Below, one piece after another: positions 1 through 64,000 of a DNA stretch of 64,000 bases. The stretch covers positions 1 to 64,000 of the forward strand of contig CALGKA010000096.1 in assembly GCA_937927895.1 (NCBI GenBank), in the 5' to 3' direction. Positions within the stretch are counted from its first letter, which is position 1. Every line of letters begins with the position of its first letter. Under the pieces are notes generated by a model that was given only the letters and a program-made list of their open reading frames with translations, was not told the origin of the DNA and ran no database searches. Source of the stretch: an uncultured Granulosicoccaceae bacterium. Its GTDB lineage: Bacteria; Pseudomonadota; Gammaproteobacteria; Granulosicoccales; Granulosicoccaceae. Position numbers and translations under genes: made by a program.

Positions 1-986
1 CAATTTTCCTTAAACGCCAAGCCTAATATCAGTATGCGAGCGTTCGCTATGTGGATGCGCCGTTTGATCATCATTTTAACGACGCTATCAGCGATGTAGG
101 GGCCCATTTGATCGTTAATCTGTCGGCCGGAAAGAATGATCTGAGGGTGATGGCCTATTTCTTGTGCTTTGTGGGTTAAGTAGTAAGGGTCAACACTGAT
201 GCAGTGGCCACCTACCAAACCTGGTTTGAAAGGTAAGAAATTCCATTTGGTACCGGCTGCAGCTAAGACTTCCGCGGTATCAATATCAAGCTTATCGAAG
301 ATCATCGCGAGCTCGTTAATTAATGCGATATTTAAATCTCTTTGGGTGTTCTCGATGACCTTTGCGGCTTCAGCCACTTTGATAGAACTGGCCAAATGAG
401 TGCCAGCGGTGACAATCCGTTGATAAAGTTTGTCTACCTCTTGCGCGACTTCCGGTGTAGAGCCTGCGGTAACCTTTACAATACTGGTGATACGATGTTC
501 TTTGTCACCTGGGTTAATTCGCTCCGGGCTGTACCCTGCAAAAAAATCAACGTTAAACGTTAAACCTGATTGTTCTTCTATTAACGGTACGCAAACTTCT
601 TCTGTGGCACCTGGATAAACCGTTGACTCATAAATGACCACGCAGTCTTTCTTTATTATGCGGCCGATTGCCTTGCTTGCTTCAATAAGTGGGCGAAGGT
701 CTGGTTGCTTGAATTTATTGATAGGTGTGGGGACAGTGACTATAAATACTTTACAGTCTGAAAGTGCCTGTGGATCATCTGTATAGGTTAGGTGCTTGGC
801 CGTGCGTAGTTCATCGCTGCTGACTTCCAGTGTTCTGTCTTCCCCATTGTTTAGCTCATTGATTCGCGTAGCGTGAATATCAAAGCCAATGGTCGGGCTG
901 GTCTTTCCGAATTCCACAGCCAGTGGAAGGCCAACATACCCTAGTCCAATGACGCCTATTTTGTCTGATGGTTTAATTTGAAACAT
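1..986 (-). CDS. wbpA: UDP-N-acetylglucosamine 6-dehydrogenase (WbpA/TviB family), 3' end cut by window edge
   Basis: NAD-dependent nucleotide-sugar dehydrogenase that oxidises C6 of UDP-GlcNAc to the uronic acid, the first step towards UDP-GlcNAc(3NAc)A. I translated the minus strand from an ATG at 984-986; the frame is open to base 1, giving about 328 residues of an expected ~430. The Rossmann motif GLGYVG is at residues 14-19, and the catalytic cysteine is Cys262 within [11 protein letters not shown], the form typical of WbpA/TviB rather than of UDP-glucose dehydrogenase. It follows wbpE by 89 nt in the same direction, so it is probably the last gene of the wbpB-D-E-A run. Substrate (GlcNAc or GalNAc form) is inferred from the neighbours. 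The C-terminal UDP-binding domain is mostly outside the window. Confidence 0.9.
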
Positions 987-1075
987 GCCGGGTACGCTCG
1001 AATAAGGAGTTAAGGTTAACGCTGGTGTAAGGTCTGCGCGAAGCAAGACAGCGTAGTGTAAACAGGTGGTACGCG

Positions 1076-2158
1076 TTAATCAAAAAATGCTGAAATAACT
1101 GTCTCTATATGTGAGCTGGTCATGTAAGCATGGATCGGCAGGCTGATAACTTCTCTGGCGGCGCTCTCTGAGTTCTTTAATTGCAGCGTATCGTCTGCGA
1201 CTGCGGGCTGGCGGTAGAGCGGCAACGGATAATGAATAGCTGTCGGGATATTTTTTTCTTTAAGTTTTTCAAGAATTTTATCTCTATTGGGCACTCGTAC
1301 CGTGTACTGAGCCCAGGCGCTTTTAAAGTCAGGGCTGATTAACGGGGTAGTGATGTCATCTGACCGTGCAAAGCCCAGGTTATAGGTTTCGGCGATTTTT
1401 TGTCTAGCCAGAATTTCCGCATCCAGTATTGTTAATTTCTCAAGTAATATGGCGGCCTGGATAGTATCTAGCCGACTATTTACGCCTACACGGACATGGT
1501 GGTAACGCATAGATTGACCGTGGCGCGCTATTTGTCGAAGGGCTTCTGCAAGCGTTGCGTCATTGGTGAAAATAGCACCGCCATCACCGTAGCAACCGAG
1601 TGGCTTTGAAGGAAAGAAGCTAGTGCAAGCAATGGTTGATAGGTTGCATGATTTTTTATTGCCGTAGGATGCACCAAAGCTTTGTGCAGCATCTTCAATA
1701 ACGGTAATGCCGTGTTCGTATGCTATGGCATTTATTTCGTCAAAGTTTGCACATCGTCCATATAAAGATACTGGTATGATCGCTTTCGTTTTAGCGGTAA
1801 TCGCATTTTTAATGCTATCTACATTAATGTTGTAGGTGTCTAAGTCAATGTCTACGAATTTCAGGTTGGCCTGTAAAAGTGCTGCGGTCTCGGCAGTTGC
1901 TATGTAACTGAACCCGGGTGTGATAACTTCGTCTCCCGGGCCTACGCCTATAGCCATTAAGGCAACTTGCAAAGCATCGGTTCCATTCCCACAGCTTATG
2001 CAGTAGTTGGCTCCGCTGTAGTTACAGAGTTCGGTTTCTAGTTGATCAACTTCAGGGCCATTGATGTATTTTCCATGGGCTAGAACCTTGGTAATGCTTG
2101 CATCAATTTGTGTTTTTATACGGGCTTGCTGTGCTGCCAAATCTATAAAAGATACCAC
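1076..2158 (-). CDS. wbpE: UDP-2-acetamido-2-deoxy-3-oxo-D-glucuronate aminotransferase (WbpE-like, DegT/DnrJ/EryC1)
   Basis: PLP-dependent sugar aminotransferase that puts an amino group on C3 of the 3-keto UDP-GlcNAc uronic acid. Its 360 residues match the usual WbpE length. The signature EDAAQSFGA is at residues 155-163 and the PLP lysine is Lys185 in [15 protein letters not shown], the position I recall for the Pseudomonas aeruginosa enzyme. The start is GTG at 2156-2158, four bases after the wbpD stop, so translation is probably coupled. Fold family is certain. The exact substrate follows from the adjacent wbpB, wbpD and wbpA homologues. Confidence 0.92.
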
Positions 2159-2162
2159 TGAT

Positions 2163-2744
2163 TTATTCCTTGATACTTAGTTGTCCGTTACTCAAAACAT
2201 ACGTTGTGTCGGTATGTTCGCAGCTGCATTGCGCATTGCCACTAAGCGGTAGGTCAAGTCGCTCGCCGTATGCGCTCATCCAACCAGATTGTTTGGCGGG
2301 TACGCCTGTCATCAGGGCGAAGTCAGGAACATCTTTTGTGATAACAGCACCAGCCCCAATAAAAGCATATTCGCCTATGGTGGTGCCGCACACTATTGTG
2401 CAGTTTGCGCCCAGGGTCGCACCTTTCTTAACAAGGGTCTTTCTGTATTCAGATTTTCGGCTTACGTGTGATCTTGGGTTGAGTACATTAGTGAAGACCA
2501 TGCTAGGGCCGCAGAAAACATCGTCTTCCAGGGTGACGCCATCATAGACAGAGACATTGTTTTGAATTTTAACGTTGTTGCCAATAGACACATCGTTGCT
2601 GATGAAAACATTTTGGCCTATAGAGCAATGGTTTCCGATTGATGCACCGGCACATATATGTGAAAAATGCCAGACGCGTGTTTGATCACCAATGCGTGCA
2701 CCATCATCGATAATTGCGCTGTCATGTTGGTGTTCTCTATTCAA
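2163..2744 (-). CDS. wbpD: UDP-2-acetamido-3-amino-2,3-dideoxy-glucuronate N-acetyltransferase (WbpD-like)
   Basis: Left-handed beta-helix acetyltransferase (193 residues; WbpD is about 190) that N-acetylates the 3-amino group to give UDP-GlcNAc(3NAc)A. Hexapeptide repeats run through residues ~10-160. The segments [22 protein letters not shown] and [15 protein letters not shown] are characteristic of WbpD/WlbB proteins. The C-terminal ~35 residues carry a CSC pair and lie outside the helix domain. The start is TTG at 2742-2744 with no clear ribosome binding site, but it matches the family N-terminus. It lies 12 nt after wbpB and 4 nt before wbpE. Confidence 0.92.
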
Positions 2745-2756
2745 AATATCAGACCG

Positions 2757-3710
2757 TTAGCTTTTAAGGTTTGCAACTGCCGGGTGTACTTCACCGACAT
2801 GTAGATTGGGGGTTTGGTTTCGAATTGACGCCACGGTTTCAGTGGCGACGCGGTTATCTTCAAGGCTAAAGCCTTTGCCATCAAGTATGGCTTCATAGCT
2901 ACGGGTGTGTAGGTCTGTGAATCCACCAGAGAATTCAAATTCTTGATCGCCTATTGTGATGCTTCTATGCGTTCTCATCCCTTTTGCACGGGACTCTGCG
3001 GGAATGTTTTCTTCGTCTATCGATAACAACCACCGTACTCTAGCACGCTCATATTCCAGATAGCCGGCGGCAGTTGAGCGGCTGCTGTAATGCAGAACAT
3101 TTTCTTGTAGTTCACCAAAAACGTAATGCAGCATATCGTAAAAGTGCACACCAATATTAGTAGCAATACCTCCGCTTTTTGAAACATCGCCTTTCCAAGA
3201 TGAGTAATACCACTTACCTCTTGAAGTTATGTAGGTTAGATCAACGTCTAGCTTTTCATCACTTTGCGAGCTATCAATTCGCTTTTTGAGTTCGTTGACT
3301 GAATCATGCAGCCGTAGTTGCAAAATAGTATTTACTTTTCTGCCGGTATCTTTTTCAACATCGATCAAGCCATCAATGTTCCAAGGGTTCAATACGATTG
3401 GTTTTTCGCAAATGGCATCGCCGCCTGAGCGCATCGCAAATCGCATGTGGGAATCATGTAGGTAATTGGGTGAGCAAATAGAAAAGTAATCGATTGCTTC
3501 ATTTTTACGCCGCATTAAATCCACGTGTCGATCGAAGCGCTCAAATTCATTGAAGAAGTCTGCATTCGGAAAGTAGCTGTCTATTACGCCGACGGAATCG
3601 TTTTTATCCATCGCGGCGGTGAGAATATTACCTGTCTCCCTTATTGCCGCCATATGGCGAGGTGCGACATAGCCTGCGGCGCCGATTAATGCAAAGCGAT
3701 ACTTTTTCAT
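2757..3710 (-). CDS. wbpB: UDP-N-acetyl-2-amino-2-deoxy-glucuronate oxidase (WbpB-like)
   Basis: NAD-dependent Gfo/Idh/MocA oxidoreductase that oxidises C3 of UDP-GlcNAcA so that WbpE can aminate it. At 317 residues it has the usual length. The N-terminal GAAGYVAPRHM (10-20) replaces the classical GxGxxG and is diagnostic for the WbpB branch, and EKP is at 102-104. The conserved blocks LTYITSRGKWY, KSGGIATNIGVHFYDMLH and AGYLEYERARVRWLLS also match. ATG start. First gene of the minus-strand wbp run, so the promoter should lie in 3711-4148. Confidence 0.93.
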   Translation of the reverse strand: MKKYRFALIGAAGYVAPRHMAAIRETGNILTAAMDKNDSVGVIDSYFPNADFFNEFERFDRHVDLMRRKNEAIDYFSICSPNYLHDSHMRFAMRSGGDAICEKPIVLNPWNIDGLIDVEKDTGRKVNTILQLRLHDSVNELKKRIDSSQSDEKLDVDLTYITSRGKWYYSSWKGDVSKSGGIATNIGVHFYDMLHYVFGELQENVLHYSSRSTAAGYLEYERARVRWLLSIDEENIPAESRAKGMRTHRSITIGDQEFEFSGGFTDLHTRSYEAILDGKGFSLEDNRVATETVASIRNQTPNLHVGEVHPAVANLKS

Positions 3711-4148
3711 AAAACCGTCTTTTGAAGTTCAATCTAGAAGAAAACTCGCGAGAGTGTACGGTTTTTGTAGCACTTATATTCGATCCTATGACTCAATTTG
3801 GGCCATGTAACTAGTGGGTTTGTGGAGATTTTCTGAGCGATGTAGACTAGATCAGAGTTTTTTTATCAAATATTGCTGCACGGCTGAGGCGGATCTGGCC
3901 GGGATAGTTTAGACTCTCGCTCACAGGTGTTTGACTGTTTCATTTCATTAACGATTCTTTTTGTGTAATGACATAATAAGCTGATTATGTTAGTGTTTTG
4001 GCCGCTGTTTCGCTTTTTATTGAGAAAGTCTGTTCGGCAGTTTGAAGTTTTTTTTGTAACAGTAGTTGAACATTTCTGAATGGCTGGCAAACTTCGGTAG
4101 TAATAGGGGCCTTATGCTGGTAATTGCAGCAATTTAATAGAGAGAAGA
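3711..4148. other. 438-nt intergenic region between divergent wbp genes and the beta-barrel gene
   Basis: No convincing gene. Short overlapping minus-strand frames here have no ribosome binding site and no recognisable protein. It is AT-rich and must hold the promoters for wbpB (leftward) and the outer-membrane protein gene (rightward). I looked for a JUMPStart-like element and found none. Confidence 0.5.
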
Positions 4149-5489
4149 ATGGACAGGAACACGTCGAAAATGCTGTATCGGTGCCTTGCGGTTGTTTGCT
4201 TGTTTGCGTCAACGGCTGCGAATGCGGTAGACCCGCGGTTTTACCAGTTGGGCGATGGCGGAGCGGTTGCACCACATGTGCGGCTTGAATTTGGTAATGA
4301 TAACAACCCGTTACGTGGTTCCGATGGTTCTCAAGAATCTATGTATTTTCGTTTGCAGCCTAGCTTGCGATACCTTGTGCAGGCGCGGAACAATCGATTG
4401 CAGCTTAGCTACTTAGGAGATTACACTCAGTATTTTCAAGAATATTGTCAGGGTTCGAGTTTTAACCAACTTGCCAGACCCGGCGACTGCCTTTCCGGAT
4501 CTCCAACATTCAACACAGCTTCCTATCAGGATCACACCTTGTCTCTGAACGGGTTTCTGGAAATAAGCAGTCGATTAAGAGCAACACTCACAGCATCTCA
4601 TGTCATTGCCCATCAGCCTGCTGGTACGGGTCAGTCTGGTAGTCGTGGCGTGCTCGATGGACTTACCTCCCCAGATGCCTGGATTCGTCAGTCGGCGCGG
4701 GCAGAGGTATCGTACGGTGCGGCCAAAGCCCGTGGTGAAGTGCGGGCTGGATTGACACTAGGTAATCGAGAATTTGATAGCTCAAGAAATGTCCCTGCCT
4801 CGACTATAGACGGGCTGAGCGAACAATCTGTTGCCCCGAATGTGATGGTGCTTTATCGGATAGGTACTCGAACACAATTGTTTGCGGGAATTGGTTCATC
4901 GCAGGTACGAGGTGGAAATTCGGAACGAAATATTTCATTCCAGAGCTTTGGAGTTGAATTTGATTCTTCAGCGATTACGTCTGGTTCAATTAGGATCAAT
5001 AATTCATCAGAAGACTTCATCAACGATCAGCGGACAGATCTTGACTATCTCGGATGGGAGGTTGAGCTCACTTGGAGGCCACGGCGTTACTCCACGTTTA
5101 CCGTTGGCGGCGGCAAGCAGAGTGAAAATGGAGCTTTCGGTAGGGGCTTAGGGCTCACCAGTAAGGTAAACGCCGAGTGGGTTCATGATTGGAGAGAGCG
5201 GTTCTCGACTCGAATGGAGTTACAAGTCGCATTGAATGAAGATGTTGGTGTGTTTTCCGAAAACAACGGCTCAGATGAAAATCCAGTCTCATTCCGCGTT
5301 GAAGGCAACTATAATATTCGACGATGGCTCGATATCGGAGCGTTTGTTGTAATAGATTCTCGAACGGGTGAAACACTGACCCGTGAGCGCGATCTAGACA
5401 CAGGTCAGTATACCGGGGCAGTTCTGGAAACTGAAAGCCGCAAGTTCGGTCGAACATTAATCGGCGTCACTATGAACGGCACAATTTAA
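4149..5489 (+). CDS. outer-membrane beta-barrel protein, BBP2/EpsL-like, of exopolysaccharide loci
   Basis: Predicted outer-membrane beta-barrel of 446 residues. A signal peptide ends near residue 26 (ANA before VDPRF). The rest is alternating polar/hydrophobic strands with aromatic girdles and short turns, for example LRYLVQARNNRLQLSYLGDY and RIGTRTQLFAGIGSS. This is the pattern of the putative beta-barrel porin 2 family (EpsL-like) often found in polysaccharide export operons. It is followed after 190 nt by the Wza-like gene, so the two probably form the outer-membrane exit route. Family assignment is by pattern recall; channel function is inferred. Confidence 0.72.
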   Translation: MDRNTSKMLYRCLAVVCLFASTAANAVDPRFYQLGDGGAVAPHVRLEFGNDNNPLRGSDGSQESMYFRLQPSLRYLVQARNNRLQLSYLGDYTQYFQEYCQGSSFNQLARPGDCLSGSPTFNTASYQDHTLSLNGFLEISSRLRATLTASHVIAHQPAGTGQSGSRGVLDGLTSPDAWIRQSARAEVSYGAAKARGEVRAGLTLGNREFDSSRNVPASTIDGLSEQSVAPNVMVLYRIGTRTQLFAGIGSSQVRGGNSERNISFQSFGVEFDSSAITSGSIRINNSSEDFINDQRTDLDYLGWEVELTWRPRRYSTFTVGGGKQSENGAFGRGLGLTSKVNAEWVHDWRERFSTRMELQVALNEDVGVFSENNGSDENPVSFRVEGNYNIRRWLDIGAFVVIDSRTGETLTRERDLDTGQYTGAVLETESRKFGRTLIGVTMNGTI

Positions 5490-5679
5490 ACGCAGACATC
5501 GAGCGATTAAGGGGTGATTAAGGAATACCGGGTAAGATTCCTACACCCAATTGTTTACATTTTGACAATGCAAAATACTGCTTCCATCATGGTTTGATCT
5601 AAACAGGTCAGATAATATGGTGCATTGCCCACAGCACGGGATGGCTGTTGTCACTTTAATTTTACGGACATACGACAAA

Positions 5680-6255
5680 ATGATTAAGAGAATGAAAAAC
5701 ACTATCAGCAGCTCTCTGCGAGCGATGACACTTGCCTTGGTTTCTTTTTTTGTGTGTGGGCAAGCGTTTGCGCAAGAGCAAACAGCTGCAGCACCAGAGC
5801 AATATATTCTGCAAGCTGGAGATCAAATCTACATTCAAGTATTTGATGAGCCAGATCTGACGATGCAGGCAACGGTTGCGCAATCAGGTTCAATCAATTA
5901 CTCCTACCTCGGACCAATAGAAGTAGCCGGGCGCTCACCTCAGCAATTGACTGAATCAATAACGGCAAAGCTCCAAGACGGCTACCTGAAAAATCCATCG
6001 GTAAATATCACTGTCGAACGTTATCGCTCTTTCTTTGTTGATGGAGAAGTGAAAAGCCCTGGCAGCTATGGCTATGAGCCTGGGTTAACGCTTGCTAAAG
6101 CGGTTTCATTGGCTGGTGGAATGACAGACCGTGCTTCACGCCGAAAAATTTTTCTTACCCGGGAAGTACAAGGTGAGAAGCAAAGCTACCGTGTTGAGAT
6201 GTCTCAGACTATTGAGCCTGGTGATGTCATCACCATTAAGGAAGGTTTTTTCTAA
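5680..6255 (+). CDS. short Wza-like polysaccharide export protein (Poly_export + SLBB)
   Basis: Periplasmic/outer-membrane polysaccharide export protein. From the ATG at 5680 (191 residues) a clean signal peptide ends at AFA-Q near residue 31; the frame extends upstream to 5617, but that would add a non-signal leader, so I prefer 5680 (5692 is also possible). The Poly_export domain (YILQAGDQIYIQVFDEPDL onward) is followed by one SLBB domain (FVDGEVKSPGSYGYEPGLTL). There is no good lipobox. It is about half the length of E. coli Wza and resembles the ~200-residue proteins paired with BBP2 barrels and Wzc-like kinases. It ends just before a strong hairpin. Confidence 0.82.
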   Translation: MIKRMKNTISSSLRAMTLALVSFFVCGQAFAQEQTAAAPEQYILQAGDQIYIQVFDEPDLTMQATVAQSGSINYSYLGPIEVAGRSPQQLTESITAKLQDGYLKNPSVNITVERYRSFFVDGEVKSPGSYGYEPGLTLAKAVSLAGGMTDRASRRKIFLTREVQGEKQSYRVEMSQTIEPGDVITIKEGFF

Positions 6256-6274
6256 AACCTCTTTTCCTAATAAA

Positions 6275-6307
6275 TTCAACTCCCGTCACTGAACGACGGG
6301 AGTTGAA
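6275..6307. terminator. 13-bp-stem hairpin, probable bidirectional terminator
   Basis: Perfect inverted repeat with arms at 6275-6287 and 6295-6307 (arm TTCAACTCCCGTC) around a 7-base loop. It sits between the convergent Wza-like gene (ends 6255) and the UbiA-family gene (ends 6312). A/T-rich flanks but only a weak T tract on either strand. Confidence 0.7.
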
Positions 6308-6311
6308 AATC

Positions 6312-7700
6312 TTAGTTAGCAGCCAGTAGAATGGCAGCTGAAAGTGCCGCCACCATTAAGCTGGCCCGATCCTTAATTGCAAATATTAGTGGATCTTCGT
6401 TTACCTCACCCCGGTTTGCCAGAATCCATAGCCGACCCAGCCAATAAGTCAGTAGTGGGAATAAAAACCATATGACTTTTGGGTGACTGTAGTACTGCGT
6501 TATTAGCGGGCTATTAATATACAAGCCCATAATAAACACACTCATATAGCCCAGTGAAATGCCAATAATTCTAACGGGTGCCATATCTTCTACACGGTAG
6601 CCACGCCCGCGTGCGGCAAGTTTTTTTTGAGTCTTCAAGCTATGTAGCTCGGCATAGCGCTTTACCATGCCAAGGCTTGAAAACAGAAATATTGAAAAGC
6701 TTAATAGGTAGAACGATAGTTCTGTGTCAATTGCGGCTGCGCCACCGATTACTCTAAGAGTGAACATACCTCCCAGAGAAACCACATCTATCATTAGTTT
6801 GGTCTTAAGGTACAGCGAATAACTGATAGTAAGAAGCAAATAACATAACAGCACAAGTGCTGAAGATGGTGGAAGAAAAAAGCTGCCGACTGCTGCCACG
6901 AGTAGAAGGGTGAGTGCAATGAACATACCTTGCTTAGCGCTAATAGCTCCGCTTGCAAATGGTCGATTGCGCTTAATTCGATGTGCCCGATCCGATTGTA
7001 GGTCTAACAGGTCATTAACAATATAGCCAAAGGAGGCGACTGCAGAAAAACAAAAAAACATAATAATTGAATTTCTTAATGCTTCTGGGTTTGAGAATTG
7101 TTGTGAGGTAATGATTGGCACAAAGACCAGTAGATTCTTCAACCATTGATAAGCCCGCAATGTTTTTAGTGCAGGCTTTAGTCCGCCGCTTTGCGTTGCA
7201 AAGTGTGAAGTAAAGTTTGTAGGGGTAGAAGTGCTTGTAGACACTAAGTAGCGCGCGCTTGAGCCGTTCCAAACCGCTTGTGAGGTTTTATCGCTGCCAA
7301 TGTAGTCGTAGTTTTTTACATCCAAAAGAGCGGCGCTGGTGTCGATTATTTCATCGAAAATGTTTTTGTCCGATAAAATTTCATGGATGCTGTTTGCAGG
7401 TTCTGTTGTATCAAGAGCTATGCGCCTGCCTTTTGATTTTTCGTTTTTTAGAAACTCATAGACATCAAGGTTGAGGGGTATTTCAAAGCGACTAACGGAA
7501 GTATCCGCACGCTCCGATTTTAGTCGCTGACGATCAAGCTTTGACGATAACAACCTTTCGAGCTTATTTTTTATCCGGTGTAAGAATCGTTCGGATTTTA
7601 AATCTGTCTTGAGCAAAGCGCCTTCGAGCGCGCACAGCAGGATATTCTGGGGATCAGGATTTGGCAACCAGAGCGACTCCGCAAACGATAAGTGACACAC
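6312..7700 (-). CDS. UbiA-family polyprenyl-phosphate transferase with degenerate HAD-like N-terminal domain
   Basis: Integral membrane prenyltransferase resembling decaprenyl-phosphate phosphoribosyltransferase (DPPR synthase). Residues ~1-155 look like a HAD phosphatase that has lost its catalytic motif: the expected DxDGT is ALEGA at 24-28. Residues ~175-462 form the multi-helix UbiA domain, with the signature NDxxDxxxDRxHxxKxxRP at 229-247. The GTG start at 7698-7700 overlaps the upstream small membrane protein gene by 47 nt; a TTG at residue 12 preceded by GGAG is an alternative. It probably makes polyprenyl-phosphoryl-5-phosphoribose for the DprE1/DprE2-like enzymes encoded divergently at 9.3-11.3 kb; that is inference from context. 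Confidence 0.82.
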   Translation of the reverse strand: MCHLSFAESLWLPNPDPQNILLCALEGALLKTDLKSERFLHRIKNKLERLLSSKLDRQRLKSERADTSVSRFEIPLNLDVYEFLKNEKSKGRRIALDTTEPANSIHEILSDKNIFDEIIDTSAALLDVKNYDYIGSDKTSQAVWNGSSARYLVSTSTSTPTNFTSHFATQSGGLKPALKTLRAYQWLKNLLVFVPIITSQQFSNPEALRNSIIMFFCFSAVASFGYIVNDLLDLQSDRAHRIKRNRPFASGAISAKQGMFIALTLLLVAAVGSFFLPPSSALVLLCYLLLTISYSLYLKTKLMIDVVSLGGMFTLRVIGGAAAIDTELSFYLLSFSIFLFSSLGMVKRYAELHSLKTQKKLAARGRGYRVEDMAPVRIIGISLGYMSVFIMGLYINSPLITQYYSHPKVIWFLFPLLTYWLGRLWILANRGEVNEDPLIFAIKDRASLMVAALSAAILLAAN

Positions 7701-8022
7701 CTATAAGCTTGTATGCTGACATAGGCTCAGACAATATAAAGTATCCCCAAGCGGTAACGAGCACGAATGACAGCCCTAGAAACGGATAGGCGTAGCTGAT
7801 ATCTACCTTTGAAAGCACCAACAGGTGCGAGGCCATGCTTATTACCATGACCAGCAAGCCTCCCATGACAAACATGTTGAGAAGTATCCCGGGTATCGCT
7901 TGCAATGCGGTGCTTGCACTGAGTGAATCGAGCTTAATTTGAGTCATGCCCTTCTTGAGCATTATTTGCGAGAGAAAATTGGTCAGTACTGTGAACAGAA
8001 TCAGCGGTATATACTTCGACAT
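7654..8022 (-). CDS. small EamA/SMR-type membrane protein, possible undecaprenyl-phosphate-sugar flippase subunit (ArnE/ArnF-like)
   Basis: 122-residue protein with four hydrophobic helices (about 5-22, 44-66, 76-95, 103-120) and the half-EamA/SMR signature DISYAYPFLGLSFVLVTAWGYFILSEP. Proteins of this size next to lipid-linked sugar genes often flip undecaprenyl-phosphate sugars, as ArnE/ArnF do for aminoarabinose. It is transcribed just ahead of, and overlaps, the UbiA-family gene, which fits moving a lipid-linked pentose across the inner membrane. Transport of small drugs cannot be excluded. Its start codon sits at the edge of a perfect 16-bp tandem duplication. Confidence 0.78.
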   Translation of the reverse strand: MSKYIPLILFTVLTNFLSQIMLKKGMTQIKLDSLSASTALQAIPGILLNMFVMGGLLVMVISMASHLLVLSKVDISYAYPFLGLSFVLVTAWGYFILSEPMSAYKLIGVSLIVCGVALVAKS

Positions 8023-8052
8023 AGGTAAGGCTCTGTATAGGTAAGGCTCTGT
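8021..8052. repeat. perfect tandem duplication of 16 bp at the start of the SMR-type gene
   Basis: The 16-mer ATAGGTAAGGCTCTGT occurs twice head-to-tail at 8021-8036 and 8037-8052. On the minus strand the second copy read ends in the ATG of the membrane protein gene, so the unit includes the translation initiation region. Confidence 0.9.
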
Positions 8053-8327
8053 GGACTTTACTCAGATTCAGATGTTGAGCACGCCGTGCTGGCAACGACT
8101 ATACTTTGGCTGGCTGATAGAGAATGCCAGTTTGGTATATCTAAAGCTAAGAGATCGTTGGAATTCCTGGATAGTAGACGTAACTGATTGTAACTGATAA
8201 GCGACGCCAATATATTGACCAGATCGATACACTGCTTTGTACACGGTTGCACACTTGGCAACACTCACTTCAGGTCTAATTCTCATTCACCTGTTCTAAA
8301 AAGACTGTAATAGCGGAACCGAATAAA
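8023..8327. other. 305-nt divergent intergenic region before the arabinose-type gene cluster
   Basis: No gene supported; short minus-strand frames at 8058-8286 look like noise. Apart from the 16-bp tandem duplication at its left end it should contain the promoters for the SMR/UbiA pair (leftward) and the epimerase-DprE1-DprE2-HAD run (rightward). I did not find a convincing -10/-35 pair. Confidence 0.5.
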
Positions 8328-9302
8328 TTGAAGCACATAATCACTGGTGGGGACGGGTTCCTCGGAACTGAGCTAGCCAAAAAACTGGTTGCGCGTGGCG
8401 AAAAAGTACTCGCGATTGATATTAAAAAAACTGACTCGCCGCATTACGCTGATATCGATTTTATGAAGGTCGATATCACCGACAAAGAGGCGCTTAGAAC
8501 TATACCGGTTGACGACGACGATATTGTCTATCACTTTGCGGCCAGGCTGTTAGTACCCATTATAAAGCGTGCGGAACGTCACGAGTATTTCTGGAGTGTG
8601 CTTTATTATGGCACTGAGTACTTATTTGATTATTTAGAAACAGAGACCGGCTGCCGAAAGGTGATCTATTACACCACTGACATGGTGTATGGCCATACGG
8701 TAGAAAATCCACGCCCTGAATCCCACCCGCGTGTACCCGTCGGGCCTTATGGCGATGCCAAGTACCATTCTGAATTGCTTTGTGAAAAATACCGTGAGCG
8801 TGGTTTCAATATCACCATATTTAGACCGCGGTTGATTATAGGGCCTGGTCGATTAGGCATACTGGAGTCGCTGTTTAAATTAATTGATAAAAACTTACCG
8901 GTACCCACTATTGGACACGGTTTGAATTTCTACCAATTTATATCAGTAAGTGATTGTGCGGAAATATGTGTAGCGGCTGTTGCGAAAGGACTTCCGAATG
9001 AAGCCTACAATGTCGGTTCGCTAAACCCGCCAACGGTACGGAAATTACTAAAAACACTAATAAAATCGGCAGGTAGTAAATCAATAGTGGTGCCTACTCC
9101 TGCGTTTGCGGTTAAAGCGGTATTAGCAGGGCTTGATAAAATCAATAGGCCATTGCTTGACCCTGAGCAATATTTAATCGCTGATGAAACCTGTGTGCTA
9201 TCAATGGAGAAAGCTAAGCGTGAGCTTGATTGGGAACCAACAGATAGTGACACTGATATGTTAAATGCGGCCTATCATTCATGGAAAGATTCGCAAGACT
9301 AG
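8328..9302 (+). CDS. NAD-dependent epimerase/dehydratase (extended SDR)
   Basis: Extended short-chain dehydrogenase of 324 residues acting on a nucleotide sugar; substrate unknown. Rossmann motif GGDGFLG at 7-13, catalytic YGDAK (Tyr141, Lys145), and TTDMVYG in place of the usual SSxxVYG. The start is TTG at 8328, which places the beta-strand HIITGG correctly at the N-terminus. Its stop lies 17 nt before my preferred start of the DprE1-like gene, so the two are probably co-transcribed. It could supply a sugar donor or act on the pentose chain, but the sequence alone does not say. Confidence 0.82.
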   Translation: MKHIITGGDGFLGTELAKKLVARGEKVLAIDIKKTDSPHYADIDFMKVDITDKEALRTIPVDDDDIVYHFAARLLVPIIKRAERHEYFWSVLYYGTEYLFDYLETETGCRKVIYYTTDMVYGHTVENPRPESHPRVPVGPYGDAKYHSELLCEKYRERGFNITIFRPRLIIGPGRLGILESLFKLIDKNLPVPTIGHGLNFYQFISVSDCAEICVAAVAKGLPNEAYNVGSLNPPTVRKLLKTLIKSAGSKSIVVPTPAFAVKAVLAGLDKINRPLLDPEQYLIADETCVLSMEKAKRELDWEPTDSDTDMLNAAYHSWKDSQD

Positions 9303-9319
9303 TCGCAGCCTATTTCATT

Positions 9320-10600
9320 ATGAATGATTCATGGGGCAACCTTTCTAAAGCTACGCAAGCGCAAAGTAATTTGGTTTGGCGGTCAGACTCATTGCCAGCT
9401 ATGCAAAATAAGTTGGTGGTTGGCAATCGCCGGAGCTACGGTGATGTATGTGTCAATGATGGCGGTACTATCTTTGACGCGACCGGCTTGAATAAATTTA
9501 TATCATTTGATAAGGCTACAGGTGTCGTGCGTTGCGAAGCTGGAGTAACCTTATGGCAGTTGGCAAAGATTGCCGTGCCGCACGGATGGTTTCTGCCGGT
9601 TACCCCGGGTACGGGTTTTGTTACCATAGCAGGTGCAGTCGCTAATGATGTGCACGGAAAAAATCATCATGTTGCCGGTAGCTTTGGTTGTTATGTAAAG
9701 CGATTTGAGCTGCGTCGATCCAACGGCGAGGTGCTTATATGTAGTGAAACAGAGCACACTGATTTCTTTGCCGCCACCATCGGGGGTTTGGGCTTAACAG
9801 GGTTTATTGCTTGGGTTGAAATTGCGTTAAAGCCGCTGCACCATTCTTTAATGGCGGTAGAGTCGGTGTCCTACAGCAGTTACAAAGAGTTCCTTACGCT
9901 ATCCGCTGAATCTGAAAAAACACATGAATACTGTGTGTCATGGATAGATTGCCTAAGTGATGCTGGGCAAGGTGTTTTCTTTCGCGCTAACCACGCGCAA
10001 GAGGGTGGCTTAGGTAACAACTTCAATACCTCAAAGCGCCGTGTACCCGCCTTCGTCGGTGCAGGTTTTCCATTGGTTAATCGTTTAAGTGTAAAACTAT
10101 TTAATGCGGCATACATTCGTGCGCATTCAGGCGATAAACAATATACAGAAACTATAGCTAAGTTTTTCTATCCGCTGGATTCAGTGCTGAACTGGAACCG
10201 CATTTACGGGCGAAAAGGATTCTACCAATTTCAGTGTGTTGTGCCTTTTGAAAGTGCAGAAGTACTCAGTGAAATGTTGGCGCGAATTGCTGCCTCTAAT
10301 CAAGGGTCATTTTTATCTGTATTAAAAACAATGGGCAGTATTAAATCACCCGCATTACTGTCTTTTTGTAGGCCTGGTGTGACGCTTGCGTTAGACTTCC
10401 CTAATCGTGGTGATAAAACAAAACAGTTAATAGCAACTTTAGAAAAAATAACGGTTGCAGCAGGTGGTGCTATTTACCCTGCCAAAGATGCAATGATGAG
10501 CAGTGAAACTTTTGAAAAATCATTTCCTAAGTTAACTGAATTTGTAAAGTTCATTGATCCAGAGTTTTCTTCTAGTTTTTGGCGACGAGTGCGTGCTTAA
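9320..10600 (+). CDS. DprE1-like FAD-dependent oxidoreductase (decaprenylphosphoryl-ribose 2'-oxidase family)
   Basis: Flavoprotein of the VAO/FAD_binding_4 family, very like mycobacterial DprE1, which oxidises C2 of polyprenyl-phosphoryl ribose. With ATG at 9320 it has 426 residues. Motifs: GNRRSYGD (35-42), AGVTLWQL (74-81), VPVTPGT-type segment (~92-98), DVHGKNHHVAGSFG (~110-123), LGLTG (157-161) and the C-terminal Lys389 in AKD, matching the essential lysine of DprE1 as I recall it. The frame extends to an ATG at 9281, but that overlaps the previous gene; the 9320 start puts the family SWG motif near the N-terminus. The residue aligning with the drug-reactive Cys387 of the tuberculosis enzyme is Ala357. 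Confidence 0.87.
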   Translation: MNDSWGNLSKATQAQSNLVWRSDSLPAMQNKLVVGNRRSYGDVCVNDGGTIFDATGLNKFISFDKATGVVRCEAGVTLWQLAKIAVPHGWFLPVTPGTGFVTIAGAVANDVHGKNHHVAGSFGCYVKRFELRRSNGEVLICSETEHTDFFAATIGGLGLTGFIAWVEIALKPLHHSLMAVESVSYSSYKEFLTLSAESEKTHEYCVSWIDCLSDAGQGVFFRANHAQEGGLGNNFNTSKRRVPAFVGAGFPLVNRLSVKLFNAAYIRAHSGDKQYTETIAKFFYPLDSVLNWNRIYGRKGFYQFQCVVPFESAEVLSEMLARIAASNQGSFLSVLKTMGSIKSPALLSFCRPGVTLALDFPNRGDKTKQLIATLEKITVAAGGAIYPAKDAMMSSETFEKSFPKLTEFVKFIDPEFSSSFWRRVRA

Positions 10601-11338
10601 GTGAAAAAATTACTCATACTTGGTGCGACTTCAGGCATCTCTCAAGCCTATCTTAATCGGGTTGCTGATCAGTGCGAGCATATTGTGTTAGTCGCGCGCA
10701 GCGCAGAAAAGCTAGCGCTGCTATCAGCGCATGTAAGCGCAATTTCCAAAGCCACAGTTACGACGCTTGTGGTTGATCTAGCGAGCACCGAAGAGCATCA
10801 ACAATTAGTTGAAAATGTGGTAACAGCAATGGGTTCTATAGACTGTGCACTGGTATCTTATGGCGTGCTAACAGATCAAGCGCGTTGCGTAAATGACCCG
10901 GCATATGCTATGGCGCAATTTAATCTTAATGGTACAAGTACAGTGTCTTTGAGCTTGAATTTAGCTAATCAACTTGCAAAGCAGGGTGGTGGTAGTTTGG
11001 CAGTTATAGGTTCAGTGGCTGGAGACCGCGGTCGACGAAGTAATTATTGTTACGGTGCTGCAAAAAGCGCTGTAGATAGTTTCCTGGCCGGCCTGCGCAG
11101 TGATATGCAAAAACATAAGGTTCATGTTCTCACTGTAAAGCCTGGTTTTGTTGATACGCCAATGACCAGTGATTTTAAAAAAGGTGCACTTTGGGCTAGC
11201 GCTGACAAAGTAGCTGCTGATATTGATACTGCGATAATTAAGAAGAAAAGTGTTTTGTATACTCCTTGGTTTTGGCGATACATTATGTTGATAATAAAAA
11301 GTATTCCTGAATTCATTTTTAAAAAACTTCCACTATAG
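10601..11338 (+). CDS. DprE2-like SDR reductase (polyprenyl-phosphoryl 2-keto-pentose reductase family)
   Basis: Classical SDR of 245 residues: cofactor motif GATSGIS (8-14), catalytic Ser138, Tyr151 and Lys155 (YGAAK). A membrane-proximal hydrophobic C-terminus ending in ...FIFKKLPL is typical of DprE2, which reduces the 2-keto intermediate to polyprenyl-phosphoryl arabinose. The GTG start at 10601 follows the DprE1-like stop with no gap, the arrangement expected for two enzymes that work as a pair. Reaction is inferred from pairing and similarity. Confidence 0.85.
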   Translation: MKKLLILGATSGISQAYLNRVADQCEHIVLVARSAEKLALLSAHVSAISKATVTTLVVDLASTEEHQQLVENVVTAMGSIDCALVSYGVLTDQARCVNDPAYAMAQFNLNGTSTVSLSLNLANQLAKQGGGSLAVIGSVAGDRGRRSNYCYGAAKSAVDSFLAGLRSDMQKHKVHVLTVKPGFVDTPMTSDFKKGALWASADKVAADIDTAIIKKKSVLYTPWFWRYIMLIIKSIPEFIFKKLPL

Positions 11339-11359
11339 CGCTGGCTGAAGCTTAAAGCT

Positions 11360-12067
11360 GTGAGTCAAAGCAATCACATAAAAAGTAACCCACCAAAAAG
11401 CTCTTCAGCTGAACAGAAAGTTGCTGTCTTTGATCTCGATGGCACTATTACTTACCGTGATACCTATATAGAGTTTCTACTCTTTTGCCTCAGGAAACGA
11501 CCGGTTCGTGTTTTAAGAGGTGGTGCGTTGCTGCTCTACTATTGTGCCTATAAGCTTGGCTTCAGAAGCAATCACTGGTTAAAAGCAAAGTTTTTAGGAG
11601 CAGTCGCTGGCGGCTTAGGTGGGGAGCGCCTCAAAAGCCTGTGTGAAGACTTCAGCGAAAAAACGGTAAAAACCAACATTAAGCCTCGGGCGATCGATGA
11701 ACTAAAACGACTAAAGCAAAAAGGCTATGTTTTAGTGCTTGCGACTGCGAGTTTTGAGTTTTATGTAGCGCAATTATGTGATGCGTTGGGTATGGATCAT
11801 CTGCTTTGCACTAAAGCAGAATTGGATGGTGGAGGGTGTATTACTGGTGAATTAGACGGTAAAAATTGTATTGGAGCAGAGAAAGGGCGGCAGCTTGAGG
11901 AGCTTAAAAAAGAATGCCGATGGTTAGAGATTAGCAGGGCGTATTCAGATGATAAAGTTGATCTACCTCTATTTCAGCTGGCAAGAGTAGCTTTGGTCGT
12001 TGATCCAAAAGAGGCAACCAAAAAAGTGGCTAGCGAAAAGGGGTATACCGTACTTCTTTGGCGTTAG
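11360..12067 (+). CDS. HAD-IB family phosphatase, candidate lipid-linked phosphoribose phosphatase
   Basis: 235-residue HAD hydrolase with an intact nucleophile motif FDLDGT (Asp25, Asp27), a helical cap segment (~35-90), motif II LATAS (~131) and motif III/IV SDDKVDLPL (~200). GTG start, 21 nt after the DprE2-like gene and the last gene of the run. Removal of the 5-phosphate from polyprenyl-phosphoryl-phosphoribose is the step otherwise missing from this cluster, and the UbiA-fused HAD domain upstream looks dead, so this enzyme may do it. A serine-phosphatase-like or unrelated role is possible. Confidence 0.8.
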   Translation: MSQSNHIKSNPPKSSSAEQKVAVFDLDGTITYRDTYIEFLLFCLRKRPVRVLRGGALLLYYCAYKLGFRSNHWLKAKFLGAVAGGLGGERLKSLCEDFSEKTVKTNIKPRAIDELKRLKQKGYVLVLATASFEFYVAQLCDALGMDHLLCTKAELDGGGCITGELDGKNCIGAEKGRQLEELKKECRWLEISRAYSDDKVDLPLFQLARVALVVDPKEATKKVASEKGYTVLLWR

Positions 12068-12089
12068 CCTTTTTCGCTACCGCTTTAAC

Positions 12090-14423
12090 TTACGCCGCTC
12101 TCTCGTCTGATTTTTTAACACCTGAAGCTTGGCCTCGTATCACCTTATTTTTAAGTTCTGAAGCAGGGGCAAGCTCATTGTCAGTATAGCCGTAGTAGTC
12201 ATAGTACCCCTGGTAATCCATTTCACCTCCATAAGAGGCTAATTTTTTAAGGTTCACTTGAGTCACTACTACACCGGTGACGTCAATCCCTGTATCGCGT
12301 AAGCGCTTGATCCCGCGCGCCGCCACCTGAGCGGGAGTAGAGTTAGCTCGTACGGCGTACAGCACAGTGTCTGCTAATTGACCTAACAAGAGTGCATCAC
12401 TCACAGCTTGTACTGGTGCGCTGTCAATAATGATTCGGTCATAGCGTTTGCGCATATGATCAAGAAGCTGTGAAAACTGCTTTGAAGTAAGTAGGTCGAG
12501 AGGTCGTTCGGGTATGCTGCCAGCTGGAATTACATCTAACCTACCGACTACTTTTTGCTTAATGCACTGCGCAAACTTTGCTTGACCACTAAGCAGTTGT
12601 GCCAGTCCGTTTGAGTCTTTAAAGTTAAACGCTCTGTGTAGACTCGGCCGACGTAAATCGCACTCTATAAGCAACACCCTTTCAACATTAGAAAGAGAAT
12701 ACGCCAGATGGCTTGCAAGTGTAGACTTGCCCTCTGATGGTAGGGCTGAGGTGACCATTATAACTTCATGAGGATCTTCCAGATCATCGAGGCAAACACT
12801 CGTTCTGACTGTTCGAATGCTCTCTTCAAAGGCCCTTTTGTCTTTGTCGAGAGAGCCTGGCACTAAGGCTTGTGCACCGTTTCTCTTGGTAGTTTGTTTA
12901 GAAACCAATGGTAAAATGCCTAGCATGCGAGTATCAAGCATGGCTTCAACGTCATCTGTGCTTGTGATGGTTTGGTTGGTGGATTCCCGAAGTACCGCTA
13001 TTGCAAATGATGTCGCGGCGGACAATATCAGTGCCAGCAGCGTCATAAGTGTTTTCTTTGGCTTTTCTGGAATCAAAGGTGCTTCGGCGTACTCTGCTAT
13101 TTGTGCGTTTGTGGTGCCCATGTTTTCCGCTTCGTCTACTTCACGGCTGCGGGTATAGAAAGCATTGTATATTTCCTGGTTTAGCTCGACTTCACGTTCA
13201 AGGTGTATTCGCTCCACACTTGAACGATCATTCCTTTGTAGTTCTTTTTTACCTTCGTTTAAAGTCCGCTCTAGTGATTCTGCAGTTTGTTTGGCCAAAA
13301 TATAGTCTTTCTCAATTGAATCAACAATATTATTAATCTGGCTTGATAAGTTGCCCCTGGCGGTATTCACCCTGGAGTTTGCATCAACGACTTCCGGGTG
13401 TTTTTGGCCGTAGCGATTGAGTAATTTATCCAGTCGAAATTGTGCTTCTTGGAGGTCAATTTTGAAGCGTCGAACCATTTCATTTGAATCAATCACCGGC
13501 AGGCCAAGTAGTGCGTTAGTACCTTTGGCTTTCGTTCTTGCCACTTCGTCGTATAAAATTTTCGAATAAGCCATTTTTGATTCAGCATCGAGCAACTTGT
13601 TTGTCACTATGCCAATTTCTTGTTCGCTTAACTGATTGTTGTTGCCTTGAATATCAACTAAGCCATTTTTCTCTTTGTAGGCGAAAAGCTTGTGTTGAGA
13701 ATCTTCTAGTTTTATTTTTAGTTGTGTGAGTCGCTCGTTTAGCCAGGTTGTGGCTTTCGCACCCATTTCCATTCTTGAGTCTAAGTAACTTAAAATGTAG
13801 GTATCAGCGATTTTGTTGGCCACTTGAGCGGCAAACACCGGGCTCTCTGATTCGAAGCTTATACGGACCATTTTGGTGTTTTTAATGGGTGTTATTCTAG
13901 TTTTGCTTATAAATCGATTGACCACCAATTGGTGTTCAATTGGGTCTGCAATGAACTCATTAAGATTTAAGCTTGCACGTGATCCGGTGTTTGCGTATTC
14001 ACTGGGAATTGATTCATTTGGTGAGGCGACAAGCTTATCATCAGGAGAGCTAAGCTCCGGATGATCGTAAAGCGCCATTTCTTGTACAACACGTCGTGCG
14101 AGTTTTCGAGATCGAAGAATCTCAAACTGAGTTTGATAATATTCACGGTTGTTTGTGTCTACTCCAATCAGTTCATCCAGATTCATTGGCATTGTTTGCT
14201 GGGTCTCTATCAGCAAGGTTGAAGTCGCCCTATAGACGGGAGTCATTGTCGATACGACAAATGCAGCTAAGCCTGTGAAAAGAGCTGTCGTAATGATGAT
14301 TGGCCAGCGGTGTTTGCGGAGAATTTTTGCATATTCTCGAAGATCAATGCTGTCTTCGTCTTTGTTTCTCTCTTGGATCGAGAACTGAACCTCTGGTTGA
14401 GTTTCAATCGTATTGTTTGACAT
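12090..14423 (-). CDS. Wzc-like polysaccharide co-polymerase with C-terminal BY-kinase domain
   Basis: Inner-membrane protein controlling polysaccharide chain length and export. I start at the ATG at 14423 (777 residues); an in-frame ATG at 14453 would add ten. Order: Wzz domain with first transmembrane helix (~50-70), long coiled coil (~200-410), GNVR region with second helix (~450-470), then the bacterial tyrosine kinase with Walker A SEGKST (Lys566), Walker A' LLIECDLRRP, Walker B RIIIDSAP, and a tyrosine-rich tail (YQGYYDYYGY, ~735-748) for autophosphorylation. It presumably works with the Wza-like and barrel proteins at 4.1-6.3 kb. Converges with the HAD gene 22 nt away. Confidence 0.9.
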   Translation of the reverse strand: MSNNTIETQPEVQFSIQERNKDEDSIDLREYAKILRKHRWPIIITTALFTGLAAFVVSTMTPVYRATSTLLIETQQTMPMNLDELIGVDTNNREYYQTQFEILRSRKLARRVVQEMALYDHPELSSPDDKLVASPNESIPSEYANTGSRASLNLNEFIADPIEHQLVVNRFISKTRITPIKNTKMVRISFESESPVFAAQVANKIADTYILSYLDSRMEMGAKATTWLNERLTQLKIKLEDSQHKLFAYKEKNGLVDIQGNNNQLSEQEIGIVTNKLLDAESKMAYSKILYDEVARTKAKGTNALLGLPVIDSNEMVRRFKIDLQEAQFRLDKLLNRYGQKHPEVVDANSRVNTARGNLSSQINNIVDSIEKDYILAKQTAESLERTLNEGKKELQRNDRSSVERIHLEREVELNQEIYNAFYTRSREVDEAENMGTTNAQIAEYAEAPLIPEKPKKTLMTLLALILSAATSFAIAVLRESTNQTITSTDDVEAMLDTRMLGILPLVSKQTTKRNGAQALVPGSLDKDKRAFEESIRTVRTSVCLDDLEDPHEVIMVTSALPSEGKSTLASHLAYSLSNVERVLLIECDLRRPSLHRAFNFKDSNGLAQLLSGQAKFAQCIKQKVVGRLDVIPAGSIPERPLDLLTSKQFSQLLDHMRKRYDRIIIDSAPVQAVSDALLLGQLADTVLYAVRANSTPAQVAARGIKRLRDTGIDVTGVVVTQVNLKKLASYGGEMDYQGYYDYYGYTDNELAPASELKNKVIRGQASGVKKSDERAA

Positions 14424-14612
14424 AGGTATCCATGTTCTATTTGATCGGGCCATTCCGCGCTGGTTTCACATTTTTAGTGATCGCACCATATTAATGTTTA
14501 TAGTAGAAAATGAGGAAAAAGCTGATTAATTGACGAACAGCAATACGCTGTTTTTTACTAAAAAAAGATCGACTAAAAACTTGCGACTTGAAGGGCCACT
14601 GCTACTTTTAAG

Positions 14613-15785
14613 GTGTGCTTTTTGAACGGTCTGCGCAGTAAATTGATTATCTTGAAGAAGTTTTTAAATGTGCTACCGGTGCTGGAATTCGGGGTAGTAA
14701 CTTGTTGTTGGCTTATGTCCGGGAATGCCATTGCGGCAGATGTAGTGCCTGAAGACCGGGAATCGATCACATTGCGTAGCTCGATTTCCAGCCATGCAGA
14801 GACGCTATGGAGCGGGTTAGATAGCACCTATACAAACCGCACAGTTCTAAAGCGCCCGCTCAATCTTACCGTGTTGCCTGAACAGCAGGTGTATGCCGAT
14901 GCAGATCTGGTCGAGATTCCTTTACATGATGCGATTTCCGCCTGTGATGAGGGTCGGTTAAACCTTCTGCCACTACATCGAATGTTATATGGCAATGCGT
15001 CGTATTTTCGGAGCATTGTGCCCAATGGTATTCAGCCCTGTTCTGTCGGGCACTCTTTGTGGGCAACAGTGGTTGTTTTTGATCAAGAAGCGATCAGGGA
15101 TGACTCCCCACCCGCGTTGATACAGGATTTTTTTAATACACAAGCCTACCCTGGCAGGCGGGCAATAAAAAAGTCCCCGCGAGCATTTGTAGAATGGGTG
15201 CTGCTAAATAATGGTTATCCGAGTAATCAGTTATATTCGGTTATGGCTCTGGAGCAAGCATGGATTGCAGTAGAAAGCGCCCTAACCGATCTGTCTGCCG
15301 AGATTGTCTGGGTAGATTCAGATCTTCAAGCACTTGAACTTCTAGATAGTGGAGAAGTTGCGTTTGCCGCTGTTTCAAGTGAGAACGTAGTGCGCAAAAT
15401 GGCCTCTAGTTCTCAAGTAAAACCAGACGAGTATGGAGTGATATGGGACGGTGCGATTGCACACATGACGATGTTGGCAATACCTAAAAACTCATCTGCA
15501 AATGATGCGATGGAGCTTTTGCGGTATGTCACGGATCCCACCCGTAATGTTCAAATGTCGAGCGCGTACGGATATGCCCCTGTACATGCGGCACAGGCTG
15601 ATCTTATAGAAGATAGATTTCACCACGCCTTGCCAATGGGGGCGCAGTTAAATAATCTGGTATGGGGCAATAGCAAATGGTGGCGAGAAGAAGGCGAGGA
15701 ACTTGAGGAAATGTTTTTAGATTTTGTTAATAGGCCCACGATCACTGATACGGCCTCGCTAGATGTTGATCCTATCGGTAGTTAG
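14613..15785 (+). CDS. periplasmic solute-binding protein (PotD-like, family 1), orphan
   Basis: About 390 residues with a hydrophobic secretion signal ending near residue 42 (NAIAADVV) and the two-lobe pattern of polyamine/iron-type ABC-transporter binding proteins (segments VVFDQEAI, YPGRRAIKKSP, VIWDGAIAHMTMLAIPKNS, RYVTDP). The GTG start at 14613 is uncertain; a GTG near 14668 preceded by GAAG is possible and would give a more usual signal length. No permease or ATPase gene is adjacent. It is divergent from the Wzc-like gene, so it may act as a sensor or have been co-opted. Ligand unknown. Confidence 0.7.
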   Translation: MCFLNGLRSKLIILKKFLNVLPVLEFGVVTCCWLMSGNAIAADVVPEDRESITLRSSISSHAETLWSGLDSTYTNRTVLKRPLNLTVLPEQQVYADADLVEIPLHDAISACDEGRLNLLPLHRMLYGNASYFRSIVPNGIQPCSVGHSLWATVVVFDQEAIRDDSPPALIQDFFNTQAYPGRRAIKKSPRAFVEWVLLNNGYPSNQLYSVMALEQAWIAVESALTDLSAEIVWVDSDLQALELLDSGEVAFAAVSSENVVRKMASSSQVKPDEYGVIWDGAIAHMTMLAIPKNSSANDAMELLRYVTDPTRNVQMSSAYGYAPVHAAQADLIEDRFHHALPMGAQLNNLVWGNSKWWREEGEELEEMFLDFVNRPTITDTASLDVDPIGS

Positions 15786-15805
15786 ATTGGCAGATTTCTT
15801 AAGTT

Positions 15806-16789
15806 CTAGCTGCAGGGATAAATAATATTCTCATCTATAAAATTGGCTAGTTCTTTATGTACTATGTTCAAGCATTCTTCTTCTGTATCTTCGCCGAACG
15901 ACACTTGCGACTGATGTTCTGTCAATGGCATGGCAAATAACTTTTCCTCTGGGTAGAGCGTTACCATTTTTTTGAAAAATGGTTTAGGTAGTCGAAACGC
16001 CCCATAGCTAACTGAGTGAATAATGGTCGGATCTATTGATTCGAAAATACTTGAAAATAGATCGCGGTATTCTGACTTAAGTGTTGTGGTGTAAATTATG
16101 GGGTCAAATCGTAAGCCGATCTTCCAGCCCTGATTTTGAAGCTTCTTCATGGCCAGAATTCGTTTCTGTACAGATGGCACTTTATGCTCAAGTGCTTGTG
16201 AAATATTTTCCGGGGTAAAGCTAAACGCTACAACGCAATTGTTAATCGCGGGTTGGCTTAGAAGGCCGCGTATCTGAGTGCTTTTTGTGCGAATTTCCAG
16301 GTTAGCGTTGGGCATATCCCTAAAGCGTTCCAGTGCAAATTGCATAAAACCAGTTACCGGTTCAAACGCTAAGCTGTCGCAATCGTAGCCAGAAAAAAAC
16401 CATGCGCCGTCGGTGTTTTCTGTAGTACTTTGAATTTCGGATAAAAAGTCTTCGTAGTTTACGAACACCACGTAATTAGCTGATCGATACATGCCTTGTA
16501 AGAAGCAATAACGGCAGTCGTATACGCAATTCAACATATGCGAGAAGTAGAAATTACTGTCCCCTCCAATTCCATAATCCGGCGGTGTCGGTAGCACATG
16601 GCCTTTGTGCTTGTTCGCCAGAATTAGTGAAGGTTGTTGCTTTTGAAGTCTAAAGTTTTGGGAGTTGCTATTAAATACGCTGGTATATCGCTCGCAACTG
16701 ATTAGAGCTGCGTTTGGGTAGCGCTGACAAATTTCAAGTGTTCTGGGGTGTTCGCGAATGCTGTCTTCTATGTAGATTGTTTGAATCAT
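15806..16789 (-). CDS. SPL-family radical SAM protein (spore photoproduct lyase-like)
   Basis: 327-residue radical SAM enzyme with the cluster motif CVYDCRYC (Cys88, Cys92, Cys95) and the N-terminal layout of the spore photoproduct lyase family. Nothing in the window suggests sporulation. By eye the SPL hydrogen-donor cysteine aligns with Tyr135, with Cys137 close by in GYDCDSL, so it may not repair spore photoproduct. Its ATG overlaps the stop of the nucleosidase-like gene by four bases, so the two are probably made together. True substrate unknown; DNA repair of another photolesion is possible. Confidence 0.8.
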   Translation of the reverse strand: MIQTIYIEDSIREHPRTLEICQRYPNAALISCERYTSVFNSNSQNFRLQKQQPSLILANKHKGHVLPTPPDYGIGGDSNFYFSHMLNCVYDCRYCFLQGMYRSANYVVFVNYEDFLSEIQSTTENTDGAWFFSGYDCDSLAFEPVTGFMQFALERFRDMPNANLEIRTKSTQIRGLLSQPAINNCVVAFSFTPENISQALEHKVPSVQKRILAMKKLQNQGWKIGLRFDPIIYTTTLKSEYRDLFSSIFESIDPTIIHSVSYGAFRLPKPFFKKMVTLYPEEKLFAMPLTEHQSQVSFGEDTEEECLNIVHKELANFIDENIIYPCS

Positions 16790-17604
16790 ATAGAGTGGCT
16801 CGCATTGTTCACTGACTGATTAAGCCAGCGGAGAATATCTTTGCTTGAGCCTTTGTGACTTAGCTCATCAGGTATTGCTGTCATCGGTTCAAGTAGCACG
16901 TTGTAACGTTGAAGCAGCCTTTCCAGTATTACTTTCTGTGAAGCGCTGAACTTCCATTTTTTTGTAAATTCTTCGCTAATGCTTGTATCCAGAGTATTCA
17001 AAGAGTTCGCAAGTTCTTGCAGATGATCCATAAAAAGTAAAATTGAAGATAGATTATCTTGTATTAAACTGCCTGCGAGGTGTGTATCAATTTTAGTAAA
17101 CGGTTGATCTGCATTATCTGAAACTACTTTTATACATTGTACCAATTCGGCGTAAGAGAACATTCTTGCGGTCTCTATAAAGCCACTGGCTTCCATGTCG
17201 TGTAACTGATTTGGAATGTAGGTGGTTAGAGGTTTGTCTACTGTGATTAAATTTTCTGATTCAAGCGGTGGAGAAACGCGTGGCGGATACCAAACCTTGT
17301 CGCAACCATGGTCAAGTACTTTATGTGCTGTAAAAATAGTCCCGATAGCGGCATCAAGGTGACCGGCGATACCAATATTTAGCCAGCAGCCAGATTTGTT
17401 CTGGTGATTGTTAACCGATGTTGGTGCACCCAGTCCACCTAACCAGGCACTGGCTGCTGCTGCACGGCATTTGCCAATGCCACTAATAATGAGTGAAACC
17501 TGATCTTTTTTATAGAATGGGAAGGGCGCAGGTTCGTGCTTGAGTTTTAATTCTTCAATTAAAGGCTCAGCCTCAGTTTTTGTTGCCAGTACAAGATTTA
17601 GCAC
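16786..17604 (-). CDS. nucleoside phosphorylase / MTA-SAH nucleosidase-like protein
   Basis: 272-residue member of the PNP/UDP phosphorylase superfamily. The early glycine motif SGIGK (41-45), the core strand NIGIAG (76-81), the ribose-contacting Met137-Glu138 in HDMEASGF and a catalytic-type Asp163 in VSDNAD all fit the nucleosidase fold. The last ~70 residues (coiled and charged) extend beyond the usual domain. GTG start, overlapping the GT2 gene by 7 nt and the SPL-like gene by 4 nt. One idea is clearance of 5'-deoxyadenosine made by the radical SAM partner; this is inference. Confidence 0.75.
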   Translation of the reverse strand: MLNLVLATKTEAEPLIEELKLKHEPAPFPFYKKDQVSLIISGIGKCRAAAASAWLGGLGAPTSVNNHQNKSGCWLNIGIAGHLDAAIGTIFTAHKVLDHGCDKVWYPPRVSPPLESENLITVDKPLTTYIPNQLHDMEASGFIETARMFSYAELVQCIKVVSDNADQPFTKIDTHLAGSLIQDNLSSILLFMDHLQELANSLNTLDTSISEEFTKKWKFSASQKVILERLLQRYNVLLEPMTAIPDELSHKGSSKDILRWLNQSVNNASHSI

Positions 17605-18455
17605 ATTGGTGACTCGGGCTTAATGGAGCTTTCGTACCTGTGTAGAATGCTTTGGCATTCTTCGGCTAATGATTCATTCGTGTGTTTTATAGCGCCTGTG
17701 AGTAAAATGCGCGTTTTAGTTACTAGCATTTCTATTGTTTTATTTCGTTTATCTTCGCTTAGTTTCTCCGTGTTAAGTAAATTTTGTAGGGCCTGAATTC
17801 TAAATCTGTCCATGCCCCAATATTTTCTAGAGAGCTGGTCTTGGTGACCACCATATTTTATTAGTAACGGTTGATCTAAAAAATGAACTTCATGATTGGC
17901 GCATATTCGAAGCCATAGGTCATAGTCTTCGCATGCAGGTAATGACTCATCAAATTGTCCAACGGAATCGAGAAGATATTTATTTATCAGTGTAGATGAT
18001 GGAGAAATAGCGCACAGTGGCAGGCATTGATCAAAAATATCACCGCCCGATTTTTTATGCTTCTTCATCGGATTGACGCGTACACCGTTGCGAATCCATA
18101 TTTCCTCGGTGTGGCACAATACACAGTCTTTATTTGTTTTGATTAAATCAACCTGGCACTTGAGTTTATCTGGTAGCCATTCGTCATCTGAGTCGAGTAG
18201 TGCAATCCAGTCTTCTTTTGCTTTTGCAAGGCCTGTGTTTCGAGCCGCACTGACGCCTGCATTCGTTTGGCTATACAGCGTGATTTGATCGGCGTACCGG
18301 TTCTGCAGAAGGTGCGCGGTGTCATCGGTAGAGCCATCATCAATAATAATAATTTCAGTTGCACGGTAGCTTTGCGCCAGCGCGGAATCGATAGCACGAC
18401 ATAGCACCGGCCAGCGATTAAAAGTTGGGATGATTACAGAGACGCCTATCGTCAT
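17598..18455 (-). CDS. family 2 glycosyltransferase
   Basis: GT-A fold inverting glycosyltransferase of 285 residues: N-terminal VSVIIPTFNR, nucleotide-binding IDDGSTDDT (38-46), NAGVSAARNTGL (65-76), DSDDEW (88-93, metal/UDP contact) and an acceptor-site EDYDLWLR (~175-182). No transmembrane helix. ATG start; first gene of an overlapping three-gene minus-strand unit with the nucleosidase-like and SPL-like genes. Donor and acceptor are unknown; proximity to polysaccharide genes suggests a surface glycan, while the overlap with a radical SAM gene suggests something else. Confidence 0.88.
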   Translation of the reverse strand: MTIGVSVIIPTFNRWPVLCRAIDSALAQSYRATEIIIIDDGSTDDTAHLLQNRYADQITLYSQTNAGVSAARNTGLAKAKEDWIALLDSDDEWLPDKLKCQVDLIKTNKDCVLCHTEEIWIRNGVRVNPMKKHKKSGGDIFDQCLPLCAISPSSTLINKYLLDSVGQFDESLPACEDYDLWLRICANHEVHFLDQPLLIKYGGHQDQLSRKYWGMDRFRIQALQNLLNTEKLSEDKRNKTIEMLVTKTRILLTGAIKHTNESLAEECQSILHRYESSIKPESPMC

Positions 18456-18658
18456 TTTTTTATGGTCATATGGCGGCGGTCATTCAGGCGTTTGTGAAAA
18501 ATAGTGGCATCGGATTCTAGGGCCAAATTATCGTCAATTTATTGCAAATGGAGCGTTGCGGGGGGCTTGTGAATTGAACAAAGGTGCACCATATTACCTG
18601 TTATTCGTGTGCTTGAGAAAATAGCTTTCAGCACAATATTGCTGGGTTTTAAAGTTCA

Positions 18659-19648
18659 ATGAAATTTAAAGATTATTACAAGATCCTCGGCGTTAGTGAT
18701 TCGGCAAATTCGGACGAGATAAAGCGTGCTTATCGCAAAAAAGCGCGCCTATATCATCCTGATGTTAGTAAAGAGTCAGACGCTGAAGAGAAATTTAAAT
18801 CTGTTAATGAGGCCTACGAAGTACTGAAAGATAAAAACCGCCGCGCTGAATTTGATCAATTAAAAAAGCATGGTTTTAGGGGTGGTGATGATTTTCGGCG
18901 TCCTCAAGGGTGGCAAGGTGACTGGAACTTCAATCCCGGTGCTGGCTCGAGTCGTGCCGGCGGGGGCAGTGCTGATTTCAGTGATTTCTTTGAATCTATA
19001 TTTGGTGGCGGTGGTTTTGATGGTTCTGGTGGATTTGCCGGTGCCGGTCGGGCAGGTGGTCATGGCGGTGCGCAATATCGAACGGCAGGTCGGCACTCAA
19101 AAGGTGACGATATCCGCTTGACCGTGCGCGTGTCACTTGAGAATGCCTACCGTGGTGGCAAGACGAAAATAAAAGTCCCGGCATCCGTTGGATATGAAGA
19201 CAAGATCCTGAACGTGAGTATTCCAGCAGGCGTGGTCGACGGTCAGCAGCTTAGGTTGCGTGGTCAGGGCAGGCCTGGTGCCAGCAATGGTGATCTGGTG
19301 TTGACTATAAAGCTAAAGCCGCACGATCTATTTTCGGTAGATGGCGCTAACATCACTTTAAATTTGCCCATTACACCAAGTGAAGCTGTGCAGGGCGCTC
19401 AGGTGCAAGTACCAACGCTCAGCGGTAAGGTGAATCTTAAAATTCCACCGAATACGGCAAGTGGCGCGCGATTTAAAATTAAAGCGCGAGGCCTGCCGGC
19501 AGCACCCAACGGCGATCAAATAGTGGTGGTGCAGATTGCACTGCCCAGCACGCTTACCGATAGTGATAAAGCAGCACTTAAGTCGATGGAATCAGGCTGG
19601 GACTACAACCCTCGTGTGCACTTTGATACGGCAGATAACTCTAAGTAA
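18659..19648 (+). CDS. cbpA: CbpA-like DnaJ co-chaperone
   Basis: 329-residue type II Hsp40. J domain at ~5-70 with HPD at 33-35, a Gly/Phe-rich linker (~75-150, many GGG and GGGGFDGSGGF-like runs), then the two beta-sandwich C-terminal domains. There is no zinc-finger (CxxCxGxG) region, so it is CbpA/DnaJB-like rather than true DnaJ. It would stimulate DnaK ATPase. ATG at 18659, single gene with a hairpin after its stop. The CbpA modulator gene cbpM is not next to it. Confidence 0.9.
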   Translation: MKFKDYYKILGVSDSANSDEIKRAYRKKARLYHPDVSKESDAEEKFKSVNEAYEVLKDKNRRAEFDQLKKHGFRGGDDFRRPQGWQGDWNFNPGAGSSRAGGGSADFSDFFESIFGGGGFDGSGGFAGAGRAGGHGGAQYRTAGRHSKGDDIRLTVRVSLENAYRGGKTKIKVPASVGYEDKILNVSIPAGVVDGQQLRLRGQGRPGASNGDLVLTIKLKPHDLFSVDGANITLNLPITPSEAVQGAQVQVPTLSGKVNLKIPPNTASGARFKIKARGLPAAPNGDQIVVVQIALPSTLTDSDKAALKSMESGWDYNPRVHFDTADNSK

Positions 19649-19673
19649 GGTTGTCCTGGTAAATAGGACAACC
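19649..19673. terminator. 9-bp-stem hairpin between convergent genes
   Basis: Arms GGTTGTCCT (19649-19657) and AGGACAACC (19665-19673) with a 7-base loop, one base after the cbpA stop and 23 nt beyond the stop of the decarboxylase gene read from the other side. No clear T tract, so termination strength is uncertain. Confidence 0.5.
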
Positions 19674-19696
19674 GCGAAAATCGCACGTATCGATTT

Positions 19697-20656
19697 TTAG
19701 ATCAGTGTTTCGAAATAGCTAATGGTTTTCTTTAAGCCTTCATCGAGCTGAATTTTCGGTTCCCAGTCGAGAAGCTTTTTAGTGTTAGTAATTTCTGGTT
19801 GGCGTTGCTGAGGGTCATCTTTCGGCAATGGCTTCATGATTAGCTCAGATTTTGAATTCGTCAGTCGAATAACGGCCTCTGCTAACTCCTTGATAGTGAA
19901 TTCATTTGGATTGCCAAGGTTGATAGGGCCGGTGGCTGTTCTGTCGTCGAGGTCCATGAATTTCACAAAGCCGTTGACTAAATCATCAACGTAGCAAAAT
20001 GACCGTGACTGTGAGCCATCGCCATATATTGTGATTGGCTGTCCTTGGAGGGCTTGCATAATAAAGTTAGATACCACGCGGCCGTCTTCCGGATGCATTC
20101 TTGGGCCGTAAGTATTAAAAATTCGCACCACACGAATATCAATATTTTCTTGCCGATGAAAATCAAAAAATAAGGTTTCAGCGCAACGCTTGCCTTCGTC
20201 ATAACATGAGCGAATACCGATTGGATTTACATTGCCCCAGTAGTCTTCAGTTTGTGGATGAACAGTGGGGTCGCCGTATACTTCACTGGTAGACGCCTGA
20301 AATACTTTGCATTGCAAATGCTTTGCAAGCTCAAGAATATTGATCGCACCCATCACAGAGGTTTTGATCGTGTGAATAGGATTATGTTGATAGTGAATCG
20401 GTGATGCAGGGCAGGCTAGGTTATAGATTTCATCTACCTCAACCTGCAAAGGGTTAGTGATATCGTGACGAATAAACTCGTAGTACGGGTTATCCATGAA
20501 CGGTGCTATGTTGTCTTTCGTACCGGTAAACAAGCTATCGGCGCAAATAACTTCATTGCCTTCGTTAAGCAATTTCTCGGTCAGGTGTGAGCCTAAAAAG
20601 CCGGCGCCGCCGGTTATAAGGATTCGTTTTCTAGGGCTGTAATTATTTAAAGACAT
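19697..20656 (-). CDS. UDP-glucuronate decarboxylase (UDP-xylose synthase)
   Basis: 319-residue extended SDR converting UDP-glucuronate to UDP-xylose. GGAGFLG at 16-22, catalytic Tyr152 and Lys156 (YDEGK). The UXS-specific blocks [38 protein letters not shown] and [12 protein letters not shown] are all intact. Soluble form without the membrane anchor of eukaryotic enzymes. ATG start, 31 nt after the upstream epimerase gene, so the two are probably one operon. It provides a pentose donor for surface glycan synthesis. Confidence 0.92.
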
Positions 20657-20687
20657 AATATTCGCAATGTTGATTGATTAATTGTTT

Positions 20688-21578
20688 TTAAGCTTTTCTG
20701 AAAGCATCGACCATTTCGGTGAAGCCATCTTGCAAGGGTGTTTTATGTGTCCAGCCAAGTAGCGATTTTGCTCGTGTCGGGTCACCGATAAAGCAGCCCA
20801 CACTGGCTTCGCGTTTTTCAACTTCATTTAGTTCACAAGTATTATTGCTAGCAGCAACTGCCATTCTAGCTAGCTCACCAAGTGTTGTTCCGGTGCCTGT
20901 CGCGAAATGGATCGGGGGCAGTGTGGTTTCACCGTTAATCAGTAGTTCAACAACTTTACTGATACCACCGCATACATCTGTTACGTGGGTGAAGTCCATG
21001 CAGGTGCCTGCATCATCTACTCGTAAAGTCGTGCCATCAACAGCTGCGCGTGCAAAAGCTGGTATCACGCGATCAGAGTAGTCGTATATATCACCGTAGA
21101 CATTTGCGAAACGCAAAATAGAAACCGTAAGCCCTGCATCTTGTGCTCCGTAAACCATGGCTTCACCAGCGGCTTTTGAGCGCCCGTAAATATTTAAAGG
21201 GGTCATCGGGGTGTCTTCAGTGATCGCTTGTCTTGGTTGGTTGCCATAGACTTCACGGCTGCTTGCATGAATTACCCAAGGTTGCTGAGTTGGTTGTCTT
21301 TGCAAGGCGGCATCGAGCACATTATGTGTTCCTGTGACATTACTTGCCCACGTACGTAGAGGGTGATCTTGTGCTTCGGCGACACGTGAAACGGCTGCTA
21401 AGTGAATAATGCCCTGGCAATCGCTAGTGAGCTTTGTCACTGTAGCTGCATCGGCAATATCGTGTGCTTTATCGATCTCATTATCAATTTCGACCAGCTC
21501 TTTGCCTTGTGCTTTGAGCTGACGAACAAGCTCGCGCCCTATAAGGCCCGATGAACCGGTTACTGCTATCTTTGTCAC
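20688..21578 (-). CDS. NAD-dependent epimerase/dehydratase, nucleotide-sugar type
   Basis: 296-residue extended SDR. Cofactor motif GSSGLIG (8-14), HLAAVS (59-64), SSREVYG (106-112) and YGRSK (Tyr131, Lys135). The C-terminal part GWTHKTPLQDGFTEMV is typical of GalE-like enzymes. Runs into the UDP-xylose synthase gene. A UDP-sugar 4-epimerase role, for example xylose/arabinose or glucose/galactose, is plausible from the neighbour but not shown by the sequence. Confidence 0.8.
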   Translation of the reverse strand: MTKIAVTGSSGLIGRELVRQLKAQGKELVEIDNEIDKAHDIADAATVTKLTSDCQGIIHLAAVSRVAEAQDHPLRTWASNVTGTHNVLDAALQRQPTQQPWVIHASSREVYGNQPRQAITEDTPMTPLNIYGRSKAAGEAMVYGAQDAGLTVSILRFANVYGDIYDYSDRVIPAFARAAVDGTTLRVDDAGTCMDFTHVTDVCGGISKVVELLINGETTLPPIHFATGTGTTLGELARMAVAASNNTCELNEVEKREASVGCFIGDPTRAKSLLGWTHKTPLQDGFTEMVDAFRKA

Positions 21579-21633
21579 GACAGAATGCCTTTGCGTTGCT
21601 TAATTAGTTTCGAACAAACGTTGCTGGTATACA

Positions 21634-23043
21634 TTATTGATACTTTGACAGATCGTTTAAATCTATTGTCTCACCAGCTCGTGCGATATGAGCAGGGGCT
21701 GATAAGTCCTTTTTCAGTTTTTTACGTAGTATCTTCATGGTTTTGGCTTCGCCGTGGACTAAAAAGACAGGTGGGCGAGATTTAAAGTTTCCATACCAAT
21801 CCATTAATCCTTTTTGATCGGTGTGTGCCGATAATCCACCAATGGTGTGGATTTTCGCTTTAACTTTTATGTTTTGACCCCAAAGCCTTACTTTTTTAGC
21901 ACCCTCAATGAGCTTTCTTCCCATCGTGCCATGTGCCTGGTAGCCGGTCACAATTAAGTGGCAATTAGAGCGCCAAATATTGTGTTTTATATGATGTTTT
22001 ATGCGTCCGCCGGTCATCATGCCGCTACCAGCAATAATAATAGCGCCGCTCTCGATCTCATTAATTTTCATAGAGTCTGCAGAGCTCTTGGAATACTTTA
22101 GATTCGGCAGGCCTAGCTGCTTGCCTTTTTCTTTCCAGAAGGCAGCCGCTTCTGTGTCATAGAGTTCATGGTGTTTTAAGTAGATGTCAGTAGCTTCTAT
22201 GGCCATGGGGCTATCAAGAAATATCTGCCAATTTTCAAGATTCCAGCGCTCATAGTTGCGGGCGAACATATAAAGAATATTTTGCGTTCTACCGACAGAG
22301 AATGCCGGAATCAATACATTGCCCGGTTTCTTCTGAATTTTAGCAACGATGTCGTCGATCTCTTGCCATGTTTCATCCCACGGTCTGTGAACGCGACTAC
22401 CGTAAGTGCTTTCCATAAGGACTATATCGGCCTCATCTATCATGGTGAAGTCGCGCAGTATTGCGGTACCGCGGTGGCCTAGATCACCACTGAACACTAC
22501 TTTTCTTTTAAGCTTTTTTTCTGTAAGCCATATCTCCACCACGGATGAGCCAACAATATGCCCGGCGTCTGAAAGTTTGATAGACACACCGGGAAGAATG
22601 TCGGCGCGTTCACCGTACTCGAGAGGGCTAAAAAGCTTTAATGCTTTTTCTGCATCGTCTCTATCGTATAACGGCTCAAGCAGTTCTTTACCCATGCGTG
22701 CACGGCGCTTGTTATCCCATTGGGTATTTTTGTAGTTTAAGTAGGCAGAGTCTCTGAGCAATGTGTCGCAAAGTTCGGCGCTCGCTTTGTGGGTATAAAT
22801 TGGCCCGTTGAAGCCGCCTTTTATCAGCAGCGGTAAACGGCCACTGTGATCAATATGGGCGTGGCTTAAAATAACCGCATCGAGCTTTGCCGGGTCGAAC
22901 GGGAAGGGTGCGCGATTCCTGTATTCATCTTTGCTGCGTCCCTGGATGAGTCCGCAATCCAGTAATACAGTCTGCCCTGCAACCTTGATCAGGTGGCAAG
23001 AACCGGTAACTTCTTCTGCTGCTCCACAGGACTGAATTTCCAA
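21634..23043 (-). CDS. metallo-beta-lactamase/beta-CASP ribonuclease (CPSF73-like)
   Basis: 469-residue RNA-processing nuclease. Zinc-site motifs: HAHIDH (61-66), DAGHIVGSS (~159), SGDLGHRG (~195) in the MBL part; ESTYGSR, AFSVGRTQ, DSPMAIEAT and GSGMMTGGR in the beta-CASP insert; GGLSAHTDQ and FLVHGEAKT at the end, with an RMMBL-like C-terminal domain. The start is TTG, strongly supported by GGAG five bases upstream. It is 55 nt ahead of the epimerase-UXS pair, possibly by chance. Bacterial members of this branch are probably RNases; the target is unknown. Confidence 0.88.
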   Translation of the reverse strand: MEIQSCGAAEEVTGSCHLIKVAGQTVLLDCGLIQGRSKDEYRNRAPFPFDPAKLDAVILSHAHIDHSGRLPLLIKGGFNGPIYTHKASAELCDTLLRDSAYLNYKNTQWDNKRRARMGKELLEPLYDRDDAEKALKLFSPLEYGERADILPGVSIKLSDAGHIVGSSVVEIWLTEKKLKRKVVFSGDLGHRGTAILRDFTMIDEADIVLMESTYGSRVHRPWDETWQEIDDIVAKIQKKPGNVLIPAFSVGRTQNILYMFARNYERWNLENWQIFLDSPMAIEATDIYLKHHELYDTEAAAFWKEKGKQLGLPNLKYSKSSADSMKINEIESGAIIIAGSGMMTGGRIKHHIKHNIWRSNCHLIVTGYQAHGTMGRKLIEGAKKVRLWGQNIKVKAKIHTIGGLSAHTDQKGLMDWYGNFKSRPPVFLVHGEAKTMKILRKKLKKDLSAPAHIARAGETIDLNDLSKYQ

Positions 23044-23140
23044 GGTGACTCCACTATCAAGTTGTCAAAGGACGAATGATAACGCTTCCGGAGCCTCAAT
23101 GGGCAATCAGGTAGCGTATAGAAACAGGGTTTCTAAAAGC

Positions 23141-23165
23141 AAAAAAGGCCGGCTAGAAGCCGGCC
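23141..23165 (-). terminator. rho-independent terminator of the GlsB-like gene
   Basis: Read on the minus strand, GGCCGGCT, a 3-base loop and AGCCGGCC (23147-23165) are followed by six T (23141-23146). It lies 27 nt past the GlsB-like stop. Confidence 0.88.
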
Positions 23166-23191
23166 CCGAACAAACGTGCGTGATTCGACGT

Positions 23192-23458
23192 CTAGCGCCG
23201 TTTAAATATTGCCACTATCAGCGTTAATAGTGTGCTGCCGCCTGCTGCGGCAATGGCATTCCACATGATATTGTTGTCTACCACATGGCTTGTGAGGGTA
23301 AGAACCAGGCCGCCTAAGAAAGCCCCCAGCAGGCCCAGGCAAAGGTTTCCGAACCAGCCGAAACCGCCACCTTTTAACATGGTGCCAAGTAGCAGGCCGA
23401 GTAATACGCCAATGACCGCGTAGATCAGTAGCGTCAGTAAGGTGACGTCTTCAATCAT
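23192..23458 (-). CDS. GlsB/YeaQ/YmgE family small membrane protein
   Basis: 88-residue inner-membrane protein with three hydrophobic helices (about 8-28, 32-53, 66-83) and the glycine-rich core KGGGFGWFGNLCLGLLGAFLGG that defines the family once called transglycosylase-associated. Family members are general stress proteins of unknown biochemical role. ATG start, own terminator, so probably monocistronic. Confidence 0.85.
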   Translation of the reverse strand: MIEDVTLLTLLIYAVIGVLLGLLLGTMLKGGGFGWFGNLCLGLLGAFLGGLVLTLTSHVVDNNIMWNAIAAAGGSTLLTLIVAIFKRR

Positions 23459-23576
23459 CGATTATTCTCCGATGTCTTGTTTATTGGTAAATAAATTAGG
23501 TGACCAGTACGGTGCGGTGCCGCACTGATACCTAAAGTGTAGCAGGCTATACAAAAACTGCTTGTGATGAGAGCAG

Positions 23577-25259
23577 CTAATTTGACTTCGTTGGATCGTC
23601 GCGTAGATGCCGATTTTGTCGTGCAGGCATAGCAGTATTGGCAGGTGGTTCCCGGGTGTACTCTGTAGCCGTATGCGCGGGCTGTTTGGCCACTGTGGTT
23701 GAATTTGCGGATGATACCCTAAGCTCTGGTGGTTGGTGCAGGCGCAGCCATCGGGGTGGCGGGTTGTTACTATTGGATGCGCAATCTGACTCAAGCGTTT
23801 GAAATAGTGTATCGGCACTGGCTAGCGGGATGGAAATCGCACCCGTATAAAGCAACGCAAGTAAACGTGTGTAGGCGATTTTATGCGTTTGCTCTGTGGT
23901 GGCAAAGAGCCAATCTGAAAGAGCCATGAAACGCGTAAACGGAGCGTCACCCAGTAACACTGGAAGGGTCTGTGTGAATCTGCCGGAGTTAGCGATCAGA
24001 TCCCAGTAGCGGGCAAATCTTTGTACTCTTTGCATGGTATCGAAACTGATATCACGATTTTTAAGCAATTGATAAGGCGCTTCATCGGAATAGATCATTT
24101 GAAATTCAGCGGTTTGTTTAACAATCGGGCTGCCGCGCAATCTCTTCAGTAGCCCTAGTTGAATTTCATGTGGGTTCAAGCTAACGAGTTGATCAAAGCC
24201 ATCAGCAAAGCTTTCAAGGTTTTCACCGGGTAAGCCAAATATTAGATCTGCGTGAATATAGGCATGCGAGTGATTACGCAGCCATTCAATGTTGGCGAGT
24301 GTTTTTGCAATGTTTTGACGTCGGCTAATCGTTTCTTGTACGGTAGTGTTAAAACTTTGAATACCAATTTCAAACTGCAAAGAGCCAGGTGGGAATTTTT
24401 CTATTAAGTTTTTTAGTGCATCAGGCAGTTTGTCTGGAATAACTTCAAAGTGTAAAAATAGATTCTGATCTGTGGCAATAAGCTTTAAGAAAAATTCTAA
24501 AATGGCAGTGCAGTTCGAAATTTTAAGGTTGAACGTGCGATCAACAAACTTATATTGCCGGGCCCCTCTTAGGTATAGCGTGTTGAGTTCTTGTAAAAAT
24601 GTATCTAGTGCGAATGGCCATGCTGTTTTATCTAATGCAGATAAACAAAATTCGCATTTAAACGGACAGCCACGCGATGCCTCTACATACAACACTCGCT
24701 GCTTAATATCTTCATCGTTATAGAAAGGGTAGGGTGTGGCCAGTTTGTTTACGTCGGGGTTGGGTGCTTCAATGACTTTATTAAGCATTGAAGCTTGCGT
24801 GGAATCAATAGACTCTTTTATAAGTTGCTGGCAAGTATTGGCGAACGCAATATCTGCCTGCCCTGTGATTAGATGGTCACAATGCTCAAATATAGCGGTA
24901 TGCTCGTATTCGTAGCTAACTTCGGGGCCACCAATGACTATTTTAATGGCTGGATTAAGCTTATGTAAAAGGGCGACAAGTTCAGTGGTTTCTTTGATGT
25001 TCCATATATACACACCAAAGCCAATAATCATTGGTTCAAAAGCCAGTAGCTTCTCTGCGATATCGTTAGTGCGTTGATTGATTGTGAATTCTATCAGCCG
25101 AGTGCTTTCGTGCAGTGGGCCCATGTTGGCCATTAGATAACGTAGGCCAAGAGACGCGTGAATATATCGTGCGTTTAAGGTGCACAATATAATGGCGTCT
25201 TGTTTCGAGAAGTTTAACCTTATCGGCGTATGAAAAGTGACAGGGGCAGTGTTAGTCAT
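23577..25259 (-). CDS. B12-binding-domain radical SAM protein (DUF4080-type)
   Basis: 560 residues. An N-terminal cobalamin-binding-like Rossmann domain (~20-150, IIGFGVYIWNIKE and IVIGGPEVSYEYE) precedes the radical SAM core with cluster motif CPFKCEFC (Cys198, Cys202, Cys205) and IGIQSFN. A helical C-terminal DUF4080 region follows, ending in a low-complexity tail (~500-560) rich in Asn, Pro, Thr and Arg. The DxHxxG cobalamin-ligand motif is not seen, as in many proteins of this branch. ATG start, alone between an aminotransferase gene (95 nt upstream) and the GlsB-like gene. Substrate unknown. Confidence 0.82.
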   Translation of the reverse strand: MTNTAPVTFHTPIRLNFSKQDAIILCTLNARYIHASLGLRYLMANMGPLHESTRLIEFTINQRTNDIAEKLLAFEPMIIGFGVYIWNIKETTELVALLHKLNPAIKIVIGGPEVSYEYEHTAIFEHCDHLITGQADIAFANTCQQLIKESIDSTQASMLNKVIEAPNPDVNKLATPYPFYNDEDIKQRVLYVEASRGCPFKCEFCLSALDKTAWPFALDTFLQELNTLYLRGARQYKFVDRTFNLKISNCTAILEFFLKLIATDQNLFLHFEVIPDKLPDALKNLIEKFPPGSLQFEIGIQSFNTTVQETISRRQNIAKTLANIEWLRNHSHAYIHADLIFGLPGENLESFADGFDQLVSLNPHEIQLGLLKRLRGSPIVKQTAEFQMIYSDEAPYQLLKNRDISFDTMQRVQRFARYWDLIANSGRFTQTLPVLLGDAPFTRFMALSDWLFATTEQTHKIAYTRLLALLYTGAISIPLASADTLFQTLESDCASNSNNPPPRWLRLHQPPELRVSSANSTTVAKQPAHTATEYTREPPANTAMPARQNRHLRDDPTKSN

Positions 25260-25354
25260 GGCAATGTCACGAGGATAAGCATGCTTTAAATCGGATTGTA
25301 GTTACGCGTAGCCTAACTTAAGCGGCGTTGGCTGAAATAGTGTTAAGAAGAGAA

Positions 25355-26218
25355 TTAGCTATTGCTTAAGGCCCAATCCCAATACAGTTCTTTGCATAGT
25401 TTGGTTACCGGACCGGGTTGTAGTGTTCGTTCTTCAAGCTGTGTTACCGGTGTGACCTTAGATATATTACCGGTTGCAAAAATTTCATCAGCGCTTGCAA
25501 AGTCTTCTAGTGAAAGCGTTGTCTCATGTACGGCTCGACCTTCCATAACAAGCAGTGAAGAAATTCGTTGTCTTGTTATACCATTTAAGAAAGTGCCGTT
25601 CGGTGCGGGGGTGAAGATCTCACCGTCTTTTACCATCATAATGTTAGAGGTAGCGGTCTCTGCAACATTGCCAATAGAATCACAGACAATGGCATTTTTA
25701 AATCCTTTATCGCTTGCTTCTCTTAGCATTCTAGCGTTGTGTGGGTACAAGCACGCAGCTTTAGCGTTCACTAAAGCCATATTAAGGTTGGGTCTGCAAA
25801 AACGGGTGGTGGTAAGAGTCATGCTTGCATCAGCAGTAGGCATTGGTACCTCTTCAAGGCACATGCAAAAATCTGTCGAATCAGGATCACCAGACACTAC
25901 CTGCGGGCTTGATTCTCGTGACCAATACATGGGTCGTATATAAACGGCCGCATCTGCTGCAAAGTTGCTTAGACCCTCGGTTGCAATCGCCACCATGGCC
26001 TCAGTGCTTAGGGTGGGCTTTAAGCCCATAGCAATAGCAGACTGATTCACTCGTTCGCAGTGTGAGTCAAGATCAGGGGTAACGCCTTCAAATTTGCGTG
26101 CGCCGTCAAATACCAGAGTACCCAGCCACGTTGCGTGATCTGCGGCACCTAGAATTGGGGTGTTTCCTTGCTTCCAATCGTTGTTGAAGAAAGTCCAAAC
26201 GTTGTTGCCGACGGCCAT
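25355..26218 (-). CDS. class IV aminotransferase, branched-chain amino acid type
   Basis: 287-residue PLP enzyme of the D-amino-acid/branched-chain aminotransferase superfamily. PLP lysine Lys153 in LVNAKAACLYPHN, phosphate-binding ETATSNIMMVK (~187-197), and the FLNGITR loop (210-216). Length and the N-terminal VFDGARKFEG segment favour a branched-chain aminotransferase (IlvE-like) over D-alanine transaminase or aminodeoxychorismate lyase. ATG start, monocistronic, divergent from the cobS region. Confidence 0.82.
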   Translation of the reverse strand: MAVGNNVWTFFNNDWKQGNTPILGAADHATWLGTLVFDGARKFEGVTPDLDSHCERVNQSAIAMGLKPTLSTEAMVAIATEGLSNFAADAAVYIRPMYWSRESSPQVVSGDPDSTDFCMCLEEVPMPTADASMTLTTTRFCRPNLNMALVNAKAACLYPHNARMLREASDKGFKNAIVCDSIGNVAETATSNIMMVKDGEIFTPAPNGTFLNGITRQRISSLLVMEGRAVHETTLSLEDFASADEIFATGNISKVTPVTQLEERTLQPGPVTKLCKELYWDWALSNS

Positions 26219-26421
26219 GTGTTTACCTGAATCAAAAAAACTGCCAAGAGGTCTTGCAGTGTAACAGTCAGCATCTCACTTGAAAACGATACCGCAGAGG
26301 CCAGGCGCGGAACTAGCTGGCAAAATGGCGGCTGGGATCACAAGTTGGCGACAAGTGAGAGTGTTAAGCTTAGGATCTACAGAAACTATCTGCCGAAGGC
26401 TGTAGCCTGTTACGGGCAGTT

Positions 26422-26469
26422 GATCTGCAAAGGCAGTATTCTGAAAAGGTAGTAATCTGCAAAAGGCGC
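26422..26469. repeat. three degenerate tandem copies of a 16-nt unit
   Basis: Units at 26422-26437 (GATCTGCAAAGGCAGT), 26438-26453 (ATTCTGAAAAGGTAGT) and 26454-26469 (AATCTGCAAAAGGCGC). A weaker fourth copy is at 26388-26403 (ATCTGCCGAAGGCTGT). Non-coding. Confidence 0.6.
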
Positions 26470-26541
26470 TTGGGCACACGTAGTAACGACATAAAGCGAT
26501 GTAAATTGCGCCATAGCGTTATAAACTAACTCCAAAATAGT

Positions 26542-26567
26542 GCCTCGGAGGTTTTCGAGGCTTTTTT
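26542..26567 (+). terminator. intrinsic terminator upstream of cobS
   Basis: GCCTCG (26542-26547), 8-base loop and CGAGGC (26556-26561), then six T (26562-26567). It points in the direction of cobS and ends 18 nt before its ATG, with no plus-strand protein gene ahead of it. Confidence 0.8.
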
Positions 26568-26585
26568 ATGTGACGAACCCGTTCT

Positions 26586-27599
26586 ATGAAAACTGAAAAA
26601 ACCAACGATATAGCGCCATTGCCAGATACCGAAGTGTCGGTTAGGGAAACGTTTGGTATCGATCTCGATTTAAAAGTGCCGGCTTATAGCGCCAGTACAG
26701 AACTTGTGCCTGAGCGCGACAACGACTACCTGTTTGATCCGGCTACCACTTTAGCCATTCTGGCGGGTTTTACAACGGACCGACGGGTGCTGGTGAGTGG
26801 GTTTCATGGCACTGGAAAATCTACTCATATAGAGCAAGTCGCCTCGCGCCTGAACTGGCCCTGTTTGCGTATTAACCTTGATAGCCATGTGAGTCGAATA
26901 GATTTGATCGGCAAAGATGCCATTGTCCTCGAAGACGGCAAGCAGGTAACGGAATTCCAGGATGGCATACTCCCCTGGGCCTACCAAAGAAATGTTGCGC
27001 TGGTGTTTGACGAATACGATGCCGGTAGGCCCGATGTTATGTTTGTCATTCAGCGTGTGTTGGAGTCGTCGGGCAAATTAACACTGTTGGATCAAAGCCG
27101 GGTGATTACGCCACACCCAAGCTTTCGTTTGTTCGCTACTGCCAATACTGTCGGCCTGGGGGACACCACCGGGCTTTACCATGGCACGCAGCAAATAAAC
27201 CAAGCGCAAATGGATCGCTGGTCGATCACCACAGTGTTGAACTACTTAGAACAAGATAAAGAAGCGGCGATTGTATTGGCCAAGAATCCGGAGTTTGATA
27301 CAGAGGAAGGTCGTGAAACGGTTGCCCGCATGGTGGCACTCGCTGACTTAACCCGCTCGGCTTTTAGTAATGGTGATCTTTCGACCGTTATGAGTCCGCG
27401 CACAGTTATTACGTGGGCGCAAAATACTACATTTTTTAGTAATCAAGCGTTGGCATTCGAGCTCACCTTTCTCAACAAGTGTGATCCCGTAGAGCGTGAT
27501 TTATTGGAAGAACTATATCAACGAGTCTTTGATCGAGACTTATCAGCAGATGCATCAGTGATTGGTGCGATGCAAGGTATGTCGCAAAAAGCGTCGTGA
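26586..27599 (+). CDS. cobS: CobS-like AAA+ ATPase (cobaltochelatase small subunit family)
   Basis: 337-residue MoxR/CobS-type AAA+ ATPase. N-terminal ~45-residue CobS extension, Walker A GFHGTGKST (72-80), Walker B LVFDEYDAG (139-147), sensor 1 FRLFATANTVG (~182-192). The arginine-containing QMDRWSITTVLNY and the C-terminal FFSNQALAFELTFLNKCDPVER also match cobaltochelatase CobS. With CobT it forms the ATPase rings that drive metal insertion by CobN, but no cobN or other cobalamin gene is in the window. ATG without a strong ribosome binding site. CobT follows after 58 nt. Confidence 0.87.
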   Translation: MKTEKTNDIAPLPDTEVSVRETFGIDLDLKVPAYSASTELVPERDNDYLFDPATTLAILAGFTTDRRVLVSGFHGTGKSTHIEQVASRLNWPCLRINLDSHVSRIDLIGKDAIVLEDGKQVTEFQDGILPWAYQRNVALVFDEYDAGRPDVMFVIQRVLESSGKLTLLDQSRVITPHPSFRLFATANTVGLGDTTGLYHGTQQINQAQMDRWSITTVLNYLEQDKEAAIVLAKNPEFDTEEGRETVARMVALADLTRSAFSNGDLSTVMSPRTVITWAQNTTFFSNQALAFELTFLNKCDPVERDLLEELYQRVFDRDLSADASVIGAMQGMSQKAS

Positions 27600-27657
27600 T
27601 GTGGCAGTGATTCGTTTAACTATCTATTGCAGTCATTTGCCAAAAGGGAAGCTGTAG

Positions 27658-29490
27658 TTGCCAGAAAAATCACCAAGTGAGATAGCCGCGGAGCTGGATG
27701 ATCTTAAAAGATCGCTCAGTGCTTGCGCGCGCGCGGTATCACATGATGAATCATTAGCCGTTACTTTTGAACGCGGCCAAGGTGTAGTGAATATTGGTGG
27801 TAGCAAACTTTCAGAGCCTGCCGCTTCTTTAGATTCAGAGGCATTGTCTGCGACTCGTGGTCAAGCAGATGCAGTCGCACTGTGGCGCGCCCACCATGAT
27901 GAATCTATTCATCAGCGTCGAGCCCCTGCAGACCCGGTGGCCAAACGTTTGTTCGATGCAGTAGAGCAAACCCGGGTTGAAGCAGTAGGCACAAGGTACT
28001 TAGACGGGGTCGCTAGCAACCTTGAAGTGAATCTTTCCAAGAGATTGTCAGGACTTAACAACGACAGTGACTACTCTGATATTTTAGCTGAAGGTCTAGG
28101 GCTGCTATTAAGGCAAAAATTAACCAACCGGCCAGTGCCGGAACGTGGCCGCGAAGTGTTGTCACATTGTAGTGAGACCCTACAAAAAGTATCACCTGAA
28201 TGGTTAGATAGACTTTTTGAACAGCGCCACGATCAACAAGCTTTTGCGCAGCAAGTTAATGATTTATTGCTTGAGATGAATTTTACCGATGGCGCGGAAG
28301 ATGGAGAATACGCCGCCGATGCAGACGATGAAATAGACAACAACGATATCGCAGATGACGACAGCGATAGTGATTTACCCAGTGGTGAATCAGACCCAAG
28401 TGACGACATGCCTGAAAGTGAAGGCGACGAAGGTGATGCGGTAGATGATCCTGAGGATGATTCAGATACACAAGGCGCTGATACTTCTGAAACTCCTGGT
28501 TCGTCTATCCAGGAGACCAGCAGCGAGGCTGCAAAAAAGTATCATGTTTACACCACAGAGTTTGATGAAGTGATAGCGCCGCTTGATATATGCAGTGCTA
28601 CTGAACTTGCTAAATTGCGTGAAAGGCTTGATGAACACGTAGGAGATTTGCAGTCGTCTGTTGGGCGTTTTGCCAATCGATTGCAAAGGCATTTGTTGGC
28701 GAATCAAAATCGAACCTGGGATTTTGATCAAGAAGAAGGCGTGCTTGATACCGCACGTTTAACGCGCGTGGTGACTGATCCTATGCAGCCTCTTTCTTTT
28801 AAACAAGAGAAAGAATCTAAGTTCCGCGATACCGTAGTAACACTATTAATTGATAACTCTGGATCTATGCATGGTAGATCAATAGTGGTGGCAGCGAGCT
28901 GTGCTGATGTACTAGCCAACACGCTGGAAAGATGTGGTGTGAGTGTCGAAATACTTGGCTTTACCACCAGGGCCTGGAAGGGTGGTCAGTCGCGAAACAA
29001 GTGGGTCATTGCCGGGCAGCCACATCACCCAGGGCGTCTTAACGATTTACGCCATATTGTTTACAAGGGCGCAGACACTCCATGGCGTCGCGGCAGAAAC
29101 CACTTAGGCTTAATGTTGCGCAAGGGTTTATTAAAAGAAAACATTGATGGCGAGTCACTTACCTGGGCGTATCAAAGAATATTGCTAAGGCCAGAGCGGC
29201 GCAAAATATTAATGGTGATATCAGATGGTGCACCGATCGACGATTCAACGCTCTCGGCTAACCCTGGTAAGTTTCTAGAGCGCCACCTGCAAGAGGTGAT
29301 CAAACAGGTAGAGGCGGATACTGATGTAGAGCTCACAGCGATCGGTATCGGGCATGATGTGACCCAGTATTACAAGCGCGCGGCTACCATTGCCAATGTC
29401 AGTGAGTTAGCCAGTGTGATGACCACACAGCTAGTGGAGCTTTTTAGCCAGGCGATGCCCAAGCGCAAACGCCGCGCCCGGCGATTGTGA
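27658..29490 (+). CDS. cobT: CobT-like VWA protein (cobaltochelatase subunit family)
   Basis: 610-residue partner of CobS. N-terminal helical domain (~1-210), a very acidic low-complexity linker (~214-290, mostly Asp, Glu, Ser), then a second helical part and a C-terminal von Willebrand A domain whose metal-binding DNSGSM begins at Asp399. The CobT signature [22 protein letters not shown] segment is present, and the protein ends in a basic tail (KRKRRARRL). The start is TTG at 27658 preceded by AAGGGAAG. Function may be cobalt chelation or, lacking CobN, remodelling of another metalloenzyme. Confidence 0.87.
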
Positions 29491-29660
29491 GCGCCTCGAA
29501 AGTTCAGGGTGAAATGGCGTTATATAATGGATCGGGCACTTTACGTTGATCTGCGGGTCTTACAGGTTCGCAGAGTTTCACACTCAGCCTTCGTAAAAGC
29601 TGACAATTAAGCCGACCGTTTTCATAGGCCTTGGTTTGGCCCTCTCACATTGGAGTTTAA

Positions 29661-30224
29661 GTGAACATTACTATCAACAATATTCTGCGCGCAGCAGTGT
29701 TGTTACTTGCCACCGTATCGATTTCCGCTCATGCGCAAAAAATTAGTGACCTCGACAATGACCAGGGCGCACAAGGGGATACAGTCATGGCCCCGGACGT
29801 CACCAAAGTGGGTGACTGGAATGTCGTCTGCGAAGCGGGTGGTGGAGCAAACTGTGCGATGACACAGCTGGGTGAAGATTCAGAGGGCTCTCCAGCTATA
29901 GAATTCGTGGTGAGAAAAATCGAGGAACAAGACGCTGAAATTGATGGTGTAAAAATTGTCGCTGTAGCAGATATCATCACTCCTTTGGGCGTATTGCTTG
30001 AATTTGGTTTACGCCTAAAAATAGACGCAGGTGAAGAGCGCGGTGCGCCGTTTCGAATTTGTCAAAAGCACGGTTGTTTAGTGCGAGAGCCACTGAGCGC
30101 TGATGTGATTGCGTCACTGAAGAAAGGCAACAAAGCAACCGTAACAGTAGCCGCTGAAGGTGCTGGACCGATTGATATAGATATATCGCTACGTGGCTTT
30201 ACCAAAGCCTTCAACTCTTTGTAG
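29661..30224 (+). CDS. IalB-family (invasion-associated locus B) secreted protein
   Basis: 187 residues with a signal peptide ending at AHA-Q (residue 25/26), then the IalB domain: GDWNVVCEAGG near the start, a conserved cysteine pair pattern (Cys in VVCE and NCAM, and CQKHGC in the second half) and an Ig-like beta pattern. GTG start with GGAG seven bases upstream. Periplasmic or surface-located; common in alphaproteobacteria, where the molecular role is unclear. It stands 170 nt after cobT and converges with glgA. Confidence 0.82.
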   Translation: MNITINNILRAAVLLLATVSISAHAQKISDLDNDQGAQGDTVMAPDVTKVGDWNVVCEAGGGANCAMTQLGEDSEGSPAIEFVVRKIEEQDAEIDGVKIVAVADIITPLGVLLEFGLRLKIDAGEERGAPFRICQKHGCLVREPLSADVIASLKKGNKATVTVAAEGAGPIDIDISLRGFTKAFNSL

Positions 30225-30273
30225 TGCACGTAGCTGGAATTTAGTTAGCCGTTACCTGGCTACTTTCTAAGCT

Positions 30274-31749
30274 TTAAATGTTTGTGTGCATCTGCACAGT
30301 TTGCTTGTATAAATGGTTATACTGTGCAGCGCTCTCAGTCCAGCTGTAGTTTACCTGCATTGCATTTTTCTGCAGAGTGATCCATGTGCTTTGATCTTTA
30401 AATTGATCAATTGCACGCATGATTCCACGCTGTAAACTAAGCGTATTGGCAGAATCAATAACAAAGCCATTGGCCATAGATTTATCAGCCCTTGCGTCGA
30501 TTACTGTATCTGCTAAGCCACCCACTTGTGTGACTAAAGGTAGTGTGCCGTATCTGTGGCTGTACATTTGATTTAAGCCGCAAGGCTCATAGCGTGATGG
30601 CATAAGAAACACATCGGCGCCTGCTTCAATTTTGTGTGACAGTGCTTCGTTAAAGCCAATTTCAACGGCTATTTTGTCTGGGTTGGCCAGTGCCAGGTCT
30701 TGTAGCTTTTTTTGTAATTCTGAATCGCCAGAGCCGAGCACAGCCAGTTGTATGTTCTGATCTTGAAGTTCACTGAAAGCATCAACAATTAGATCAATAC
30801 CTTTTTGCACAGCTAAGCGACTAATTACCCCGAACAGTAATGCATCTGGATCACGGCGCAGCTTAAGGTGCTTTTGTAGATGTGCTTTGTTGGCAGATTT
30901 TTGGGAAAGTGAATCAACGTTGTAGTTTGTATCTATGTGTTGGTCAGTAGCTGGGTTCCAAGTGTCGGTGTCTATGCCGTTAAGAATTCCACTAAGTTGT
31001 TCGTTGCGGTGTTGCAGCATACCTTCCATGCCACAGCCGAATGCCTTGCTGGTAATCTCTTTTGCATAGCTTGGGCTTACAGTCGTTATTTTATCAGCGT
31101 AGGCAATGCCGCCTTTTATAAAGCTGGCTTGCCCCCAAAATTCTAATCCGTTTTGTATGAGTAGCTCATCTGGTAAGCCTAGTTGGTTATAAGCTTTTAA
31201 GCTAACGTTGCCTTGGTAGGCAAGGTTATGAATAGTAAAAATAGTTGCAGGTCGCGTGGCATCAAGTGACAAGAGCGCCGGTACCAGGCCAGTTTGCCAG
31301 TCGTGGCAATGAACAAGATCAGGTTGCCAGTCCAGTGATGCCTGGTTCTGTGCTATTGCACATATGGCTTGTGAGAAAAGTGCGAATCTGAATTCGTTAT
31401 CGGGCCAGGGCCGATCGGAATCTGACATGTAAGGGTTGCCAGGTCGATTGCTAAATGTCTCATGGTTTATTAACAATACTTCTGTATCGTGTAGTGTGCT
31501 GCGACACAGAGTGATTGTGCCAAGTGGTAGCTCTACTAAGCTTACGAATTCTGGTGGTGGAATGTTTTTTAGCACCGTGTGATAACCGGGTAGAACTATA
31601 CTCAGATCAATACCTCTTTGGCTGAGTGCTTGCGGCAAGCTGCCGCACACGTCTGCTAGGCCGCCGGTTTTTATCCATGGCGTTAACTCGCTACAGGCAA
31701 ACAGTATTTTCATCGAGCGGCTAGAGTTGTTAATGGATGGGTCTGTCAT
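30274..31749 (-). CDS. glgA: glycogen synthase (ADP-glucose type)
   Basis: GT5 glycogen synthase, 491 residues, elongating alpha-1,4-glucan from ADP-glucose. The KTGGLADV motif (27-34) binds ADP-glucose; the second Rossmann half has GVISRLAVQKGIDL, PSRYEPCGLNQMYSHRYGTLP (conserved acidic residue within EPCGL) and VGGLADTV. Most homologues begin at MKILFACSE, residue 13 here (31713), so the annotated N-terminus may be 12 residues long in excess. It lies 18 nt after glgB in the same direction. Confidence 0.95.
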   Translation of the reverse strand: MTDPSINNSSRSMKILFACSELTPWIKTGGLADVCGSLPQALSQRGIDLSIVLPGYHTVLKNIPPPEFVSLVELPLGTITLCRSTLHDTEVLLINHETFSNRPGNPYMSDSDRPWPDNEFRFALFSQAICAIAQNQASLDWQPDLVHCHDWQTGLVPALLSLDATRPATIFTIHNLAYQGNVSLKAYNQLGLPDELLIQNGLEFWGQASFIKGGIAYADKITTVSPSYAKEITSKAFGCGMEGMLQHRNEQLSGILNGIDTDTWNPATDQHIDTNYNVDSLSQKSANKAHLQKHLKLRRDPDALLFGVISRLAVQKGIDLIVDAFSELQDQNIQLAVLGSGDSELQKKLQDLALANPDKIAVEIGFNEALSHKIEAGADVFLMPSRYEPCGLNQMYSHRYGTLPLVTQVGGLADTVIDARADKSMANGFVIDSANTLSLQRGIMRAIDQFKDQSTWITLQKNAMQVNYSWTESAAQYNHLYKQTVQMHTNI

Positions 31750-31767
31750 AGACTATTGTTATTGGAT

Positions 31768-33966
31768 TTATTTGTCACTTGAAACATATTTGAGAATGAC
31801 AGCGCCTAGTGGCGGCAATTTAACTGATAACGTATTTGGGTGGTTCATGTAGGGCTCTGGGTAACTCACTAGAGCGCCGTAGTTTCCAAAATTACTGCCG
31901 CCGTATAATTCGCTGTCTGAATTGAATAGCTCTATATAGCTACCTTCTAATTCTACCCCAATGCAGTAGTGATCCCTGGGCACCGGTGTGAAGTTTAACA
32001 ATACTACTAATGTTTCAGCGCGGGAGGTCGAGTGCCTATGGTAGCTAAGAATAGAGTTTTCGTGATCGTCGGCGTTGATCCACTCAAAGCCGCTTTGATC
32101 AAAATCACATTCATACAGCGCTGCCTGCTCTTTGTATAGCCTATTCAGTTCAGAGACAAGTGTCATTACTCCGCGATGTGCCGGTGCATCAGTTAAATGC
32201 CAGTCGAGTGGGTTTTTAAAATCCCATTCTCTGCGCTGTGCGAATTCGAGCCCCTGGAATAATAGCTTCTTACCCGGGTAGGTAAACTGATAACTGTATA
32301 GTAGCCTTAAGTTCGCAAATTGCTGCCAATCATCACCCGGCATGCGAGATAACATAGAGCCCTTTCCATGCACGACTTCATCATGGCTGAAAGGCAGCAC
32401 AAAGTTTTCGTCAAACGCGTACAAAAGGCCAAAGGTCAATTCATTGTGGTGATGCTTTCTATGCACGGGATCATACTGAAAATAGTTTAATGAATCATGC
32501 ATCCAGCCCATGTTCCATTTCTTGCTGAAACCTAGCCCACCGTGTTCTGCAGGCTGTGTTACTTGTGGCCAGGAAGTACTTTCTTCGGCAATGATTACTG
32601 TGCCTGGCTGGTTGGTTTGTGTGACGGTGTTGAGTTCGCGCAGAAACTCTATGGCTTCAAGGTTTTCACGACCGCCGTATTGATTCGGTAGCCAGTCTCC
32701 TGCTTCACGCGAATAATCTAAGTACAGCATAGATGCTACGGCATCAACGCGTAGCCCGTCAAAATGAAATTCTTCAAGCCAGTAAAGCGCTGATGCAATA
32801 AGGAAATTTCGAACTTCATTGCGGCCGTAGTTGAAAATCAGTGTTCCCCAATCGCGATGCTCGCCTTGTCGTGGGTCAAGGTGTTCAAAAAGGCATGTGC
32901 CATCAAAGCTGGCTAAGCTAAAAGCGTCGCGTGGGAAGTGGGCTGGTACCCAATCGAGTAATACGCCTATGCCTGCGCAATGGCAGTGATTGATGAAGTA
33001 GCGTAAGTCATCGGGTGTACCAAAGCGACTGGTCGGCGCAAAGTAGCCGGTAACCTGATAGCCCCAGGAATCATCTAAAGGGTGTTCAGTAATGGGCAGT
33101 AGTTCGATATGGGTGAAGCCCATAAACTGAACATACTCAACAAGCTTGTGTGCCAGTGTTTTGTAATTTAAAAATTGATTGTCATCGTTACGTTGCCATG
33201 AGCCAAGATGAACTTCATAGACAGAGCTTGGTGTGTTTTGCCAGGCGTTCTTGTGACGCTCATTGATCCATTGTTGATCGCTCCAGTGGAAATTGCTCTG
33301 GCTAACGACTGAAGCTGTGGCGGGCCGTAGTTCAAACTCGTTAGCAAACGGATCTTGCTTTACTAGAATGTTGCCGCTTTGGGTGAGTAGTTCGAACTTG
33401 TAGCGGTCTCCAGGTTGAACCTGAGGTAAAAACAATTCCCATACACCGCTGTTGCCACAGCTACGCATTGAGTGAACTCTTCCGTCCCATTTATTGAAAT
33501 CACCAACAACGCTAACTCTTGCAGCATCTGGTGCCCAAACGGCGAAGTGTGTTCCTGCTACTGTATCTATCGTTCTTTGGTGTGCGCCCAGTACTTGATA
33601 AAGCTTTTGGTGTTTACCTTCCTTAAAAAGGTGGCAATCCAGTTCACCTACTATTGGCGCGAAGCGATAGGGATCTTCAGACTGTCTGGTGTTGCCATGT
33701 TTGTCTAAGATCATAAGCTTATAAGTTTGTACACTGTCGGCAACGATTAGTTCGAAAAAATCAGAGCCTTCAAGTCGTTGGAAGTCAGATTCAGCGCCTT
33801 CAATACATGGGCTCAATTTGACTGTTTCTGCATCGGGTAAAAATAACCGTATAGCGTTGCCATGCCTACCCAGTACAGAGAAAGGGTCGTGATGGCGTGC
33901 CTCTGCAATTAACTGCAAATCAGTCGCGAGGTGGCTGGAATTAGAAATATCGGAGGTGTAAGGCAT
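31768..33966 (-). CDS. glgB: 1,4-alpha-glucan branching enzyme
   Basis: GH13 branching enzyme of 732 residues, the full GlgB length. An N-terminal carbohydrate-binding domain (CBM48-type, residues ~10-220, in two parts) precedes the catalytic barrel with nucleophile Asp408 in GLRVDAVAS, acid/base Glu461 in IIAEEST, and [13 protein letters not shown]; the C-terminal all-beta domain ends at VILKYV. Introduces alpha-1,6 branches into the chains made by GlgA. First gene of the leftward glgB-glgA operon; the 232-nt divergent region to glgC (33967-34198) holds both promoters. Confidence 0.95.
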
Positions 33967-34198
33967 TTTTTCTTGTTTTACTTCGCATTCACTGATGTTA
34001 GTGGCATTGAACCATTAAGCAGCAAAGAATATGGAACCTTTATTGCGAATGAGCATAGTTGCAGTTTCAACCAGGTCATTGCAACTTCCGTTCATAGCTG
34101 TTCTTGCCGAGGCTAATAGTTGTTTGATAAGTGCTATGGACCTTCGCAGAGCGGCGATTACCCTCAATTCGTACGATATACAAATGATGTATCTATAA

Positions 34199-35491
34199 AT
34201 GACAATAAACGTATATAACCAGAATTCCGGCACAGCGGGTCGCTTCGTCAGTCGTTTGACGCGAGACACGATGGCATTAGTACTCGCTGGTGGTAGAGGC
34301 TCTCGATTAGAAAATTTAACCGATTGGCGTGCTAAGCCTGCAGTACCTTTTGGTGGAAAATTTCGCATTATCGACTTTCCACTCTCGAACTGTTTGAATT
34401 CAGGTATTCGTCGTGTAGGTGTTTTAACGCAGTATAAAGCCCACTCTTTGATCCGACATATTCAGCGTGGCTGGGGAATGATAGGCGGGGACTTTGGTCC
34501 CTTTATTGAGCTGCTTCCAGCGCAACAGAGAGTGGATGAAAACTCCTGGTACAAGGGCACCGCTGATGCTGTATTTCAGAATCTTGACATCATTCGCAGT
34601 CTAGGCCCAAAGCATATTTTGGTACTTGCTGGTGATCATGTATACAAAATGGATTACGGGCCAATGCTCGCGTATCACGTGGCGCAGAGGTCTGCTTTAA
34701 CCGTAGGCTGTATTGAAGTCCCTGTGCAAGACGCCCATGCTTTTGGTGTTATGAGTATGGCGGATGATGGTCGAATAGAATCGTTTGAAGAAAAGCCAGA
34801 GCATCCTAAAGAGTTAGAAGGTAAGCCTGGAACATCACTGGCTTCAATGGGTATTTATATTTTTGATGTCGACTTTCTTGTAGAGCAACTTATTGAAGAT
34901 CACAAGAATCCCGATTCATCACATGATTTTGGTAAAGATATTATCCCTAAAGTCATTGAGCAAAGTACCGTATACGGCTATTCGTTTCTTGATAAGCAAA
35001 GTGGTGAACAAAGTTACTGGAAAGATGTCGGTACTGTAGATTCTTTTTGGCAAGCCAATCTTGATCTCACCAGAGTGGTTCCTGATCTAAATCTGTATGA
35101 TAAGGATTGGCCGATTTGGACACATCAAGAACAAATTCCGCCGGCTAAGTTTGTATTTAACACCGAAGAAAAACGCGGTGTTGCATTAGATTCAATGGTC
35201 TCAGGCGGCTGTATAATTTCTGGTGCTGAGGTACGGGAGTCATCACTTTTTTCGAATGTATCTGTTGATGAGTTTTCGATAGTACAACGCTCTGTTCTTT
35301 TGCCAAATGTGGTTGTTAAAGATCATTGCGAAATATACAACGCTGTTGTTGATAAAGGTTGCATAATTCCTACAGGTACAAAGATCGGTGTTGATATCGA
35401 ATCTGACCGGGAGAAATATTATGTTACCGATAATGGCGTTACTCTGGTAACCCCGGATATGCTCGGGCAGAACCTACATAGTTTTGTATAG
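34199..35491 (+). CDS. glgC: glucose-1-phosphate adenylyltransferase (ADP-glucose pyrophosphorylase)
   Basis: 430 residues. Makes ADP-glucose, the committed step of glycogen synthesis. Nucleotidyltransferase signature LAGGRGSRL (~29-37), [16 protein letters not shown], the lysine-containing FEEKPEHP and the GTADAVFQN loop are intact, followed by the left-handed beta-helix domain ([18 protein letters not shown] onward) used for allostery. The ATG at 34199 lacks a visible ribosome binding site, but the 24 residues before the core match E. coli GlgC. Divergent from glgB and 35 nt before malQ. Confidence 0.95.
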
Positions 35492-35526
35492 ACGGCTTGT
35501 TAACTCAAACATAAGGTAGCCGCCAG

Positions 35527-37065
35527 GTGAAACTGCATAACCCATTTACAGATCGTCGTAGTGGAATCCTGCTGCATCCAACTTCTTTGCCTGGTCCTGG
35601 GTGCAATGGCGACTTCTCCCACAATGCTTTTCGATTTATAGAGTTTCTCGCTGCAAGTGGGCAGAGCATTTGGCAAATGATGCCACTCGGAACCACCCAT
35701 AGCGATGGCAGCCCTTATCAGAGTTTGTCAACGCATGCGGGTAACCCTTTATTAATTAGCCTTGATTGGTTGGTTGATAAAGGTTGGCTTGAAGAAAACA
35801 TTTGGGAAAAATCAGAAAGCAATGATCAGTGGCGCTTCGATACACTAGAGCGAGCTTGTAAAGCTGCACTTGAAAGCCTCGATGATAATACTCGTAACGA
35901 CTTCGATCGTTTTGTAAGAGGGCAAAGTTACTGGCTTGAAGACTACGCGAACTTTGTAGTATTAAAAAAAATACATAACGGTGCGGGTTGGTTTGATTGG
36001 CCGGAACATATAAGAGTTTTTGATCAAGTCTCTATTGAGGCTGCATTGAAAGGTTATGAAGAACAGCTGGAAATCCGAAAATTTGAACAGTACATTTTCT
36101 TTCGACAGTGGCGCGAGTTACGTCGCTTTGCGCATGAGCATGGTGTGTATTTATTAGGTGACCTACCTATTTTTGTCTCTGGCGATAGTGCAGATGTATG
36201 GGCACACCGTGAAATATTCACAGTAGATAACGATGGTCGCGCCACTATTGTAGCGGGTGTGCCGCCCGATGCTTTTACCGATGATGGTCAGCTCTGGGGT
36301 AACCCGTTATACGATTGGCAAGCACTACAAAAAACAAACTTTGACTGGTGGACTGACCGCCTGCGTACTCAATTCAGTTTGTTCGATATGATACGTATTG
36401 ATCACTTTCGTGGGTTTGAAGCGTGTTGGGAAATACCAGCAACCGCTGCCACTGCCAAAGAAGGTCAGTGGGTTAAAGCCCCGGGTGCGGAGTTATTGCG
36501 GAAAATCCAACAACAATTTTCTGATCTGCCGTTAGTCGCTGAAGACCTTGGTATTATCACCAAAGAGGTTGACCAATTGCGCAAGCAGTTTTCCATGCCT
36601 GGTATGAAAGTATTGCAGTTTGCATTTGATGGTGACAAACATAACCCACATCTGCCGCATAATCACAGCTCAGATACGGTGGTGTACACCGGCACCCATG
36701 ACAACGACACCACACTCTCGTGGTATCGCGAGGAGTCTGATCAAACCAAACAACAGCTTTGTGGCTACCTTGAGTGTGCCGATCACGATATGCCATGGCC
36801 AATCATTCGATCCGCCATGATGTCTGTGGCGCAAACGGCGATCTTCCCATTGCAGGATGTACTGGGATTAGGCGCCGGGCACCGAATGAATCTGCCTGGC
36901 ACCGTCGGTGATAACTGGAAGTGGCGATTCGACTGGTCGCAGGTTGATCCGGGTTTAGCCGATCGATTGCGAGAACTCACAGGTCGCTACAGTCGGTTGC
37001 CCCCGGATGGGCCGATCGAAGAGCTCGGCAATGTTTGGCCAGCAGTTGAACGGCGCCAAGCCTAA
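35527..37065 (+). CDS. malQ: 4-alpha-glucanotransferase (amylomaltase)
   Basis: GH77 enzyme of 512 residues that transfers maltooligosaccharide segments. N-terminal GILLHPTSLPGPGCNGDFS and SPYQSLSTHAGNPLLI are family signatures; catalytic residues are Asp292 (RIDHFRG), Glu339 (VAEDLG) and Asp392 (GTHDND). GTG start with AGG upstream, 35 nt after glgC, so the pair is probably an operon for glycogen priming and degradation. No glgP or glgX is in the window. Confidence 0.94.
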   Translation: MKLHNPFTDRRSGILLHPTSLPGPGCNGDFSHNAFRFIEFLAASGQSIWQMMPLGTTHSDGSPYQSLSTHAGNPLLISLDWLVDKGWLEENIWEKSESNDQWRFDTLERACKAALESLDDNTRNDFDRFVRGQSYWLEDYANFVVLKKIHNGAGWFDWPEHIRVFDQVSIEAALKGYEEQLEIRKFEQYIFFRQWRELRRFAHEHGVYLLGDLPIFVSGDSADVWAHREIFTVDNDGRATIVAGVPPDAFTDDGQLWGNPLYDWQALQKTNFDWWTDRLRTQFSLFDMIRIDHFRGFEACWEIPATAATAKEGQWVKAPGAELLRKIQQQFSDLPLVAEDLGIITKEVDQLRKQFSMPGMKVLQFAFDGDKHNPHLPHNHSSDTVVYTGTHDNDTTLSWYREESDQTKQQLCGYLECADHDMPWPIIRSAMMSVAQTAIFPLQDVLGLGAGHRMNLPGTVGDNWKWRFDWSQVDPGLADRLRELTGRYSRLPPDGPIEELGNVWPAVERRQA

Positions 37066-37111
37066 GAGCTGCAATGGGGCGGTAATGGGGACTTGCCAGC
37101 AGTTTGAACGG
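37038..37111. repeat. imperfect direct repeat spanning the 3' end of malQ
   Basis: GCCAGCAGTTGAACGG at 37038-37053 (inside malQ) recurs as GCCAGCAGTTTGAACGG at 37095-37111 just beyond the stop. It looks like the trace of a small local duplication. Confidence 0.5.
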
Positions 37112-37199
37112 GTCAAATACTCACGTGAATAACGATTGAATCTTTACGGCGGAGCCGTCGCGCGGTAGGGTGTCGGACTACTTACTGTGAATCTCTCCC

Positions 37200-39467
37200 T
37201 TGGCAAGTTCTCCCACTAAAAACTGTTTTATTGCGTGCCCCGCCGGTATGGAAAAACTCCTTACTGCGGAACTTGATGCGCTGCCGCTTTCGCACCCGGA
37301 TACCTTAAAAACTCGTCGCTCAGGGGTTGACTGTGAGTTGAACGTGGAAGATATCTATCGGGTTTGTCTTTGGTCGCGAATTGCCAATCGCGTGCTGTAT
37401 CCATTGGCAGCGTTTAAGGTAACGGATGAAAAAAGCTATTACGAAGGACTAAAGCAAATACTGTGGGATGAGCATGTCGCGGTCAGTGGCACTATTGCAG
37501 TGGATTTTTTCTGCCAAAGTTCGTGTATCACTCATAGTCAATACGGTGCACAGCTGACCAAAGATTCTGTGGTAGATTGGTTTCGTGATAAAACCGGTCA
37601 GCGTCCAAGTGTTGATCGCAATGAGCCTGACATTCGTATCAATGTCTATCTGTTTAAAAACCGCGCTCGTGTCAGCTTGGATATGGCGGGTAGTAGTTTG
37701 CACCGCCGCAACTACCGCCAAGTAGGCGCGATGGCACCACTAAAAGAAAATCTAGCCGCTTCTATTTTATTCAAGGCAGGTTGGCCTGCACTGTCGGCCC
37801 ATAAAGCACCGCTGGTTGATCCGATGTGTGGTTCCGGTACCTTTTTAATTGAAGCTGCGATGATCGCTGCAGACTATGCTCCGGGGTTTAATCGAGAGTA
37901 TTTTGGTTTCCTTTCATGGTGTCATCATGAGCCGCAAGTGTGGCAATCACTGTTAGATGATGCCAAGGGGCGATTACAAAAAGGTCTTACCGATATGCCC
38001 GAAATAACAGGTTTTGATATTGACCGGGAGGCTGTCGCTGCAGCGAAAACCAATATTCAGGCGGCAGGCTTAAGTCACGTGATTAACGTTAGCCACAGTG
38101 ATTTATTTGAACCGGCTAGTAGTACGGCGAGTGGTTTTGAAAATGGCCCTGGGCTTGTAGTCGTTAATCCACCGTATGGTGAGCGGCTTGAAGATGAAAG
38201 TACAATTGGTGTGTTTTACAGTAAGTTGGGCCGGTCGCTAAAAGCCAAAGCACCTAACTGGGACTTAGCCTTATTTACTGGCAACCCGTCTCTTTTTCAC
38301 CGCACAGGTTTTGCCAGGCAAGTGGTGCTTGAGTGCCGTAATGGTGATATCGAATGTAAGTTGTTTAAATCCACCATGCCGCCTGCGGCGCTGGACAAAA
38401 CACCTGCGAAAGATACACCAGCAACACCAGCAACACTAGCAAGTGTTGGCGAGGTAACCAACGCCCGCGATGTTTGGGGCAATGCCAAAAGCCAAGCTAC
38501 TGAGCTGCCTGGGCTTGATCAATTCCGTGATCGACTAAAAAAGAATATTCGCTCAATGAAAGGTTGGATCAAGTCTGCGTCGGTTACAAACTATCGAATC
38601 TACGATGCTGATCTTCCAGATTTTGCTTTTGCGCTTGATCTCTATAAAAGTACCAAAGGAAATGTTATTAGCTTGCAGGAGTATCAAGCACCAAAACATA
38701 TTGATCCGGTACTCGCTCAGCAGCGGATAGACGCGGCATTGCCTGTGGTTTGCGAGTTGCTGGAGTGCGACAGTGAAAACCTGGCTGTCAAACGCCGTAG
38801 CCGCCAGCGCGGTGAAACGCAATATCAGCGCATTGAGAAAACGAACCACTTCTACGAGGTAGAAGAGGGCAAGTGTCGCTTGTTAATAAATGTACACGAC
38901 TACCTGGATACTGGCTTATTTTTAGATCATCGCAAAGTGCGACAATGGATATCAGCTCAAGCCGCGGGTAAGTTGTTTTTGAACCTTTACTGCTACACCG
39001 CAACAGCATCAGTACATGCGGCGATGGGTGGGGCGGCTGGATCTGTAAGCGTTGATTTATCGCCTAAATACATTGAGTGGGCGCAGAATAATTATGTGCT
39101 AAATCAACTTGATATGGATAAACATCAGCTGGTAAAGGCTGACTGCACTAGTTGGGTAAAGGCCCAAAGTAAGCAATCACAGCGCTATGATTTGATTTTT
39201 CTTGATCCGCCTACATTTTCTAATTCTACCGCTATGGAGCAAGACTGGGATGTGCAGAAGAATCACCAGTCGATGATTGACGATTGTATGGCTATACTCA
39301 GTGAGTCAGGTACATTGATATTCTCAAATAACTACAGGCGCTTTCAGTTGGCTGATAGCGTCAAACAGAAGTACCTGGTAGAAGATCGAAGCAAATGGAG
39401 TATTCAGCGGGATTTCGCACGCAGCCCTAGAATTCACCAGTGTTGGTTTATAAAGAAGGCTGGTTAG
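37200..39467 (+). CDS. rlmKL: 23S rRNA m2G2445/m7G2069 methyltransferase
   Basis: 755-residue fused rRNA methyltransferase. N-terminal RlmL half: THUMP domain (~45-160), then a MTase with DPMCGSGTFL and catalytic NPPYGER starting at Asn323. C-terminal RlmK half: FYEVEEGKCRLLINVHDYL, NLYCYTATASVHAA and LDPPTFSNS (Asp669). Between them lies a Pro/Thr/Ala-rich linker (~395-425). The TTG start at 37200 has a weak ribosome binding site but matches the RlmL N-terminus (NCFIACPAGMEKLL). Fusion of both domains is the gammaproteobacterial arrangement. sohB follows after 55 nt. Confidence 0.94.
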   Translation: MASSPTKNCFIACPAGMEKLLTAELDALPLSHPDTLKTRRSGVDCELNVEDIYRVCLWSRIANRVLYPLAAFKVTDEKSYYEGLKQILWDEHVAVSGTIAVDFFCQSSCITHSQYGAQLTKDSVVDWFRDKTGQRPSVDRNEPDIRINVYLFKNRARVSLDMAGSSLHRRNYRQVGAMAPLKENLAASILFKAGWPALSAHKAPLVDPMCGSGTFLIEAAMIAADYAPGFNREYFGFLSWCHHEPQVWQSLLDDAKGRLQKGLTDMPEITGFDIDREAVAAAKTNIQAAGLSHVINVSHSDLFEPASSTASGFENGPGLVVVNPPYGERLEDESTIGVFYSKLGRSLKAKAPNWDLALFTGNPSLFHRTGFARQVVLECRNGDIECKLFKSTMPPAALDKTPAKDTPATPATLASVGEVTNARDVWGNAKSQATELPGLDQFRDRLKKNIRSMKGWIKSASVTNYRIYDADLPDFAFALDLYKSTKGNVISLQEYQAPKHIDPVLAQQRIDAALPVVCELLECDSENLAVKRRSRQRGETQYQRIEKTNHFYEVEEGKCRLLINVHDYLDTGLFLDHRKVRQWISAQAAGKLFLNLYCYTATASVHAAMGGAAGSVSVDLSPKYIEWAQNNYVLNQLDMDKHQLVKADCTSWVKAQSKQSQRYDLIFLDPPTFSNSTAMEQDWDVQKNHQSMIDDCMAILSESGTLIFSNNYRRFQLADSVKQKYLVEDRSKWSIQRDFARSPRIHQCWFIKKAG

Positions 39468-39522
39468 CGTGTCGTATAGCATACGACTGTCATTACAAAA
39501 TCAAGGTTACGGGAAAAGATAA

Positions 39523-40608
39523 GTGGGATCGTTTTTATTTGGATACGGGCTATTTTTGGCCAAGCTGCTGACACTCTTTATAATGTTAATAGCGATTATT
39601 GCTTTGTTTGCTTCAATGGGCGGAAGAGGCCGGCGTGAAAAAGGCAATATGACAATCACCCACATCAATGAGCAACTAGATGACAACAAAGAGGCCATGT
39701 ATGCGGCCGTGCTCGACCACAGTGATCTAAAAAATACGCTCAAAAATAAAAAGAAACAACAGAAAATAGAAAACAAGGCAAAAAAGAAGTCATCTAAGAT
39801 TGCCGCCAAAAGCCGTGGTGATGGCACCACCATTGTCGATGAAAAAAAGCGCAAGCGTATGTATGTGCTGGACTTCAAGGGCGATATAAGGGCAAGCCAG
39901 GTAAAGGGGCTGCGTCGTGAGGTGACCACTGTTTTATCCGTAGCTGATGTCTATGATGAAGTGCTGGTGCGGGTTGAAAGTGGTGGCGGTACTGTACATG
40001 GCTACGGTTTGGCTGCAGCGCAATTAGAGCGCATCCGTAACCGAAACATTGAGCTCACAGTATGCGTTGATAAGGTAGCTGCAAGCGGCGGTTATCTAAT
40101 GGCTTGTGTTGCGAACAACATTATAGCGGCACCCTTTGCCATCATTGGTTCCATTGGTGTGATGGCTCAAATCCCGAATATTCATCGCTTGCTTAAAAAG
40201 TTTGATATTGATGTAGAGCTTTTAACCGCAGGTGAATATAAGAGAACGCTGACGGTGGTGGGTGAGAATACCGATAAAGGTCGGCAGAAGTTTATTTCTG
40301 AGCTTCAAGTGATTCATGATCAGTTTAAACATTTTATTTCAAAGTTCAGACCGCAGACTAATATAGATGAAGTGGCCACGGGTGAAACATGGAGTGGTCA
40401 AGCTGCGTTGAACATGAAGTTAGTAGATGATGTGCTCACCAGTGATGAGTACATCGTAAATAGCTGCGAGCACGCAGATGTATTTAAAGTTAAGTTTGAA
40501 GTTAAAAAATCATTGCCAGAGAAATTCGGCTTTGCGGCAGAGGCTGCTATTGATCGTTTTGTAGACAAGTGGCTGCAACGAGCTAACAGCAGTCGATACT
40601 TAGACTGA
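39523..40608 (+). CDS. sohB: SohB-type inner-membrane S49 peptidase
   Basis: 361-residue signal-peptide-peptidase-A-family protease. One N-terminal membrane helix (~8-28), a highly charged Lys-rich segment (~70-95), then the S49 domain with nucleophile Ser188 in AASGGYLMAC and general base Lys240 in GEYKRTLT. GTG start preceded by GGGAAAAGA. Periplasmic catalytic domain that probably clears membrane-bound peptide fragments. Followed by a strong terminator. Confidence 0.9.
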   Translation: MGSFLFGYGLFLAKLLTLFIMLIAIIALFASMGGRGRREKGNMTITHINEQLDDNKEAMYAAVLDHSDLKNTLKNKKKQQKIENKAKKKSSKIAAKSRGDGTTIVDEKKRKRMYVLDFKGDIRASQVKGLRREVTTVLSVADVYDEVLVRVESGGGTVHGYGLAAAQLERIRNRNIELTVCVDKVAASGGYLMACVANNIIAAPFAIIGSIGVMAQIPNIHRLLKKFDIDVELLTAGEYKRTLTVVGENTDKGRQKFISELQVIHDQFKHFISKFRPQTNIDEVATGETWSGQAALNMKLVDDVLTSDEYIVNSCEHADVFKVKFEVKKSLPEKFGFAAEAAIDRFVDKWLQRANSSRYLD

Positions 40609-40660
40609 TAAGTAAATGTGCAGTCTGGACGCACTTAAAAGTAAGTAGCACAAAGCAAAC

Positions 40661-40684
40661 AGGCTCCTAAAAGGAGCCTTTTTA
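40661..40684 (+). terminator. rho-independent terminator after sohB
   Basis: AGGCTCC (40661-40667), 5-base loop, GGAGCCT (40673-40679), then a T run. It also lies between convergent sohB and the regulator gene ending at 40709, so it may work in both directions. Confidence 0.88.
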
Positions 40685-40708
40685 TTTTGTGCTTAAGTTG
40701 TTGTGTGC

Positions 40709-42121
40709 TTACTTAACACTTGCCGCGTTGCGTCTACCGCTACCGGCTATATTGACCCCGTACTTTTTCATTAGTCTGTATAACGTTACTCTTGAAACGC
40801 CAAGTTGTCCGGCTGTTTCGGTTACGTTGTTATAGTTGCGTTCTAGTGCTTTGCGAATGAAGTCGCCTTCAGCTTTAGCGCGTACTTCATCAAGGTTGGT
40901 AGGAGCGTCTGACTCACCGTCTGCAGTGCCGTGAGTCCCTAAGCCAAGATCAATCGCTTGTATCAGGCTACTTTCACACATAACCATAGACTGGCGAACG
41001 CGGTTAAGTAGTTCACGAACGTTACCTGGCCAATGGTGTTGGTGCATGGCAATTTTAGCTTGCTGTGAAAAACCTTTGATGCGGCCCATGGATTCAGCAG
41101 TGAATTTGTTGAAGAAAAATTGAGCCAGGCTGTCTACATCACCGATGCGCTCACGCAATGGTGGGATTTCAATATGCAAAATGTTGAGACGGTAGAAGAG
41201 ATCTTCACGGAATGTTCCGTTCTTTACTGCATCATCAATGCTGTTGTGGCAAGAAGTGATAATGCGAACATCACATTGGTGTTGACCACCTTTACCATCA
41301 TCTAACAAGCCAGACTGCATAAAGCGCAGTAACAGCATTTGCTGAGTGGCAGGTAGATCAGTGATTGAATCAAGGAACAAGGAACCGCCGTTTGCTTCTT
41401 CGAGTTTGCCTGTTGTGGTATCTGAGCCAAACAAGACTTCACTGATTTGCGTTTCAGGGATAGTCGCGCAGCTAACGGTCACAAACGGGCCGTCGTTGCG
41501 TGGTGATTGGTTGTGCAATGCACGACCAACAAGTTCTTTGCCCGTGCCGGTCTCACCAGTGACCATTACTGGAGCATCGACGCGCGCAGATTTTTTAATA
41601 GTCGCGTATAAGCTGAGCATTGATTCGCTTTGGCCAACCATTTGGGTTTCTTCATCAGCTATAAGATTTTGAATGGCTGGTTTTGGTCGAAGCACCGACA
41701 TACCGTAGGCGTGGCCAAGCGTCGCAACTAATTGTTGATGATCGCATGGCAGTGTGTGGTAGTCGTAGCAGTAATCAGAAATGGCACCAGCTACTTTCTC
41801 ATTGTCTATTACATTTGATTCAACAACCGCAACCCAATGTAGCTGATGCTTGGTGAGTATTTCTTCCAGCGCTGAGAACTGCTCTATAGAAGTGAGTACT
41901 GCGACCCCAACATGGTACTCGTTGCTGTACAGGCATTTTTCCGCAGCGGCGTGAGTATTAGCAAGATCAACCTTCCAGCCAGATTTTTCGATATCAGCAG
42001 ACAGACTTGCCTGTGTGTTGCTCAAATCGTAGATAAGAACACTACGGTCAGAGGACGAGCGCTTACTCGCCGAACGACCAGTATCGGTACGTTTGTTTTC
42101 GTTGTGTCGAGATGTGTTCAT
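40709..42121 (-). CDS. VpsR-like AAA+ transcription regulator lacking the sigma-54 contact motif
   Basis: From the ATG at 42121 (GGAAG ten bases upstream) the protein has 470 residues; the frame also extends to 42247. An N-terminal receiver-like domain (~28-140) is followed by the AAA+ core with Walker A GETGTGK (189-195), arginine finger REDLFYRLNILHIEIPPLRER and a C-terminal Fis-type helix-turn-helix (NVTETAGQLGVSRVTLYRLM). The sigma-54-binding GAFTGA loop is missing: between LFG and the next helix only SDTTTG is found (~232-238). Walker B is FLDS rather than FLDE. These features match Vibrio VpsR, a c-di-GMP-responsive sigma-70 activator of exopolysaccharide genes. Targets here are unproven. 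Confidence 0.85.
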   Translation of the reverse strand: MNTSRHNENKRTDTGRSASKRSSSDRSVLIYDLSNTQASLSADIEKSGWKVDLANTHAAAEKCLYSNEYHVGVAVLTSIEQFSALEEILTKHQLHWVAVVESNVIDNEKVAGAISDYCYDYHTLPCDHQQLVATLGHAYGMSVLRPKPAIQNLIADEETQMVGQSESMLSLYATIKKSARVDAPVMVTGETGTGKELVGRALHNQSPRNDGPFVTVSCATIPETQISEVLFGSDTTTGKLEEANGGSLFLDSITDLPATQQMLLLRFMQSGLLDDGKGGQHQCDVRIITSCHNSIDDAVKNGTFREDLFYRLNILHIEIPPLRERIGDVDSLAQFFFNKFTAESMGRIKGFSQQAKIAMHQHHWPGNVRELLNRVRQSMVMCESSLIQAIDLGLGTHGTADGESDAPTNLDEVRAKAEGDFIRKALERNYNNVTETAGQLGVSRVTLYRLMKKYGVNIAGSGRRNAASVK

Positions 42122-42503
42122 GCAGCGATAACTTCCGATTACGTCGCACGTCAACTTCCTAGTTAACGTTAGCGCCAGATTAGCCGTGTGTTCGTCACTA
42201 CCGAGCGTGAACAGGTAGTTAACAGAAAGACCAAGCATAACCAACAACGCCAGCTTTTTCTTCGCGGGACGTCATAAAATTGACAGTCTGTTCCAGAATG
42301 TATCCGTTTAGTCACTCTGGGTGGCGAAATAGTAACAGTTTTTGGCTCTTATTCAATGAGATTCACTGCTTGAAATCGCTTTCTGAACAATTTCTTTCTG
42401 TGATCTGATCGCTAATTTTTTATGATTATTGCTGCACTCGTTTAAGCCCGTTTCAGTGTTGTATGCAGTATGTTTATTGAAATCAACAACATACAACTTT
42501 CGA
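42122..42503. other. 382-nt intergenic region with an inverted repeat near the ligase gene end
   Basis: No gene seen. It holds the promoter of the VpsR-like gene and the 3' flank of the acyl-CoA ligase. An inverted repeat GTTGTATG (42458-42465) / CATACAAC (42490-42497) with a 24-base spacer lies just after the ligase stop; it has no T tract, so it is a weak terminator candidate. Confidence 0.45.
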
Positions 42504-44129
42504 TTATGACTTAGGCAGCAGTTTTCTCAACTTGAATTTTTGTATCTTTCCCGTCGAAGTCTTGGGTAGTTCTGTGAACACCACACGGGTTGGGCACTTG
42601 AAGTGAGCGATTTGATCCCGACACCAACTGATCAGCTCGGCTTCTGATAGCTGTTTGCCCGGTTTTAGGGTGACAAATCCACAGGGTGTTTCGCCCCATT
42701 TATCGTCTGGCATGGCAACCACTGCTGCTTCCAGAATAGCGGGGTGTGAATAGAGTGTATTTTCGATCTCTATAGAAGAGATATTCTCTCCGCCAGAAAT
42801 TATCACATCCTTTGATCGATCAGTGATGCGCAAATAACCATCGGAATCCATAACGGCTAAGTCACCCGAGTGAAGCCAACCGCCTTTGAAGGCAAGGGTA
42901 GTTTCTTCGCTATTCTTGAAATAGCCTTTCATTACAATGTTACCGCTGAACATGATTTCGCCAACAGTAGTGCCGTCATGGGGTACTGGCTGCAGGGTAT
43001 CCGGGTTGAGCACTGCCAGGTTTTCTAACACTTGATACCGTACACCTTGTCTCGCTTTGAGTGTGGCGCGTTGTTCTGCAGCATGTGTATCCCATTCGTT
43101 TTTCCAGGCGCACATAACGGCTGGCCCGTAAGTTTCAGTAAGGCCATAGACATGTGTCATATGAAAACCCCGATCTTCCATGGCTTGTAAAATAGCAGCA
43201 GGCGGTGGCGCTGCAGCAGTCATCACTTTTACCGGGTATTCCAATGTGATCTGATCTAGTGGATCGGCATTGATAATCATGCCGAGCACTATGGGTGCGC
43301 CACATAGGTGCGTCACCTTGTGTTTTTTTATCGCAGCATAGATTTCGGCACCTGAGACGTTTCTATTGCATATACTGGTGCCCGCTATAGATGCCAGCGA
43401 CCATGGAAAGCACCAGCCGTTGCAGTGAAACATGGGTAGTGTCCATAAGTACCGCGGATGGTCTGCCATCTCCCAGCCGGTCACATTACTTAGGGCGTTT
43501 AAATAAGCCCCTCGGTGATGGTAAACGACGCCTTTGGGTTTGCCTGTCGTGCCAGATGTGTAGTTTAAGCTTATCGCGTCCCATTCATCGTCTGGCGTAT
43601 TCCATTGATAGTCGGTATCACCGGTTTGCAAAAAATCTTCATACTCTATAGTACCCAGGCGCTGGCCGTTTACTGTTGCAGCATCGTCAATATCAATAAT
43701 GATCGGTGGTTTCTCCAGTGTGGCTATCGCTGCTGCCACCGTAGTTGCGTATTCGGTATCAACAATAAGTACGCGTGCTTCGGAGTGCTCCAGAATGTAG
43801 GCAATAGTGGCGGCGTCTAAGCGTGTATTAATGCAGTTTAAAACCGCGCCACATAGCGGTACGCCAAAGTGAGCCTCTGCCATGGCTGGAATATTCGGCG
43901 CCATGATCGCTACGGTATGGTTTTTTTCTATGCCGATTTTATTAAGGGCTGAGCCTAAACGTGTGCAGCGTTCCTTGGTATCAATCCATCGATATTGTGT
44001 GTCGCCGTAGATCACTGATAGGTATTCAGGGTATACATCTGCGGCACGAGCCAGAAAGCTTAATGGCGAAAGTGCTGTGTAATTCGCGGCGTTTTTATCA
44101 AGCTTAATGTTGTATGGACTATCGGTCAT
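42504..44129 (-). CDS. acyl-CoA ligase (medium-chain / AlkK-like AMP-binding enzyme)
   Basis: 541-residue ANL-superfamily adenylating enzyme. P-loop TSGTTGKPKG at 191-200, HVYGLTETYGP (~329), WLHSGDLAVMDSDGYLRITDR (~428-449, hinge Asp and Arg), and the catalytic lysine in KTSTGKIQKFKLR near 528. The overall pattern resembles AlkK-type medium-chain or methylmercaptopropionate (DmdB-like) CoA ligases; I cannot separate them by eye. ATG start, divergent from the CoA-transferase gene, so the two may serve one catabolic route. Confidence 0.85.
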   Translation of the reverse strand: MTDSPYNIKLDKNAANYTALSPLSFLARAADVYPEYLSVIYGDTQYRWIDTKERCTRLGSALNKIGIEKNHTVAIMAPNIPAMAEAHFGVPLCGAVLNCINTRLDAATIAYILEHSEARVLIVDTEYATTVAAAIATLEKPPIIIDIDDAATVNGQRLGTIEYEDFLQTGDTDYQWNTPDDEWDAISLNYTSGTTGKPKGVVYHHRGAYLNALSNVTGWEMADHPRYLWTLPMFHCNGWCFPWSLASIAGTSICNRNVSGAEIYAAIKKHKVTHLCGAPIVLGMIINADPLDQITLEYPVKVMTAAAPPPAAILQAMEDRGFHMTHVYGLTETYGPAVMCAWKNEWDTHAAEQRATLKARQGVRYQVLENLAVLNPDTLQPVPHDGTTVGEIMFSGNIVMKGYFKNSEETTLAFKGGWLHSGDLAVMDSDGYLRITDRSKDVIISGGENISSIEIENTLYSHPAILEAAVVAMPDDKWGETPCGFVTLKPGKQLSEAELISWCRDQIAHFKCPTRVVFTELPKTSTGKIQKFKLRKLLPKS

Positions 44130-44259
44130 GGTGTTTCCTCATGCGTAGAGCAATAGTGTGCATTGTCTGTCGGTTGTTTGTCTATTGTATGATTGGAGTG
44201 CTGTCCTTATTACAGCAATACTTAATCAACTGCGGCACACTAATGGAGCGCAACTCATT

Positions 44260-45459
44260 ATGCCTACAGATCAAAGGCCTCTAGACGGTGTCAAAGTGCT
44301 GGAGCTTGGGCAGTTAATTGCCGGTCCACAGGCTGGAGCAGTGCTGGCTTATTTTGGTGCCGAAGTGATCAAAGTAGAGCCCCCCGGTAGGGGTGATGCA
44401 ATTCGATCATGGCGCAAGCTTGATGAAAGCGGTACTTCTTATTGGTGGCAAAGTATTGCGCGAAATAAAAAATCTATAACCGTCGATCTTAAAACTGAAC
44501 AAGGTAGATCTGTTGTCAAGCAACTGATGGGTGAGGTAGATGTAGTGCTTGAGAACTTCCGCCCCGGGACACTTGAAAAGTGGGGCATGGGGCCAGACAT
44601 TTTTAAAGAGTCACACCCACAACTTATATTTACCAGAGTCAGTGGATATGGCCAGACCGGGCCGCGTGCGTCACAACCGGGGTATGCCTCCGCGTGTGAA
44701 GCTTACGGTGGTTTCCGATATGTCAACGGATACCCTGATAGGCCGCCAGTGCGTCCCAACTTAAGTCTTGGTGATACCTTGGCAGCAATGCATGCCGTCA
44801 TTGGAGTGTTATTAGCACTCTTTGGAAGAACTAATACCGGCCGTGGTCAAGTGGTGGACGTATCTATTTTTGAATCGGTCTACAACATGATGGAATCTGT
44901 TGTTCCAGAATATTCTGCTGAACAAATAATAAGAGAGCCTTCGGGCTCGACTTTAACGGGCATAGTGCCTACCAATACGTATCTTTGTAGTGATGGTAAG
45001 TATGTAGTGATTGGTGGCAACGGTGATTCAATCTATAAGCGCTTAATGATTCGTGCAGCACGTGAAGACTTAGCCAAGGACCCGCGTATGGCAGATAACG
45101 CAGGGCGTGTAGCACACGAAGATGAAATTGATCAGGCCATAATTGATTGGACAACTCAATACACAGCGGACGAAGTCCTACAGCAATTAAAAGAGGCGGA
45201 AGTACCTAGTGGCCCTATCTATAATGTAGAAGATATGTTTGCCGACCCGCACTATCGAGCAAGAGGCTTATTTGAACGGGTTGAATACCCACAAGGGGAG
45301 TTAGAAGTGGCCGCTATTCATCCACGCTTATCGGATACTCCTGGTAGAACTGATTCTGGTGGCCCAACACTTGGCCAGCACACCGATCGTGTTTTAAAGG
45401 ATATGCTTGGTTATAATGATGCTGAAATATCAGCTTTACGGGCTGATAAAATAGTATAG
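44260..45459 (+). CDS. CaiB/BaiF family (class III) CoA-transferase
   Basis: From the ATG at 44260 (GGAG 11 bases upstream) the protein has 399 residues, the usual length; the frame extends upstream to 44158, but those residues do not fit the family. N-terminal LDGVKVLELGQLIAGPQAG and FGAEVIKVEPPGRGD are signatures; the catalytic aspartate is Asp172 in NLSLGDTLAA. Moves CoA between carboxylic acids. Divergently arranged with the acyl-CoA ligase, 130 nt away. The acid substrate is unknown. Confidence 0.87.
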   Translation: MPTDQRPLDGVKVLELGQLIAGPQAGAVLAYFGAEVIKVEPPGRGDAIRSWRKLDESGTSYWWQSIARNKKSITVDLKTEQGRSVVKQLMGEVDVVLENFRPGTLEKWGMGPDIFKESHPQLIFTRVSGYGQTGPRASQPGYASACEAYGGFRYVNGYPDRPPVRPNLSLGDTLAAMHAVIGVLLALFGRTNTGRGQVVDVSIFESVYNMMESVVPEYSAEQIIREPSGSTLTGIVPTNTYLCSDGKYVVIGGNGDSIYKRLMIRAAREDLAKDPRMADNAGRVAHEDEIDQAIIDWTTQYTADEVLQQLKEAEVPSGPIYNVEDMFADPHYRARGLFERVEYPQGELEVAAIHPRLSDTPGRTDSGGPTLGQHTDRVLKDMLGYNDAEISALRADKIV

Positions 45460-45468
45460 AAACTAACT

Positions 45469-48400
45469 CTAGAAATCAAAAGAGTAAAAGAGATCAACTG
45501 CTGTTTCCAAGCGGCCTTTTGATGAAGTCTCTAGATAAAAGTGATCAGTAAGATCATAACGTAAGTACAAGCTATTACTGTTGTTAAACACACCCAGGCC
45601 GTATCTCAGTAGTAGTCTGTCGTTTAGCTTTCCGCTAAGCAGTATTTCAGTGTCGTCACCAGAGCCCCAAGCGGAAAGTGAAAAATCATCGATACCTAAA
45701 TTCGCTGCGAGTTTAGATGAGACTTTCCGACTGCTACCTACACCAAGCATTAAAGCGGCTTTTCTTAATAAGTCAGAATCTTTCGATTCACCGAAGTCTA
45801 GTTTTCGACCGAGCACCAGGTACGGGAGTATGTCTTCTTCTGGAATGGAGGGTACAGAAAACAAATCGGTAGTTGGGCTTTTAATTGTGCCGCCAATTCG
45901 GACTCCTGCTAAAAGGCCTTTGATTTCACGTACGGCTTCAATGGATAGGGCAGTTTGTTCAATGGGCCCTGTGAAGGTGATATCCCCGTCTCTTATTTTA
46001 AGTGTTTGGCCGTATGCTTTGTAGATACCCTCGGATACCCCGATAGTGCCTGCCAGTGCTGGTGGCTTTTCTGCTTCAAGCCTGAATTGAAAATCACCGT
46101 CAAGATCCGCATTGAGGCCAAAGGCTTCAACCGATACATCGTTGCCCAGTGAAATATTAACTTTTGTATTGATACCTGTTGAACCAACAGCGCTTTGCTT
46201 CTCGATTACGGCGGTATCTTCGATCACAATCACATCATCGGATAGTGCGACGCCGTCGCTCGTTAAAGATTGAATGGTTACTTGAGCGCTTGGTACTTCT
46301 ACGTTGCCTGTGATGTCAATTTTGTGCGGTCGTATTGTAAAGTTCAGGTTGGGCGATAAAACAGCGTTTTCAGCGTATCTGTGGGTAATGTTAATATCGT
46401 TACCGACCAGGTTTAAGTCAGATGAAAATCCATCAGCGGTAATAGAGCCTGTACCTTTTAATGTAATAGGTCGATCGTTGGCGAGACCAGTGCCTGATAT
46501 GTCTGCACTGGTGCCGTGAATGTTTAAGCCTATATCGATATTCTTAATATCTATTGGCAATAATGCAGATTGAACTTTGCCATTCTGTAGCCGAATATCA
46601 CCAGTGAAAACAGGTTCGAATAGTGAGCCGGTAATCTGTGCCTCGCCATTGAGTTTTCCATCTAGCAAATTAATGTCGGGTAGTAAGTCTCTGATCCAAC
46701 TGAGCTGACCTTCAGTGAGGCTTACAGTACCCTTTATTGGTAGATTGTTGCGCGAAGTATTTACCGCAACAGTTGCCTCGAAGGTGGAGAATTTGTCTGA
46801 CTCTAAATATAAATTTGAATATATTCTATAGCCGCTAGTCGTGATGTTGAGTTTGGCCACCGGGAAATTCATTTGTACTTTGTTTTTATTGATGAATTTA
46901 TCGATCTGTGCAGTAGCGTTCTCAAGGTATGAATCCACAGTTACCGATAATTTTTGATTAGGGCCCCACGTAAGATTGCCGTTAGCGACTAGATTGCCAT
47001 CAAGGCCGATAGTATTCGGTACAAATTCTTTTATAGATTCAAGCGGTAGGCGATTAAGTCCAAATTGCACAATACCGGTTTTACCAATAAGGGAAGATTC
47101 TTCAACACATACTGATGCAAAATCGTATAGCCAGCAGTGAGGCTCAACGGCCAGGGTTTTATTGTTGTTAATCCACGTTGCTACAAAAGGTTTTGCCAGT
47201 GACAAAGACCGATTGGCCAGATGACTTCTAACGGAGTTTACTCGGCCATTCCAGTTGTAGTGTTCATCGGTTGAGCCAAGAATTTCCAATGTAACCGAAT
47301 CAATCGGGTTGCTACTGAGTTCCATTCTTAAGTAATGATCGGATAGTGATCCATTAAAGGTGAGATCAGGTTTTTTGATTAATCGATTGTTTACAGTCGC
47401 TGCCTGTGCTTGAAATCTAACATCACTTTGTGCGCTTGCTAGATTGCGCACAATACCGCTAATTTTCGCATTCTTTAAATCAATATTGTTATATTTGAAG
47501 TTGGCGGTAGTAATGCTGCCCTCGATGGTAGGGTTTGTTATGTCGTCGGTGAGTGTTAGATCACCGTGAATATTGCCCATGGCTCCTGGTAAAAGAGTTT
47601 CTGCGGACAGCAAAGAAAACACTAACTTTAGGGAGTCACCAACGGTGCCATTAGCGCTTATATTGTTGTTTTCACTGTTTAACTGAAGGCTATTGAAGTG
47701 CCAGCGCTGGTCACTGTTTTTAGTGATATTGCCGCTGGTAGTTAACGGGTATCCGTTAATATTTCCATCACCTGCAATATTATTGAAGCGAAGCTCTGTA
47801 CCGGTTTTTGTTAATGCACCTTCAAGGGCTGTGGCAACATTGATCTTACCGTTGAGTGCCGGCCATTGTTGTTCGGGCTCGAGGTTGCGAGCATTAATAG
47901 ATGCACGCCAACGTATATCGTTTTTCCAACTAAGCTCACCATCGCTCACTATACTACCGTTCAAAGTGTTTATAGTAAGTGGTTCAAAATAGAGGGCTGT
48001 AGTTGAAACCTTGCCGCTAAGGTCAGCACTGCCAGAAGGTATGTTTGGCCCTGAAATTTGTGCAGACCCTTTAGCATTGTAGTGCGGCCAGTGACCTCTA
48101 ATATCTACCTTTCCGGCAGTCGCTATCACTTCGGGATTTTCCCGATTAAACGGTAGTGCAATGCTATTCCATTCAAAGTCTAAATCAGCTGGAAGTCGTC
48201 TGTCTAATAAAGATAATTCGCCACTAAGTTCGGCGTTAAACGGTTTGTTAAACGTCGCTTTAAGATTTAATGCTTTCAAATTACCATTGGTTTCCCAATT
48301 AGCGAGTAATGCGCTGTTGCCCAGTTTTCGCCATGCCGTACCATGCATATTAATCGGGTAATTGTTTTGCATGGTTAGTGTGCCACTACCTTGTAAGCTT

Positions 48401-48936
48401 AGTTTATTCCACTGTGCATGGAATTGTTGTAGCGTTATGTTGCTGTCGCTGATTGAACCTTTAAGCTCTGCATTTATGAATTTTATATCCGGCCGTGCAG
48501 GGTGCGCGACGATGAGCTCTTGTACCGAAATAGCTTTTGCTTTAATAGATAGTAAAAGACTTAAGCTCTTTAGAGTAATTTCATTACTCAGCGATTTTTT
48601 TAATGGCAGGCTGATAACTAGTTTGTCTATAGTGCCGCTGTCTATGCAAAGTTTTTTGCTTTGCCAGCATGCTGCGTTAGCAGTTATGTTTACATTTTCT
48701 CCAGATACCGTCACACCATTTTTAAGCTTCCAGAGTGCGTCAGTCAGTACTATGCCTTCTAAAAGGTTGCCAGATTCGTATGTGTAGCTAACATTTTGCA
48801 ATCGATGTTGTGTGGTGGTTAGCAATAGCTTTGTGCCGCCGGTGGTACTGATAGTCAACCATAGAGTGATCAGACAAAGTAGTGCTAAGAGCAATAGAAG
48901 CCCAAGACTATATTTTGCGCTTTTGACCGCACTCAC
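45469..48936 (-). CDS. tamB: TamB, inner-membrane-anchored envelope lipid/OMP transport bridge
   Basis: 1155 residues. One N-terminal membrane helix (~9-30), then a long run of beta-strand repeats forming a periplasm-spanning groove and the C-terminal DUF490/TamB domain (~850-1155; blocks VEVPSAQVTI, LGNDVSVEAFGLNADLDGDFQF, PALAGTIGVSEG and RYDLTDHFYLETS). Works with TamA in phospholipid transport and/or outer-membrane protein assembly. The GTG start overlaps the tamA stop by four bases (48933-48936), showing translational coupling. Length is close to that of E. coli TamB (about 1260). Confidence 0.92.
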   Translation of the reverse strand: MSAVKSAKYSLGLLLLLALLCLITLWLTISTTGGTKLLLTTTQHRLQNVSYTYESGNLLEGIVLTDALWKLKNGVTVSGENVNITANAACWQSKKLCIDSGTIDKLVISLPLKKSLSNEITLKSLSLLLSIKAKAISVQELIVAHPARPDIKFINAELKGSISDSNITLQQFHAQWNKLSLQGSGTLTMQNNYPINMHGTAWRKLGNSALLANWETNGNLKALNLKATFNKPFNAELSGELSLLDRRLPADLDFEWNSIALPFNRENPEVIATAGKVDIRGHWPHYNAKGSAQISGPNIPSGSADLSGKVSTTALYFEPLTINTLNGSIVSDGELSWKNDIRWRASINARNLEPEQQWPALNGKINVATALEGALTKTGTELRFNNIAGDGNINGYPLTTSGNITKNSDQRWHFNSLQLNSENNNISANGTVGDSLKLVFSLLSAETLLPGAMGNIHGDLTLTDDITNPTIEGSITTANFKYNNIDLKNAKISGIVRNLASAQSDVRFQAQAATVNNRLIKKPDLTFNGSLSDHYLRMELSSNPIDSVTLEILGSTDEHYNWNGRVNSVRSHLANRSLSLAKPFVATWINNNKTLAVEPHCWLYDFASVCVEESSLIGKTGIVQFGLNRLPLESIKEFVPNTIGLDGNLVANGNLTWGPNQKLSVTVDSYLENATAQIDKFINKNKVQMNFPVAKLNITTSGYRIYSNLYLESDKFSTFEATVAVNTSRNNLPIKGTVSLTEGQLSWIRDLLPDINLLDGKLNGEAQITGSLFEPVFTGDIRLQNGKVQSALLPIDIKNIDIGLNIHGTSADISGTGLANDRPITLKGTGSITADGFSSDLNLVGNDINITHRYAENAVLSPNLNFTIRPHKIDITGNVEVPSAQVTIQSLTSDGVALSDDVIVIEDTAVIEKQSAVGSTGINTKVNISLGNDVSVEAFGLNADLDGDFQFRLEAEKPPALAGTIGVSEGIYKAYGQTLKIRDGDITFTGPIEQTALSIEAVREIKGLLAGVRIGGTIKSPTTDLFSVPSIPEEDILPYLVLGRKLDFGESKDSDLLRKAALMLGVGSSRKVSSKLAANLGIDDFSLSAWGSGDDTEILLSGKLNDRLLLRYGLGVFNNSNSLYLRYDLTDHFYLETSSKGRLETAVDLFYSFDF

Positions 48937-50714
48937 AATTCAGGTCCAATAGCTAAATGGATCCGGTAGGGGGAGTTATCATTGTCAATGCCATGAGCCA
49001 AATCAATGCGTAGAGAACCCACAGGTGAACGCCACCGTAAGCCAATGCCTATACCGATTCGAGTGGGTTCGGAGTTGTCACTAAATGCACGTCCTGCATC
49101 GGTGAATGCCGCCACGGCAAATTTTTCTGAAAAGTAGCGGTTGTATTCAACTGAAGCGGTCGTTAAGAATTGCCCACCGATAGATTCATTGTTCTCATTC
49201 TTTGGTGAAATTTCCTGGTAACTGTAACCGCGTATGCTGTTGTCGCCACCAGCAAAGTAACGGTGGGTTGTCGGCACTCGATCAAATGAACTAGTATGCA
49301 AAGCACCCAGTTCGGTGCGTGCAATTAAATAGTTTTTTTCATCCCACGAGGTTAAAAGTTTACCAGTGGCAGTTGCTTTCAGCATATTGAGGTCTGAAAA
49401 AAACGATCGCTGTGCGGCCATTATTCGCATCGAAAAGTAGCGACCTTTATTGGGGTGTATGCCGCTTGTTGAACTTAAACGAGTTAGCTCAACACCTGGT
49501 AATAGCAAGTTAATTTTATCTGTGCTGTCACCGACATCGAAGCGGTTATTTTCCAGTCTAATAAATAAATTTCTTTGCCACTTTGATTTTGTTAATCTGT
49601 GTTCCGCGATTTCTAAGGTTCTTTGTTGCGAGAATGTATCATCGGTTCTCTCATTCAATAAACCAATATCCAGCGAATAGGTGTTGTTAGCGGGGTTGGA
49701 TTTTTGCGGCAATCGATACCCAACGGAAAAGTCCTGGCGACTTTTAGATACACTGGCATTGGACTCAAATGTGTGCCCGTGTCTGTTGGTGTGTGGTCGT
49801 AGCCAATTTGTTTTAAACCTTAACTTGGTGTCGGTTGCGAAGCCGATACCCATGCCTACTGAATTTTCTTTGGTCGGGGTAAGGTCAACAATCAGCGGCA
49901 GTTCATAGTTGCTAGCTGATTGAATATCTGGAACCACTCGTACTTTATTAAAGTAACCGCTCTTTTGTAGGTTTACGGTTAGATCGCGAACGTAGCTTGC
50001 ACGGTAAGGTACCGTAGTCTCGAAGTTCTGCCATTTGCTTAGGAAATTGTTAGTGAATAGATCCTGGTTGTAAATCACATGGCTAATGTTGTATCGGTCG
50101 CCTAAATCGTAGTCGATAAATACGTCAGCGCTGTTGTCAGTTTTGCTAATTAAAACCTGTGATCGATTAAACTTTGCGTCAAAGTAGCCCAGGAACTGTG
50201 CGGTTTTAACTAACTTTGCTTTTGCTTGTTCGTAAGTACCATGATTGAACACCTGGCCCTGCATAAGTTCAAGGCTGCGAAGCTCCTTGTGAAACTCACT
50301 GCGGTCGTTATCGTTTGAGCTCAGGTTAATCTCAATTGCTCTCAGCCGTGAAGGCGCGCCCGCTTTTATATGCAGTTTAATAGTAGTGCTGGTTTTATAA
50401 CTTGAGTGTTTAGCTGATATTTCGCTTTTATAATAGCCAATCGCTTGTAGGCTTCTTGTCGCGTTTGATTTTAGCGCATTGATATACTCCGGAATTTCCT
50501 CAATCCCCATCTCAGCGGTCACATCAACGTAAGTAAGTACCTGTTTTTTTAGTGACTTGCTTAGTCCATGAATTTCTAGTCGAACAAATTGTTTGCTTTG
50601 TGCGAGCCCTGCAATTGGTACTGTGAGCCATATCAGGAATAGGCCTGCGAGCAGGAAGCTGCGGCTTAAAAAACTAGTGTTTTGTCTATTTGATCCTGGT
50701 TTTATGGCGTGCAA
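48933..50714 (-). CDS. tamA: TamA, Omp85-family outer-membrane protein
   Basis: 593 residues: signal peptide (~1-38, ending GLAQ), three POTRA-like domains (~40-260), then a 16-strand-type barrel. The Omp85 loop-6 motif is IRGYSYQEIS in a GGDNSIRGY context, and the barrel closes with VGSLRIDLAHGIDNDNSPYRIHLAIGP, a typical last-strand segment. TTG start at 50714. Partner of TamB, encoded by the overlapping downstream gene. Confidence 0.92.
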   Translation of the reverse strand: MHAIKPGSNRQNTSFLSRSFLLAGLFLIWLTVPIAGLAQSKQFVRLEIHGLSKSLKKQVLTYVDVTAEMGIEEIPEYINALKSNATRSLQAIGYYKSEISAKHSSYKTSTTIKLHIKAGAPSRLRAIEINLSSNDNDRSEFHKELRSLELMQGQVFNHGTYEQAKAKLVKTAQFLGYFDAKFNRSQVLISKTDNSADVFIDYDLGDRYNISHVIYNQDLFTNNFLSKWQNFETTVPYRASYVRDLTVNLQKSGYFNKVRVVPDIQSASNYELPLIVDLTPTKENSVGMGIGFATDTKLRFKTNWLRPHTNRHGHTFESNASVSKSRQDFSVGYRLPQKSNPANNTYSLDIGLLNERTDDTFSQQRTLEIAEHRLTKSKWQRNLFIRLENNRFDVGDSTDKINLLLPGVELTRLSSTSGIHPNKGRYFSMRIMAAQRSFFSDLNMLKATATGKLLTSWDEKNYLIARTELGALHTSSFDRVPTTHRYFAGGDNSIRGYSYQEISPKNENNESIGGQFLTTASVEYNRYFSEKFAVAAFTDAGRAFSDNSEPTRIGIGIGLRWRSPVGSLRIDLAHGIDNDNSPYRIHLAIGPEL

Positions 50715-50877
50715 TTTGTGTCACATATAGTCTTCTGCGCACTCTTGTATTGCAGCTACCGTGCCGGTCAGCGAAGTTGTGATGGACAATAAAGTTTTCG
50801 CAGTGTCACGATTCTGTCGGGAACTATGTTCTATCGTTTGCGTCTGAAGATCGATATCAAATAGGATTAAACAAAAC

Positions 50878-51432
50878 ATGAATTTTCCAGTCAACCACGC
50901 CGCTGTTACTTACGCTTTTTCAAAGCGTACATTGCAAAATGTTTTTTTGGCATTTGCTTTAGTAATGGCAGCCGGTACTGCAAACGCAGGTATGGAAGTA
51001 CAAAGCCGTGAAAGCGGCGAGGTGGTTGATCTAGATACCATTATTGGCCAGGGCAAGTGGACGCTTGTGATGCTTTGGGCAACCAATTGTCATATCTGCC
51101 ATGAGCAAAAGCCAAAAATATCGGCGTTTCACAATGAGCATAAAGATCTTGACGCTCATGTGGTGGGCATTGCTATCGACGGAATGGCGAATGTCGACAA
51201 GATCAATGCTTATATAGAAAAGAATAAGCCGAGTTTCCCTAATTATGTCGGCAATATTGCGATAGTGGCATCACATTATATGGGGCTGACCGAAGAGAGC
51301 TTTCGCGGCACGCCGACCTACTTGCTGTTTAATCCTGACGGTGAATTATTGGGAAACAATCCAGGGCCTTTGAGAGTGGAAGCCATTGAGGGTTTCATGG
51401 CGCGTCACAATGAAGCAAAGGCTAACGGTTAG
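50878..51432 (+). CDS. TlpA-like periplasmic thioredoxin-fold protein
   Basis: 184 residues with an N-terminal signal or anchor (~20-37, ending TANA) and a thioredoxin fold carrying the active-site pair Cys71-His-Ile-Cys74 in LWATNCHICHEQ. The cis-proline loop is GTPTYLLFNPDG. Probably a thiol reductase or oxidase for periplasmic proteins such as cytochromes. ATG with AGGA upstream. Divergent from tamA and convergent with the TPR protein gene. Confidence 0.85.
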   Translation: MNFPVNHAAVTYAFSKRTLQNVFLAFALVMAAGTANAGMEVQSRESGEVVDLDTIIGQGKWTLVMLWATNCHICHEQKPKISAFHNEHKDLDAHVVGIAIDGMANVDKINAYIEKNKPSFPNYVGNIAIVASHYMGLTEESFRGTPTYLLFNPDGELLGNNPGPLRVEAIEGFMARHNEAKANG

Positions 51433-51459
51433 AAACGTTAATCGCTGCGATTAATTGTA

Positions 51460-51481
51460 ATCGGCATCTTTTGATGCCGAT
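51460..51481. terminator. 9-bp-stem hairpin after the thioredoxin gene
   Basis: ATCGGCATC (51460-51468), TTTT loop, GATGCCGAT (51473-51481). A second 9-bp hairpin overlaps the stop of the convergent gene (51490-51498 with 51504-51512). No T tract, so termination is likely but not certain. Confidence 0.5.
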
Positions 51482-51495
51482 ATGAAAGACCAGGT

Positions 51496-53010
51496 TTAAC
51501 GAGTAAACCTGGCGAGTGCTGGCAGCAAGCGGCGGTTATCATCAGACTTTGGCCGCAATCCAGCGAGTCTATCTTCGAAGTACTGTAGCTTCCAGCGAGC
51601 AGCGCGGGTGTCTTCCGCTTCTTCGCCAAAAATACTTCTGTATATATTTAGAGCCAGACGTTGGTGTGTAATTGCATCATCTAAGGCGTCTCGTGATCCT
51701 TCAGCGATCCAGGCTAGAGCTTCAAGTGTTTGAGCAGTTTCTGCATGGTACAAACCCAGTGATTTGGTTTGAATACTTAGCGCGCGGTTGTACTGTTGTT
51801 CGGCAATACGTGGGTCACGCTCTAACAGTGCTGCTAGAAAGTATGTTCGTGCAAGGCGTGAGTCATCACTAGGAAAACCTGCAGCCATTTTACGTGCCGT
51901 ACGTATCCACGGGGCAGGGTCACCATCGTTCGACATCAAAAAGAACTCGGCATTTTCAACAGCTATTCGCCACATTTCATCTTCATCAGTGGCTAGCAGG
52001 AATTGTTCTGGTTCGACGTCTACACTTTCAATGATATCTGCCGGCATTGCAGCCTGAGGTTCTTCAACTGGCAGAGGTTCAGTGGGTTGTGCTTGCCTTG
52101 AGAGTGCGAGTGTCTCTAGTTCATCAACGGTTGTGACCGGGCGCGCCTGGGGTATGGTTGCTTCGGGCCCGGAAGCGTAGCCTTCAGGGTTGGCCTGATT
52201 TTGAAACTGAACCAGATTAGCCACCAATAGTGCAGCCACTACAGCGCTAGCGGCAAGTGCTGCATTTCGGTAGTTCAAGTGTCGACGCACAGGTACTTTG
52301 CCGCGTGAGCCAATCCATTCTTCAATTTTCGGTTGTGGTCGTCTGGCAGAGCGCGATGTAATCGCTGCGTGATAACTTCTGGCACCCGTGTGGGTAAGGC
52401 TTACAAGTTCAGTGTCTGCTAAGCGAAGTATGGTGCAATCGATGAGTAAGTCTGTGTACTTTCGATACGCTTCACGCTCAGCATCCAGGTGTTGGTAGGC
52501 GTCCATTAATAACGCATCTTCAGCTGGCATGCGTGTCGCGGTAAGTTGTTGGTGCTTTTTCCACTGTGTGGCGAGCGTGCTAGAGCCTGTGTTTTGCAAG
52601 AAAAAATCAGCTGAGCTTCCTAGCTCTCGCATTGGTTCAAGTAACAATGCGCCTGGCTGGCATGTGGTTATGAGTCTTCTGCCGCGGCTATAGTAGTGAG
52701 TAAAATACACCCAGTTTTTTGTGTGGTACAGATCGGTTAAAAGCGCATAACCATGATCATCTGGATTCATATAAACGAGCATGCGCGCGGGCTGTTCTGA
52801 TGGTTTACCAACGCACCGGTTAATATGTAATTCGTGCGAAAAGATAAACCCTAAATCAAGCAGTTGTTCTGCGTAGATCTGCATAACCGGACTGAGGTTG
52901 TAGGGTTGTGCCGCCGTTTCTTGCAGGCGAAAATCCGGTGGGGTAAAGCGCTGGTCCAGCAGTTGCTGAATTTCAGCTTGGCTATCAGACGGTGATTCGT
53001 TGTTTCTCAT
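51496..53010 (-). CDS. unknown membrane protein with C-terminal TPR-like region
   Basis: 504 residues, not recognised. An N-terminal soluble domain (~1-235, with aromatic and His-containing segments such as FTHYYSRGRR) probably lies in the cytoplasm. One transmembrane helix (~249-268) follows a basic stretch. An acidic Pro/Glu-rich linker (~270-345) leads to a helical C-terminus (~350-480) with TPR-like periodicity, including EQQYNRALSIQTKSLGLYHAETAQTL-type spacing. The layout suggests an envelope scaffold or signalling protein. ATG start; divergent from the heme A synthase gene. Confidence 0.75.
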   Translation of the reverse strand: MRNNESPSDSQAEIQQLLDQRFTPPDFRLQETAAQPYNLSPVMQIYAEQLLDLGFIFSHELHINRCVGKPSEQPARMLVYMNPDDHGYALLTDLYHTKNWVYFTHYYSRGRRLITTCQPGALLLEPMRELGSSADFFLQNTGSSTLATQWKKHQQLTATRMPAEDALLMDAYQHLDAEREAYRKYTDLLIDCTILRLADTELVSLTHTGARSYHAAITSRSARRPQPKIEEWIGSRGKVPVRRHLNYRNAALAASAVVAALLVANLVQFQNQANPEGYASGPEATIPQARPVTTVDELETLALSRQAQPTEPLPVEEPQAAMPADIIESVDVEPEQFLLATDEDEMWRIAVENAEFFLMSNDGDPAPWIRTARKMAAGFPSDDSRLARTYFLAALLERDPRIAEQQYNRALSIQTKSLGLYHAETAQTLEALAWIAEGSRDALDDAITHQRLALNIYRSIFGEEAEDTRAARWKLQYFEDRLAGLRPKSDDNRRLLPALARFTR

Positions 53011-53119
53011 TTTTATTTTCGAACTTTTTTTGGGTCAAACTTCGCCAACAAACAATATCGGTTTATACTGTCAGCCTGACGGCAACGAGGCACTCTCATA
53101 ACTATAGTGCATATTTTCC

Positions 53120-53156
53120 ATCTGCCGGAAAAATCCTTGCGAATCTGCCGAAAAAT
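53120..53156. repeat. two direct copies of ATCTGCCG(G)AAAAAT upstream of heme A synthase
   Basis: ATCTGCCGGAAAAAT at 53120-53134 and ATCTGCCGAAAAAT at 53143-53156, start to start 23 bp (about two helical turns), inside the 246-nt divergent region. They could be binding half-sites. Confidence 0.5.
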
Positions 53157-53256
53157 TAACGTTGTCACAGCCTTTGGATAGTGGCGAATCACGGGTTTTG
53201 GGCAAACCTCGATTATAGCCCCTATAACTTGTCTAAAGGTTAGACTAGAGTTCGAA

Positions 53257-54273
53257 ATGACTGAAGCAAAAATACAACGATTTCGCCAATTAGGGCTCAT
53301 CACAGTTGCGGCCGTGTACTGCCTGATTCTAATTGCAGGGGCTGTTCGTGCCACCGGCTCTGGTATGGGCTGTCCGGATTGGCCGACGTGTTTTGGTCAA
53401 TGGATTCCGCCGACAAGCGAAAGCCAATTGCCCGCCAACTACCAGCAAATTTATGCCGACCGCGGTTACGCTGAAACTGAGTTTAACGCCACCAAAACAT
53501 GGATTGAATACACTAACCGCTTAGTAGGTGTTTTGATTGGTATATTGATTTTCCTAACCATGCTTTCGTCGCGTCATTTTCGTCGTGAAGATTCAATGGT
53601 TTTTACATTATCGGTATTCGCATTCTTTGCTGTGGTGTTTCAAGGGTGGCTTGGCTCCCGTGTTGTAGCCAGTAACTTAAACCCCGGAATGATCACGTTG
53701 CACATGTTGCTGGCGCAGTTGATTGTGGCTGTATTAATTTGGGCGGTGATGCGTTCACAGCGACAAGTCATCAGTGGTAAAGGAATGGATAACCTTCCTA
53801 AGAGCTTCAAAACAGTGCTAACCGTTGTGATGGTAATGACTGTTATCCAGTTGGTTATGGGTACGCAGGTAAGAGAAGCCATTGATATTATTGCTCGCAG
53901 TGACGATACCCGTAGCGCGTGGATAGAACAGTTACCGCTAATTTTTTTAGTGCACCGATCTTTCTCGTCCCTGATATTGTTTTCAAATCTATGGTTGGTT
54001 TGGCAAGTGTGCAAGCATATCGCGGCGCCTCACCCGATGCGTCGATTCGCCATTGGGCTAGCGGGCCTAATTGTATCGACCATTCTCATTGGTGTGATAA
54101 TGGACCGGCTGCATATACCGGCATTTTTTCAACCATTCCATCTGTGGTTTGCGTCACTAATATTGGGGGTTCAGATCACTATTTATCTATTCCTGAGATA
54201 CGGTTTGCAGCAACACGATAAAATGCCAAATCAAACTGCACCCATTAAAGAGCCATTAACAGTAGGAATGTAG
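53257..54273 (+). CDS. ctaA: heme A synthase (CtaA/COX15 family)
   Basis: 338-residue membrane enzyme converting heme O to heme A for aa3-type cytochrome oxidase. Eight hydrophobic helices; N-terminal signature GAVRATGSGMGCPDWPTCFGQW, then EYTNRLVG (~88-95) and heme-ligand histidines in HMLLAQL, VHRSFSSL and PFHLWFAS. Type is the Cox15-like two-cysteine form without the CtaA N-terminal disulphide loop. ATG start. No cox or ctaB (cyoE) gene is adjacent, which is unusual. Its presence implies aerobic respiration. Confidence 0.92.
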   Translation: MTEAKIQRFRQLGLITVAAVYCLILIAGAVRATGSGMGCPDWPTCFGQWIPPTSESQLPANYQQIYADRGYAETEFNATKTWIEYTNRLVGVLIGILIFLTMLSSRHFRREDSMVFTLSVFAFFAVVFQGWLGSRVVASNLNPGMITLHMLLAQLIVAVLIWAVMRSQRQVISGKGMDNLPKSFKTVLTVVMVMTVIQLVMGTQVREAIDIIARSDDTRSAWIEQLPLIFLVHRSFSSLILFSNLWLVWQVCKHIAAPHPMRRFAIGLAGLIVSTILIGVIMDRLHIPAFFQPFHLWFASLILGVQITIYLFLRYGLQQHDKMPNQTAPIKEPLTVGM

Positions 54274-54389
54274 AGTCGCTTCGATTGCTTGGGGCTTAAT
54301 CGCTGTTTGTTCACAGCGTAATATCATCTGCTTCGGTAAAATTCACGCATCTTATCCATAAGCGTGAATCACGCAGCCGGAGCTAATTT

Positions 54390-55526
54390 GTGTCTTATCT
54401 AATAGTATTGCCTTGCATGTTCGCCGTATATGTAATGGTAGGTAGGCTCGGTCTATCGAGAATTGGCTTTACTGCTTGTGCATTATTGTTGACTGTCGTA
54501 ATGGCGGAATATCGCTGGTTTGAGCCGGGCGTTGATGCTGTTATCGCTGCGTGTCTCACCATGGCCCTGGCCAACATAAGTGCCTGGCTTATTGAACAGA
54601 TCATGATGGAAGACATGCCTGCTGAAGAGCTTCAAAAGAAGCATGAGCAGCAACTCACTAAATTCCGCATGGGTAAGTTTTGCAGTCGCCAGATGCACGA
54701 TTTTGCAGTAAGCCCGCGTGACAGTGTTTTTGCCATAGGCCTTATCAACCACGGTGATTGGCCAAAACTGCATGTTGAAATTCAGAACATGAGCAGCTCA
54801 GAACGGCAAGGCTTCTATGCAAATTTAAACTATAGCTCTATCAGCGAGCGTGCCCTTCAGGAGGTAATAAACGTTCATCCTAAAGATGCCGATGCGCATG
54901 TGCTTATGGGGCATGTAAAGCTCTGCTTAGCCAAAAGACTCGGTCTTAGACCCGGTTCCAAGTTTAATGAGCCTGTGGCTTTAGCGATAGGGCAGGCATT
55001 TAAGCATTTTAATTTAGCACTTAGAAATAACCCCACTGACCCTGAAGCGTTGTGTGGTGTACTTATGGCCAAAGGTTTTACTGGTTTGCGCGCCGAGCAC
55101 ATTATGAAAAGCCTTAAGCAATTGCTTGATGCTGATCCCACACACTTACATGGCGTGATTGCCGCCGCGCGCTTTCTTGTGCATTCAACTGAGCTGGCCA
55201 ATTCCTTTGTGAGTCTGGTGGAGACATCCGTTGATGGAAGGTGTGAGTCAACGGTCGCTATTGCTAGAATTATTGCTCACATTGAATGTACCGGTTTGGT
55301 TGAAAACGGCGTTAACAACTCGTTGGTAATTGCAGATGTCTACGAGCAGTTGCGTTGTTACAAGCGTGAGACAGCAAGCCTGGGTAACTGGCAGCGTGGT
55401 ATTTCAGATAATGTGGTTGCTTATATGCTGCAACTTATAGGCGATGTAGATGAATCCAAGGAGTATTTAGATAAGATTAACGGGCTGGTGAGCCCGTATC
55501 CGTGGCAGATTAACTCTGCTGCTTAA
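54390..55526 (+). CDS. unknown membrane protein with TPR-like repeats
   Basis: 378 residues, not recognised. Two or three N-terminal hydrophobic helices (~2-20, 25-42, 48-70) are followed by a cytoplasmic helical domain with TPR-like features (for example DADAHVLMGHVKLCLAK, AFKHFNLALRNNPTDPEALCG). The C-terminus resembles a helical bundle ending ...SPYPWQINSAA. GTG start with GGAG seven bases upstream. It follows ctaA after 116 nt and converges with lon. Confidence 0.72.
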   Translation: MSYLIVLPCMFAVYVMVGRLGLSRIGFTACALLLTVVMAEYRWFEPGVDAVIAACLTMALANISAWLIEQIMMEDMPAEELQKKHEQQLTKFRMGKFCSRQMHDFAVSPRDSVFAIGLINHGDWPKLHVEIQNMSSSERQGFYANLNYSSISERALQEVINVHPKDADAHVLMGHVKLCLAKRLGLRPGSKFNEPVALAIGQAFKHFNLALRNNPTDPEALCGVLMAKGFTGLRAEHIMKSLKQLLDADPTHLHGVIAAARFLVHSTELANSFVSLVETSVDGRCESTVAIARIIAHIECTGLVENGVNNSLVIADVYEQLRCYKRETASLGNWQRGISDNVVAYMLQLIGDVDESKEYLDKINGLVSPYPWQINSAA

Positions 55527-55541
55527 TACACACTTGTGAAA

Positions 55542-55569
55542 AATGCCGCGCCTATCAACAGATAGGCGC
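55542..55569 (-). terminator. terminator of lon (hairpin plus T run on the minus strand)
   Basis: Plus-strand arms GCGCCTATC (55548?-55556 region) and GATAGGCGC (55561-55569) around AACA. On the minus strand the stem is followed by CGGCATTTTT, giving a five-T tract after a short gap. It lies 13 nt past the lon stop. Confidence 0.6.
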
Positions 55570-55581
55570 TATGTAGGAAAG

Positions 55582-57981
55582 TTAAGGTTGCGTAAGCGAT
55601 CCTTTAAATACAATTTTTGCCACATCTTTGTAGGTTTGCGCAAAGTGCACTTTTATACCCGTTTTAACAGAGCGTGAAAGTTCATCGTAGTCCCGTTTAT
55701 TGTCAAACGGCAGCACTACGGTTTTAATGCCCAATCGTTTTGACGCAATTAGTTTTTCTTTTATGCCGCCAACAGGCAATACTTGCCCTGTAAGTGTCAG
55801 CTCACCCGTCATTGCAATCGTCGAGTTGATCTTTTTATTCAACGCCAGTGATAACAATGACGTTGCCATAGTAATGCCCGCGCTTGGGCCGTCTTTAGGT
55901 GTGGCCCCCTCAGGTACATGTAAATGTATAAAAGTGTTTTTACTTAGATCATTTTTGAATTTGTAGTCGGACAAATTAGAGGTGACATAGCTATAGGCAA
56001 TTTCAGCTGACTCTTTCATAACAGCGCCTAAGTTACCGGTAAGCTTAAAGCCACTTTTTTCACTGTTAATAATGGTTGATTCAATCGGCAGAGTAGCGCC
56101 ACCCATGGCCGTCCACGCAAGGCCTGTAACAACTCCAACACCTTTGAGTTGGCGTTCTTGTCTAAAGATAGGTTGTCCGACGAAATCGATCAACGTTTTG
56201 TTATTGACAGACACTTTTTTACTACCACTGAGTAACTGCACCACGGCTTTTCTAAGAATTTTAGCTAGCAGCTTTTCAAGGTTTCTAACCCCCGCTTCAC
56301 GCGCATAGCCCTCAATCAATGCTTTCATAGCACTGTCGGTCATGGTGATTTTAGAAGGTGCAACCTTGTTCTTTTCCAGCAGTCGTGGCCACAGATGTTT
56401 GGTGGCAATTTTAAATTTTTCTTCCGGTAGGTAACCTGCCAGACGAATATCATCCATGCGGTCTAATAGCGGTCGTGGGATAGTGTCTATCTGATTGGCT
56501 GTACAAACAAATAGCACCCGTGAGAGATCAACACGTAAATCTAAATAGTGATCAAGGAACTCGCTGTTTTGTTCAGGGTCAAGAACCTCAAGTAGTGCTG
56601 AGGCTGGATCACCTTGAAACGATGCGCCGATTTTATCTACTTCATCAAGCATAATTACCGGGTTTTCAACCTCTACATCTTTTAGAGCTTGCACCAGTTT
56701 GCCTGGCATCGCACCAATGTAGGTTCGTCGGTGGCCTTTGATCTCTGCTTCATCTCGCATGCCGCCTAAACTGAAGCGATAAAATTTACGCCCTAGTGAA
56801 TCAGCTATAGATCTACCAATGGAAGTTTTACCAACACCCGGTGGGCCAACTAATAACAGAATTGATCCGGAAATTTCCCCGCGGTAAGAGCCCAATGCTA
56901 AGAACTCCAGAATTCTATCTTTTACATCGTCCAGGCCGGCGTGGTCTTTGTTGAGAATTCTTCGCGCCTGCTTAAGATTAAGCTTGTCTTCAGAGTGTAC
57001 GCCCCATGGGACATTGGTCACCCAGTCCAGGTAGTTTCTTGTGACACCATATTCAGGTGATCCGGTTTCAAGAATCGAAAGTTTGTTTAGCTCTTCATCA
57101 AAGCGTTTTTGAACTGCTTCTGTTGGTGCACGATTTTCCATGCGCTCAGTAAACTGTTCTATATCTGCAGTTCGGTCATCTTTGGCTATGCCTAGCTCGC
57201 GCTGAATGACTTTAAGCTGCTCTTTTAGAAAAAATTCGCGTTGGTTCTTGTGTATTTTGCTTTCAACTTCTTGTCTTATCTCGCCTTGGAGACGCGCCAA
57301 ATCTATTTCTTTGCGCAGCAATAACAAAACTTTTTCCATGCGTTGGAGAATAGGAATGGTATCTAAGACTTCTTGAAGGTCATTGCCGGGGGCGGTGGTA
57401 ATGGCCGCTGCAAAATCGGCCAGAGGTGATGGCTCGTTCAAATTAAAATGGTTAAGAAAGTTTTTCAGCTCTTCGTTGTACAGTGGATTAAGCGGTACCA
57501 GCTCTTTTATAGCCTGAATCAATGCCATCGCATAGGCTTTGACATCTTCCGGGCTCTCTTCTGGTTCTATTGGGTAATCAACTGATGCTGCCAGTGGTGG
57601 TGCTTTTCTTATCCACTTACGAATAGAGAATCTTTGAAGGCCCTGGGCAATAAACTGAATGCTTGAGTCTTGTTCAATCACATTGTGAAGGCGCACAACA
57701 CAGCCGGTTCTTGCAAATTCAGTTGGGTCGGGAATTTCCTGGGCGTCTTCTTTTACATGCATAAGGCCAAGTACATGTTGGCCGTTCTCGTGCAGCTGTT
57801 CGAATGTGCCTCGCCAATGATCGCGATCTACCACCAAGGGTTGAATCTGGGCTGGAAAAAATGGTCGATCATAAACCGGAAGAATAAGTATTTTTGTAGG
57901 CAAGGCCTGGCCAGGTAAGATCAGGCCCGTGCTCTTTTTTTTATTCTTCGGTAATACTTGTGGTTCGTCGTCTTGGCTCAT
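55582..57981 (-). CDS. lon: ATP-dependent Lon protease
   Basis: 799-residue LonA. N-terminal substrate-binding domain (~25-220) and coiled coil (~230-300), AAA+ module with Walker A GPPGVGKTSIG and Walker B IMLDEVDKIG, and the protease domain with the catalytic dyad Ser700 (KDGPSAG) and Lys743 (GGIKEK). Degrades misfolded and regulatory proteins in the cytoplasm. ATG start. The 257-nt upstream region contains a perfect 10-bp inverted repeat; a heat-shock promoter was not clear. Confidence 0.96.
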   Translation of the reverse strand: MSQDDEPQVLPKNKKKSTGLILPGQALPTKILILPVYDRPFFPAQIQPLVVDRDHWRGTFEQLHENGQHVLGLMHVKEDAQEIPDPTEFARTGCVVRLHNVIEQDSSIQFIAQGLQRFSIRKWIRKAPPLAASVDYPIEPEESPEDVKAYAMALIQAIKELVPLNPLYNEELKNFLNHFNLNEPSPLADFAAAITTAPGNDLQEVLDTIPILQRMEKVLLLLRKEIDLARLQGEIRQEVESKIHKNQREFFLKEQLKVIQRELGIAKDDRTADIEQFTERMENRAPTEAVQKRFDEELNKLSILETGSPEYGVTRNYLDWVTNVPWGVHSEDKLNLKQARRILNKDHAGLDDVKDRILEFLALGSYRGEISGSILLLVGPPGVGKTSIGRSIADSLGRKFYRFSLGGMRDEAEIKGHRRTYIGAMPGKLVQALKDVEVENPVIMLDEVDKIGASFQGDPASALLEVLDPEQNSEFLDHYLDLRVDLSRVLFVCTANQIDTIPRPLLDRMDDIRLAGYLPEEKFKIATKHLWPRLLEKNKVAPSKITMTDSAMKALIEGYAREAGVRNLEKLLAKILRKAVVQLLSGSKKVSVNNKTLIDFVGQPIFRQERQLKGVGVVTGLAWTAMGGATLPIESTIINSEKSGFKLTGNLGAVMKESAEIAYSYVTSNLSDYKFKNDLSKNTFIHLHVPEGATPKDGPSAGITMATSLLSLALNKKINSTIAMTGELTLTGQVLPVGGIKEKLIASKRLGIKTVVLPFDNKRDYDELSRSVKTGIKVHFAQTYKDVAKIVFKGSLTQP

Positions 57982-58012
57982 GGAGAAGGGGCTATTATCC
58001 TGTTTGTTCGTG

Positions 58013-58067
58013 CCAGCATTTGGCCCGCGATTGACTCGATAAAAAATAACAAAGAAACAAATGCTGG
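58013..58067. promoter_or_regulatory. 10-bp inverted repeat upstream of lon
   Basis: CCAGCATTTG (58013-58022) and CAAATGCTGG (58058-58067), perfect arms with a 35-bp AT-rich spacer, 32-86 nt upstream of the lon ATG. Candidate paired operator half-sites or long RNA stem in the leader. Confidence 0.55.
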
Positions 58068-58238
58068 GAGACTGTTACATATGAAGAGTATAAATATGCG
58101 GCAATCACTTATAAAATCAAGGTGCACATTGTATCTGTACCCGCAGACAATGTACCAACAACTGACAGTTCTGTACTGTTGCGGATTACAGTTGCGGTTT
58201 GGTTAAACAAGTGGTGATTACGCAGGCAATATTGTTTG

Positions 58239-59222
58239 TTAACCAAGTGTCAGTGTAACTGCTGCTGCCGCTACAATATCTTCAACGCTTGCACCGCGAG
58301 ACAAATCACAAACGGGCTTAGCGAAGCCTTGTAAAATCGGACCAGTTGCTTGTGCCCCGCCACAATATTGGACCATTTTGTAAGCAATGTTTCCGGCATT
58401 TAAGTCGGGAAATATCAATACGTTAGCTTTACCGGCAACATCCCCTGGGGTGGCAAGCTTTGTATTGGCAACACGCTCTGAAAGGGCTGCATCAACCTGT
58501 ATCTCACCCTCTATTTTGATGTGCGGGGCACGCTTTCGAACAATTTCTACTGCTGCAGCCACTTTACTGACGCTTGCATGACGTGCGCTGCCGTGCGTCG
58601 AGAATGACAACATTGCGACTCGCGGTTCTACTTTCATTATTTTTTCTGCGCTTTCGGCAGAGGTGATCGCGATCTCTGCCAGTTGTTCCTCCGTGGGGGC
58701 AATATTCAGCGCACAATCTGCGAAAAGCAGGCTATCTGCTACGCCATCTGCAGGGGTATTTAGCGCCATTATGAAAAAGCTGGATAACGTTTTTATTCCG
58801 CTTTTTGGTCCTACCGCAAAGCTTGCTTCTAATACCTTTGCAGTTGGTAGCACAGCTCCTGCGACCATTGCATCAACGTCGCCGGTATGTAGCATAGCAA
58901 TAGATTGATAGATGGGAAGTTGGATAAAATCGGATACTGTTTCTGCAGTGATTTTGCGTTTCTTGCCTATCAGTGCAGTGCTGAGATGGTCTGAAGGCGA
59001 AGCGCTTGAATCAACGATTTCAATACCGGATAGATCGTTATTACTGTTTTTCGCTACCGCGGCTACCAGTGCAGCATCACCTAGTAGAATTGGTGTGGCA
59101 ATTCCTTGCTCTTTAATGTCTATAGCCGCAGCTTGCACTCGTGGGTCTTCGCCCTCGGGTAGGGCCAAGCGGCTAATTTTTGATTTACACTGCTCAATAC
59201 AGCTTTTGATAACGTCATTCAT
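58239..59222 (-). CDS. pta: phosphate acetyltransferase
   Basis: 327-residue short-form Pta converting acetyl-CoA and phosphate to acetyl phosphate. Catalytic-domain blocks MVAGAVLPTAKVLEAS, RVAMLSFSTHGSA, VANVLIFPDLNAGNIAYKMVQ-type sequence, and GPILQGFAKPVCDLSRGASVEDI at the end match the PTA_PTB family. Lacks the N-terminal regulatory domain of E. coli Pta. ATG start; no ackA is adjacent. Could alternatively be a phosphotransacetylase-like enzyme of acetyl-CoA salvage. Divergent from ampD. Confidence 0.92.
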   Translation of the reverse strand: MNDVIKSCIEQCKSKISRLALPEGEDPRVQAAAIDIKEQGIATPILLGDAALVAAVAKNSNNDLSGIEIVDSSASPSDHLSTALIGKKRKITAETVSDFIQLPIYQSIAMLHTGDVDAMVAGAVLPTAKVLEASFAVGPKSGIKTLSSFFIMALNTPADGVADSLLFADCALNIAPTEEQLAEIAITSAESAEKIMKVEPRVAMLSFSTHGSARHASVSKVAAAVEIVRKRAPHIKIEGEIQVDAALSERVANTKLATPGDVAGKANVLIFPDLNAGNIAYKMVQYCGGAQATGPILQGFAKPVCDLSRGASVEDIVAAAAVTLTLG

Positions 59223-59317
59223 AGTGCAGTCGCTGCAAAGTAGCCTTAAGTTAACGTGGCGACCTTCAGCCCTATTGATTAAAATGGGGCTGGAGATGCC
59301 ATGAAGAATACCACTAG

Positions 59318-59935
59318 TTGAACATTGAAAATCACTGGCTGCAACACGCTAAGCGACGTCCATCGCCAAACTTTGATGCAAGGCCCGCCGGCTGTTTAGT
59401 GGATACCCTTGTCATTCATAATATAAGCTTGCCGCCACGGCAGTTTGGTGGTGGTCACGTTGATGAGCTTTTTACTAATTGCCTTAAGCCCGAGGGGCAT
59501 CCGTATTTTGCAGAAGTTTGTCATTTAAAGGTGTCGGCCCACGTACTTATTAATCGCTCTGGCGACCTAACCCAGTATGTCGCGTTTGATCAGCGCGCTT
59601 GGCATGCCGGACTTTCAAGCTATTCCGGGCGAGACAAATTCAATGATTTTTCAATTGGTATTGAACTCGAAGGTGCTGACGATATTGCCTTTGAGCCCGT
59701 CCAATACCTAGTGGTTGCAAAATTAATTGCCGCGCTTTGTAATGTATATCCGGGGTTAACTGAAAATCCATGGCTCGCAGAAGGGCGCATTGGCAAAGAA
59801 TTGACTAAAGAAGCAAACGATACCCTGAATATTGTCGGTCACAGTACTATCTCTCCGGGCAGAAAAACTGATCCCGGGCCGTTATTTGATTGGCAAAAGC
59901 TCCATCAGCTAGTGCGCTTTACGGCCAAACTGTAA
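59318..59935 (+). CDS. ampD: 1,6-anhydro-N-acetylmuramyl-L-alanine amidase
   Basis: 205-residue cytoplasmic zinc amidase that trims recycled peptidoglycan fragments. Zinc ligands are His34 (VIHNIS), His175 and Asp185 (HSTISPGRKTDPGP), with Glu116 and Lys183 nearby. Relative to E. coli AmpD, as I remember it, about 20 residues are inserted between residues ~146 and 170, close to the zinc site. TTG start at 59318 with GAAG 11 bases upstream. Single gene between divergent pta and the cyclase. Confidence 0.92.
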   Translation: MNIENHWLQHAKRRPSPNFDARPAGCLVDTLVIHNISLPPRQFGGGHVDELFTNCLKPEGHPYFAEVCHLKVSAHVLINRSGDLTQYVAFDQRAWHAGLSSYSGRDKFNDFSIGIELEGADDIAFEPVQYLVVAKLIAALCNVYPGLTENPWLAEGRIGKELTKEANDTLNIVGHSTISPGRKTDPGPLFDWQKLHQLVRFTAKL

Positions 59936-60093
59936 GATCTAGATTTAATACCGGAACCTTTTTTGCTCGAATCGGTTAGCGATTGTGTGAGGTACCTGGC
60001 TGTGCACGGTGCTTGCACTCAATAAACTTGGACTAGCTCACAGTGTAATGTTGCGCCGTATTTTGATGCGTAGTGCCATTAGACTGACTTAAA

Positions 60094-61455
60094 TTGTTAG
60101 TTCGACTTTATTTCTATCAATTAAATTTAAGGTTCACTTTGCGTAAACTGCCCTTCAGCCGTGCATACTATGTCATCACAACATTGTGTTGTTTGGCCGC
60201 ACTTGGTGTAGCACTGCTGTTTGCTTTTAATCTGGCATCATTTGAATTTGGCAGGCATTTAGCCGCAGGCGATGTTTCATCTGCGGTATCGCTTTCGCTG
60301 CGTAGTGGTATCGGCGATATTCTGGCTCAGGTTGGTGTGAGCGGAAAAGTATCACTGTTTGTTAGCCTGTTGTTTTCAGTGAGTGTGGCTGCATTTTCAA
60401 TCACAACTGCAACGCTTGCCTTTGTGTTTTCATCAATAATGATTGCAGTAGTAATTAATTCCGCACCTGCTAGTGCTTTTTCTCCTACCTTGATTCACGC
60501 CATTGCCGTTTTGGCTGTGGTATATGGCTGTTATTTATTGTCTAGATTAGTGCAGCATTTGTTGCATCGACGAAAAGTCGGGCAAAAATTTAAACACTAT
60601 GTATCGTCTAACATTACCGACTACTACATACAAAATCCTGCTGGTATGGATGCCGTCAGTGCGTCGCGTGAGTTAACCATTCTATTTTGCGATATAAAAT
60701 GTTTCACGGGTATATCTGAAACCTTAGCGCCTGATCGATTGCGTGAATGGCTTAATGCCTACTTCACAGTCGTCAGTCACGTGATACATCAGCATGGTGG
60801 TACGGTTGATAAGTATATGGGTGATAGCGTGATGGCTTTTTGGGGTGCGCCATGGGCCAGTGACACACATGCGACAGATGCGGTTTTCGCTTCAAGAAAA
60901 ATCCAACAAGAAGTAGCAGCGCTATCACTTGATATGCAAAAGGTGGGGTTGCCTGCAATCACTATTGGTATTGGCGTCTCAACAGGCTTTGCAAATGTTG
61001 GGCACATGGGGTCAAAATACCACATGACTTACACCGCTGTGGGTGATGCGGTTAATACCGCTAATCGTTTACAGCGCTGTACTGGTTACTATCAATTACC
61101 TTTAGTGGTTTCGGAGGCGACTGTTGAAAAAGTCCCTGAATATTTGTTCAGAGAGCTAGATACAGTGCATGTGAAGGGGCGCCAAAGATTCGTGCGTTTG
61201 TTTGAGCCGGTTTGTCCAGTCGATGAAGCTTCACCTGGTTTGCTGAAGCGGTTGCAACTGCATAGAAAAGCCATGCAATTTTTCCGGCGTGGTATGTGGG
61301 TAGACGCTGAGAATGTATTTACAACACTAAGCCTTGATGGCTCAGGCGATAAAGAGTTTTACAAGAAGTATGTTGATCGCATTGAAAAGATTAAACAAAC
61401 CAGTCCGACCAGTGAAAGTGCTCACATAGTCGATTTAACCCGACAGATGGGCTAG
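60094..61455 (+). CDS. membrane-bound class III adenylate cyclase
   Basis: 453 residues. Four hydrophobic segments (~24-47, 85-105, 107-124, 133-150) form an N-terminal sensor not matching CHASE2 or MASE domains I know. The catalytic domain has metal-binding Asp200 (FCDIKCF) and Asp244 (MGDSVMAFWG), adenine-selecting Lys240 and Asp318, transition-state Asn321 and Arg325 (VGDAVNTANRL), so it should be active on ATP. A ~70-residue helical tail follows. TTG at 60094 is the longest start; a TTG at 60139 preceded by AAGG is also possible. Confidence 0.86.
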   Translation: MLVRLYFYQLNLRFTLRKLPFSRAYYVITTLCCLAALGVALLFAFNLASFEFGRHLAAGDVSSAVSLSLRSGIGDILAQVGVSGKVSLFVSLLFSVSVAAFSITTATLAFVFSSIMIAVVINSAPASAFSPTLIHAIAVLAVVYGCYLLSRLVQHLLHRRKVGQKFKHYVSSNITDYYIQNPAGMDAVSASRELTILFCDIKCFTGISETLAPDRLREWLNAYFTVVSHVIHQHGGTVDKYMGDSVMAFWGAPWASDTHATDAVFASRKIQQEVAALSLDMQKVGLPAITIGIGVSTGFANVGHMGSKYHMTYTAVGDAVNTANRLQRCTGYYQLPLVVSEATVEKVPEYLFRELDTVHVKGRQRFVRLFEPVCPVDEASPGLLKRLQLHRKAMQFFRRGMWVDAENVFTTLSLDGSGDKEFYKKYVDRIEKIKQTSPTSESAHIVDLTRQMG

Positions 61456-61456
61456 T

Positions 61457-61479
61457 AAAAAAATAGTACATAAGTACTA
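61457..61479 (-). terminator. hairpin plus T7 at the bpt stop codon
   Basis: On the minus strand TAGTAC-TTAT-GTACTA (61464-61479) is followed by seven T (61457-61463). The stem overlaps the stop of bpt. Short stem, so modest confidence. Confidence 0.5.
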
Positions 61480-62199
61480 AAGACTTTTTGCAGCTGGTAC
61501 TTTTACCCACACATCTTTAATAAATCGCTCTTGTGGTTTGTAGTGCGATTTATAATTCATTTTGCTGCTTTCCTCGATCCAATAGCCAAGGTAGACATAA
61601 GGCAGGCCGCGTTGTATTGCCAGATCTATCTGAGTCATGATTGCGGCGGTTCCTAAACTACGTTTTTCATAGTCTGGGTCAAAATAAGTGTATACCGCAC
61701 TTAATCCGGTGCTGACAATATCGGTTACCGCGACCGCCAACAGCTTGCCTTGTAATCTTAAGGTTATGAATTCCGTATCGCACCATTCACTAATTAAGAA
61801 ACGTTCAAAATCAACTTGTTCGGGTTGATCCATACCACCTTCAGGATGGCGACTCTCTAAGTAGCGTTGGTATAGATCAAAGTACTCATCAGTAAAGCGT
61901 GCGGATTCAAGGCTTACGGCAAGGTCGCTATTGTGTTTCACTGAGCGTTTTTGCGAGCGCTTGGGTTCAAAGGTGTTGGTGAGAATTCTGGTTGAAATAC
62001 ATTTTTCACACGTTTCGCAATGCGGCCTATAAAGGTGGTCTCCGCTACGTCTGAAACCTTTTTGAATCAGTGCGCTGTACAGCTCCATGGTGGGCATGGT
62101 GAATGGATCTGCATATACGTTACGCGCAACGTGGTTTTCCAGATAGCTGCACGGTTCCGGAGGTGACTGAAACAGGACTATTTTCGAGCTGTGCTGCAT
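61477..62199 (-). CDS. bpt: aspartate/glutamate leucyltransferase (Bpt/Ate family)
   Basis: 240-residue aminoacyl-tRNA-protein transferase of the N-end rule, adding Leu to N-terminal Asp or Glu (Bpt) for ClpAP-ClpS degradation. N-terminal CSYL (17-20), YRPHCETCEKCISTRI (~57-72) with the zinc-type cysteines, and GNAT-like C-terminus YTYFDP...SLGTAAIMTQID, YLGYWIEES are family features. The leucyl- rather than arginyl- specificity is inferred from length and proteobacterial context. ATG start, about 105 nt after sbcB; aat is not in the window. Confidence 0.9.
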   Translation of the reverse strand: MQHSSKIVLFQSPPEPCSYLENHVARNVYADPFTMPTMELYSALIQKGFRRSGDHLYRPHCETCEKCISTRILTNTFEPKRSQKRSVKHNSDLAVSLESARFTDEYFDLYQRYLESRHPEGGMDQPEQVDFERFLISEWCDTEFITLRLQGKLLAVAVTDIVSTGLSAVYTYFDPDYEKRSLGTAAIMTQIDLAIQRGLPYVYLGYWIEESSKMNYKSHYKPQERFIKDVWVKVPAAKSL

Positions 62200-62304
62200 G
62201 GTTAGTCTGCTAGGGATTCCTGGGAAATACTATATAACAATATAGTGATTGTCTGAAGCTTAGATGAACGTTTCAGCGTTTGGCTCAACGCTTTAGTTAT
62301 TTGT

Positions 62305-63759
62305 CTATTTTGATGAAAAAGCAGCGACTTCATCGCCGTATTCTTGTAGCTTCTTTGCGCGCTGTATTTCAACCGAAGTGGTGGCAGTACTTGCCAGTGT
62401 TGCCACTGTTTCTTTATAGTCAGTAATTGATCTGAAGCCATCGTCGCCAATGTGTACTCTTTGATGGCAGAAGTCTCGCCAGCGTGAGGTGACCTCTGTA
62501 TCTAACTTTTCTGGCCAGTTGCGAGCATTAAGTCGAAAGTACAATTCATTTAAGCGGGTATCTTCAAAAATTTCACTACCTGCTTCTGGCAGTGATTGGT
62601 TTGTATTCATAGCCTGTTGCATGGCATCCATTACGCTTTTATCTTTGTTACTCGCGAAGCGGCCGGAGTATAGGGTTAGGTCTGGGTCATTTTGGTTGGG
62701 GTGGTCATGGTTTGTAAACACCCACGCAAGTTTTTCTAGTACCTGTGGTGCGGCTGCGAGTAATCTCGTGCGGTGCTCCAGGCACTGGTTGCGATCCAGC
62801 TGCCAGCGTTTGGCTGTTTCATCGTCTAGTGTTTTAACCGGCACAAGTATCGGGCAACGATTCGCATGGATAGTTTTGATCGCGATTCGTTGCGTGCCTT
62901 CCGGCAAATTTTTAGTCGCTGTGAAAATTCGTTCTCTTAGAGCTTCTTGAGATAAGTTTATTAAGTCTGTTGGGTCGTGACGTAGGTCGTAGGCAAGCAC
63001 ACCATTGAGATTGGTCGGATGAGGCCCAAGTGGAATCACCATCGATAAGTGACCATAGGTGGCGGGTGTCATACCGGAAATATGCAGCACCGGATCTTTT
63101 CTTATTGTGTCGAGTGCGGTTGCTAGAATCCATTTTTTATCGCGAGTGTTGTAGACGTAGTCAAACAATTTCGGGTGTTTACGTTTGAGCAGTTTAGCCA
63201 CTGCAATAGTGGCGCGTACATCGGCCAGGGCATCGTGTGCGTCACCGTGTTCGATGCCGTTGGCAGCGGTAATAAGTTCTAGTCTGTTGGTCGCTTTGTT
63301 GTCGGCATCTACCGGCCACTCTATGCCATCGGGACGCAACGCTCGGGTAAGCCGTACAACATCTATTAAGTCCCACCTGGAGTTGCCGTCGCGCCATTCG
63401 CGCGAGTAGGGGTCAAACAAATTTCTGAACAGCAGTTGACGTGTGAATTCGTCATCGAAGCGAATATTGTTGTAGCCGACAGTACAAGTGGCGGGTGTAC
63501 TCATTAAGCGGTGAATGGTGTTAGCAAATTCCCACTCACATAAGCCTTTTTCATTAGCAGTTTGTGGCAATACGCCGTGCACCATGCAAGATTCCGGGTC
63601 GGGAAGGTAGTCTGGTGACTGGCGACAATAGATCATTGTGCCGTCTTCGATTTCTTCTAGATTTTCATCGGTGCGTATAGATGCAAATTGAACCGGGCGC
63701 TCGCGTGCCGGGTCACGTCCGAAGGTTTCGTAGTCGTGCCAAAGAAAAGTTTTGGACAT
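62305..63759 (-). CDS. sbcB: exodeoxyribonuclease I
   Basis: 484-residue 3'-5' single-strand exonuclease. The DEDDh exonuclease domain (1-~190) begins with LWHDYETFG (Asp9, Glu11), has YNNIRFDDEFTRQLL and HDALADVRAT, and is followed by the SH3-like and C-terminal domains that bind SSB (RKHPKLFDY, HISGMTPATYGHLSMVIPLGPH, RCPILVP, LNELYFRLNARNWPE). The protein matches E. coli ExoI in length. ATG start. Probably co-transcribed with downstream bpt. Confidence 0.94.
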   Translation of the reverse strand: MSKTFLWHDYETFGRDPARERPVQFASIRTDENLEEIEDGTMIYCRQSPDYLPDPESCMVHGVLPQTANEKGLCEWEFANTIHRLMSTPATCTVGYNNIRFDDEFTRQLLFRNLFDPYSREWRDGNSRWDLIDVVRLTRALRPDGIEWPVDADNKATNRLELITAANGIEHGDAHDALADVRATIAVAKLLKRKHPKLFDYVYNTRDKKWILATALDTIRKDPVLHISGMTPATYGHLSMVIPLGPHPTNLNGVLAYDLRHDPTDLINLSQEALRERIFTATKNLPEGTQRIAIKTIHANRCPILVPVKTLDDETAKRWQLDRNQCLEHRTRLLAAAPQVLEKLAWVFTNHDHPNQNDPDLTLYSGRFASNKDKSVMDAMQQAMNTNQSLPEAGSEIFEDTRLNELYFRLNARNWPEKLDTEVTSRWRDFCHQRVHIGDDGFRSITDYKETVATLASTATTSVEIQRAKKLQEYGDEVAAFSSK

Positions 63760-63798
63760 CTGTTACTGCAACTTAACGTAAAGAGCTAAGGCAATATT

Positions 63799-64000
63799 TT
63801 ACCACTGTAGATCATCTGGAACCTGAAATTCTGCGTAGTCTTCATCACCTTTTTTAGTGCTTTCAGTGTCGCTTTCTGTATTAAAAACACTCCACTGTGG
63901 GTTTACTTGTTTTATTTCTGTGGCAATAGCCAATGGCACAAGAAAGGTCTCGCCATTAAGGCGTGTGATTGCAACTTCTCTAGCCGCTAGTTGCTTATGC
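63799..64000 (-). CDS. C-terminal part of an unidentified protein, cut by the window edge
   Basis: Minus-strand frame open from base 64000 to a TAA at 63799-63801, giving the last 66 residues. Two short beta-type segments (VAITRLNGETFLVPLA) are followed by an acidic tail ending FQVPDDLQW. I do not recognise it. It is upstream of sbcB with 39 nt between, so it may share its transcript. Confidence 0.55.
   Translation of the reverse strand, partial: HKQLAAREVAITRLNGETFLVPLAIATEIKQVNPQWSVFNTESDTESTKKGDEDYAEFQVPDDLQW

Follow-up and report, generated by a model that had tools for sequence, protein, structure and literature searches.

A conserved operon of an SPL-fold radical SAM enzyme, an MTAN-like nucleosidase and a GT2 glycosyltransferase as a candidate biosynthetic module

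Radical SAM (rSAM) enzymes, adenine-releasing enzymes and GT2 glycosyltransferases are known to act in series in the synthesis of C35 hopanoids, through HpnH, HpnG and HpnI respectively, and the enzyme converting ribosylhopane into BHT is still unidentified in this route (PMC12583986). The first-pass annotation of the locus described here stated that these three families have no known common pathway, a statement which the hopanoid route contradicts. In the arsenosugar pathway, the radical SAM enzyme ArsS adenosylates arsenic (reviewed in PMC12159101), while in aminoglycoside deoxygenation the radical SAM dehydratase AprD4 is paired with the NADPH-dependent reductase AprD3 (PMC5461906). Spore photoproduct lyase (SPL) is the rSAM enzyme closest in fold to the one studied here: its C141 (Bs) donates a hydrogen atom, Y99 and Y97 (Bs) restore the 5'-dA radical and SAM, and in C. 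acetobutylicum SPL the catalytic cysteine is found at another position (PMC5368176).

In the window (the whole stretch of DNA that was analysed, 64,000 nt), which belongs to a 4.55-Mb draft genome with Granulosicoccaceae (Gammaproteobacteria) as its closest named relatives, ORFs for a GT2, a nucleosidase and an SPL-like rSAM form an exact overlapping trio, transcribed in that order (Table 1). The reading of the ORF coordinates bore out the two overlaps and the common strand reported for this trio, and the three family calls also held against Pfam profiles and AlphaFold/Foldseek models.

Table 1. Coordinates of the trio, its overlaps and supporting observations in the window
Feature	Position	Strand	Observation
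GT2 family glycosyltransferase	17598..18455	-	285 aa, operon gene 1; PF00535, 28 orthologues aligned
MTAN-like nucleosidase	16786..17604	-	272 aa, GTG start; catalytic-residue alignment, AlphaFold/Foldseek
SPL-fold radical SAM enzyme	15806..16789	-	327 aa; CX3CX2C cluster motif 16505-16528
GT/nucleosidase gene overlap, 7 nt	17598..17604	-	identical overlap at L031, L035 and L036
Nucleosidase/rSAM gene overlap, 4 nt	16786..16789	-	identical overlap at many orthologous loci

The trio is flanked by a divergent DnaJ/CbpA-like gene, starting at 18659 beside the GT end, and by a convergent solute-binding protein gene on the rSAM side. Exopolysaccharide genes (Wzz/tyrosine kinase, UbiA and DprE1-like) are located nearby. 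Among these, a UbiA-type prenyltransferase whose N-terminal stretch is HAD-like (6312-7700, minus strand), a DprE1-resembling FAD-linked oxidase (9281-10600, plus strand), a DprE2-resembling short-chain dehydrogenase/reductase (SDR; 10601-11338, plus strand) and a HAD phosphatase-like ORF (11360-12067, plus strand) suggest a polyprenyl-phosphoryl-ribose to arabinose pathway within the exopolysaccharide cluster, and several of the ORFs between 6312 and 12067 have orthologues near the module elsewhere in the window's genus. A B12-binding radical SAM protein with DUF4080 is also encoded in the window (23577-25259), and its link to the trio is not obvious.

The rSAM protein matched the SPL family in Pfam (PF20903, E=6e-17), but scored far below the cut-off of the SPL equivalog model TIGR04070 (84.8 bits against 400). 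Its AlphaFold model (pLDDT 90.8) has the SPL fold over the whole chain (Foldseek match 4fhg, TM 0.85, E=2e-18), with other folds reaching a TM of about 0.5 or lower. In the 80 class-A rSAMs that were compared, the cysteines of the CX3CX2C [4Fe-4S] motif (C88, C92 and C95) and the residue corresponding to SPL Y97 are kept throughout, whereas the position of the hydrogen-donating cysteine C141 is invariably a tyrosine (Tyr135) and that of Y99 is a phenylalanine in 79 proteins and a tyrosine in the remaining one. C137, adjacent to the position of the SPL catalytic cysteine, is kept in 79 of the 80. In the alignment with B. velezensis SplB, the module rSAMs have lost the KYKWGRYGIGKYVY-type hairpin of SPL, all of them showing a gap at the RYKWGRYGIGKYIY-type stretch of SplB; this stretch we take to be the DNA-contacting beta-hairpin near the C terminus of SPL. 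Unlike SplB, the module rSAM is encoded in a metabolic-looking operon and not alongside SplA. Photoproduct repair is unlikely for an enzyme that lacks the DNA-wedge hairpin, the catalytic cysteine and one of the relay tyrosines, which disfavours the idea of DNA damage reversal put forward in the first-pass annotation. With the C141-Y99-Y97 relay broken, SAM is probably consumed by the class-A enzymes, in keeping with the presence of a nucleosidase dedicated to adenine release.

The nucleosidase falls slightly under the Pfam cut-off for PNP_UDP_1 (E=8e-5), while Foldseek identified its AlphaFold model (pLDDT 92.2) as an MTA/SAH nucleosidase (MTAN; E=5e-11). The fold matches comprised MTANs, the H. 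pylori futalosine hydrolase and Chlamydia CT263, the last showing the highest target-normalised TM (0.74) among the matches listed. Three residues aligned with the MTAN catalytic residues (E11, E138 and D163) are invariant and are presumed to have the same roles as in MTANs. Although the fold and the catalytic Glu/Glu/Asp set are shared with MTAN, MqnB and CT263, the module nucleosidase lies under every NCBIfam cut-off and carries an additional helical C-terminal domain (residues ~205-272, 16789-16992), which is present only where a class-A rSAM occurs. From its model, the protein is predicted to be of the adenine-cleaving MTAN type and not a DNA glycosylase.

The GT matched Glycos_transf_2 (PF00535) with E=2e-34 and 119 bits. 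Its LDSDDEW (DxD, ~18183-18194) and CEDYDLW motifs are kept across the 28 orthologues, with D88, D90, D91, E176 and D177 (the GT-A DxD and the catalytic acidic motif) invariant, and a mean column identity of 53% makes it an unusually conserved GT2. Matches in the PDB were GT2 chondroitin synthase domains, and a protein search in plasmids returned generic GT2s only.

Surveying one genome per species gave 202 encoding loci, and 80 of these were read; the loci are distributed over Gammaproteobacteria, Acidobacteriota, Myxococcota and Verrucomicrobiota. A partial module also occurs in Fusobacteriota. Within Gammaproteobacteria the trio, usually accompanied by a reductase, is conserved in approximately 30 families, and it extends to several further phyla. 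Sixty-eight independent loci have enough upstream sequence for a nucleosidase gene, and in 61 of them it immediately precedes the rSAM; the GT adjoins the nucleosidase at 33 of 65 loci with room. Close rSAM orthologues were found in 44 of the 48 listed genomes of the window's family (G000-G047) and scattered elsewhere in the class. A tree of 45 rSAMs intermingles phyla, in part with support (one starred pair joins Myxococcota to Gammaproteobacteria), and horizontal transfer of the rSAM gene between phyla is possible, but not proved, on the basis of these sequences. At two loci from Legionellales-labelled MAGs (L081:6723-7181 and L093) a small phosphatase-like ORF is located between GT and nucleosidase.

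Downstream of the rSAM, most lineages carry an SDR, or sometimes an aldo-keto reductase (AKR). At no fewer than 47 of 79 loci an SDR comes after the rSAM, a conservative count given that long ORF starts mask some cases; neither its catalytic YxxxK nor its cofactor glycines vary. The first-pass annotation had overlooked this reductase partner. An AKR replaces the SDR beside the rSAM at L158, L160, L063 and L079, and the exchange of one reductase family for the other suggests that the conserved step is carbonyl reduction. A search with the SDR profile found no orthologue in the window's genus.

Two types of gene fusion were identified. In G122 and G249 (loci L157 and L159) an N-terminal nucleosidase is fused to a C-terminal GT in a protein of ~493 aa, and an AKR gene adjoins the rSAM. 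In Fusobacterium vincentii (L174) a 623-aa nucleosidase-rSAM fusion, which has a tyrosine at the SPL Y99 position, is followed by an SDR-like gene. The record concerned (NZ_CP084075.1) is labelled as a plasmid, but at 2.1 Mb it is as large as a complete chromosome and the label is probably wrong.

The rSAMs themselves fall into three classes. The nucleosidase is full length (~270 aa) with class-A rSAMs and short (~190-200 aa) with class-B rSAMs, which have an N-terminal extension of their own. This pattern of presence and absence stands. A "domain swap", in which the class-B N-terminal region would correspond to the C-terminal domain of the nucleosidase, seemed plausible on visual inspection but is not claimed, since hhalign gave it a probability of only 7%. 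The class-B proteins (~411-476 aa; L150:6953-8383, L161:4311-5642 and L164-L170) have the SPL family as their sole Pfam match; they carry an additional CC pair and, at the C terminus, a long extension also present in class C (L158).

Co-occurrence independent of linkage was measured within Gammaproteobacteria, by running profiles of the rSAM, nucleosidase, GT and SDR (A1 to A4) on 274 genomes. The rSAM was present in 47 genomes when the three variant classes were pooled, and in 37 for class A. The nucleosidase was detected in 43 of these 47 genomes and in one of the 227 others (Fisher p 2e-44, relatedness ignored), and the GT gave identical counts and the same p-value under the same condition, the one exception being G315 in both cases; the SDR was found in 31 of the 47 and in none of the 227 (Fisher p 2e-29, relatedness ignored). 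G122 and G249, which carry the third rSAM class, were tallied as lacking a separate nucleosidase, theirs being fused to the GT. Nine genomes have GT and nucleosidase without a class-A rSAM, of which eight have the longer class-B protein; the ninth is G315, a bin that is 90% complete. The association also holds where the genes are not neighbours: GT and rSAM are far apart or on separate contigs in G016, G048, G099, G118, G123 and G247, the rSAM has no adjacent nucleosidase or GT at L041, L066, L070, L076 and L097 with both encoded elsewhere in the genome (the genome of L097, G323, is apparently identical to G225), and in G319, G320 and G322 the nucleosidase remains beside the GT with the rSAM relocated. 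Among the rSAM carriers, the profile searches did not detect the nucleosidase in G098, the GT in G113, G244 and G295, or either of them in G106 (82% complete), and no GT was detected in the Fusobacterium record; given such carriers, the minimal unit may be smaller.

Taken with the gene order conserved across families, this co-occurrence agrees with the undescribed system proposed in the first-pass annotation: the trio extends beyond close relatives to other phyla, and its genes were not found in separate conserved neighbourhoods. No description of the module was found in the searchable papers, and its novelty is provisional.

The hopanoid route offers a close functional parallel, sharing the rSAM, nucleosidase/phosphorylase (HpnG) and GT classes and a proposed succession of adenosylation, adenine removal, polyol formation and glycosylation (PMC12583986). 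However, the module rSAM is SPL-fold and not HpnH, whose profile did not match it, and in the window's genome no protein scored above the HpnH cut-off. A place for the module within the hopanoid pathway was rejected, since HpnH co-occurs with it at the level of chance (above cut-off in 6 of 47 carriers and 29 of 227 other genomes; odds ratio 1.0). The arsenosugar pathway likewise combines radical SAM adenosylation with a GT family named for it, TIGR04283, but the module rSAM does not match the ArsS model and the module GT scores 56.6 against the TIGR04283 cut-off of 182. AprD4/AprD3 resembles the module in pairing an rSAM with an NADPH-dependent reductase (PMC5461906), yet there is no sequence match and aminoglycoside genes were not seen nearby.

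We propose that the module is biosynthetic and attaches and processes a SAM-derived sugar on an acceptor, a reading to which we give nearly, but not quite, an even chance; the module would probably make a sugar-decorated molecule and not repair DNA. Its acceptor, reactions and their order are inferred, as follows. The SPL-fold rSAM would cleave SAM, the 5'-deoxyadenosyl radical joining an acceptor to give an adenosyl adduct; the MTAN-like nucleosidase would then hydrolyse this adduct at its N-glycosidic bond, so that adenine departs and a ribosyl adduct bearing a free aldehyde or hemiacetal remains; an NAD(P)H-dependent carbonyl reductase (SDR, or AKR in some lineages, with none identified in the window's genus) would convert this into a polyol; and the GT2 would add a sugar to a hydroxyl. 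That this represents a new pathway of rSAM adenosylation and deadenylation, built on a repurposed SPL-fold enzyme, standing beside hopanoid, futalosine and arsenosugar synthesis and making a glycosylated metabolite or lipid derived from the ribose of SAM, is possible and put forward tentatively. As HpnH, MqnE and ArsS are not close relatives of the SPL-fold enzyme, the adenosylation chemistry is proposed by analogy only.

MTANs also clear 5'-deoxyadenosine, which would be useful to any SAM-consuming rSAM. The rSAM could alternatively oxidise, dehydrate, epimerise or deoxygenate a sugar or small molecule at the expense of SAM, with the nucleosidase only clearing inhibitory 5'-deoxyadenosine, the SDR or AKR reducing the keto product and the GT transferring the modified sugar. 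We consider this main rival less likely than not, although several observations agree with it: 5'-deoxyadenosine is an inhibitor of rSAM enzymes that nucleosidases can hydrolyse (PMC6079011), the AprD4/AprD3 pair provides a documented precedent for the rSAM and its reductase (PMC5461906), a GT and an SDR would suit the tailoring of a sugar, C137 could be a hydrogen donor, and the nucleosidase-rSAM fusion fits the removal of a by-product. On the other hand, the rSAM resembles SPL in fold and not AprD4 in sequence, and a scavenger would be an odd partner for fusion to a GT, or for staying with the GT in the three genomes in which the rSAM has moved. The nucleosidase-GT fusion is easier to explain with a nucleosidase that takes part in making the product than with one that only clears 5'-deoxyadenosine, and together with the nucleosidase-GT operons it favours the adenosylation pathway, not decisively. 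The earlier suggestion that the nucleosidase acts on the rSAM product, be it 5'-deoxyadenosine or an adenosylated intermediate, still stands, and the fusion proteins strengthen it.

Modification or damage reversal of nucleic acids, in which the rSAM would act on DNA or RNA like SPL and the GT would glycosylate the modified base, draws on the full-length SPL fold and on the joint conservation of rSAM and GT, but appears unlikely in view of the substituted C141 and Y99 positions, the deleted hairpin and a nucleosidase of the MTAN type. Moreover, an occurrence across most of the window's family does not resemble that of a defence or DNA-modification island, and none of the four proteins searched matched a PADLOC model, a result on which an anti-phage defence identity was also rejected. 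Finally, exopolysaccharide genes do lie near the trio and GT2 genes are common in such regions, so that a chance, lineage-specific operon of unrelated genes might be considered; this is highly improbable, being refuted by the co-occurrence of unlinked genes and countered by the two fusions and the gene order conserved across many families and phyla, in part even in Fusobacteriota.

For a large group of SPL-like proteins in bacteria not known as spore-formers, the module provides a function-linked gene set, and the result argues that the SPL-like proteins of module carriers are not DNA-repair enzymes. If the adenosylation reading is true, many marine Gammaproteobacteria, Acidobacteriota and Myxococcota would have a new pathway, which in Fusobacterium would operate without the GT. 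About one sixth of the sampled Gammaproteobacteria genomes carry the module, and given this carriage its product, which may be a lipid, could be widespread.
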